Shown piece by piece: positions 1 to 57,230 of a DNA stretch of 57,230 bases. Made by a program: the position numbers and the translations under genes. How positions within the stretch are numbered: the first letter of the stretch is position 1; each line of letters opens with the position of its first letter. Source of the stretch: Spirogloea muscicola (taxonomy: Eukaryota; Streptophyta; Zygnematophyceae; Spirogloeales; Spirogloeaceae); contig WELB01000078.1 of the NCBI GenBank assembly GCA_009602725.1, forward strand, positions 447,680-504,909. The letters are read 5' to 3'. The notes under the pieces are model-generated. The model did not search any database and had not been told where the DNA came from. It saw only the letters and a list, made by a program, of their open reading frames with translations.

Positions 1-82
1 CGCCGCGGCCGCGGGGCCCGCGGCGGCGCACGCCATGGCGGGCCGAGGGGGCCTTGGGGCCAGGCCCGCGCCGCCGCTGCCA

Positions 83-400
83 CTAGATGGGCCTGCTACC
101 GTCTGCGGTGTCGCTGGACGGCCGTCGCAGGTGTAAGCAGTGAGCTTCTCCCAAAGGGGCGGACGGCTGTGACGAGCTATTAAGGACTCCGGGACGTCGG
201 GCCCACGTCTCGGAGTACCGCCGCTGGGCACGCTCCAGCTCGGCTCTTCTCCGGACGTCATCCGCTTCCTCCTCCCAGATGGTGGCGGCCCACGCCGCGC
301 ACACTGCGCCTCGTCTCGCGCGCGGCTTGGCCATCACCGCCAAGGGCGGCAACGGCGGCGGCGGCGGCCGCCGCGGCGCTGGCGGCGGCAAAGGCTCCAC
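83..400 (-). CDS. Possible exon of an unknown minus-strand gene
   Basis: I do not recognise this protein. The minus strand has an open frame of up to about 105 codons ending at 83. After a proline-rich start it reads a charged helical stretch (AAWAATIWEEEADDVRRRAE) that looks more protein-like than the surrounding GCG/CGG triplet runs, which open frames by composition alone. If real, it is probably the first exon of a gene running left out of the window and divergent from the gene at 816. It could also be only GC-rich promoter DNA. Confidence is low because no partner exon is visible. Confidence 0.25.
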   Translation of the reverse strand: MEPLPPPAPRRPPPPPLPPLAVMAKPRARRGAVCAAWAATIWEEEADDVRRRAELERAQRRYSETWARRPGVLNSSSQPSAPLGEAHCLHLRRPSSDTADGSRPI

Positions 401-713
401 GGAGCGGCTGCTCCTCGCCGGCCGAGCCCCCGCCGCTGTTGCAGGCGCAGGACTCTGCTGGCGACCGGCGCAGGCCAGCAGGGCCGTGGCTTCGGGGCGG
501 CGCGGCGGCGGCCCTTGCTGAGCAGTAGAAGGGAACCAGCTGCTGCAGCCGCCGTGGCGTCGTCGGAGGCGGCGGGGCCAGCGGCGGCGGCGGTGGCGGC
601 GGCTGAAGCAGGGCCAGCGCCGGAGGCGGCGGGCGGCGGCGCCGAGGAAGAGGACGGCGGCTGGGAGACCGGTGCGGCCACACCTCCAGCGCTGCGTAGC
701 CTTTCCTAAGTCC

Positions 714-774
714 CAAACCCCTAAACCTGAACCCCTAAACGTTCACCCTAAACCCCTAAACCCTAAACCCTAAC
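714..774. repeat. CCCTAAA repeats (interstitial telomere-like or telo-box cluster)
   Basis: About eight imperfect CCCTAAA/CCCCTAAA units lie between the GC-rich block on the left and the ATG at 816. TTTAGGG is the plant-type telomere repeat, also used by many green algae. In plants AAACCCTA (telo-box) is a promoter element as well. Position directly upstream of a candidate gene fits the promoter reading; the degenerate tandem form fits an interstitial telomere relic. Confidence 0.6.
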
Positions 775-815
775 GGATTTATTTCCCATCTGGTGCTGCT
801 CCCCCCCCCCACGCC

Positions 816-1557
816 ATGATGCGCAGCAGGGCTGACCCCGTCGACTTGCCCGGCTTGCCTGGCGCAGCGTGGGCCCAGAGCCTCGACTCGCTGGGTCCCG
901 CGGCGCTGCCGCCCGCGTTCGAGTCCGGCGGCGGCCGCGTGCGGCAGCGCGGCCGGGGGGCCTTCACATATGGCTGGCCCGGAGAGGCCACCGGAGACAG
1001 TGGAGCGGCCAGCCTCCGGATGGCCCGGGTGGAGGCAGAGGACGCGGCGGCGGCGGCGACGGAGGGTCTTGCCACTGGAGACGAGCTTCGGGGCGCTGCC
1101 TGGGGACAGCCGTCTTCGCCAACTCACAAGCAGGGCGAAGGAGGCCCCTCGACACAAGGTAGCTTATGGAGCAAGCACTGCCAAAGCGGAGTGCTTCTTG
1201 ATGCTGTGACCTGCAGTTAGCCCAGGCAGTAGCAAGTTGGGCAAATGGTTTTGCACTCTGCCTCTGAAGCAATGGCTTCAGCAAGCTTCATAGCGAGGGA
1301 CCCAGTCAGCCTGCTGAGAGGCACTAAGTGACTTGCTTGCATGCGCTCCAGATTGGCAGCCAGCTGTTCCTCGGCAGGCCACGTCCGCAACCGTGGCAGC
1401 CCGCCTCATTACACGCGCGCTGGACGACCAGGAGGCGATCAGGAAGATTCGTCGAGCGACAGCTAGTGCTGGAGACCAGCACACCGCCGCGGCCGCACGC
1501 AAGCTGCGGCTGCAGGTCCGGCACCAGCTCAAGGAGGAGGCCTGGGGCGGGGACTGA
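816..1557 (+). CDS. Small two-exon hypothetical protein (182 aa)
   Basis: Unrecognised. Exons 816-1158 and 1352-1557 join in phase 1 across an intron with GTAGCT at the donor and a pyrimidine-rich CTCCAG acceptor, giving 549 nt with a single stop. The N-terminal half is low-complexity (Pro/Gly/Ala, then MARVEAEDAAAAATEGL). The C-terminal half is a basic helical segment (ITRALDDQEAIRKIRR ... LRLQVRHQLKEEAW). No signal peptide or membrane segment is seen. A different frame starting at 970 can also be spliced to the second exon with an acceptor at 1359, so the N-terminus is not certain. The upstream CCCTAAA cluster may be its promoter. Confidence 0.4.
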
Positions 1558-2706
1558 GTGGATCACCAGTGACATGCACGCACACCCCATAGTTGGTGTG
1601 TGTTATCTGCAATTGTAGTCCCATATGAAGTAAATTGGGCTTTGAGGGTCTACTTAGGCATGAGAGGGCTAGCTGGAGCTATTAAGTTTATAGAGTCGCA
1701 CTACGCTGACCTTGTCGCATTGCTCCTACCATTGGGCTCTATTTAAGGGGCTCTATGCATGAGGCGCTCCACTTGGAGGTGACTGCACCTTGTGGTAGAC
1801 CAATATGTACCTCTGTCGGCTATGCATGTGCTCACTCGGGGATATTAGTGTCCCCCTTAGCCAGCTCATTACCCAGTTTAACAGGTCATTTGTAAGGCTT
1901 GACTTGGCCTCCCTTTCAATTTCATGCGCACCGCGCGCCTTCTCTCTGTGGTTCCGACTATGTAATCCAGACATCCGTCTGTGTCTGGGGCGCTTTGGGC
2001 ATGTATTCATCCCCTCCTTAGCTATGCAGATTGCTCACTGTCTTAGTGAAGGCAACAAATAATGGAAAATCTTGTACTGATAAGTATCTTCACGATCTTC
2101 TCACAGGGATTTCAATTTGAGGTAGGCTCCTTTCTCTCCATTTATTTGTATTGAGTGGCTGAAACCTGCATATTAAGAGCTTGTCTAAAACGACAGCAGT
2201 CATGAGCATGGTGGACGGAGTCTCATGTCTTGCAGCTGGTGATGACACTGTGGCATCTCATCTGACAAGTATGCCAGTCATGAAAAATCTTTTGTTGACA
2301 ATCTCAGAGTTTGTATTTAAACAATACTGCGTCCTAGGTCAGATTCTATGCTCTGACTTGCAGTCAGTCTATGTACAATCCCATTTGATACACTGAACTG
2401 CTAGATTGAAGCCGATCATGCTGGGGGAAGCTTTGTCTTCCACAACAAGAAGGCCTTATCATCATGCGCCAACGGCCGCATTCGGAGAGCAAAGCGGTGG
2501 GGAAGGGGGGGTATCAAGTACTCCCTGTGGGTGGATGGCGTCCAGCTGTCATCCCCGCCCACTCCCATATGCTTGTGATCCAAGTGCACCTGCAAATGGT
2601 GCGCAACTTAACGTCATCAGCATCAAGCAAGTAGCACCTCACTTAGTGAACGCCCTCTGCGAAGTTGGGTAGCACAGATCGCCTGAAGCACTCCAGTTGC
2701 TCAGCT
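1558..2706. other. Gene-poor interval with one retroelement 3' fragment
   Basis: Apart from the repeat copy at about 1815-1945, no conserved protein, RNA gene or strong low-complexity structure is apparent. It probably holds the 3' UTRs of the plus-strand gene ending at 1557 and the minus-strand beta-galactosidase ending at 2707, which converge here. Confidence 0.4.
1815..1945 (+). mobile_element. Retroelement 3' fragment, type C
   Basis: The segment beginning CTATGCATGTGCTCACTCGG and continuing through GGGGATATTAGTGTCCCCC and CAATTTCATGCGCACCGCGC is closely repeated at 26380-26505 (plus) and in reverse at about 39483-39605. In the 26 kb copy it overlaps the end of an ORF reading SLYVLTRGYWCPP, so this is the 3' coding end and 3' UTR of the non-LTR family described at 10098-14370. 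Confidence 0.6.
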
Positions 2707-9626
<6,920 letters not shown>

Positions 9627-9867
9627 GGCCAGCGGGTCGTGCGCCGCCTCAGCACGCAATGCGATGGCCCTCGCGGCGCGTGCCGGCCGAGCAGCGGCGC
9701 GGCAGGCGCGCGCAGTGCCGCGGCCGGCGAGTGCAGCGGCGACAGCGGCGCGAGCTGCGGCATGTGCGGCGGCTACGCCCGGTCCTCAGACTTGCTGTCC
9801 CGCAGACCTGGTGGCCACTTACGCAGTCACTGTGTGCTTATCATAGCGCTTTTACTAACTTCTTAGC
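9627..9867. promoter_or_regulatory. GC-rich 5' region of the beta-galactosidase gene
   Basis: Very GC-rich DNA upstream of the ATG at 9626, as seen upstream of other genes in this window. No discrete promoter motif is recognised. Retroelement sequence begins at about 9868, so the promoter is short or overlaps the repeats. Confidence 0.3.
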
Positions 9868-10020
9868 GCTTTTTAGGCCGCCTCCGTCATTTGGCCCCTT
9901 TTCTCAATTCTTTTCGGGCTGGCGGCTTTTCACGGCCCTTGCCCCCATTGGGAGTGCCACTTCCCTTTTACTCAAGAGAAGCAAAGCAGCTACGCAGCAC
10001 TCAGTAACCGCCTGCTAAGC
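9868..10020. mobile_element. Two abutting retroelement 3' fragments in opposite orientation
   Basis: 9868-9970 (plus) is a type A 3' UTR: TTTGGCCCC, TTCTTTTCGGGCTGGC, a CACGGCCC arm, then TTGCCCCCATTGGGAGTGCC and a pyrimidine-rich end. 9975-10020 (minus) matches the 3' coding end of the full element: its complement of CAGTAACC..CTGCTAAGC corresponds to 10216-10260. Both are 5'-truncated scraps. Confidence 0.6.
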
Positions 10021-10025
10021 ATCGG

Positions 10026-10097
10026 TCGGTCCATGGCCCACGCCTTGCATCTGCGTGCTGGCCGTGCTCTCGCTACGGCCTCCGGCTTTCGTCAGGG
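10026..10097 (+). mobile_element. Left half of an interrupted type A retroelement copy
   Basis: Reads SMAHALHLRAGRALATASGF on the plus strand and differs by about one base over 70 from the uninterrupted copy at 47542. Homology stops exactly at TCAGGG (10092-10097) and resumes at 14371, on the far side of the minus-strand element. This is therefore the left flank of the insertion site. Confidence 0.8.
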
Positions 10098-10230
10098 AGA
10101 AGGGCTCGCCCATTGAGGATAGGGGCTGGAAAAAGCCAGCCCAGAAAAGAATGAACAAAGGACGAGAAGGGGCCAGGGGAAGTACGAAGAACAACAAGCA
10201 CAGAAAAGAAACGAAGCAGCTACGATGCAC

Positions 10231-13200
10231 TCAGTAACCCCTGCTAAGCAGCCTCAGGTCAGAGAGACTGGGTTCCTGGAAGCGGGTCCCCTGGCCAGAG
10301 CCAGAGGCAGCAGCGAGGGCTCTGCCTGTACGCAGGTGCAGCGCGCGGGCCATAGACCTCTGCAGCGAGACGGCCAAGCGCATGCGGTACACCTGCGCTA
10401 GCGACCCTGCTGCATGGGAGTCCACCGGCTCCCCATGGAAGCGGCGGATAATGGCGTGACGTGAGAGCTGGTTGAGCAGCTCGAGCCACCGAGCGCCCAG
10501 CGCCCCGTGCGTATCGATGGCAAGCGGGAAGAACTCGTCTTCCCGCGGGTGATCTGCGTATTTTAGCTCCTTGGCCCGAGCGGCGCAGGTTACCGCATAC
10601 CCAGCCTTGGTGGCACACTGGGTTGAGTGTGAGCGGTCATAGGAGTCAGTGGTCACCACGTCCAGGAGAAGACGTGGCCCGCCTGCTGGTGGGGTGGCCA
10701 CAAGGTCCACGCGACGAGCGTGGAGACCGTCGGCACGTTGCTGGAGCGGCATGACGGCAGAGTTCTCTGCTGCCACCGAGAAGCCAGCCTCCACAAGGAT
10801 GCCATGCATCGCATCCCGGAGATGGTCGTGGGCCGCTGTCCGCTCTCCGCCATGGGAACAGCGCAGAACATGAGCGGCCAGCTCCCCAGGCTCGGCCCCT
10901 CGCTCGCCGCATTCACACTGTTGCACACCCTGGAGACATGGCGGCGGCAGGCCCAGGAGCCGGTGGACGGCACTGCGGAACACCTCGTCCGGGAGTGTGA
11001 GGGCTTCATTGAGGGGGAGGGCCTGGAGCCACGCTACGGCCCCCGGGGAGGAGGCCGAGTGGAATTGAATCTCGCGCGCCCGCGCAGGTCGGCCTCCGGG
11101 AGCTGGAGCAAGGAGGTGGTGAAGGCTGCCTTGTCCATTGCGGCTGCGAAGCGCGCTTGGACGCGCAGGTCGGCGGTGTGCGCGAGGTGCGCAAAGGAGA
11201 CCGCCTGGCCCGCCAGGTCCGGGTGCACCGCGAGCAGCTCCTGGTGGGCGGAGCGTAGCGACGCCTGGAAAGGCAGCACACCCGTGTCTACCTCCACCAC
11301 CGCCTGCTCCAGCGCACGCTGGCCGTGGACCAAGAAACGCTGGGCCAAGGAGGCGGCTGTCTGCGCCCAGCTGCCGAGGTACGCTGCCCGGCAGGAACGG
11401 ACGAGCAGCGCAAGCCGAGACCGCCGTATCTGAGGGGTAGCGTCGCCTGATAAAGAGCGGCAGGCGACTGGGGGAAGCCCTGGTGGCGGACCAGGGCCGC
11501 CAGGCTCGTCACCATGCCTGCGTCGAAACCCGCGTACGCCGCCAGCGCCCCTGGGGACGGCGGGGTGGCCCGCGTCAGATACTGGGGTCGCTGCGCAATG
11601 GCCTTGGTCAACATGGCCAGAGCCAGCTGCATATCCTGCAGCTCGGGGAGCCGGGCCGCAGGCTGGAGGTGCTCCTCGAGACGGGCTCGCAGCTGCCCCT
11701 CCACGAAGGACGGCGCGCCGATGGGGACCCCCAGGAGGGTGAAGCCGTTTGCGGGAGTCAGGCATCCGGGCGGCAGCGCCGGGGTGGATGGGAGGCCGCA
11801 GGGGGACCAAGCCGCGCACTTCGACGCCCGGGTGGACAGGCCGAGGGTGGCCAGCTGCCGCTCGAAGGTGACGAAGGCCGCCGCCACGTCTTCCGGAGGG
11901 CCGACCATGGTGGTGTCGTCAGCGAAGGTGGGCAGTAGGACCCCTGGATGTGCCGCCGCGGTAGCCTGCAGAGCCCGGTGGTGAGCGAGCGCAAAGAAGA
12001 AGTCGGCGAGGGGGTCGCCTTGCCGCGTGCCCGCTTGGGACTGCAGGACCTCCACTTGGTCACCCCCTGTCCTCCAGAGGAGGTCGCTGGGCTGACCGTA
12101 CCCCAAGCGGAAAAAGGGTACCAGGGAGGGGAAGGCGGCCCGGAGCTCCTCCGCGATGCAGGCGCGCTCCACGGTGTTGAACGATTTTTTACGTCGACGG
12201 CCAGTACCAGCCACCCCGGGTGTTGGTCCAAGGTTGCACGGACCCCGTGGACCACGGCCTCGCCCCCACTCCGCAGCCCCGTGCCATATTGATGTGGCGC
12301 CAGGTGCACCTGCGCCGGCCCCGCATGCTGCTGCCAGAAAACGCGGCTCACCAGGCGGTAGAGGACCTCCCCAATGGCAATGGGCCTGACTCCCCCGCTC
12401 GGCTTGTCGAGGGCGAGCAGCGTGCTGGTGCACAGTACGCCGCGGATGCTGGCCGGCACATTGTCCTGGGCCAGATGCTGGCAGATCTGCAGCAGCGCGT
12501 TGAAGTCCGCAGCCTCTCCCTCGAGGAAGATCTCCCGCAGGTGCTCAGTAAGCATGCGGGAGGGGCCACCGGCGGCTGCGCGATGGCTGGTCTGCAGAGC
12601 CTTCTTGAGGGCGTTGGCATCCAAGACCACCTCCTCTGGTGGTGCGAAGGCGGCCAACCACGGTGGCAGGGGGGAGCTCGCCGGGGGGTGCAGGGAGTCC
12701 AGGGCCGCCCGAGTCGCCAGATTGGTCGGCGCCAGCATCGCATCGTCGAGGGCCTGCACAGCCCTGGAAAGCTCACCCGCGTGGCCGAAGCGGAGTGCCC
12801 GGCGGACGCTGGCGGCCCTGTCGGGCACTGCCCCTGTGCCCCCACGGTTGGCCGCAGCGGCTGCCACGGCGGAGTCATGACGCGCCAGAAGCTCCTCCAG
12901 TGCCCGCTCTCGAACAACTGGACGCGCTCCAGCAGGGGCTGCTGGCCCTGCATGCGGCTGTCGGGAGAGGCACGCCCGAGCAGCAGCCGGGGGAAGAGGA
13001 GGAATAACTTCCACGCCGCCTCGTCCCGGTGGTCCGCGACGAGCCGCTGCGTCACCGAGCGGAGTGCGCGGCGGAGGTGCGGGCGCACCCAGCGCGGAAC
13101 GTGGCGGAGGAGCGGCAGGGCCGCCTGGCGGTGAACTGCGGCCAGGTCGAGGCTAGCCAGCCACTGCCAGAGTTGAGGTGTGGGCGGGGACGACGCGGGA

Positions 13201-14225
13201 GGCCTGCCTGGTCTGCCCCGACGACCACCCGCTGCCGCTGCGCTCCGCGCCTGTGCTGCGCGGTTGTTACTGCACGTACAGGCTCGCTCGTGGTTGGCCC
13301 GGCCGGACCGCGAGGTGAAGGTCCTCTGGCAGTGCTTGCACAGCAGTGGTTCGGGCGAGTGAGGCGGGGGCGACGGCGGTGAAGCCGGCTCGCTCGGCGG
13401 GGTTGGAGGCGGCGGTGGCGGGGGCGGAGTCGATGGCGCCGACTGCGGAAGGCTGGGCGGTTCGAGAGGCGGGATGGCGGATGGTTGGGAAGGCGGCGTC
13501 GGGGGAGATGGGGGCGGTGGGGCCGACGGCGGCAGTGGTGGCGATGGCTCGGCGGGCGGTGGCGGCTGCGGCACCTCTGTCGCCGGAGAAGCACATTCAG
13601 GGACGTCAGGGCCGAGCACATGGGGCATGGTACGCTGAGGATGGAGGAGCGTTGTCACCTCGTGGGTCCCCTCACATCTCAGGGGTGGAGGCGATAACGC
13701 AGGTGCCCGACTCTTCTCTCGGGCGGGAGGCGATAGAGTAATGGCCTCCGTGGTATGCTCCGTGGTATGCGCCGCCTGGGTAGATGCCAGGGCCGGGGCG
13801 ATGGAGCTACAAGCCGCGACGGCCGCTGCGGGCGGCGTGCCGGTGGGGCTGGCATGCCCCTTGCAGTGTTTCCGGTGCAAAGAGACACCGCGGCGAGTTG
13901 CGGAATCCCGCGGACAAGTTGGGCACAGTACGCGCGCGGGCTCCGCAGGCGGGGGTGACGGCGGCGGAAGAGGTGGGGGGGGCGCTGATGGGGGCGATGG
14001 CGAGGGGAGGGGGAAAGGCGGGGGGGGCTGCGGTGGAGGTGGCGTGGTGACGGCGTCGAGGGCGGCGCGGAGGAGGAGCCGCTGCGCCCAAGCGACCTTG
14101 GACGGGGGATACTCGGGACTGCGGCTCCGCGGGCGGCGCCGAGGGCGCGCGGGTGGGGCGGCGGGGAGCAGAGCGGCGCTGGCGACGGCGGCGAAGGCGG
14201 CTGGCCCGGTCGCCGCGGACCCCAT
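10231..14225 (-). pseudogene. Frame-broken retrotransposon polyprotein: zinc fingers, RT, CCHC, nuclease-like
   Basis: N-terminus: Pro-rich linkers with two fingers, one CPTC..HRKH type (near 13900-13940) and one CKHC..HERAC type (near 13270-13345). RT follows: LLALDKPSGGVRPIAIGEV, HQYGTGLRSGGEAVVHG, QAGTRQGDPL, and the catalytic box FADD (about 11910). Thumb: PLRYGGLGLR. C-terminus: CECGERG...HVLRC (CCHC), then a restriction-like core (VDLVA ... LLLDVVTTD ... AKELKY) and the family terminal peptide SLSDLRLLSRGY. At least four frame changes interrupt it: near 12915, near 12186 (an A6 run just after VAVDVK), near 11395 and near 11045. A 4-N gap lies near the N-terminus. It cannot make a full protein as read, although single-base assembly errors could account for some breaks. 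Confidence 0.8.
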
Positions 14226-14235
14226 GGCGGGCGCC

Positions 14236-14239
14236 NNNN
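14236..14239. other. Assembly gap (NNNN)
   Basis: Four Ns lie between two nearly identical segments of about 40 bp (GGCTGGCCCGGTC.CCGCGG ... ATGGCGGGCGCC on each side), within the 5' part of the retroelement ORF. This looks like an unmerged overlap or a collapsed repeat rather than missing unique sequence. Confidence 0.7.
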
Positions 14240-14370
14240 GACGGCGGCTGGCCCGGTCACCGCGGACCCCATGGCGGGCGCCGCCGGCGGCGACGCCGGC
14301 GGCAGCCCGGGGTTTTGGAGGGGTGGCGGCGGCGGCGGCGGCGACGCTCGCGTAACGACTCAATGAATTG

Positions 14371-14583
14371 TCAGGGGGATAGTTTCCCGGCAGCTAGCCT
14401 GTCGGATGTGAGGCTACTCACTCGTAACTACCGAGTGGTCCATCCTCCCCCGTTCTGCTGTAGCCTCTTCAGGTCCCGCAGTCGCTGCTAGGCTCGTAGT
14501 CTGGCCCCTTCGAACCTTGTCAGTTATTTTCGGGCTGGCTTCTCACAGCCCTTGCCTCCATTGGAAGAGCCACTTCTTCTTCT
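14371..14583 (+). mobile_element. Right half of the interrupted type A retroelement copy
   Basis: Begins with the second TCAGGG, continues GGATAGTTTCCCGGCAGC and encodes AASLSDVRLLTRNY. It then runs through the type A 3' UTR, with hairpin arms GGGCTG (14532-14537) and CAGCCC (14546-14551), to GAGCCACTTCTTCTTCTT. It ends in a short TTC-type tandem tail rather than poly(A). Confidence 0.8.
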
Positions 14584-14585
14584 TG

Positions 14586-14667
14586 CTAAGCAGCCTCAGG
14601 TCAGAGAAGCTGGGCTCCGGGAAGCGGGTCCCCTGGCCAGAGCCAGAGGCGGCAGCGAGGGCTAGGC
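14586..14667 (-). mobile_element. Truncated 3' coding fragment of the family
   Basis: Close match to 10253-10320 (the end of the nuclease/C-terminal coding region, complement of GCTAAGCAGCCTCAGGTCAG). It abuts the TTC tail of the previous copy and has neither a 5' part nor its own 3' UTR, so it is a rearranged scrap. Confidence 0.6.
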
Positions 14668-14691
14668 AGAGAAGAAGAATGTGACTGCTGA

Positions 14692-14746
14692 TAAGCGAAG
14701 TGAGCTTTATCACTTCGCTTATTTAGACAAGCTCACTTGTCTAAAT
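14692..14746. repeat. Two consecutive perfect hairpins
   Basis: Inverted repeat 1: TAAGCGAAGTGA (14692-14703) with TCACTTCGCTTA (14710-14721), loop GCTTTA. Inverted repeat 2: ATTTAGACAAG (14721-14731) with CTTGTCTAAAT (14736-14746), loop CTCA. Both stems are perfect and share one base. They lie in repeat-derived DNA between the retroelement cluster and VPS25; function unknown. Confidence 0.8.
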
Positions 14747-14749
14747 AAA

Positions 14750-15010
14750 GGAATGAGCTCTTCCAAAGGGGGCGGGGGCTGCGAAAGAAAAGAAAACAGA
14801 TCTTCCAAATTGACAGCAGTGGCTGTGAGAACGGCTCTTCCTTGTCCGGACCTTGTCCATTCCTTGGGGCTGGCCTCTCACAGCCACCAGTCAATTGGGC
14901 CGCGCTTCTTCCAATGTATGGCAATGGCTGTGAGAAGCCAGCCCAATCGAATTTACAAAGGCCAAGTGAAAGGCCAGCTTAGAAAGAATGAACGTAAAGC
15001 CGAACGGCGC
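14750..15010. repeat. Retroelement tail-like sequence
   Basis: Contains several family motifs: a GGGGCTGGCCTCTCACAGCC hairpin near 14868, GGCTGTGAGAAGCCAGCCC (minus orientation) near 14930, and TTGTCCGGACCTTGTCC. An ORF reading across 14681-15127 is an accident of this repeat. Nothing else is recognised up to the VPS25 stop at 15346. Confidence 0.5.
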
Positions 15011-15345
15011 CAAAACCACACAGCAATGTATGCAATTTTAGACTTCGATGAAGCTGTCAGATTGCAAACGTCACAACTCACCTTCGGGAGCTTGGTGTGC
15101 TTTGTGCTGCATGGACACTGTCAGTGAATTAATTTAGGCCGATATTGCGGAGGCACTTGCTTGCTGCTTTACAGTTGGAAATTTTCAAGGTTATGATAAT
15201 GCTGTAAACTTTGGACCATGACCACCGGCAATGTGCTTACAGTGATCATGACGACCGAAGTCTGCAGCGGGCTTCTCTGAATTTGCAATAGAGAAGAAAA
15301 GGGAACACAAATGCAAAGGCATATCAGAGTAATCTTCCAGACACA

Positions 15346-16998
15346 TTAGGAAAAGAATTTGACCCCCTCATCATCAGCAGTTGTGCCTTTGAAGAGGGCA
15401 GCTTTTCCCCGGCTTTCAAGCAGCTTAACAGCACGTGAGAGGATGGTCATGTCCACGCCCTCCAACTCTGAATGGAAAGCTAACCCGCAATGAGAGCGTG
15501 AGCACTCTTAGCGATGTCACATGTGCTCCTCATCAGGTTTTGACTAGGACCCAGTAGATGACAATTACTTAGATGCATTCTCATGTACTGCACTCTTTGT
15601 CAACTTAGACTATGAACCAGACTTCCTTCTAGATTCAATCGCAGAGATATTCAAAGAGCTTGCAGGTCAATAGTCACCCCTTTAATGTGCACAGAGCTAC
15701 TTTACTGACAGATAAGGATTTGTAGAAACTAACCAGTCCCATGGACGTCATCGCCCTGGCGTAGCTCTTCCAGAGTCATCACATTATTCTCCATGGCATT
15801 GTCTCTCACCTGTGAGCATTAAAAGGAGAACCAGGGTCAAAAGATCCCCTAAGCTCCTGCATTACATTTCCTTTCAACAAGCTCACAGCCTCGTCTATCT
15901 CATTCACTGAAAGGATCACGCCAGTATGCTGACAGTATTCATTCAGCAACCATTCAGCACATCAGGAACCAATACATGTGCGATGCCTGAAAGTACCTTT
16001 GCTATTACGAACTTAGTACTTGTATTACTATTGCAAACCCAACCTGTACTCTTCTATGGTCATTTGGTGTAATGTGCAAGAGACCATTGAATTCCTCTGA
16101 GCAGAGGGTAGAGAGCACACAAATTGGAGGAGAATGTCTGCCCAGTCCTCAACACGTCTCCACAAAATGAGGCACTTTTGATGACCTTTGTCCAGCCACT
16201 CTGCCCTGCCTGCAACTCATGACCAATTGAATGAGCGGGCACACTACTGTTGTACATGGCGTCTCAAGGATTTCTGACAAGCCAAAATTCAATAGTACCG
16301 CCCTTCAAGCATCTTGCCATGCGAAATACTCTACGTGTGTCATAGATAACAACAGAGCATGACTCAGATACGGTGCGCACCTTCCGCCACAAGTGCCCCA
16401 AGGAAGCACACTTTAGCATCATTGCTGAGCTTTCCTACAAGCAGCAGGCTTGTGAGATACAGCAATGAGTCGGTTAGGGGCTAGTGTATTAAGTAGTAGT
16501 GGCAGACTCTCGCATCCGATGCAGCAGACAGCAGATTCCCGTTACAAACTCAGGATATAAAGGCTCAAGTTCGCCAGCAGCCTGATACTGATGAGGCAGG
16601 CTAACAGATGCGTTGCATTGGCAATCTTATGCTGACGGGAGTGCTTCAGATTGGCTCAGTGTCGTGGTGCATACGGTCAATCGCCTGGTTCACGAACAGT
16701 GGAAACTCCTCGTCCAGATTTACACGGAAGATCTTCTGCTGCTTGCAGTACTGCAGGATAAGCTCCTTCCAGAGCTGAATTTGCTTCTCCCTCGTATCCT
16801 TGACAGGCTGAAGCCTGTTGAGTGCAAGATAGACAACAACATCAGTGACAGAGCCCTTGTTGCAACAGTGACTTTTGCACATAGCACTGCGTCGTCTGTG
16901 AGTGCTAAGCCAGCAGCATGTGTTGTGGACTGGATTGCGCACGTGAAGTAGGGAGGGTAGTTGTAGAACTGAGGCAGCCCTGGCACGCCAGCGGTCAT
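15346..16998 (-). CDS. VPS25: VPS25, ESCRT-II subunit (178 aa, 6 exons)
   Basis: ESCRT-II component of endosomal sorting and multivesicular body formation; cytosolic, recruited to endosomes with VPS22 and VPS36. Exons (minus): 16943-16998, 16675-16814, 16381-16434, 16121-16209, 15734-15809, 15346-15467; 537 nt, every junction in phase. The N-terminus PQFYNYPPYFTLQPV with DTREKQIQLWKELIL is the family hallmark. The first winged helix ends EWLDKGHQKCLILWRRVEDW; the second contains MTLEELRQGDDVHG; the C-terminus DDEGVKFFS resembles the usual GVKFF end. Length matches the family (about 176 aa). The start ATG at 16998 gives the expected short N-terminus. Retroelement debris flanks both sides, so the promoter is probably the GC-rich 17000-17215 stretch. 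Confidence 0.95.
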
Positions 16999-16999
16999 C

Positions 17000-17215
17000 G
17001 GTCCGCTGCAGGCGACCGTGCTGGCGGAGCAGGGAGTGGAGTTGCTGCTGGCCGCGCCGTCACACCGCGCGGCTGCCCGGCCAGACAGGCCCCGAAGCGG
17101 CGCCGCGCCGGCGCATGCCGGCGACCTGGTGGCGCCGCGGACGACGGCGGCGGCGGGGGGCTTGCGGCGGCGTGGGACTGGCGGTGTGCCGCTGGGCTAA
17201 CTGCGACGAGGAAAC
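17000..17215. promoter_or_regulatory. GC-rich 5' region of VPS25
   Basis: About 215 bp of GC-rich sequence directly upstream of the VPS25 ATG, ending where retroelement tails begin. Open frames here are compositional. No motif is identified. Confidence 0.35.
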
Positions 17216-17219
17216 AAGA

Positions 17220-17720
17220 AACAGCTCTTCTAATCTAAGGAAGTGGCTGTGAAAGTGGCACTCCGAGAAGGGGCACTAACAGATGGGGGCAAGTGGCACT
17301 TACAGAAGGAAAGTGCTCGGCCATAGAAAAAGAGGGGCTGGCAGAAGGGGCAAGGGCTGTGAGAAGCCAGCCCGAAAAGGAACTGACAAGGCTGTGAAAG
17401 AAGAAGTGCGCGCGCCCATAGAGAAGAGGGGCTGGCAAAGCCAGCCCAAAAAAGAATGGACAATGTCCAAAGCCAAAGAAAGAGGAGCCGGAAAGAGGAC
17501 TACACTACAGAACAAGGACTACACTACACTACGCTGCTGGCGGTCTCGTTCCAGCGTCCTTTTTTGGGCTGACTTTGCCAGCCCCTCTTCTCTAAGGGCG
17601 CGCACGTCTTTGGCTCACGCGGTCCACAGCGCGCTGGCCGCGCAATGGCTGCTGCCTCAGGGTCTCGGCGGAGTGCCGCTTTTCCTGCTTCGAGTTATTC
17701 TGACTTGCTGTTGCTCACTC
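17220..17720. mobile_element. Type B retroelement tails, both orientations
   Basis: 17220-17530 reads on the minus strand as several 3' UTR modules, including a perfect hairpin GGGCTGGC-AAA-GCCAGCCC (17429-17447), GGACAATGTCC and AAAGCCAAAGAAAGAGGAGC. 17550-17720 on the plus strand has GGGCTGACTTTGCCAGCCC, then a decayed coding end (LAHAVHSALAAQ ... TRDY-like) followed by TGATCATCTGCATC, similar to the copy at 56945-57230. Confidence 0.65.
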
Positions 17721-17779
17721 GTGATTACTGATCATCTGCATCATTATTGGCGTATAGTTTTGTCTTTCCGGCCACCGTT

Positions 17780-18185
17780 TTGTGGCCTTTGAGGCCTGCG
17801 GACATTGTCCTTTCTTTCCTGGGCTGGCTAACCCCTCTTCTCTCACTGAGCGAGCCCTTTTCTGAAAGGGCCGCATGGCGCAAGAAGCAGGATCTGTACA
17901 AGTGAGCAGCGGAGCTCGACTTGGCACTCGCCTACTCCAGCTTTGGTGGGCGGCTGGACGACTTCGGCTGATTGGAAGCAAGAGCAGCAGGCAGATAGAA
18001 GTGGCTTTCCCAATGGGGGCAAGGGCTGTGAAAAGTCAGCCCAAAAAGAATTGCCAAAGGTTCGAAGGGGCCAAATGATGGAGGGGCCTAAAGCGCTATG
18101 GCAGAACGGGTGGAGGATGGACCACTCAGTAGCTACGAGTGAGGAGCCTCATATCCGACAGACTAGCTGCCAGAAGGCAGATAGC
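17780..18185. mobile_element. Type A retroelement tail (minus) and mixed fragments
   Basis: 18000-18185 on the minus strand is a type A module: the complement encodes AASLSDMRLLTRSY, followed by TCCATCCTCC, TTTGGCCCCTTCGAACC and the GGGCTG/CAGCCC-type arms (here AAAGTCAGCCC). 17780-17880 holds plus-strand tail motifs (GGGCTGGCTAACCCCTC, GAGCGAGCCC). Confidence 0.6.
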
Positions 18186-18583
18186 TGTCCTCCGGCTTGG
18201 ACAGATCATTGCAGCCCCCATCCCGGCTAGACGCCCCACCATCTTGGTACGCTGTTCCTTTCCTACACAATCGCCTGTTTGCAAGTGGCCGTTAAGAGCC
18301 CCCTGCCCTTGGTTGTTGCTCCGAGGCACCTCTTACATCTCTCGATTCTCAGAGGAGATGCAAATTCGAGACTGCAGTTGCAGTAGAGTTGCATTTGTGG
18401 ACTTGCAGGCTTTCCCAATGGTCTTTGCACGTGCAAGCAACTTGAAGAATGCACGGCTGCATCAAAGAAGTGCCAGATTCACAACAAGCAGGAGGCAGGC
18501 TGCAGCCAAGCAAGTCACACGCCTGAAGTGGATGACGCTTGAAGCACATAACATGTTTATGCCTGCCAATTGGAGGAGCTTCA

Positions 18584-21500
18584 TTACGAGGGAGCCCTTA
18601 AGAAGTCTGCAAGGCTGGAGCGACCAGCAGTTACAGGAGCCTCAGCTCGCTCAATGTCTCTTCTGTGAATTAGGTAGGCACCCAGGTTCTCCTCTGTATA
18701 GCCAATACCAGTCTCCTTCAGATACCTAAGGACCTGCGTCATGCAGGAGACGGAAAGCTAGTTCAAGGTGGCCAACATTTGGAGCACTAGTGGGGTTTCC
18801 AGATTGGTCATGAAATTCAGCAATTGCATACAATATGGAGGCACTCCCAGTCCTTTAACTAGCATGGAGGCACTCACAGCTGGTTTGACTTTCGCTTGTC
18901 CCCCTGCGCTGTGTCGACCCCAGCCTGTGATGACCTTCAAAAATGTAAAAGCTGCATACAAGCGCTTGAACCACTTGAGCTGACCTTGTATTTGCAAATA
19001 GACTGCCTGAGCAATGTCCAAAATGAACTCTCGACTGGTACCTAGAGTGGTGCCTTTTCCCTTAAGATAGTATGATTCAATTGCTTAGTACCAGTGAGAG
19101 CCCTTATGTAAATTGAGGTAGAAGGGTGAGTCCTTACAGAGTTTGAGCATGTACTTGAGGTGCATCTCTAGGAGATTGATGGCTTCTTCCACACAATGCT
19201 CATGAAGATCAAGATTGAGGACCTGCTTGGACGTGCTGTTCCTGTACTAGACTAATCATATGTCAGCACCAGCTGGCCCCAAACAGGTACACTTGCGCCC
19301 TGGTTTATGCCAATCAAACGAATACTACGTACAAGAAAAGTGACACCTGCTATACTTGATAAGCTGCACACATACCTCTCAATAGAGCCATTTATGGTTT
19401 GACTTCCAATTACTCTACACATCTTCTCTTTGTACACGTGCCCCTGAACATGTCAACACAGCAAGTACAAGTCACTCATCGCCCTAATATGTCTGAGCTT
19501 ATCTTTATGCCAAGGCGAGCCTGCACTGTCTCGCAGTGGATATGCGAAAGTGCTCTTAAGGTACAAGACAACTTGCCATCTCCATCAAACTTTGGGCTTG
19601 GAGCTTTTTCCCCCGGCTCCAGGCTCTTCGAGCCTGCAAAATAGCTGACAAGGTGTCATACATCCTCCACCCTCCACTCGAAGCAAGTCACAGCATGCAG
19701 ATGTTGGTTGAGGCTATTGCTTAAATTTTCTGCTTGTCTGCCAGGCATTTTGAGGATGCAAATAGCACAAGCTGCAGCCATCCTTTACCTCCTGGTAGCA
19801 GTAATATCTCAATTGACCAGCTTCTTCTACAGGCCTCCACTCCTGATTATCACCTGCATTTCGCTGAGATGCAAGGAATCAAAAATCTAATCTGGTTGAT
19901 GAAAAGCCATGGTAAGGTAGAAGAAGTGGCAAGAGCTGTCATCCGCCAACCTTAGTAGCAAAGGAGATAAGCATATGTCCCACCTACTTCTGTTCTATCT
20001 TAGGTACAGCAATCCTTAGGTACAGCAATGCATCTCATGAGGCAGTTTTTGCTGAACATCCTTAAGACTTACTGCTTAAAACCGACTGATGATGATGATA
20101 ATGCTTCACTAACGACTTGTGAAGGTCATAGGTCAAGAATAGCCTCAAACCTGCATCTCTCTGTCTCTTTTCATAATTGCTGTGCTCTTGAAACTCAGCT
20201 TGTGTGATGACATCATGATAACCCCTTGCAGCTTCTGAGAGTGTTGGAAAGGCTGCAGTAAGCTCTGAATCAGATGTCCACACTAAGGCTGGCTCCAATC
20301 CGAATGAACAAAGGGTTCTGTAAGCAATTCTGCATGTTTGACAGACCTCGTTCTTAAGCAGCTCCTTCACATCACAGGTAACGTACTCCACAAATGGATG
20401 ATGACGTTTGTCAAGAAATAGTCAAGAAGTCCGCCAACAAGCTTGGTCAAAATTGTTGACACATGCAAGCCCGTACCTCAAACTACAAAAGCAGCAGCAC
20501 ATGCCACCACATCGACTTTACCTGTACGAGCCCCAAGAGGCTGTCAAAACCTCTTCGAGCAGCTTTGGCGGAGTGCTGGGAAAGGCATATTGAAGCTCTT
20601 CCAACGTAGTCTGTAGAGTCATATGTAAGATCTTGTAAGGGTAGCTTTTGAAGCTACAGATTGAGCACTCACTGCTTGAGGTCTGAATATATATCAGCTC
20701 TTGCCGGCAGTCCAAGGCTATATATGTTGAATGTATGACGTCCTCAGTGTGCCGTTGAGGGGGCATCTGAGCATGTCACCTGATTATGACTGCCAAGTGC
20801 ATTCACAACCTGTGGCTGCTCTGGACTGGAAGACAAATTTGCATGGCCCAGAAGCGTGGCTGGAGATGCAGACAGATTCAGGAGGACCTCCCAGCTCTGC
20901 AAAGCCGCCATTGTCAGCTTCATCAATATACTACCTGACAAATCAGTTGCTCCAAATTGACCAAAACCTTGGTGTCCACTTTGACTAGTCTTTGCAAGCT
21001 GTGCAGAGCTAGGAACACATCATAGCTCCAGCATTGGGATAGAAGTAAGCTCAGTTGTGGACGCAATAAAGTACATGTTAAAGCCCGAATAGTACCTTCA
21101 GTGCATCTCCATCAAAGTGGTCTACAGTTTTCATGGTTGCACATCAGAAAGAGAAATTAGAGTGAGTATGCACGCATAGGTAGCTTGTAGCCTATGCATG
21201 CATCCTTCAAGAGGCATCATCTTGACTTGTTGGCCAGTACACATTGACATTACCATGAATCCTACATGCAGAAAACCTATAAACTGGAATGCGGGCACTG
21301 TGCCACACACGGTGCAGCTGCTTACCAAGAACGTCCATTATGATATCGTCCTTGATTGCAGCATCCGGCCCAAGCATGGAGCGCAGGAATGCTAGTGTAG
21401 CTCCCTTAGCAGGAACGGTAGGAGCCTCATCTCCAAATTGCAAAGCGACGGCAGGCACTTCTCCCGCTACCTGGCTGCCACTCGGCGTCCCGCTCTCTTC

Positions 21501-22219
21501 TCTCAAGTGCTTTCTGCTTTGATCGTCTGCCAGCTGTGGGTCATCGTCATGACATCCTGCTAGTGATCCTTCACGAAAACCTTCCAAAGGCCTAGCGTAC
21601 TGCCAGGATGAGAGGATTGTGGCTGCATTTTCAGCATCCTTCCCAGCGTCTTCGTACACATTTGCTATAAAGTGGATGGAGAGGTTGGGAAAAGCTTCGA
21701 CAAGTCGGTGCACAGCCCTCTCCCGCTTCCAGTCTCCGTGTTTTTTCTTGCCGCCTCCTGTGTCGTCGTTGCTTGACTTCCTGTACGAGATAAAGTCCAT
21801 GACACTTGATGATGTTATGGATTTGCTCCTTATACACTGTACTGTTGCCTTATTATCTTACTGCAAAAGTGTGTGTGTGTCAAATATCAACAGGCAGTAC
21901 GATGTAAGCCAATGGGCCCCTGGGGCCCCTGCATTGCCCTTCCTTAGCCTGGCGTGCACGTCACTAGCCTGAGGCAATTTAGGGACTTGCACCTGTAGTA
22001 TCGGCCAAGCGGCAGCGCCGGCTGGGACGGGCCGGCGGTGTCGGTGAGCAGGGCGAGCTGGCGGGCAGCCTCCGCGACGTCTTCGCCGCCGCCGCCGTCG
22101 CAGGAGTCGAGGACGAGCTGCACGACGTCCGCGTCGATGTCCGGGAAGGCCAGGCGGAGCAGCTCCAGGTCGCGCTGCCGGCTCGGCTGCGGCGGCGGCG
22201 GCGGCGGCGGCGGCCGCAT
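18584..22219 (-). CDS. CUE-domain and Smr-domain protein (SDE5-like architecture)
   Basis: Resolved exons (minus): 21993-22219, 21326-21780, 21096-21121, 20935-20998, 20810-20896, then unresolved exons between about 20700 and 19560, then 19138-19222, 18878-18951 and 18584-18733. The N-terminus has a CUE/UBA-like helix set (RDLELLRLAFPDIDADVVQL). A second lies at AVHRLVEAFPNLSIHFIANV. A possible third is LEELQYAFPSTPPKLLEEV (about 20540-20615). The C-terminus is a clear Smr domain: LDLHEHCVEEAINLLEMHL, FLKVITGWGRHSAGG, VLRYLKETGIGYTEENLGAY. CUE domains bind ubiquitin; Smr domains are linked to nucleic-acid nicking. Plant SDE5 has similar order and acts in small-RNA pathways, but function here is inferred. 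The ATG at 22219 is chosen because the upstream candidate is TTG. Confidence 0.8.
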
Positions 22220-22359
22220 GGCCAGCCCGCGGCGTGGCTGGCGCGCGGCCTCGAACACCAAGTCTCCAAGTGGATAGTGGAGTGTACCGAGTGATGAAGC
22301 TCAGGCTTCGCTTTCCGTCGTCCCAAGGGCCAGCTCCGGCGCCGCGCCCGCCGCGCTCC
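22220..22359. promoter_or_regulatory. Short bidirectional promoter between CUE-Smr gene and VTE1
   Basis: The two divergent ATGs (22219 minus, 22360 plus) are only about 140 bp apart. The interval is GC-rich in part and has no recognised TATA box. Sharing of regulation is inferred from geometry alone. Confidence 0.45.
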
Positions 22360-25351
<2,992 letters not shown>

Positions 25352-25904
25352 GAAATCAAGGGAATCTTAGGAGCCAGGCTACTTCTAGCGCGAATATTTC
25401 TTTGAGCTTATAAGTCTGCCTGGCTGACTTGCAATTTTGCCACATAGAGGGTTGTACTGATGACTCTGAACATGCTGTACCAGTGAACCTCTAATCAGAA
25501 TTGTACTGTACATCCTCTCATAGCTTACTCTCCTCCCAAACACTGATAACACCTCATTCTTTGCTGCCCTGGCTTGCTGAGCAAGCTCAGCACCTCAAGC
25601 CTTGGCCTCTGCATTCTTTCATTGAAGCCGCGTGAGCAGCAGCGTGCTCGCGGCCCTGCTTCTCCTATCTCTTCTGCCTCTCAAAGCAGAACAATGGGTA
25701 CACAGCACTTCCCTAGGGTGCCTACAGGCAGACCTTCCACTGGCATGGCGAGGTGGCTCAAAGTGGCAAGGTCCAGCAATGAGGATGTGGAAATGAGAAT
25801 CAGTCAGTCAATTACTCAATTATCAAACCGGCTCAAGTCAATGTTCCTGCCAGTAGCTGCATGTTCCTGGGAGCCACTTGCTAGTCTAATCTAATAGGAC
25901 CCCT
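25352..25904. other. VTE1 3' flank, no gene recognised
   Basis: About 550 bp after the VTE1 stop with no conserved protein or RNA gene that I can support. An open frame at 25574-25894 has no recognisable motif. Confidence 0.35.
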
Positions 25905-26510
25905 TTGGATCTTGTCAATATCCCTGGGCTGGCTTCTCACAGCCCTTGGAAGAGCCTCACTCTTCTTCTACAGCCTCTCACAGCCATTGCTATCAGTGTG
26001 GAAGAGCTGTTTCCCGTGAACTTGCCCCATTCACTTGCTCCTTTCCGCTTCCTGACCTTTTGAACTTTCTTCCACAGTCGTCATCAGGGAGAGCCACTGT
26101 CTTCTCTTGTTCATTCCATTCCATTCCATCGGCGGCTACGGAATGAAGTGGTCTTCCCTCCTCCATCGCCTGGCACTGCATGTCGATGCCCGCCGACGTA
26201 GTCGGGCGGGTAGCTTGGGGCATTCTAGCGTTCCGCAAGCCATCGTTGCATGCTATAGAATGCGGCTAGCATTGAGTCTACGGCGCTCCCAGGCACTCGC
26301 GATACACCAGCGTGCTGGTCGTGCATTAGCACAGGCTAATGGCTTCCGTGGTGGTGGTTTGGTGCCTCAGCTTAGCTTGTATGTGCTCACTCGGGGATAT
26401 TGGTGTCCCCCTTAGCCAGCTCATTACCCAGTTAACAGGTCATTTGTAAGGCTTGAATTGGCCTCCCTTTCAATTTCATGCGCACCGCGCGCCTTCTCTC
26501 CATTAAAAAG
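25905..26510 (+). mobile_element. Retroelement tails and a type C 3' end with an intact reading frame
   Basis: 25905-26080 carries 3' UTR motifs (GGGCTGGCTTCTCACAGCCC near 25929). 26120-26415 is an uninterrupted frame of the family C-terminus: GGYGMKWSSLLHRLALHVDA, YRMRLALSLRRSQALAIHQR, SLYVLTRGYWCPP, stop at 26415. The type C 3' UTR follows to about 26510. It is 5'-truncated just inside the nuclease-like region. Confidence 0.7.
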
Positions 26511-26606
26511 GAAGCGGCTGCTGATATTAAAAGAGCGGCTGTGAAAGCCAGCCAGATGCATACAGGTGTTCATGACGGAGCCACAGGCTAGACAGCCAGG
26601 GCGCTC

Positions 26607-27000
26607 TTAGTAACCCCGTGTCAGCAGTAGGAAGTCAGATGAGCTGAGGGGAGGAAGAGCAACCCCGCTGCGCAAGCCAGAGGCTGCTGCAAGGGCACGA
26701 CCAGCGCGGCGATGCAAAGCAAGCGCTTGGGAACGCTGTAGCGACATAGACAAACGCATACGGTAGCAGGACACAAGACCAAAAGGCACCGAGCCACCGG
26801 GGAAGGGCTGCACCCTGTTCCCGGCGCCGCTGGTCAGCTTGAGATGCCAGCAGCGAAAGTAACGAGGACCACCGACCCCCGTAACACCCATGGATGTCCA
26901 TGGCCAGGGGGTAAAAGGTATCACCCGCCGGGTGGTCCTTGTACTTGTGCAACTTCTTCTGTTCGGCCACCTTCACGGCATAGCCGGTCTCAGAAGTTAC
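26607..27000 (-). mobile_element. 5'-truncated retroelement copy next to a kinase gene
   Basis: Minus strand encodes VTSETGYAVKVAEQKKLHKY, then DTFYPLAMDIHGCYGGRWS and, after one frameshift near 26790, CYRMRLSMSLQRSQALALHR to LLLTRGY. It aligns with the C-terminal third of the element at 10098-14370 (GYAVTCAARAKELKYADHP). Truncation at about 27000 is 170 bp upstream of the kinase ATG, so it sits in or at the edge of that promoter. Confidence 0.7.
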
Positions 27001-27169
27001 GGGGCCCTTCGTCCGGAAGCTGTCCGGAGCTGAGGGAGCCGGGCCCCCGCCGCGGGAGCCGGGCCCCCTCGAGCCGCCTCATGCGGCGGCGGCGGCGGCC
27101 GCGCAGCTCCCTCGTCGCCGCCTCGCGCCTCCGCGGCGAGCGCGGGACGTCCGCAGGTCGCCCGGCGGC

Positions 27170-30100
27170 ATGGAGAGGACGGACGCCGACCTCGCCAAGG
27201 CCGCGGCGGAGCAGTTGGGCCACCTGACGATGAGCTCGCCTCCGCAGGCGGGCCCGATCCAGACCCTGGTGCCTCAGACGCTGCCCTCCAGCTCCATCCC
27301 GACGTCGTTCTCGCTTCTGTCATGCTTCACAGGCTCTGAGCTAGGGCCTCCTCACAATCTGTGCTTACATAGAGTACTGCTGCACTCAAAGCTACGCAGC
27401 TCGATTGCTGTGTGCTTAAGGTAGTGAAGTCTTGAGGATGGCAGTCTCTCGATAACGCAATGGACGGGCAAGCTTAATTGACCAGCATAAGACTTTCCGC
27501 ACTGTTGGTGCGAGTCTCAGTCCACCTGCAGACCTTTCTATCTTGCTTTTGTCAATTGAGTAGCATTTGCGGCACAAATGAAGACTGTACAGAGCACCTC
27601 GTTGAGGCCACCTGCTTTTGAGTGGCAGCCTGGTCCATCAGGGGGCCAGAAGGAGTTCACACCCGAAGACGGCCCTCGCCTCCACGAGGAGATTGCTCGA
27701 CTCAGCAACCAGGTATTGCAACCCTCTTCATGGATCACTTGCAAGCTGCTACTCTTACAAAGTGGACCTCCTTCGAGCTCCTGAGCTTTCTTTCACGTGC
27801 GAGTTCCGAGTCTATCACGGTTTGGTGCATTGCAGGCGTCAATGCTAGCACATAGTAAGCAGTATGAGCTTCATCATGTCTGTGCTATTCATCTATGACA
27901 ATATTACAGACATTGTAAGCATTGCTGCAGGTCATCAAATTGGTGGAGGAGAAAACGGCGCTTGAGCAACATGACAGGTGGTTGGCGAACATGTTGGCGA
28001 CTGTACGAGCTGAAGCTGCAGCTCATCATATAGATCCCAGGTTAGCGCAGGGTTTCCGTCAGACATGTCAGAAATTCTGGGCCAGTCTGCTCCCCTTACT
28101 CCTCTCTTGAAAGCGCTGTTTTCTTACAATCCAAGCATGATATAGATGTCATCGCGTGCATGGTATCGCTCAGAGTTACGGTGTGCACCAACAAGGTGCT
28201 GTGATTGAGATTGGTCATGCACCAACGCTTGGTATGGCCTTGCCATCTCAGCCAACTCCACATCCATGCAAACCTCTCTCACGGCTGCTCTCCTCATGCG
28301 AGTTTCTCTGAGTGTGTCAGAGCATTGGGCGTCAATTTGGAGCGGTCCTTCAGCATCCATTCACAGGCAACAACTGCAGTGAAGGTCGACTAAACCCTTC
28401 TATTGAAGCCAAGTGCTTGACAAGAAATTGATTGGATGCAACATGAGATCCTGTCGTGGATTGACTCCTGCCTGTGTTGGGAGGCCAATGTCAATGACTT
28501 CACTAGACTTGCATTGTTTTGCAGACTGAAAAATCACAGGCAGCTGTAACAGGGCAGGCTCAACTCGAAAAAGTCCGCGAGCTTGGCAAGCTGCAGGGTT
28601 GGGTCATAGAATCAACAGAGGTGAACAACCTGCACTGGTGTGTGTTTCTGCAGGCTGTATAACAAGACTTCGTGATGCTCTCTCACCTGTTGTCCGGCTT
28701 GCCAGGTGAAGAGTGCAAGCAACTGACCATCAGCAAAGTGATTCCTAAAACAGGTACAGCTCTTCGAGTTGGTGGGTTCAGGGTCCACAGCAGAAATCTA
28801 CCGCGGAGACTGGCATGGTATGGATGTAGCTGTGAAGATACTGAAGCCGGAGCACTTCGACACTGATCCTGTAAGTCACAGCCGACACTGTTGTGGCTTT
28901 GTAAGGAGTTCATCCTGTTGGTTCGAACATATGCTTCCTGTGTTCCCCCTAAATTGAGCCAAGATTCACCACTTAGTGTGGAAGTGTTAGTGACCTACTG
29001 TTTGCTTGTAACCTGATGATGTGCAGGCAGCCTTGGGCAGCTTCTGCTTGGAGGTTGAGCTGCTTTCGAAGCAGCGTCACCCTTGGGTCTTGCGCTTGCT
29101 TGGAGCTGTCCTGAATCCACCACAGCAGTGCTGGCTTGTGACAGAGCTTGTCAAAACTGGCACACTGGCAGAGTGGTTGCATGGCAGCAAGCAAAGGGAG
29201 TGGAAGCGGAAATCGCCGCTGCCACCTCTCGACGCACGCATGCGGATAGCGTTGGAAGTCTCTCAAGCCCTTCAGGTGGTGTCTTCTTCAATGTAATCTG
29301 AAACCTTGTCTTTGTCTAAAGTCTGATCATGTGTGTGCATGATGCACCTGTTTGCTGCAACTCGTGTAGGGAAGACTGTCTCCTAATCCTTTGTCATCTA
29401 TGTCTGTATACAGTACTTGCACGAGGAGCGACCAGTTGTCATACACCGTGACCTCAAGCCTAGCAACGTTTTCCTTGATGATGCCAAGCATATTCGTCTA
29501 GCAGATTTCGGATTTGCACGGTATTACACGCCTGCCGACAGCATCATGACAGGAGAGACAGGTATGCACCATAAGTAATTTCTTTACTACTGCAATGTTA
29601 GGTGCTTTTTGCTGCTATCTCCTGAAATATATAGCTTGGTTATTCTGGGCACCTTCACAGAGGAGAGCTGTCACGGTGCTTTGCTGATGGTCTGATAGAG
29701 GATCATGCAGGAACGTACATGTATATGGCACCAGAAGTCGTGAAGCATGAGTCGTACACAGAGAAGTGCGATGTTTACAGGTGATTGCATCCTTCTTATT
29801 CAATGACCATATAGATCTGCTACTGTCTGGTAATACAATTAGCGACCTCATTGACGTATTGAACCACCGCTCCTTTCTTCGTCAAGAAGGAAATGGTCCA
29901 TGCTGCTAATTTAAGCAGAAAATAAGATCTTCAATGTGCCTGTTGCGCAACGACAGCATAATATCTCTGAGCTGTGCCTTGGCAGTTTCGGGGTGTTGCT
30001 GTGCGAATTGCTCACAGGAGACCCACCCTACATTGACACGTACTTGTCTCCTGTTCAGGTACAGCTACTGCATATGTACTGTATATGTAGTCAGATCCCA

Positions 30101-30379
30101 CTGCAACGGCTAAAGTGTGACTTACTGCTCCTGTTTGTTCTCGGCATCTTGCAGATTGCTGTTGCTGTGGCGGATGGGAAATTGAGGCCAAAGCTTCCTT
30201 CTAGTCATGACCACCATATCCCACATGCATTGGTCGAGCTTCTACCACTTGCCTGGCATCAGGATGCTTCCCAACGACCACCCTTCTCGAAGATCACTCA
30301 GACCATAAAGGCTGCTATGCAATCATCAGCAGGCACCACCGGTCATCAAGGGTTTTTCCATCAATTGCTCAGCTCCTGA
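27170..30379 (+). CDS. TKL/Raf-like serine/threonine protein kinase
   Basis: Probable exons: 27170-27268, 27593-27712, 27931 to about 28002 or 28040 (donor unsure), 28525-28620, 28754-28870, 29027-29275, 29414-29561, 29711-29780, 29986-30058, 30155-30379. The N-terminal third is likely coiled coil (HEEIARLSNQVIKLVEEKTA; QAQLEKVRELGKLQGW). The kinase domain is complete: glycine loop LVGSGSTAEIYRGDW, ATP-binding Lys in VAVKIL, helix-C Glu in CLEVELLSKQRHP, catalytic loop HRDLKPSN, metal-binding DFG in LADFGFARYY, activation segment GTYMYMAPEV, and SFGVLLCELLTGDPPY. TKL-type wording fits (WLVTELVKTGTLAEWLHG). No transmembrane or receptor region is seen, so it is cytosolic by inference. Substrate unknown. 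A retroelement fragment ends about 170 bp upstream. Confidence 0.88.
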
Positions 30380-31257
30380 ATAACAAGTCTGTGGCTTGTG
30401 GCCGTGCAGTGTATGATACATAGCATCTCCTTGGCAGCCAACTTCATGCACTCATGCATGTGATTTGAGCTTAGTCGGAAAGGTGCAGAATAAGGCAAGA
30501 GAAATTGCACAGCTTCAGCTCTGTATTACTCAATATTCTACTTTGCAGCTAGCTATTTGTGATGCGGTCTACAATTGTGTCATCCTCATCCCCACCGCAG
30601 AACGCAGTTGACAATAGTGAGTGTTGTGTATGTCCCGGTAGCAGAGCAGGGAAGGCTGGGCAGGGTTCCTGTCAAGGGGCAGTTAGAAATGCTAATATTG
30701 CCTTATAAACTCTCAACCATGTGCTCAGAGTTCACTTGGACCAATCAAATGCATCTGATCAAGACCTGGCCATCAATTGCTCCTAAGCTTTGATGCTTGC
30801 TTCAATGATCATGTCAAGAAGATGCTGCTAGTAAGGTCTCAAGCTACCTGGACACTGGGATGCAATGCAGCTCACAGTTGTCAAGGCACACTGAAAAGTA
30901 GGCATGTAGTGGAGGTGGAGAAGGCCACTGCACAACTGCAACACAGACTGCTGCTTTTGATGACCAATAAGCATGATATGCTCTAAAGAAGGTGCAAGCA
31001 TTAGGTGCAGTGTTGCAATTCATCTGTTATGAGAAGAGCTGCCACTGCTTAAGCTTGGTTGGAATCTCCAACAAATCCTCTAAGAGTCTGCGGCTTCGCT
31101 AACATACGTATGAACACCCTCTGTAAGCACTCGGCTAGTTCGATACTTAGCAGCCACATTCTTCCTTAAGCTCTATGCAATTGTCACATCAGTTAACGGC
31201 AGAGCTGCCACTGCTGCGAGAATGCAGCTTGGGACATACTAGTGTTGTGCAGGCCTT
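30380..31257. other. Kinase 3' flank, no gene recognised
   Basis: Nearly 900 bp of AT-richer sequence with short open frames only. No conserved protein, RNA gene or clear repeat unit is visible. Confidence 0.35.
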
Positions 31258-31400
31258 AATGTCAGTATACGAATGCGGCGTTTGCTAGGTGTGCAGCGCA
31301 CCAAAGCTTCGACCAACCATCAGCGTGCTGGGCGTGCACTGAGCGGCGGTGCTCCGGCTCCCCAAGTTGGCTTTGTACATGCTCAGTCGTAGGTACTGCA
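31258..31400 (+). mobile_element. Decayed retroelement 3' coding fragment
   Basis: Plus strand reads SIRMRRLLG ... NHQRAGRALSGG ... FVHAQS, an eroded form of YRMRLALSLRRSQALAIHQR...AGRAL...YVLTRGY. It ends about 80 bp before the presumed PIG-O start. Confidence 0.5.
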
Positions 31401-31479
31401 GTCCACCCTTTAGCCGGCTTTCGCATGATCACATGCAGAGTCACGTCAGCCACGCTAAGACTATCGCTTTGCTTAGCTC

Positions 31480-34400
31480 GTGCCACCATCTGATTTCACC
31501 GTCACAGCCGCTCTTGCCGTATCAGCAGCCGTAGTCCTCCTCCCGCCACTCCACTGGCCAACTGCTGCAGGCGCGCGGCGAGCCCGCGCCCCGGCCGCGG
31601 CGGCGGCGACGGCGGAGCTCGGCACCCTGCTGTGGCTCCTGCTCCTGCACGCCGCCGCACTCTACCTCTTCACCTCCGGCTTCCTCCTCACGCGCGTCGA
31701 GCTGCGCGACGTCAGCCTCTGCGGCGACGTCGCGGCCGCCGCCGCCGCCGCCGCAGAGGCTGACGTCCCTCGCGGACGTGCGCCGGAGAGCGAGGCGGGA
31801 GCCTGCTGGACAGCGCCGGCCTTTAAGCGCGCCATTATTATCATCATCGACGCGATGAGGCGAGCACCTATACTGCTGAGCGGATGTGCCAGTTGTTGCT
31901 GTCGTACTGAATGACCGCTTAGTATTAGAAGTTTAAGATTAAAGGCACGATGTTGTGGTCCTGCTGCAGATTCGACTTCGCTGTCAATGGCAGCGACTAT
32001 GGCGCCGGCAGCTCTTCTGGTGAGTGTTCAGTAAGTCGTTGCTCGCAAATTCTACTCTACTGTCTTTCTCTGACAGAGCTGGCCAGGAGGACAGAACCTA
32101 GCTTGATTCATTAATGTTTTCAAACACAAAGACTGATCAAATAGCGGTTACACTGCTGGTATCATGTAGCAGGTCATTGACACACTAATGTGGTGCATGG
32201 GCAGGAAGCCCGTGGGTAGGTAGCCTTCCCATCTTCCAGCAGCTAGTGCAACACGGGAAACACCCTGCTGCATTGTTCAAATTTGTGGCAGACCCACCAA
32301 CAACGTCGCTGCAGAGGCTAAAAGTGAGTCGTACCTGTTTGCACTATCAGTGGCTGAAGTAGGACATCAATTGTGCAGTGAGTACTGAATATATATTTTC
32401 TGACGACACCCAACCTCAGGAGGAGACTTTGTCTGCATCAAGCACCAAGCAGTTGGTACACTGCCTTCATACTTCGTGACACAAGCCAAAGACTGCATCT
32501 ATACAGGGCCTCACAACAGGCGGCCTACCCACTTTTGTTGACGTTGGAGATAGCTTCGGAGCACCAGCTATCACTGAGGACAATCTCATTTCCCAAGTGA
32601 GTCAACTCCATGCAGTCAATCATTTCTTGTCAAATGAGCTACAAATATTGTGCCATCATTTAGGTACACAGTCGACACGAAGAGGGATACTTGACACCCA
32701 ATGAGAGATGGGGTATTCATAATCAGGAGAAGTTTGCGGGCTTGCGTCTTGCAGCTGAAAAGGCGAGGCAAGAAATTGGAGCTTCTAGGAGATGACACTT
32801 GGATGAGCCTCTTCCCAGACCACTTCTACCGAGCACGGCCCTTTCCTTCCTTCAATGTCAAGGACTTCAACACAGTAAGTTGAACCACTTGCTCTCACCT
32901 AGCTCTTCTTGAGCAGGCCAGAGTCTGTGATGCTAAGATTTGCTAGTCATTCTCACATGGCATTTGCCAAGTAGTCACGCCGCTGAGTCAGGCCCATGAG
33001 TCCTTGACAGAGTCCACAGATCAATCCTCATTCAGGTTGATGACGGCATTCTCTCTGAGATTTTTCCAGCCATGGTGCGCTCTGATTGGGACGTGATCAT
33101 TGCCCACTTCCTTGGCGTGGTATTTTCCAAGAGAGCTCACATCAACATTGTTGGTTGCCTGCAATGGTTATGCTCTGAATATTCAGGGAGTTTTGTCAAG
33201 CTGCTTGCAAGCTGTACAGCTTATGCAGCATTTGCTTACGTTTCAATTCGATCTGATTATTCAGGACCATGTGGGGCACACGTATGCCGTGGATAGTCCG
33301 ATCATGCTACAGAAGCTTCGCCAGATGAATAAGATGGTGGAGGTGAGCAAAGAAGGGCTCTCTGTGATAGGCAGTCAAGCAGCTTGTCAGGCTTCACTTA
33401 CACCAATATTCACTATCTAGAAACCACGTCAAAAGGTCAGTGCCCTTCTTAAGGTGTTGAGGCAGGTGTTGGCAGGACGTTGTCGCCACAATGGAAGCAG
33501 ATTATCCATTGCACCAAGACACTCTGCTGATTGTCATGGGCGACCATGCTCAAACACTTACTGGTGACCATGGTGGTGGTACCCCTCAGGAGGTGTGTGC
33601 CTTCCTGTCATTTTCAGAGGCAATCTCTTGAAGCTCTCTTTGAAGTTCCACCGTGGGTCTGAAGCAGAATTGTCTTGCTAAGCCACCAGTATATGCATCA
33701 TCAATGTTAATATTAAACATATGGTACAGGCAGAGACTATAGAAACATTTGAGCAATATATTGAGTCATGTTATCCAAGATTGAGTCATGTAATTCAAAT
33801 TTGGTAACTATTTGGACTGCTTCTCCTTGAAAGTCTGCCAACTTTTGTCTGAACAAGACTGAGAGAGAAATAGTGTTCTGAATGGAGCTTTGAAACTCCC
33901 TACCTCTTCTCTTTGCAGACGGACAGTGCTCTGTTTGCTTTACGATTGAGCTCAAACGGCAAGGCTCCTTTCGACATGGCTTTGGTGAGCAAAGACAGAA
34001 AGCACATTGTGCGAAGCATCTGAATGGGTGTGCTCTTCCCAAGGGAATGTCTCAATATGAGGAAGCCACTCTACAGTACATTTGCAGGCTTTGCTGGAAC
34101 CTGCACATGGTGGATCCTCCATGTTTTGCTGAAGTCTTCAGTCACCATTCACTTGATGCCCAACTTACAAAATGCAGGAGCAGCTGTGTGGTGAGGCTGC
34201 AGCAGAGATTAGTCTATTTCCTCAGGTATACGAATGCAGCTGCAGTGCATTGCAGAAGGCCTCCAGGATTGAGACTGTTAGACTGCTATTTTGACTGCTG
34301 GCACAGTACCTGATTTATTTGAGGTATTGGATCTGAAGAACAACTTGATCAGCATCCCCATCAGATGTACGAGGTCCTGCAAGGGAGCTAATGGCGCTAA

Positions 34401-37400
34401 TGGCACCTTCTTTTGGCTGCTGATGTCTTCTGGTGCATTTCCTGCCTTCTTTGTCGTGCAGCTGGATTTTGCAGCCACACTGGCAACGCTCTTGGGAGTC
34501 CCCATTCCTTTTGGCAGGTATGTAGCTGAAATGTAATGCTTGTGAATGTCAAATGCTCATGTGCTTGCTTCACAGCATAGCCATCCCCACTCTCTGACAA
34601 ATATACTCTTTGTAAAATCCTACTGGGTTCATTGTCTACACTTTGTTTTAGCTCTACTGTGCGCCTCAGTGTCCTGCTTTTGACTTGAAGCAGAAGGCAA
34701 AGACCCGCACCTTGTATATGCATTACAAAGTTGCCATTATGATTGCGGTATGGCTGGCTGCAGTGTTGGGAAGGTGAATGCCAAGCTTTGGGCTTTGTCA
34801 GCAGCCATGTACGACTCGACCGATGGTCCACTCAGCAACTTGAGCAGCAAGAAGGATGAGGTAGCCATTGACCGGCTGCGAGAGCTTGCCAAAGTGCTGC
34901 ATCTCAACAGCTGGCAGGTCAGGGCTCAAGGCCCCTTGCTTGCCTGCTCAACTCCTTGGAATGTGAGAAGTGTTGAGGAACATGCAAATTGTGCAATTTC
35001 AACTTGACCTGCATCTCAAACCTGTAACACCCAGTCATCTGGAGGGAAGCGTGTTTTTACATTGGCTGATGCACTGCAGCAGTTGGTGACACAGGTTCTC
35101 CGCTATTTGGGTGCATATTCAGAGGTTTCAGTTACTCCATTCCCAGTCCAACAGCTCCAGCTACTATATGGGGACCTAGCAAGTTGCTGGCCACAAGATG
35201 AAGACCAAGTGGCTGAACCTGCAGATATGCGGAAGTCCTTAGAAGCTGTGATTGACCAACACGTGACATACCTGATGGCTGCCGCAGCTCTTGCAAGGTC
35301 CAAGTGGACACAATTTGGAATATTAAAGATGTGGGGTGGCATCGCTTTACTGCTCCTTAGTCTTGCAGTACAGGCCAGCTGCTTGCAACATCAGCTGGTC
35401 AGTAGTGATGCCGACTCTGGTCAGCAACCCGGAATGGGAGCACTCTTATCAGCGGCTTGGCATGCTGGAGTTGCAAGTTACATTGTAGCTTGGGCCGCAT
35501 CAATGGCTCAAAGCAAAGCAGGTCTGGGTGCAACAATGGTCAAAGCATTGGCAGCCCTTAGCAGCCCGCCCGTTGTTGGAGTCGCAGCTGCAGGCTCTTG
35601 CTTAGCATTTCTATGGCAATCCGCTTTCCAGAGGCACATTTCTCGTGATCACAAAAAGCTCTCGCAAACAAGGGCGCAGCTTGGTGTAGAGTCGCGCACA
35701 GCCCAATTGGAGCCATGGGGGTTGATGAACATGCCTTCACTGAAGTTCAATACACAGCAAACTGTGGCTGCAGATAGTGGTAGACCTCCTAGCCATCAGG
35801 GTTGGTTGACTGCAGTCTTCTTCTTTGCCATCCTACATGCGCTCAGCCTTTTCTCAAACAGCTTCATCGGTAAGTCCAACAAGGGCAACAAATCTGCAAT
35901 TTGGTGGTGAAGTAACTGACTTATGATGGGTCAGGCTGTCAGAATGACTTTCTTTAACCTCTTGTACAAGGCAGTACCTCACTTCTTGACAACTAACCAC
36001 ATCAGTCGGTACTACTTGTACTTGTACAAGACAGTACCTCACTTCTTGACAACTAACCACATCAGCCGAGAATCTGGTGTGACTATCTGCAGTGGCAGAG
36101 GGACAGGTGACTGCATTTTTGCTTGCATCAAGGGCCCTCCTTCTTTTGCGACAAGCACTGCTAACTAAATCTGGCACTCGGCAAGTAAGTATTGCAAGGG
36201 CTCTGTGCTTGTGCTGTGTACCGACAAGGTGCATGTAGCTACGTAGATTTGTTCGGCAATGATGATGTGGATCTATGCAGACAATGCAGGAAATGTCTTG
36301 GCTACCGAGGTTGCTCAACGTGCATCATTTGATAAAAAGGCCAGCAACTGACGCCCTTTTCCCAAAATCTCCAGGCACTTGTAATCATCGCTGTAAATTA
36401 TCTATTCAATGTTGTGGGCCTGGCACCTTCAGAAGAGGCCACGCCAAGCACACCGGCCCTGTCGAGCTTCAGAAAGCCATCTCTTGTTGGTGTCCTTTGT
36501 GCTACCTTCTTGTACTTTGGTCCTTTTGCGGCTATTCTCATTATCCTTCGGCTCTACATGGTGAAGAAGGGCAGTGCAATCAGGCAGCTGAAGTGGATTT
36601 GGACATTGGCAGTTCCCGCCCTATATGCTGCAGTCTGTGTGAGCTGGCTAGCAGAGGATGTGAAGACAATCGTACCCAATTTGCCAAGGCGGCTCATGGA
36701 GTTCTGCCGACTAGGCCTTCCCCGGGCAGTGTACCTGGCATCTGCCGCGGCCATGACGTACACAGTGGCTTCAGCAATCCTGCCTTTCCAAGGAAATGGG
36801 CCTCCTGCTCAGAAGCAGCCGCCCACATTACAAGAAGCGCTTCCAGCACACCTGTGGACCATGTGTGCAACTTTGAGTGGGCTGTTCTCGTTGTTGCTAG
36901 GTCGTCGTGGGCCTCTCCTCCTCTTCCTGGGGGCTATTCAAGGTAGGCATTCCTGCATCTCTGTGTGATTTCATTGCTGAGGCTACTCTCCTTATTAGCT
37001 CAAACACCTTATGCCAGCACCCTGGAGGTGATTGCATAAGGTGAAATTACACGAGCATCGATAATGGATATACTGACACAGTCTGCCAGTGCACATTCTT
37101 TGCAGCTATCAATCTGCATCAATTCTTCAAGTTGCATGCTAAGTATGCGGGCAGAGAATTTTTCCCTGCTATGGGAGTAGACTGGAGCCTTCAAATTGTG
37201 CAGGTCTTCTTCGGCACAGGCCACAGGTAGAAATCGTTCTCATGCCGATGACACCATGTTGCAGGACCACCAGAAGACAAGGCTTCAGATAGCTTGTCTT
37301 TATGAGCAAACATATGTTTTGCTTACAACCCACACAAAGGATGACAGCGTGGATGAGACAGCAGAGCAGCATGAATGCTCAGTCCTATGTAGGCACTGGC

Positions 37401-38607
37401 TAGCTTCATGAGCCTTATGTGATGACAACATTCCACTTTCACCAGTCTCCTAATGGACCAATGCTCAAGAGCTTGTGTTGCATTGTCCAGAATTGTTGCA
37501 GTCTCATAGCTGGATTAAATGACTGACTAGGTTGTTTCCTCTATCTGTGAAGATGCTCATTTGATGGTCTTCATTTCAATGCTGCTTACACGGGGTAAGT
37601 ATTTCTTCATTTGCAGCTGGCAGAGTTCTTTCATCTGGGGCCTAGCCTTGAGTATGACTTTAAGCCTAACTGTGACTATGGCGTGATTGTGCATCTGACA
37701 TATAAACACCTTCTGCTTAAGTGCAGTCTTTCGTAAGAGTATCAACGGTAGCAGTGCATACTTATGTACCAGGCAGGAACAGCAGTCTTGTTGTCATAGG
37801 AGCTTGCACTCGTAGCAATAGATTGCATTCCCAGGCTGCAAATAATTCGTGACTGATTGTGCAGCTTTGACGATTTCAATTACTACATCATGGGCTCCTT
37901 GTTGGCACTTGAGACATTTGGTTCTATGCACCTTCCTACTCTGTTACTTTCACTCGCACTTGTACCCCAAGCTTCCCAGATGGCCACACTTCGATCAGCA
38001 GTGCCAGGATTTGAAAATGAGGAGTCGGGCTTGTTCATACACAATCTCTTCCAGGTTCTACCTCATTCTTAATACGCTCAATATTCATTCAGAGTGCATC
38101 TCACGCTGGAGTCCAACAGGGCCTGAAGTTTACGGCCATGCCGCTATGTTCACAGGCGTCCACATAATCAGAATGCAACGAAGCTCACTTTGAGTGGGTG
38201 CATGTAGGGCTTTGAAGACACGTCTCACTGTGATTGCTAAGTCATCTGTGCAGCTGTTGCCTGTCTTTGGCAGGCTGTCCTTGCTTTTGGCTTTGCTGGG
38301 ACCATGAGCACCCTTGCAACAACAATCTCTGCCTTTCTCCAACGCCGCCATCTCATGGTATTGCCGTCTAGGCACGCTCGAGAACTTGATTTCGCTGACT
38401 GTGGTATCAACATTAGTTTATGTTACTTAAAGGATTAGCAAAAGTACGCTGGTATGTCCATACATACTTGATCCTTTTCTTCTGGTCGTGCAGGTATGGG
38501 CACTGTTTGGTCCCAAGTATGTATTCGATGCTGTTGGTTTGCTAGTGCTGGACGTGGTCCTGCTGGCCTCCACAGGCTTTGTGGTCACAGTAGCTCAGCA
38601 GCCCTGA
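31480..38607 (+). CDS. PIGO: GPI ethanolamine-phosphate transferase 3 (PIG-O homologue)
   Basis: ER membrane enzyme adding phosphoethanolamine to the third mannose of GPI anchors. Exons: 31480-31859, 31970-32019, 32205-32323, 32507-32596, 32755-32874, 33036-33119, 33265-33342, 33476-33592, 33919-33984, 34178-34225, 34462-34517, 34764-34917, 35095-35869, 36093-36184, 36375-36942, 37106-37226 (less sure), 37865-38054, 38274-38357, 38494-38607. A membrane anchor (LLWLLLLHAAALYLFTSGFL) precedes the phosphatase-superfamily domain: RAIIIIIDAMR, DPPTTSLQRLKGLTTGGLPT, LLGDDTWMSLFP, DWDVIIAHFLGVDHVGH, VMGDHAQTLTGDHGGG, LLGVPIPFGSVG. Many membrane segments follow (LHALSLFSNSFI, IMGSLLALETFGS), ending FVVTVAQQP. 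No ATG opens the first exon in frame (it starts at GTG), so the true start is unknown. Intron 1 is GC-AG. Confidence 0.9.
35961..36066 (+). repeat. 60-bp tandem duplication inside a PIG-O intron
   Basis: CTTGTACAAG.CAGTACCTCA ... AACTAACCACATCAG occurs at 35961-36006 and again at 36021-36066 with one mismatch (period 60 bp). Both copies end in a usable-looking ACATCAG 3' splice site, but the frame-consistent acceptor used by the model is later, at 36091-36092. Confidence 0.85.
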
Positions 38608-39480
38608 CACATTAAAACCTCTACTGCTCACTATGCTCACTGTGAATCTCGAAGCCTAGCTAGCTTAGACTCCAGGCCTCCTAGCTGCGCTGCTCGGCCC
38701 CCCCCTTTATTGAGCACTTCATTCTTTTTAGGCTGGCATTCACAGCCATTCCCCCATTTTCCTGGCTGAACACCTTCTTCATATTTCCTGTTACAATTGT
38801 CCGTGCCTGAGTACATCCGCCGCCATTCTGTCTAGACATTGACAGCCAACATCTTGCAGGTGTTTCATGTCTGTAACCTGCTGCATGAGAGCGAGAGCTG
38901 AAGTAACCTGCCCCGTGCCCCGTGCCCCGCGAAGGTCGACATGTCAAGAATCACCAAGGCTTCTTGAGACTGCAACCTGCTCTTCATGCTGATCACAGCG
39001 CCTGTGCTGAAAAGAGGGGGACCGTAGTAGTGTTGGAGCGATGGAGGTCCTGAGTGGCTAAGTACATAGGCAAGCACACTGACAGATGTACATCACCTGC
39101 TGCTAAGCTTGTTGACAGTAGTAACATGGTGAATCAGCGGGTCGGGTCGAATGACCATCTAACTCGTCCTAGTGGGCCGTGGGAGCCTCCCTGTAGAAGG
39201 GAGGCCCCGGCACATCGGGCAGATAGCTGGGGCGATAACGCTGCTCCGTGAGCCCCAGCTATGGCTGCCACCCACTAACTAAGGGTGCAGCTCTGCGTGG
39301 TCGGGCGGAGCCTGTGCCAGTTGGGCCTCTGTGTGCGGACAGGCAGAGCTTTGTGTTACTCTGGACTTTGTGTGCTACCAGACTAAACTCTGTGTGTTAC
39401 CATGAGCGGATCTGCATCTGTACTACCAAGACGAGGGTGGTCTGCTGGTCCTCCGGATAAGGGCCAACTTTTAGTCGAGG
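38608..39480. other. PIG-O 3' flank with a weak repeat tail
   Basis: 38700-38770 (plus) carries a worn 3' UTR motif (CATTCTTTTTAGGCTGGC ... CACAGCCATTCCCCCATTTT). The rest, to 39480, has no recognised gene or repeat. Confidence 0.4.
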
Positions 39481-39990
39481 ACTCTGAGTGGAGAAAGAGA
39501 GAGAGCGCGCGGTGCGCATGAAATTGAAAGGGAGGCCAACTCTAGCCTCACAAATGTCCTGTGGGTAATGAGCTAAGGGGGACACTAATATCCCCGAGTG
39601 AGAAGAAGCTAAGACGGTGAACCACAAAGACAAGAGCAAGACCAGGAGCAGCCAGAGCAGGAAGTGTTACTAAGCTGACCCGCTCAGTAAAGACGAGTCA
39701 GCACGTAGAGGTCGCTAACTGATGCCGAATACAAGGCGGCAATTGACAAGCGCTTGTACCACCAGCCAAAGCTCGACCAGCTTTCTGGTGCAACGCACAA
39801 GCCTGAGCGCGCTTCAAACAGGCTGACACACGACGTGGTACAGGAGCACACGATACAGGAGCAAATAGACCGGGCTGGTTATCGCCAAGCTTGACACCAT
39901 TGCCGTGGGAATTGCTGATAGGGACACCTGTGAAAGGCATTGCTCTTTCTGGCACAAGGGCGTGTTGACTGTGTGATAGTGCAGCCCCAC
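39481..39990 (-). mobile_element. Retroelement 3' fragments (type C UTR and coding end), minus
   Basis: 39483-39605 is the reverse complement of the type C 3' UTR seen at 1815-1945 and 26380-26505 (GAGCGCGCGGTGCGCATGAA ... GGGGGACACTAATATCCCCG). 39700-39860 encodes on the minus strand a worn family C-terminus (LKRAQACALHQKAGRALAGG). The coding end lies at higher coordinates than the UTR piece, consistent with one decayed minus-strand copy. Confidence 0.6.
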
Positions 39991-40301
39991 CAATCTTGGC
40001 GACAAAGATAAACTGGTCGTCCAGACAAGCAGGCCCCAGGCATAGGGACAACAACAAGGCGATCATAAGGATGCGGCTATGTGTAGAGCGGCAGTTAGAG
40101 CCAGCCAGGTGCATCGAGAGAGGGGACACAGTCAACAACCGACGCTATTAGACGGTGCGGGGCTCCGCCGACTTCCTTCCCTTGGCTTGATCAAGCCACC
40201 CTCTTCTTTCATGCACACTGCGGCCCCCCAGACTGCAGGCTGAGCCTTCCGCGCCGGCGCATGCCGCGGCGGCGGCAGCGGCGGTGACGACGGCTGTCGC
40301 C

Positions 40302-43300
40302 ATGCCGGTCATCGCCGAGGTAGCCGGCGCGGAGGGCGGGCCTGCTGAGGACGCGGTGGGCGGGGTTCTGGGGCGCCTCGAGCAGGCCGTGGCCGACGTC
40401 GAGTGCACAGGCCCAGCCGTGAGCGATGGCACCGTGGCCCTCCTGCGTGGCCTCGTCGACGACACCGACGCGGCGAAGCTCTCAGAGAAGCACAAGCTTC
40501 AGCTCTGGAAGCTGGCATACCGGATCTGGAACGCCTGCGTGGAGGTTGCCAACACTTGCATGGCTGAGCAGGCGGCCAAGGAGTCCCACGCCCGCCTCCG
40601 GCATGTCGCCAGCGACATGCTGCTCCTGGCGGGTGAGGTGCCGGGAGTCACGTCCGGCCTCTTGAAGGTCGCCTTCTTCTTCTGCCGCACCGGCAAGCTG
40701 TGGCATGCGCTCCAGAAGTATGAAGTTGCGGAGGCGTGCTTTGAGAAGGCCACTGCACTTCGAGGCCAGCATACGAGCAAGTCGCCTGGTGCAGCACGAA
40801 GCGCCGAGAACAAGGCAGAGGAAGACTCCCTCAGCTTCGACATCTACGTTGCACGGGCCAGAACAGCTTGGGAGCTCTCTCAATCGGCGCTGGCCTGCAG
40901 CTTGCTAGGGAGAGCCCGAAGCTTGGTGGCAGCACTGTCGTTGCCTGAGAAGTACGCTGAGCTGGCTGACGCCTACTTTCAGCTTGGCAGAAAGCTTGTC
41001 GTCAAAGAGACTGACACAACTATGGCTGAATCTGTACATTATCTCGACAACGCATATGACATCTGCTCAGACGGACTGGCCATTATGCAGAGAGCAAGCA
41101 GCCAGGATCTTATGACTGCCAGCAAAACTGCGATGCTAGAACTACAACAGAAGATACTGCGCTTCCTGGCAGCAGCTCATGTGCACAACAAAAGTTATGA
41201 CGCAGCCTTGAAGTGCACTGCTGGCTTGAAAGATCCGTCTGTGCATGTTGATCATCCCAGCATACCTTATCTTGAAGCGAAGGCCCTCCTCGGATTGCAG
41301 CGCTACGACGAGGCAGAGACCGAATTGCAGTACCTCGTGGCACATGAACTAGCCAGCCCTGAGCTCTGCCTCGCCGCCTTCGAGGACTTTCTCTGCTGTA
41401 ATGAGATTGGTCGAATAAAGAGGGCCTTCCACCTCGTCCAAGCCAAAGCTCCGACATGTGGTAGCCTGCCAGGTGCTGAGGTGGACCAAGTCCGCGCCTA
41501 TAACACTCCTGATGCACTCCTTGCTTAGCCCCTCATAGCAAGCTTGTTAATCATGCATGCTCATTTTACGATGAAGAGCAGAAGCCTCGTTGACGTGAGT
41601 CCAGCTTGCAGATGTTCCTTGAGAGGCAGAGTTCCACTGACACTAATGTGAACCACTTGATGGATTCCTGTTCTAGTGAAAGTTCTTGAGAAGCTGTTGA
41701 CATCACGTGACTTGCATGGAGAGGATGAGGAGGAAGCCTTAAAGCTGACCCTTGATATAGCCACCAACGAGCAAACCCTCCGTGTCGTATGTCAACATGA
41801 GACTGCCAGCTGCAGGATCGAGATGAGCTGCGTGTTCACGTTGCTCTGGAACAGGTACATATTGCTTAGTCCAACATTCTTAGTTGCTGGTGGATCAAAG
41901 CTACCAGCCATGCGCATATTAAGTTGCAGGCTCATTGAATTGTGCAGAGCTTCTGCATACTTCCAGGCAAAAAGCTTTGTGAAGAGTAAGCAATTGATGG
42001 AACTAGCTATGCTATACTTGCCACCCTCTGATGAAGAGAAAAGAGCCAAGGCGCTGCGAGGTCTGTGCCTTTGTCATATGGGACTTCAGCAGTACGATCG
42101 CGCCAGCGAACTTGTCAATTCAGCAGAGCAGGTATCAGTGGTCATCATTGAACAACTTAGAAATGAGATAGTCTTGTATGCTGAAGCAGTCTCTTCATGT
42201 CGTTTTTCCCCTGGCCACTTGATGTGAAACGCTCAACCTGCACCATGGTGCTACACATGTCGCAGCTTGAGGCCAACATAGCGACTCGCTTCTTGAAGGT
42301 GCCTTCCATCAGCAGTGCACTCCTTTGCAACTGTTTGAGATTCATAAACTCTTTAGGAATTAGTCCTTAGACCTCAAGGCGCTTCTCTAGAAGTCGTCAT
42401 CTTATATTGCCACCGCAGTGACATCCTGGTTCTATGTAGCTCAAGCTTTGTCTCCAGAAAAGGGTCGAGGATGAAGCTATTGAGCAGGTCGAGAAGATGC
42501 TGACTTGCCCTGACTTTGAGCCTGACTACCTTACGCTTGCTTCTCATGAGGTAACATTTGACTCGTTCAGATTACTGAGACCTACACGATGCCTAGTATA
42601 CTTGCCAGTTAGACATAGCAAGCCTGCTATATCTTGATTCTGATCAGTAAGGAATCTGTAGTGTGCTCTATCATCAGTTGTCTTGCGGAGAATGATGTGC
42701 AGTGGGGTAGATGACCTTCTCTGCAAGTGGCAGGCAATCGCTTGCAAATGCAACATTGTAGCCATACAAGCTCTTAAGAGGCTGCTCGACCTTTTCTTAG
42801 TCAGCCAACCTGTGGATGTAGTGGAGGCCGTCATCGTCAGAAACATCATCAGTCTTTGCTCCTCCCCTGGTTCCGGAAAGGGAGGCTTGGAAGGCAGCAA
42901 CTTGTTCCTTGAGTATCATGAATATAGTCGCACACGCTTGGCAGACATTGGCTTTGAGAGATTCTTTGGCAGTGGGAGTATAGGCCAGAAAGAAGCGAGG
43001 TGGTTTGCAAGCTCGGCGTGGCACTGTGGCCTTGACGCTGGCCGGAAGAAAGAGAACGGGCCTTGCAGCTTTTTCTTTGAGTGGTCCGCGGAATTGTATG
43101 CAGCCTTGCCGGACTCTGTGGAGAATCTGCACCATCAGAAGCTCGCTCTTCTTGTCGCTGCTGGTGCACACCTGTCATGCACTGATGGAGATGAGGAGAA
43201 GCGAATGAGCACTGCAAGCCAGCACTTGAAGAGATGTACAGCTGTGAGTATAGATTGCAGAAGCTGTTAGAAGAGTGCAGCGCATCCCGTATTTAACATC

Positions 43301-44362
43301 ACTAGATTGGCAACACAAGTCGACTTCTCCTGCAAGTAACATGCATGAATGCACATTCCTTGCAGTTGTCTGCAACAATCAAAGCTAATGGAGGAGATCT
43401 ACATTCAGAGCAAGATGCCAATCTTTTCATGATGATGCTTCTGTTTGACGTACATGGGAGGAACAATGATCACAAAGCACAGCTCGCAATACTGAAGAAG
43501 TGAAAGAGCTGTCCCTTCTGAGCAGATTCGTTTTTGCAGCAGAATGTATGCATCAGCAATCTCATTCCAGGCTTGTGTGTAGCGCGTTCACACTTTATGC
43601 AGCACGTGTGTCCCATGACAGGTGCGAAGGCCTACCCAAGTTGAAAGCAGAATTCTTGCTCCAGCTAGGAGAGCAGGCCCGCGGCAACGACAAAGATAAA
43701 GCCGAAGTCGCACTTACAGCCTTCAGGATGGCCTTAACCATCACGCTGACTTCGGCAACACCAGACTATGGCCTAACAGCTATGTTGATCAGAAAGATGA
43801 TCCAGCTTGCAGACCTCCAACAAAAAGACGGCCCCGACGTACTTGTCTTGTACGAGGAGTCAAGAAAGATTCTTGCAAGCCTGCCCGCAGGTGAATACCC
43901 CAAGGAGGAAGCGCAGTGGCTGGTAGCTACATCGTGGAATCGGGCGTCCTCCTTGCTAATATCTGGCAGAAGGGAGGAGGCGGCATCATGGATGCAGGTA
44001 TGACGGTGTGAAAATCTCTAAAACTTGTGAAACGTTTCTGTCGAGGCACATCAAGTGCCTCTTAACGTCTCTGCGCCTCGAGGTGAATCGAGGTGAAAGA
44101 CAGGCATGAACCTTCAAGAATCAGTCAATCTCATCATTCCAGTTGTTGAACATGATGTTCCAATTTGCTAATCTTTGTTCCTCATTTACAGCCGAGGTTT
44201 TGGCCCTTCTGAGCCATCTTCAGGTGTCAAGTAAAATTCGTTTAGTCTTGGCAGGCTGCTGTGGAGTTGCTGGAGTATGCACCTTCAATATCGTCGTGCA
44301 AGCAGGACATGCTGGAGAGCCTAGAAAGGGTCAACATGACTAGGCAGACATCTGAGGAGTGA
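40302..44362 (+). CDS. ZIP4: ZIP4/SPO22 (TEX11-like) meiotic crossover protein, 9 exons, 934 aa
   Basis: TPR-repeat scaffold of the ZMM group, needed for class I meiotic crossovers in plants and yeast; nuclear, on meiotic chromosomes. Exons: 40302-41472, 41677-41854, 41948-42131, 42266-42298, 42440-42550, 42734-43243, 43366-43499, 43622-43997, 44255-44362; 2805 nt in frame. Arabidopsis ZIP4 is of similar length. Signature matches: KLQLWKLAYRIWNACVEVAN, LRHVASDMLLLAGEVPGV, ARARTAWELSQSALACSLLG, FLKLCLQKRVEDEAIEQVEK (across a junction), FFGSGSIGQKEARWFASSAW, MLIRKMIQLADLQQ. Repeated helical hairpins (CHMGLQQYDRASELV; LGLQRYDEAETELQYL) fit TPRs. The ATG at 40302 is preferred because the in-frame candidate at 40284 is GTG. 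Large single first exon, short distal exons. Confidence 0.9.
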
Positions 44363-45140
44363 GCTGCTCACTTTACCATGGGGCACTACCTAACAGGAAG
44401 CAGGCAATTTATGATCGGCCGTAAAAGCGCTGTTCATCTTGCCTGCGGCATTGAGACACCACTAATCCACCCACCCGTCTAATGTACACTTGTGCATAGG
44501 TAGCAGCAGTGGGGCTTGCTATCCGCGTTCACATCCCTGGGTCCTTGTCTGGGGGCACCGGGCAGCCATACATTCCCTATTGCAGCTACAACTAACTCAA
44601 AGCAGCACAAGAATCACGGCAGGTCAAATAAGTAGGCGAGAAGGTGGTCCACTTCACCCTGCCCTTATGAAGAGGCTGGCTATAGCAACTCGCCCCCGAG
44701 GGCACCATGCCACCCCATATGGGGTTACATGGGCCGTGGTGGGCGATCTGGCGAATGTGACCTCTAAATACTTCCGTTCTCAAAGGCAAGTATGCTCTGG
44801 CACTCACTTTGGGAACGCTATAGAAGCAGTCATGCATACAGGGGCATCCATGTACCTACGAAGACGAGCCTGCAGCACACTAGCTTGACCACCAACACTC
44901 GAGGCGCATCCTTGAAGGTCGCGGCGCTGCTCCCAGGCAGCAGGCCCTAAGCGATGAGCAGGCAAGCTTCCACGTAGTTCGCGCAACTTCTTGTAAGCTT
45001 TACTCTATGCTTGCAGCGCCTTGGTATGCCTTTGTTTTGCACTTGCAGGCGAGTCGCACACCAGCTGCTGCATCAGGCTTCCGCTTTGGCGTGAGAAGTC
45101 GTCGCCCTGCCCCAGTCCGCTTGACCTCAGGCTGCCGAAC
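44363..45140. other. ZIP4 3' flank, unassigned
   Basis: No conserved protein. Minus-strand open frames at 44592-44986 (MRELRGSLPAHRLGPAAWEQ) resemble decayed mobile-element coding sequence in composition, but I cannot align them to the local retroelement family. Confidence 0.3.
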
Positions 45141-45143
45141 AGT

Positions 45144-45245
45144 ATTGAGTAGTAGATAGTAGCAGGTAGTGGCAGACAGAAGCAGCAGCAGATAGTAGCA
45201 GCAGCAGAAAGTAGCAGTAGCAGATAGTAAGAGCAGCAGACAGTC
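45144..45245 (+). repeat. Degenerate AGCAGCAGATAGT microsatellite
   Basis: About 100 bp of imperfect AGTAGCAG / CAGCAGATAGT units, low complexity, in the repeat-rich interval after ZIP4. Any open frame across it is a composition effect. Confidence 0.75.
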
Positions 45246-45250
45246 AGTAT

Positions 45251-45870
45251 TCTAGTAAGCTGGAGGTGCTGTGTTCGCGAATCCTGGTTCAGATTGGTAG
45301 AGATTACATGCCTCAGATGTGCTACGTGTACAGCCACCTCACATGCGTCGACATCAAGAAGCCATCGACGGGACATCTCATGACATCTCCCGAGAAAAAT
45401 TCTGCCAGCAGAGGGCGATGGCTGTGATTAGCTAGCGCAGAAAACAGTAGTCTTGAAGGGGCCAGAGAAGCGCTGAAGCACCCACCGACCCAAGTGTGCC
45501 CACGGGGTGCTGCCCTCTGTAGAGCAGCCACATGTCAGCACAAGACATTCTTCGGTCGGCAGATCGGGCGGCGCCGCAGCGGCCGCGTAAACGCGGTGGC
45601 GGACAGGCGGCGACATTCAGAGCGGCGGCGGCGGCGGCGGCGGCGGGCTTTCCGCGGGCTCGACGGCTGCGCCTGAGCTGCCGCCCGCCGCCAGAATGGA
45701 AAAGCTGGCCATCCGTCTTACCGCCCGACACCCGGAGGTCACCATGTCCTGACGGGATGACATGTAGCAAGTGGCGGCCCACGGGGGGCTGGCCGACAGA
45801 ATATTTCGGAACAAAAGGGCTGGCCATCATTACTGCCATCGCCCTCTCCTGGCCCATTGGCCCTTCAAGC
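45251..45870. other. Unassigned GC-rich interval
   Basis: 45530-45720 is GC-rich with GGC-triplet runs and open frames on both strands (for example MSAQDILRSADRAAP on plus). This resembles gene 5' ends elsewhere in the window, but no downstream exon follows; retroelement tails begin at about 45880. A gene truncated by repeats is possible but unsupported. Confidence 0.25.
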
Positions 45871-45879
45871 CTTGTTCAT

Positions 45880-46840
45880 TCGTGGAACTTAAGCCCTCCT
45901 CCAGCGCCGGGCTTTCCGCCCTGTATCCTCGGCCCCTCGTTATCTGACTCTCCGGTGACTGAAATCCCATTCTGCAGTTCCTTTTGCCTTTCACATGAGC
46001 AGTGTATTGGCTCTGCTTGGCATTCTTTCACTCTATGTACACCGCGCGCCTCCTCTTCTGAATTCATTCTCTTTTCTGGGCTGGCATCTCACAGCCACCG
46101 CCCTCTCCTGGAAGCGTCTGTTTTCTTTCTTCTGGGTCTCCCTCTGTCCAGGGTACTGAGCTTCCATCTGCATCATCTTGTCATCTTGTGTCTACTTGTG
46201 TAGTTTTTCCTTTTCGGCACCTTTTTGTTTTGTGGCCTCTGGATATTGTTTTTTTTTGGGGCTGGCTTTGCTAGCCCCTCGTTTACTATGGGCAAGCAAC
46301 TTTTCTGTCCATCCCTGGGCTGGCCTTTCGCAGGCACCGCCTCTTTCTTTCCTTTCTACCTGGACCAAATATTGGCTTCATCCGTATCCTGCTTTTTGAG
46401 CCATCCGGCCCTTTCATAGACCTTGTCCATTCCCATGGCTGGCATCTCCCCGCAGCGAGCTACTCCGACCTGATGTTGCTCACTCGCTGGTACTGAGCTT
46501 CCCTCTGCATCGTCTTGTGTTTTGTAGTGTTTTGTGGTTAGTCCTTTTTCGGCACCTCTTTCTTTGGCTCTGGACATTGTCCATTCTTTTTGGGTTGGCT
46601 TTGCCAGCCCCTCTTCTCTGGCTTTTCACAGCCCTTGCCCCCATTGGGAGAGCCACTTCTTCTCCATGGGCGAGCACTTTCTTCTCACAGCCACTGCTGT
46701 CAATTTGGAAGAGCTGTTTTCTTTCCGTGGCCTCCCTTTCAATTCACGCACAATGCGCCCCCTTCCTCTCATTTGGTAGGAGCTTTCGGGGCAGGCTGCT
46801 TACTGCTCACTGCTTGGTACCCGCTACTTGAATTCCTTGA
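45880..46840 (+). mobile_element. Stack of type B retroelement 3' UTR modules
   Basis: At least four diverged modules in the same orientation. Hairpin-type cores lie near 46080 (GGGCTGGCATCTCACAGCC), 46258 (GGGGCTGGCTTTGCTAGCCCC), 46317 (GGGCTGGCCTTTCGCAGGC) and 46590 (GGTTGGCTTTGCCAGCCC). 46445-46500 includes a coding end (SYSDLMLLTRWY) followed by TGAGCTTCCCTCTGCATCGT, almost as at 57080-57125. The modules carry TCTTTGGCTCTGGACATTGTCC, reading TCTGGACATTGTCC at the core. Confidence 0.65.
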
Positions 46841-46873
46841 GCCCGTGTAATAACCCGACCCCTGTACACGGGC
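46841..46873. repeat. Hairpin with 9-bp perfect stem
   Basis: GCCCGTGTA (46841-46849) pairs with TACACGGGC (46865-46873) around a 15-nt loop. It lies just past the type B stack. It could be a terminator-like or RNA structure of the element, or chance. Confidence 0.55.
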
Positions 46874-47219
46874 AATTAGGCGGTCGAGTCCTGATTGGGT
46901 TCGGACATAGGAATTGAGGAGCAAATCCCTACACCGTGAAGCACTCGCGCATCTGCGCAGCGGAAGTCTGCCCTGTGGCGCCGCCGCCGTCGGGCGGCGT
47001 CTCCACCTCCCGGGCACCAGCCCGCAGCTAGTCCACCATAGGCCGGCCACGGGACTCCTCGCATCGAGTCGGCAGTTCCTGCCGGCGACGAGCTGCGGCA
47101 GCAGGCAGCAGGGGCTGCGCATCTCTCTGGGCTTCACTGATCTGAACCGACCGGAGACCGGAGATCTCTGCCCCTAGACTCCCTAGTGCTCCCCGTACCG
47201 CCCCCCTCTTTGTTCCTTC

Positions 47220-47250
47220 TTTTTTGGGCTGGCTTTTCCAGCCCCTATCG
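47220..47250 (+). repeat. Isolated family hairpin
   Basis: TTTTTTGGGCTGGCTTTTCC followed by AGCCCC is the retroelement 3' UTR stem-loop, here without an adjoining coding end. It lies immediately before the GC-rich tandem repeats. Confidence 0.6.
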
Positions 47251-47269
47251 TTGGTGGGCGGGCCCTTCC

Positions 47270-48350
47270 TTCCTCCCTGGGGCCCGCACGAGGCCGCCCT
47301 GGGGCCCGTCCCAAGGCCCCACCTCGAGAGGCGCCCCCCTCCAGGGGCCCGCACGAGGTCGCCCTGGGGCCCGCCCCGAGGCCCACTTCGAGGGGCGGGC
47401 CCGCACGAGGCCCACGCCGAGGGGCAGACCTCTCGAGGGGAAGGCCCAACTCGAAGGACGGGCCGTACGAAGCCCACCCCAAGCTGCGGACCGGTCGGAA
47501 GGCCTATTTAGATCGTATGCGCTTGTCCGTCTCCCTCCAGCGGTCCATGGCCCACGCCTTGCATCTGCGTGCTGGCCGTGCTCTCGCTGCGGCCTCCGGC
47601 TTTCGTCAGGGGGATAGTTTACCGGCAGCTAGTCTGTCGGATGTGAGGCTCCTCACTCGTAACTACTAAGTGGTCCATCCTCCCCCGTTCTGCCGTAGCC
47701 TCTTCAGGCCCCGCAGTCGCTGCTTAGCTCGTACTTTGGCCCCTTCGAACCTTGTCAATTCATTTCGGGCTGGCTTCTCACAGCCCTTGCCCCCATTGGG
47801 AGAGCCACTTCTTCTTCTATTTAGAGCTAAGTACTGAGTGGTCCATCCTCCCCCCTTCTGCCATAGCCTCTTCAGGCCCCACAGTCGCTGCTTAGCTCGT
47901 AGTTTGGCCCCTTCCTGTCAATTCTTTTCGGGCTGGCTTCTCACAGCCCTTGCCCCCATCGGGAGAGCCACTTCTTTCTCTCTATTTAGAGGGGGCCGAC
48001 CGATCGGAACCGAGTGGCCGACCTTTCGGAAATCGTTTACCGGCAGCTAGTCTGTCGGATGTGAGGCTCCTCACTCGTAACTACTAAGTGGTCCATCCTC
48101 CCCCGTTCTGCCATAGCCTCTTCAGGCCCCGCAGTCGCTGCTTAGCTCGTACTTTGGCCCCTTCGAACCTTGTCAATTCTTTTCGGGCTGGCTTCTCACA
48201 GCCCTTGCCCTCATTGGGAGAGCCACTTCTTCTTTCGGAAAGGCCCACCTCGAGGGGCCGACCGATCGGAAGGCCCACGCCGAGGGCCCGACCGATACGA
48301 GGCGCCAGAGTAGACACCGCGCCACCGAGGGCCCACCGTGCGGGACCACC
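47270..48350 (+). repeat. GC-rich tandem repeats interleaved with three retroelement 3' modules
   Basis: 47270-47515 and 48236-48350 are imperfect repeats of a unit of about 30-35 bp (variants of GGCCCACNTCGAGGGGC and GGCCGACCGATCGGAAGG), also present briefly at 47993-48030. Between them lie three type A modules: 47542-47820 (coding end SMAHALHLRAGRALAAASGF to stop at 47667-47669, then 3' UTR), 47827-47990 (UTR only) and 48035-48236 (coding end AASLSDVRLLTRNY and UTR). Modules 1 and 2 are followed by CTATTTAGAG; a similar CTATTTAGA precedes module 1 near 47503. Confidence 0.7.
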
Positions 48351-48429
48351 TTGGCCAGGCCAGGTCGGTCACGTGCCAACGAGGTAAGCGTGACCGCCTA
48401 GGTTGCAAGCAAGCGCGGCCAGATTAAAT

Positions 48430-49190
48430 GGTGGCTGGGAGAGGCCAGCCCAAAGGATCCAAAGGAATGGACAAGGTAGAAGCCGGGTTGACGATCACAA
48501 TAAGTGGGAACGTTATAGCCCATAGTCCAGACACGCACACAAAGCCCAAACTGAAAGCATGTTAGTCTCCGTCAATTCAATTTGGCAGCGCGACTTATTT
48601 CTGCTACAAGTTACGTGGACCAGACATTCTTATTGCAGGGCTGGAGCAACGCCACAGAGATTGGTGACCTGGCTTATGGCGCTTAAATCCACCACGCTGA
48701 TAAGACAACAGAAGGGGGCGAGGGCTGTGGAAAGGCAGGCCACAAGTGGGAAAAAGGGAGGAGGCGAGCGGTGGGCATAGTATGAAAGGGAGGCCAAAGC
48801 AAGCCAGTACACTGCTTATGAGAAGAGCAAACAAACAGACTGGGCTTAGGTCACTGAACGAAATACTTTTGGACGGGGGCTCTAGTACCAACGAGTGAGC
48901 ACATACATATTTGACAGACTAGTCTTGGGAGCCGAAGCAGTAACCACGCAAGCCAGTGGCCAAGCGCTGTGCGCGCCTGGCACGCTGAAGTGTGGCTAGA
49001 GCCTGAGGATGCTGCAAATTAAGCAAGAGCTGATTTCCTCCATTAAGTAAGCAATGCTTGCGGGGACGCCAGAATACCCCAAGCTACCAACCCAACTACG
49101 ACGGCGTCTGTCTACTAGCTGGGCCAGGCGAGGAAGGACTGCTCCATGCTGTAGCCGCCATAGATGTCCATAGCGCAGGGACAATATGAT
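48430..49190 (-). mobile_element. Decayed retroelement copies, minus
   Basis: 48430-48475 and 48700-48790 hold 3' UTR motifs in reverse (GAGAGGCCAGCCCAAAGG; AAAGGGAGGCCAAAGC). 48890-49190 translated on minus gives CPCAMDIYGGY, RRRSWVGSLGYSGVPASIAY and MYVLTRWY with stops between, the same order as the intact copy at 26120-26415. Confidence 0.6.
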
Positions 49191-49259
49191 CTACCTCCCT
49201 GAGGCTGTGGACCTTATATCTCCGCTCCTTCCTTTCCACTCGAGAAGTCACGGAGAGCA

Positions 49260-49620
49260 GCTTCGGCTATTCTGCGCGCCTTCCAGCCCTTCAGACGTTC
49301 TTCATCTCTTTGGGCTGGCCTCTCACTGCCATTGCCTTACATGTATGAGCTGTTTCTACTTTCCGCATGAATGTAGGCTCAGTCGGCATGGGTGCCCCCG
49401 ATTGGAAAGAAGAAATAGTTCTTACAACGTAAGGCAGTGGCTGTTAGAGGCCAGCCCAAAGAGACACTTGTTTCAACGTACGGCAGTGACTTTGAGAGAG
49501 CAGCCCAAAGAAACAGCTCTCCCAATGCAAGGCAGCGGCTGTGAGAGGCCGCCCAAAGAAAGTGCTCGCCCATAGAGAAGAGGGGCTGGCAAAGCAAGCC
49601 CAAGGGAATGTCCAAGGTCG
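49260..49620. repeat. Mixed retroelement tail motifs
   Basis: Plus-strand TTTGGGCTGGCCTCTCACTGCC near 49310 and several minus-orientation repeats of GGCTGTTAGAGGCCAGCCC / GGCAGCGGCTGTGAGAGGCC between 49430 and 49560, then GAGAAGAGGGGCTGGCAAAG. These are fragments of the family 3' UTR in tandem. Confidence 0.5.
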
Positions 49621-49901
49621 AATGGCCTCACCAGTTGCTACGCTGTCGAGGGAGGTGGACAGCAGAGCCACGTGGCAGGGGGGGTGGCGCGGGCCACGGA
49701 GCTTGTGGCTGTGTACCTGGTAAATTGCCAGCCGCCACCAGGAAGGGCGACAGGCCAGGGTTGAGGGGGAGGTCGGTAGGCCAGGGGGGGCCCCAGCCGG
49801 GGGGGGGCCCGCCCCACGGCCGCCTCCACTCCGGCCCTCGTTCTGCGCCACCTGCAGATACTTCCCCGCCAGCCGACCCGAATTGCTCCCCCGCGTCTCC
49901 A

Positions 49902-49932
<31 letters not shown>

Positions 49933-50237
49933 CGTCGTGCGCAGCTCGTGGCGGTCGTCAGCGGGCGTCTGGGATCCGGCGGAGGCGACGGGGCGGGGAT
50001 CGGCGGCAGCGCGAGTGGGAGGGGGCTCGACGACCGCGGCGGCAGGCGGCGGCGCNTGCCGCGGCAGCCGCTGGCGCGCCGCCAGGCTTGGTGAGCGGCG
50101 GGGCGGCCGCCTTCACCTTTGCCCCCAGTGTGCGCAGCTGAGCTTCAATGGGGAGAATAGCGCCAGGAGCTGACGTCCAGCCGCTCGTGGTGTTTGCCTG
50201 CGATTACCGCAATCAGAGGAAACGGTAGCAGGCGGCC
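49621..50237. promoter_or_regulatory. GC-rich 5' region of the UDP-arabinose 4-epimerase gene
   Basis: GC-rich DNA with a CCG triplet run (about 49906-49935) and one N at 50056. Open frames on both strands are compositional. This is probably promoter and 5' UTR; no motif is identified. Confidence 0.35.
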
Positions 50238-52829
50238 ATGGATTCGCGGAGCCGCACGCGGGCGCAGGTCGCCAAGGTGGCGGCGGCCGCCATCCTCACT
50301 GCCGTCTGCATGTTCCTGCTGCGACGGAGCTCCTCCCTCGACCGCACTCCACCCATGGTGAGCCTCGCCGGCCCCCTGCCGCCTTGCGAGCGTTGATCGC
50401 AGCGGCGCCTGCCGAAGACCACGTTCCCGCGGCCGTCGAGTGTGCCGCCATCTGATGTAGCAGCGAGGGGTTACTCTGTGGCGACCGGTGGCAGTTTCGC
50501 GAGCGCGAGGATGGCATCCAGCACGTGCTCGTGACAGGCGGTGCAGGCTTCGTCGGCTCGCACGCCGTCCTCCGCCTCCTCGAAGACGGCAATCGCGTCA
50601 CGATTGTTGTGAGTCAAGCTTTCTCCCATTGCAACCTCCCTCCTCGTCATTGCCACCAAGTGTAGCAGGAGCCCCGCCTGCAAAGCCTGTCGCAGCGGGC
50701 CCCTTTGCCGCTGCCTCTGCCAACGCCGCTGCCCTGCCCGCCGCTGTTGCTGCTGCTGTCGTTTCCAACATTGTGGGTTCAGGCCTCCCGGCCTGCTGTT
50801 TCATGCTTGCCAACCCTCAGCATGTCAACTGCCCTCGATGATTTCCTCTCTCCTGCAGGACAACTTGTCGCGAGGCAACATGGGCGCCATTGACGTCTTG
50901 CAGAGTCTTGCAGCGCCAGGCATGCTACAGTTCATCCTTGCTGACCTTGGCGACCCTGCCATTGTAGGTCACCTTTTCCCTTGCTGTTGTGGCAGAGGTC
51001 GAGAGCGCCAGCAATTGTGAGAGGTCCTGAGTTGCCTTTGCCGCCGCTGTTGGAATCGCAGGTGGACCATATCCTGAAGGTGAATGCAATCGACGTGGTG
51101 ATACACTTTGCTGCCGTTGCGTACGTCGGCGAGAGTATGGCCGAGCCCCTCAGGTCCACACTTGCCGACGCAGTCGCCAGAGGGCCGGCAGCACCCTAGC
51201 TTGGCCAGCCGTTGGCCGCCTTTGCCTTTGCCTTTGCCAGGTTGCAGCTCTGACTGTTGCCAATTTGACGACGCGGGTGCAGGTACTACCACAACATAAC
51301 AGCAAACACGTTGACCTTGCTGCAAACAATGGCTCGGCATGGCGTGAACCGCCTCATCTACTCGTCCACATGTGCTACTTACGGCGAACCCCCCACCATG
51401 CCCATCACGGAGGACTCGCCGCAGGTGCAAGGCTGCAGTTGCTGCCACCTTAGGCCCCCCCCACAATGACTGCGTGGGTAGCTTGTTACCACACTGTCAG
51501 AAGACACTAAGAATGGTCCTGCCTACAGATACTGAAACTGTGGGTGGCGATAGTCGAAGCACCAGTGTGGTTTGAGCTGAGTTCTGATCAACAGAGCAAG
51601 ACATACCTCGGCCGAAGTACATTAGTAATTCTGCAGAACTGCAGAGACTTTGAATGACTGTTGCGTATGGACCATTCTGACCAACACACTGGCGCTTTTG
51701 CTACATGTGCATTGCTCCAACTGCAGGTGCCAATCAACCCCTATGGCAAGGCGAAGAAGTTCGCAGAGGATGTTATTAGGGACTATGCGCGAACTAACAA
51801 GGAATTCAGTGTTACTATCCTCCGGTGAGTTAGTTGCTGTCTTGCAACACACCAGCTTGGCAAGTAGGCACTCAGGCAGAGATTGCTATCACAGACTTTG
51901 CCACGAGGAGGTTTGGAAGGATCACCAGAGAGACTTGGAGATGGTGGCGTCCTGACATTAGTGCCACTGGTGCAATTGATGGCGGTGGTCGAGGCAGGTA
52001 CTTCAATGTGATTGGGTCGGACCCCAAGGGAAGGCTTGGTGAGGCGCCGCGCCCCGAGCTCCGCCACCATGGCCGCATCTCCGGCGCTTGCTTCGATGCT
52101 GCCGCCGGCAAGATTGATGGTCTGAAGGTGAGCCGCCATGTAACGTGCCAGGCACCAGCTTCTGTCCTGCTTGTGGCTAGAGCAATTTCACCCGCCACTT
52201 CTGACCACGTGGAAGTGCGTTCACAGATCATGGGGACGAATTACAACACGCACGACGGGACGTGCATCCGTGACTACATCCACGTCACTGATCTCGTGGA
52301 TGCACACGTTGTCGCCATGAAGGCACAGCTTGTAGCCGCTAATGCGCCGCCCAGCTACAGCCCAGGACAGGCTGCCAGTGGAGGCCGCGTGGCTATTTAT
52401 AATGTTGGCACTGGCAAAGGTGCAAAAAATATGATTTCTGCTAATGTACATGGCTTGCTTCTTGCAGCAAACATTCGGTGCTCTGGTTTTGGAGTATGCG
52501 TTTGCTCAATGGTATGCATTATGGAGGCCCAGCCACTCTACTTCACCGTTGGGCCTGATCAACGGCCGTCTGAGTGTGCAGGCAAGTCGGTCCGGGAGTT
52601 TGTGAACGCGTGCTTGAACGTGACGGGCAAGGACATCAAAATTGTGGAGCAGCGTGAGCGACGACCTGGTGATTATGCAGAGGTGTTCTCTGATCCGTCC
52701 AAGATCCTGAAGGAGCTGCGGTGGCAAGCCCGCTACACTGACCTCCAGGAGTCGCTGCGTATGGCTTGGGACTGGCAAAAGGAGCACCCCAATGGCTACA
52801 GCTCTGCTGTGTTTGCCAGCAGCAACTAG
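50238..52829 (+). CDS. MUR4: UDP-arabinose 4-epimerase (MUR4/UXE type), 413 aa, 9 exons
   Basis: Interconverts UDP-xylose and UDP-arabinopyranose for cell-wall glycans; the plant enzyme is a Golgi type II membrane protein. Exons: 50238-50357, 50495-50608, 50859-50963, 51062-51153, 51283-51424, 51727-51824, 51998-52127, 52227-52419, 52582-52829; 1242 nt in frame, near plant length. The N-terminal anchor [15 protein letters not shown] follows a basic start. SDR fold: NAD loop [43 protein letters not shown], and the YxxxK pair in NPYGKAKK. Substrate-side motifs [20 protein letters not shown] and DGTCIRDYI are those of MUR4 rather than plain GalE, so the arabinose assignment is preferred; UDP-glucose 4-epimerase activity cannot be excluded. 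The ATG at 50238 gives the expected anchor. Confidence 0.93.
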
Positions 52830-54438
52830 CCAGCAGATGTGCTGCTCCTGCACCGCCTGTGTCGTGATGGAGGGCTGGGTGCCGGAAGCCCAGTACTTGG
52901 TGGCAAGTGACATCCCTGTCGGAGTGGCCAAGTGACTAGAATTGCCGACTGCAGAGCAGCATGCCTCCATAGCACCGTGCATGCTGCTCTAGACACAGAG
53001 GTGATGCAAACATCTTCGTCAAGATCTCCAAGCTTTGCTGAAATAAACAGCGGCGGCTTGACATGCCCATGTGCTTATCGCGAAGGGCTTTCATGTTGAG
53101 AGGATGTCCGTGTCATTGGCGTGCCACGCAGGCGCCATTATGCTCCCTCAAGGGAATTGTGACTCTTAGCATTTTTCCCCTCCTTATGAGCAGGTATAGA
53201 AGAAGCTGGCACTTAAAGGTGCCACGGGGCACTAGCACAAACGCGGGTGATTTGTGCAACAAGTTCGAGTCGTGTTGCAGTGAATGAAGCTTCTTGAAAA
53301 TGCACAAAGTATGTGTAAGATTGATCGTGGAGATTTGGGTGCTCGATAGTGTCCAGCATTCTTTCTGGGCATCACGTGGAGGCCATTGTTGATCAGCCGC
53401 AGCGATTTGTCTGGCGTTCAAGTGCTCTGACACAATTCGTCAGTGCAAAGGACTGAGGCAGTGGACTTGCGGTCTGCTCGGTTCTACCTGTCACCGAAGT
53501 CTTGACCAGCAAATTAATCGCCACGAGCAGTACTGCACCATCATGTATTGTTATCATGCAGAAAGACCTTTTGCAGGCCATGCTGCTGGAAGTGCACAGA
53601 GGGCGACGCCAGGCTAGATTGGCCACTGGTTTCACAACAGAACCTTGACAACGTGTTGGCTACCATTGGCTCCTCACAAAGAGTGGTCGCCTGGTCACTC
53701 ATAGCTGCTCCCTTTGCCCCTTGTCCTCCGTTGAACCAACATGTTCTTTCAACCACAAGATAGCCTTATCAAATACGCCTGATCAGCTGAGGAGCTACCC
53801 GCTACCCTCCTCTCCACGGCCGGTCAAGCAGAGAGACAGCGCTGCTTTCTCTGGCAGGCCGAGTAGGTCTCTACGCGCCTCCACAAAGGTGTTAGTTGTG
53901 ATGCAGGGCAGGAGAGGTTACTTCAGAGGGGTGCAAGATCCGGCCTGTTCCTGATATTAGTGGTCATTACCACACACCGAATCATGACACAGCATCAATG
54001 ATGATGCCCCTATTTCTTTGTCCATCTTAGCCTGTCCATCTCGTCACCATGTTGCAGGACCCCTCTGGCTTGGGCCTATACTCATGAGTGGGTTGCAATT
54101 AGATCTCTGACTGCAGCTGTAGGTTTTTAACAATAAGTCGTCCTGCTAATGGTGCAGGCTGAGTTATCGTGGGGACCATGATGGTACTAGTGGGCACTGC
54201 CACTGCATGCTTGGGCTACGCATTGCACCGGAATGACAACACTTCTCCACCTGCACTGCCACTGCATGTGACAGTCTGTGTAATGGTGGATACCTTGATA
54301 ACCTTCAGGCAATGTCTATGCTGCCAATCCATTGAGCGTCAACAATCCTGAACACTTGCAAAGGAGAAGGCATCTCCTTACAGCAACGCTAGCGCAGTAT
54401 GGCAAGCCCGCAAAGCCGGCTGCTGCCATCGCCAATGG
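52830..54438. other. Convergent 3' flanks, no gene recognised
   Basis: 1.6 kb between the epimerase stop and the minus-strand RING gene stop. No conserved protein, RNA gene or family repeat is seen; it presumably includes both 3' UTRs. Confidence 0.4.
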
Positions 54439-56535
54439 CTACATGTACATGAACTCGGCCTCCTGGAGGGCATTCTCCACACCCCGGCGCTCTTCTCGGT
54501 CCTTGCGCTCGCGCTCCTTCTGCCGCTCATATGCATGGTCGTCCGTTCGCATCTCGAACCGGCAGACCGGGCACGAATTATGTGCACTCTGCGCAGGCGT
54601 TGCCAACAAGTAGTGGGCAGGCGAGACCATTGGCAAGGCCTTCTTGAATGGCAGCTGCGACACGCTGCAACCATCGGCGCAATGGGGCACGGCAAACAGG
54701 GAGGACAGATGGGGGAAAGGGGGTGGAGCTCACGAGCCACGGTCCGAGGCAGTCGGGGTGGAAGGCGTGGCGGCACGGCATCTCCTGCAGCACGCCGCCG
54801 GCCTCGAAGGCCTCCTTGCACACGGAGCACTCGGCGCCCTCACCGAGGCGCCCCAGCAGCTCCGCCGTCACAGCCATGCGCGGCAGCTTCGCCACCTCGT
54901 CCTTGGCCGCCGGAGGCGGCCCGCGTGGCGTACTCCCAGCGTCCTAGGCCATGCAGAGACGGAGGCTCGGCGCCAGATCAGGCCTATCACTTGGCTACTC
55001 GTTTGCTATTAAGCAACATCAGCTGCTACCTGCGCCAAACAGCGAGCAACACGCAGCAACCACATAGCCGTGTGACAGATTCAACAGCCACCAAATGCAG
55101 CCCGGGTGGGCAGAGGTGGTACTCACCTGGAGAGTGGCTGGGATGGCTTCCACAAGGCCGGTGAAGTGGCCACCCCCGAGGAGCTCAGCGAGCTCGGTAC
55201 CCGCCGCACTTAGCAGCTCGTTCAACTCGACTGTGCTACCGCCGCTGAAGGCCTCGACCACGGCGCGTGCACGCCGTTGCTGCTCCTCTTCCTCGACCAG
55301 CCCACCAGCGCCATCGCCCGTCCGGCCTTGATGCTCGTCCAGGGGTGGTCGAGGAGGAGCAGCCTGCTCGCTGCGGCGGCCTGCGCGGCCATTCTGGTCC
55401 TGCCGCTGCCTGCCCTCCTGGCCCTCATTGGCTCTAGGCTCCTGACGACTCAGCGCATCCTCGTTCTCCAGCAATGGCGCCAGCATGGCTGTCAGTGCTG
55501 CCTGCGCCTCCATCAGGCGTGGCTGCGGCGCCGCCGGCTCGTGCAGCGAAAGCTGGCCCTCAAACAGCGATGACACTGGGCGACCTCCTCCTGCAGCATG
55601 GCAGGCAGCACTGATCAGCGCGGGCGCACATCTTGGCGACAAGAGGACGGCAACGAGTTGCCGCCGCCATCCACCAACGGCGGCACGGTGGCGATGACCA
55701 TGGAAGCACTGCCTCTCCAACTGCGACGACAGCTCACCCCGAGCACCCAGCCATGTGCCAGGGCCGGGAGCTGCGGCAGCGGCGGCGTCGTGGGCATCCT
55801 CCGCCAAGGCCCCATCCTCCAAGACCCGCAGCGCCTGTTCGACCCACGCAGCAGCCTGGCGGCGGCGGTCCGGCTGCGGCGCGACGGCGGTTGCGGCGGC
55901 GTCGAAGAGCCGCAGGCCCGCCGCCCAAAAGCCGCGGCCTGTGTGCCGCGTCTGGAGCAGCGTCGCGGCGCGCTTCACCGCCGCCCACATCTGCGGAATT
56001 GACAAAAGAGACTTATCATCAACGAATTCATAGTATCATCATCATCAGCAGCAGCAGCATCTTCATGTATATCATCATATGTAAACAGATTCTTGTGTGT
56101 CCCTTACGGGATTTGACCCGTGTTCGCGCTATGAAAAGCGACGTCCTAACCCCTAGACGGTGAAGCCGTTGCCTGCCCATCAGCGCCAAGAGCGCAACGA
56201 GCAAGCTGCGACACGACCGCCCACCTTCAGTCCAGTCCCAGAGGCCACAGGCCAAGATTAGGTTGCTTAGATGCTCCTGGGTTCCCATTTAGGAAATTCC
56301 TATTCCGCGATCCCCTGATTTCGTCATTTCCTAAGTGTTGGCTCAAGACCTCGTCCTGCTCGGCTGGGTGTGCTGCGGTGTAGCGGCGGTCAACGGCAGC
56401 CGCCAGCGCCGCCGCCGCGCCCTCGAACGACGCCTTGCGGTCGAGCTGCCTCCGCAACGCGGCCAGGTCCTCGCCGCCGCCGCCGCCGTCGCCGCGGCGA
56501 GAGCTCGCGGCGGTGGCGCTGCCGTCGTCCAGCAT
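54439..56535 (-). CDS. AIP2-like RING-H2 E3 ubiquitin ligase, 469 aa, 4 exons
   Basis: Predicted E3 ubiquitin ligase; Arabidopsis AIP2 targets the regulator ABI3, but the target here is unknown. Exons (minus): 56350-56535, 55127-55990, 54734-54943, 54439-54588; 1410 nt in frame. N-terminus: EDLAALRRQLDRKASFEGAA, then AAVKRAATLLQTRHTGRGFW, as in the AIP2 N-terminal domain. A long Gln/Arg/Glu-rich linker (QEPRANEGQEGRQRQDQNG) makes it longer than plant AIP2 (about 310 aa). RING-H2: CSVCKEAFEAGG, PCRHAFHPDCLGPWL, NSCPVC; its last Cys pair is encoded by a separate exon. The charged tail ERRGVENALQEAEFMYM is the AIP2 end. The ATG at 56535 lies in a GC-rich first exon. Confidence 0.88.
56031..56085. 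repeat. CAT/CAG microsatellite in intron 1 of the RING ligase gene
   Basis: Short runs of ATCATCATCATC and AGCAGCAGCAGC, low complexity, lying between the tRNA-like relic and exon 2. Confidence 0.7.
56099..56167 (-). tRNA. tRNA-Glu(UUC)-like relic, probably organelle-derived
   Basis: On the minus strand a D arm (GTCTAGGGGTTAGGAC), an anticodon arm (TCGCTTTTCATAGCG, anticodon TTC) and a T arm (ACGGGTCAAATCCCGT) occur in correct order and spacing, followed by AAGGGAC as the 3' acceptor strand. That strand and the arm wording recall mitochondrial or bacterial-type tRNA-Glu rather than the cytosolic form. The 5' acceptor strand does not pair, and both the anticodon loop and T loop are 6 nt instead of 7, so it is probably a dead insertion in intron 1 of the RING ligase gene. 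Confidence 0.55.
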
Positions 56536-56944
56536 TCCGCAGGCCGGCTGCTTCGCCGCGGCGCGGAGTGCGGATCCACCAGCCGCAAAACCCACCGACC
56601 CAAGACAGGCCGGAAGGCGCTGCGCCTGGCGGCTGCGGCCGCGAGAGCCACCGCGCGCAGATCGCGGCGCAATTCGCGGCGGCGGCGGCGGCGGCGGCGG
56701 CGCGGAGTGGGGCCCGCAAGCCGAAGCTTCTAGGAGGTAGCAAGCAAACCTCGGAAAAAGGCAGAAGCGTGGTTGCCGATATCTGTTAAACATAGTTTAC
56801 TCAATACGATATATCAAACGAGCGGCTCTGAAAAGAAGTGGCTCTCCCACGGGTCGCTCTTGAAGCCAGCCTGGTGCATACAGAGGGCGAATGACGCTTC
56901 CAGTAGAAAATAGAAAAGGCAAGCGCGGCCGGTTCGCTCGCACA

Positions 56945-57230
56945 AGTCTTCCGCATGCGCCTGGCCGTATCGCTTCAACGCTCCCTTGCCCACGCCGTCC
57001 ACACGCGAGCAGGCCGTGCTATGGCTGCCGCCTCTGGGTCTCGGCGGAGTGCCTCTTTCCCTGCAGCGAGCTACTCAGACCTGATGTTGCTCACTCGTGG
57101 GTACTGAGCTTTCCTCTGCATCGTTTCTGTGTTCTGCAGTGTTTTGTAGTGTAGTCCTTTCTCCGGCTCCTCTTTCTTTGGCTTTGGACATTGTCCATTC
57201 TTTTTTGGGCTGGCTTTGCCAGCCCCTCTT
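56945..57230 (+). mobile_element. Type B retroelement 3' end with intact C-terminus, cut by window edge
   Basis: Plus strand encodes FRMRLAVSLQRSLAHAVHTR, AGRAMAAASGSRRSASFPAA and SYSDLMLLTRGY, stop TGA at about 57105. The 3' UTR follows (TTCTTTGGCTTTGGACATTG) with two inverted repeats: GGACA-T-TGTCC (57186-57196) and the perfect hairpin GGGCTGGC-TTT-GCCAGCCC (57207-57225). This is the cleanest type B tail in the window; 5'-truncated near 56945. Confidence 0.75.

What the first reader, a model, noticed from the sequence alone, without database searches (positions are those of the whole stretch)
10092..14376. R2/CRE-like retrotransposon inserted into its own relative, with a 6-bp target duplication
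A minus-strand element of about 4.27 kb separates two halves of an older plus-strand copy of the same family. TCAGGG is present at both junctions, and the uninterrupted sequence exists at 47542-47830. This fixes both ends of the element and gives its architecture: two N-terminal Cys/His fingers, RT with an FADD box, CCHC, then a restriction-like core. R2/CRE-group elements are often target-specific, so insertion into a relative's 3' coding end raises the idea that the family's own tail is a target.
Basis: partly seen in the sequence, partly recalled or inferred. Interest (0 to 1): 0.75.

Follow-up and report, generated by a model that had tools for sequence, protein, structure and literature searches.

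The report
Nested R2-like retrotransposons, no fixed target
A copy-and-paste DNA parasite has landed inside a cousin that had itself landed inside another cousin; the nest is real, but the parasites appear to land at scattered sites in repeat-rich islands rather than at a fixed site in their own tails.

Summary
The nested insertion is real. A 4,272-bp minus-strand element (10098-14369, "W") splits a 5'-truncated plus-strand copy of a related family ("T"). The duplication is 7 bp (GTCAGGG), not 6. T has its own 8-bp duplication and sits in an antisense W/Y-type 3' end, so there are three layers. W has R2-type order: two Cys/His fingers, RT with FADD, zinc knuckle, PD...KX2KY endonuclease. Its frame is broken at least four times, but intact relatives exist.

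The self-target idea fails as site specificity. The site is uninterrupted 877 times and holds a W-type end in this orientation once, here. No common flank runs through 93 three-prime junctions. New copies do lie near relatives: one is within 300 bp of 71/93 junctions against 10/142 random pieces. But two unrelated LTR families do much the same (11/19; p=0.15). Best reading: target-primed insertion without a fixed site, accumulating in repeat-rich islands crowded with truncated relatives. A weak self-preference is not excluded. A new member of a known kind; nested LINE arrays in algae (Zepp) are already known.

The parts
10098..14369 (-). W element: full copy of an RLE-type non-LTR retrotransposon, 4,272 bp, frame broken
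   Evidence: boundaries from host realignment; 3' end as in the 39 other fetched copies
10091..10097 (.). target-site duplication GTCAGGG, left copy
14370..14376 (.). target-site duplication GTCAGGG, right copy
10022..10097 (+). left half of the host T copy (C-terminal coding end)
   Evidence: 97% to the T copy at 47542 over 10028-10100
14377..14584 (+). right half of the host T copy (end of coding, 3' UTR, hairpin tail)
   Evidence: 92% to the T copy at 47542 over 14370-14581
10014..10021 (.). 8-bp duplication GCTAAGCA flanking the T copy, left
14585..14592 (.). 8-bp duplication GCTAAGCA flanking the T copy, right
9974..10021 (-). outer layer: piece of a W/Y-type 3' UTR and stop region, left part
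   Evidence: 87.5% to W
14585..14663 (-). outer layer: W/Y-type C-terminal coding end, right part
   Evidence: 93.75% to W over 14584-14663
13863..13925 (-). first N-terminal Cys/His finger, CX2CX12HX4C
13278..13340 (-). second N-terminal Cys/His finger, CX2CX12HX4C
11369..12244 (-). part of the reverse transcriptase; FADD box at 11915-11926
   Evidence: RVT_1 E 1.6e-06, 28.4 bits, just under the curated cut-off of 29.6; intact sister 7.7e-16, 58.9 bits
10858..10917 (-). zinc-knuckle-like motif CECGERGAEPGELAAHVLRC, spacing CX1CX12HX3C
10558..10713 (-). restriction-like endonuclease core: RVDLVA...LLLDVVTTD (10645-10713) and KELKY = KX2KY (10558-10572)
   Evidence: KX2KY rule from passages of PMC5678591
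10098..10158 (-). 3' tail with hairpin (GGGCTGG-CCAGCCC, 10123-10142), of a type found in each family read
47542..47816 (+). uninterrupted T copy, same site unfilled

Best explanation
The region is a three-layer nest of non-LTR retrotransposons that carry a restriction-like endonuclease. Each layer most likely arose by target-primed reverse transcription: the enzyme nicks DNA, copies its RNA from the 3' tail, often stops early, and leaves a short duplication (7 and 8 bp here). Shown: the layers, the ends, two target-site duplications, the domain order, intact relatives, a tail type shared among families, and the lack of a common insertion site in the junctions read. Inferred: that the hairpin tail is what the enzyme recognises, and that nesting is common because new copies accumulate in repeat-rich islands full of truncated 3' ends, where LTR elements also land.
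For: Nest and duplications. Precise 3' end. Intact sister ORF of 1,331 codons and at least 17 protein matches at 99-100% identity over 943-945 aa, the query's own place included. R2 is the closest solved protein, E 6.4e-07. KX2KY present. The target site is unfilled 877 times and filled once. Base composition of W 3' flanks is near even from about the sixth base on. Relative within 300 bp: 71/93 junctions, 11/19 LTR junctions, 10/142 random pieces. 5' truncation: 193 first-look candidates for the 5' query (770 bases) against 4,435 for the 3' query (503 bases) (rough counts).
Against: RLE junctions are closer to relatives than LTR junctions on all three measures (OR 2.3-2.9), though not significantly (p 0.12-0.15, LTR n=19). 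An earlier run gave p=0.024 on one measure, with a library that held pieces of some S flanks. A few sites recur: five places where a T- or W-type end abuts the same S-type UTR site, two of them already in the junction set; three W copies at or beside the stop codon of different relatives, one placed by eye; L013 and C33 at nearly the same antisense site. Junctions lying in relatives are more often sense than antisense (28:12, two of the 28 being self-matches), and tails within 150 bp likewise (32:13); both counts favour sense by construction, which I could not remove.
Confidence: 0.82

Rival explanations
1. Self-targeting: the RNP is drawn to the 3' ends of its own clade, for example because tail RNA or DNA is recognised or because the nicked strand pairs with the element's pyrimidine-rich RNA end. 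Nesting is then the mode of integration.
For: Relatives cover 41% of the first 300 bp of flank against 3.7% of random DNA. An exact T-tail word is 17.6 times denser in the flanks (7 in 34.2 kb) than the raw genome average (1,785 in 153.1 Mb), about 13 times if 28% of the assembly is N as in the random pieces. Recurrent sites in an S-type UTR.
Against: LTR controls show relatives in 31.5% of flank and one exact T-tail word in 7.6 kb. No significant peak of tails at the junction: thirds 25, 21, 19, p=0.23. 877 unfilled sites against 1 filled.
Confidence: 0.12
2. Strict site specificity for the CGTCAGGGGGAT site in relatives.
For: One insertion at the site in the window.
Against: no other W 3' junction in the site.
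Confidence: 0.01
3. Assembly artefact joining unrelated repeats.
For: The assembly has many N runs (16,684 of 60,000 bases in 20 random pieces). Some Y copies share a 5' flank but have different 3' flanks (C338 with C20; C453 with C66).
Against: Both joins keep the host in register and leave a short duplication; the 3' end is the family's true end; the outer layer also closes cleanly.
Confidence: 0.03

Closest known systems
R2 non-LTR retrotransposons
   Same: Finger - RT - zinc knuckle - restriction-like endonuclease order in one ORF; best solved-structure match (9nl3, E 6.4e-07); KX2KY as described in PMC5678591 (passages)
   Different: No fixed target site; two fingers far apart with proline-rich sequence between; knuckle spacing CX1CX12HX3C instead of CX2-3CX7-8HX4C (rule); no Myb motif seen by eye, nor a Myb family in Pfam at E 0.05
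HERO clade of RLE elements
   Same: PMC4640811 (passages) says HERO holds many non-specific elements, which fits the lack of a fixed site
   Different: Membership untested; no HERO sequence was available
Zepp / ZeppL LINEs of green algae
   Different: Zepp and ZeppL are L1-clade by that paper's tree. The present elements carry an RLE, and copies are listed on many contigs
MoTeR telomeric elements
   Same: Putative restriction-enzyme-like endonuclease and multi-copy arrays (PMC7367193, passages)
   Different: MoTeRs sit in telomere repeats; the junctions read here show no such common target

Membership tests
RLE-type non-LTR retrotransposon | Reverse transcriptase of the RVT_1 family in a long single ORF | tested here: met
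   RVT_1 E 7.7e-16 in the intact sister; 1,331-codon ORF
RLE-type non-LTR retrotransposon | Endonuclease core with catalytic K in KX2KY (second K less conserved) | tested here: met
   RVDLVA...LLLDVVTTD...KELKY; L091 has KLQHY; KX2KY from PMC5678591 (passages). By motif only: the profile found no PDB match up to E 5 and the fold model was poor, mean pLDDT 47.8
RLE-type non-LTR retrotransposon | CCHC zinc knuckle with spacing CX2-3CX7-8HX4C | tested here: not met
   A CCHC-like motif is at the right place but its spacing is CX1CX12HX3C; spacing rule. So the claim is an RLE-type element with a divergent knuckle
RLE-type non-LTR retrotransposon | Precise 3' end, variable 5' end or truncation, short target-site duplication | tested here: met
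   three of eight Y copies show a 7-8 bp repeat longer than every null pairing, five do not
R2 clade | Insertion in the 28S rRNA gene (recalled) | tested here: not met
   The 3' flanks read share no common sequence; Rfam finds no RNA family in the window. Flanks were not compared with a 28S sequence
R2 clade | RT phylogeny places it with R2 | not testable with these tools
   No NeSL, CRE, R4, HERO or Dualen sequences on hand; only PDB proteins could be compared
Dualen | Both an APE and an RLE domain | tested here: not met
   Pfam finds only RVT_1 at E 0.05 in 1,278 of 1,331 residues; it also misses the RLE, so this is a weak test
Target-specific RLE elements (CRE, R4, NeSL) | A common target sequence at insertions | tested here: not met
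   93 junctions; 877 unfilled and 1 filled

The most novel reading that the evidence does not exclude
A whole clade of RLE retrotransposons has replaced a host-gene target by its own dispersed 3' ends. The pyrimidine-rich 3' ends left by earlier insertions serve as preferred primer sites for later ones, so the clade builds its own landing islands, and LTR elements merely follow.
Probability: 0.1. Interest if true: 0.7.

Novelty: new member of a known kind. Interest (0 to 1): 0.3.

Why it matters
Most RLE elements are target-specific in print (PMC4640811, passages). Here a group with open frames and near-identical copies shows no fixed target in the junctions read. That gives material to ask how target choice is lost, and the shared hairpin tail gives a test of how families share an enzyme. 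The nest itself is ordinary.

Tried and rejected
Site-specific target: rejected by counts. Fine-scale tail preference: tail midpoints fall 25, 21, 19 in successive thirds of the first ~290 bp (65 tails, 92 flanks, p=0.23); W alone 15, 12, 8, p=0.15. Local hot spot in S-type UTRs: five exact genome matches. An early coverage table used no low-complexity filter, and one search used library pieces that held parts of some S flanks; both are replaced. Covariation of the tail hairpin: nearly invariant, so no support either way. Single-sequence folds give a closing stem around the hairpin in some tails and a second hairpin in others. Profile search of the C-terminus against PDB: no match. AlphaFold2 of the window's own C-terminus: mean pLDDT 47.8, so no fold search was made; its helix-strand order is only a hint. 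Viral contigs: 4 stretches matched a pattern, none a relative by tblastn. No Rfam match in the window at gathering cut-offs. Organism not identified. Papers: the listings showed no description of this family; most subscription papers are not held.

Rows dropped. W: 39 fetched, 38 used (L016 runs into N); the window's own junction was not counted. T: 30 of 39 listed copies fetched, 29 used (L148 is an array). Y: 25 copies, 14 used; four have an all-N 3' piece, five and two had no clean 3' end. S: 14 fetched, 12 used (one without a recognised end, one N). LTR: 20 fetched plus 2 from earlier loci, 19 used (two N, one internal); the upstream flanks of those 2 were also left out, being the same insertions. 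The copies come from searches that score only the best 40 to 48 candidates, so they lean to young or close copies. Random pieces come from 20 stretches on contigs already known from hits, so they are not fully independent.

Full report
Observation. The window (C78:447680-504909 of a 153-Mb, 471-contig assembly) holds a 4,272-bp minus-strand element at 10098-14369. The two pieces beside it, joined, realign to the uninterrupted copy near 47542 with only the junction repeat as an indel. The repeat is GTCAGGG, so the duplication is 7 bp. The host piece is a 5'-truncated copy of a different but related family, here called T. T is itself bounded by an 8-bp GCTAAGCA, and its outer flanks rejoin to an antisense W/Y-type 3' end (119 bp, 91%). 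So three related elements are nested.

What the element is. Translation shows two Cys/His fingers, an RT with FADD, a CCHC-like knuckle and an endonuclease core with KX2KY. The frame changes at least four times in this copy. A sister family Y, 86% identical in DNA over 4,128 columns, has an intact 1,331-codon ORF, and at least 17 places encode it at 99-100% identity over 943-945 residues, the query's own place included. An open stretch of the W family itself lies at C321 (98% in the last 503 bases, 96% over 2,008 bases). The Y ORF matches RVT_1 (7.7e-16) and R2 proteins in the PDB (6.4e-07). Its knuckle spacing differs from the rule given in PMC5678591 (passages). The clade cannot be named without a tree.

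Tail. Each family read ends in about 60 bases with a near-invariant hairpin and a pyrimidine-rich end, in T and Y with TTC repeats. [quoted passage not shown] That the hairpin is the recognition element is inference.

Target. I read 93 three-prime junctions from four groups: W 38, T 29, Y 14, S 12 (S pools several families). No common flanking sequence runs through them. The T site has 877 uninterrupted matches within one mismatch and one filled by an exactly matching W-type end in this orientation. Of eight Y copies with both ends read, three show repeats of 7-8 bp longer than any null pairing and five do not.

Why nests. With a trimmed library, a relative lies within 300 bp of 71/93 junctions, 11/19 junctions of two LTR families, and 10/142 random pieces. 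RLE against LTR: p=0.15; LTR against random: p=4.8e-07. A relative within 30 bp: 40/93, 4/19, 5/142; a tail within 150 bp: 39/93, 4/19, 3/142. So the islands attract or retain insertions in general. All three measures lean towards the RLE elements (OR 2.3-2.9) without significance. Tails show no significant rise at the junction. A few sites recur. Nested insertion of LINEs into their own kind is known for Zepp (PMC8226300, passages).

Verdict. Real, well-bounded, and mostly ordinary: an RLE-type group of families with intact, near-identical copies and no fixed target in the junctions read. The self-target idea survives only as a weak preference that this control is too small to test.

Noticed in passing
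window 46456-46663: An S-type 3' end runs into a T-type tail at the shared hairpin, as if the two tails had recombined or the enzyme had switched templates there.
   Followed up: partly
L148 (C245:138500-139330): Near-identical T-tail units in tandem, period about 112-114 bp, joined at CTTCTTC.
   Followed up: partly
L052, L062, L064 and L053, L066: Y copies sharing a 5' flank, of which some pairs have different 3' flanks (C453/C66, C338/C20): either chimeric assembly or a carried-along 5' piece.
   Followed up: no
window 49410-49572: Tandem array of about 49 bp whose unit holds an antisense tail hairpin.
   Followed up: no
window 719-773: Degenerate CCCTAAA repeats, 7.9 copies.
   Followed up: no
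window 22401-22476: A run of 76 A in a window of 55% G+C.
   Followed up: no
G000:C10:1028555-1031389: A T-type copy lies in an open frame of 2,854 codons, about twice that of most other full-length matches.
   Followed up: no
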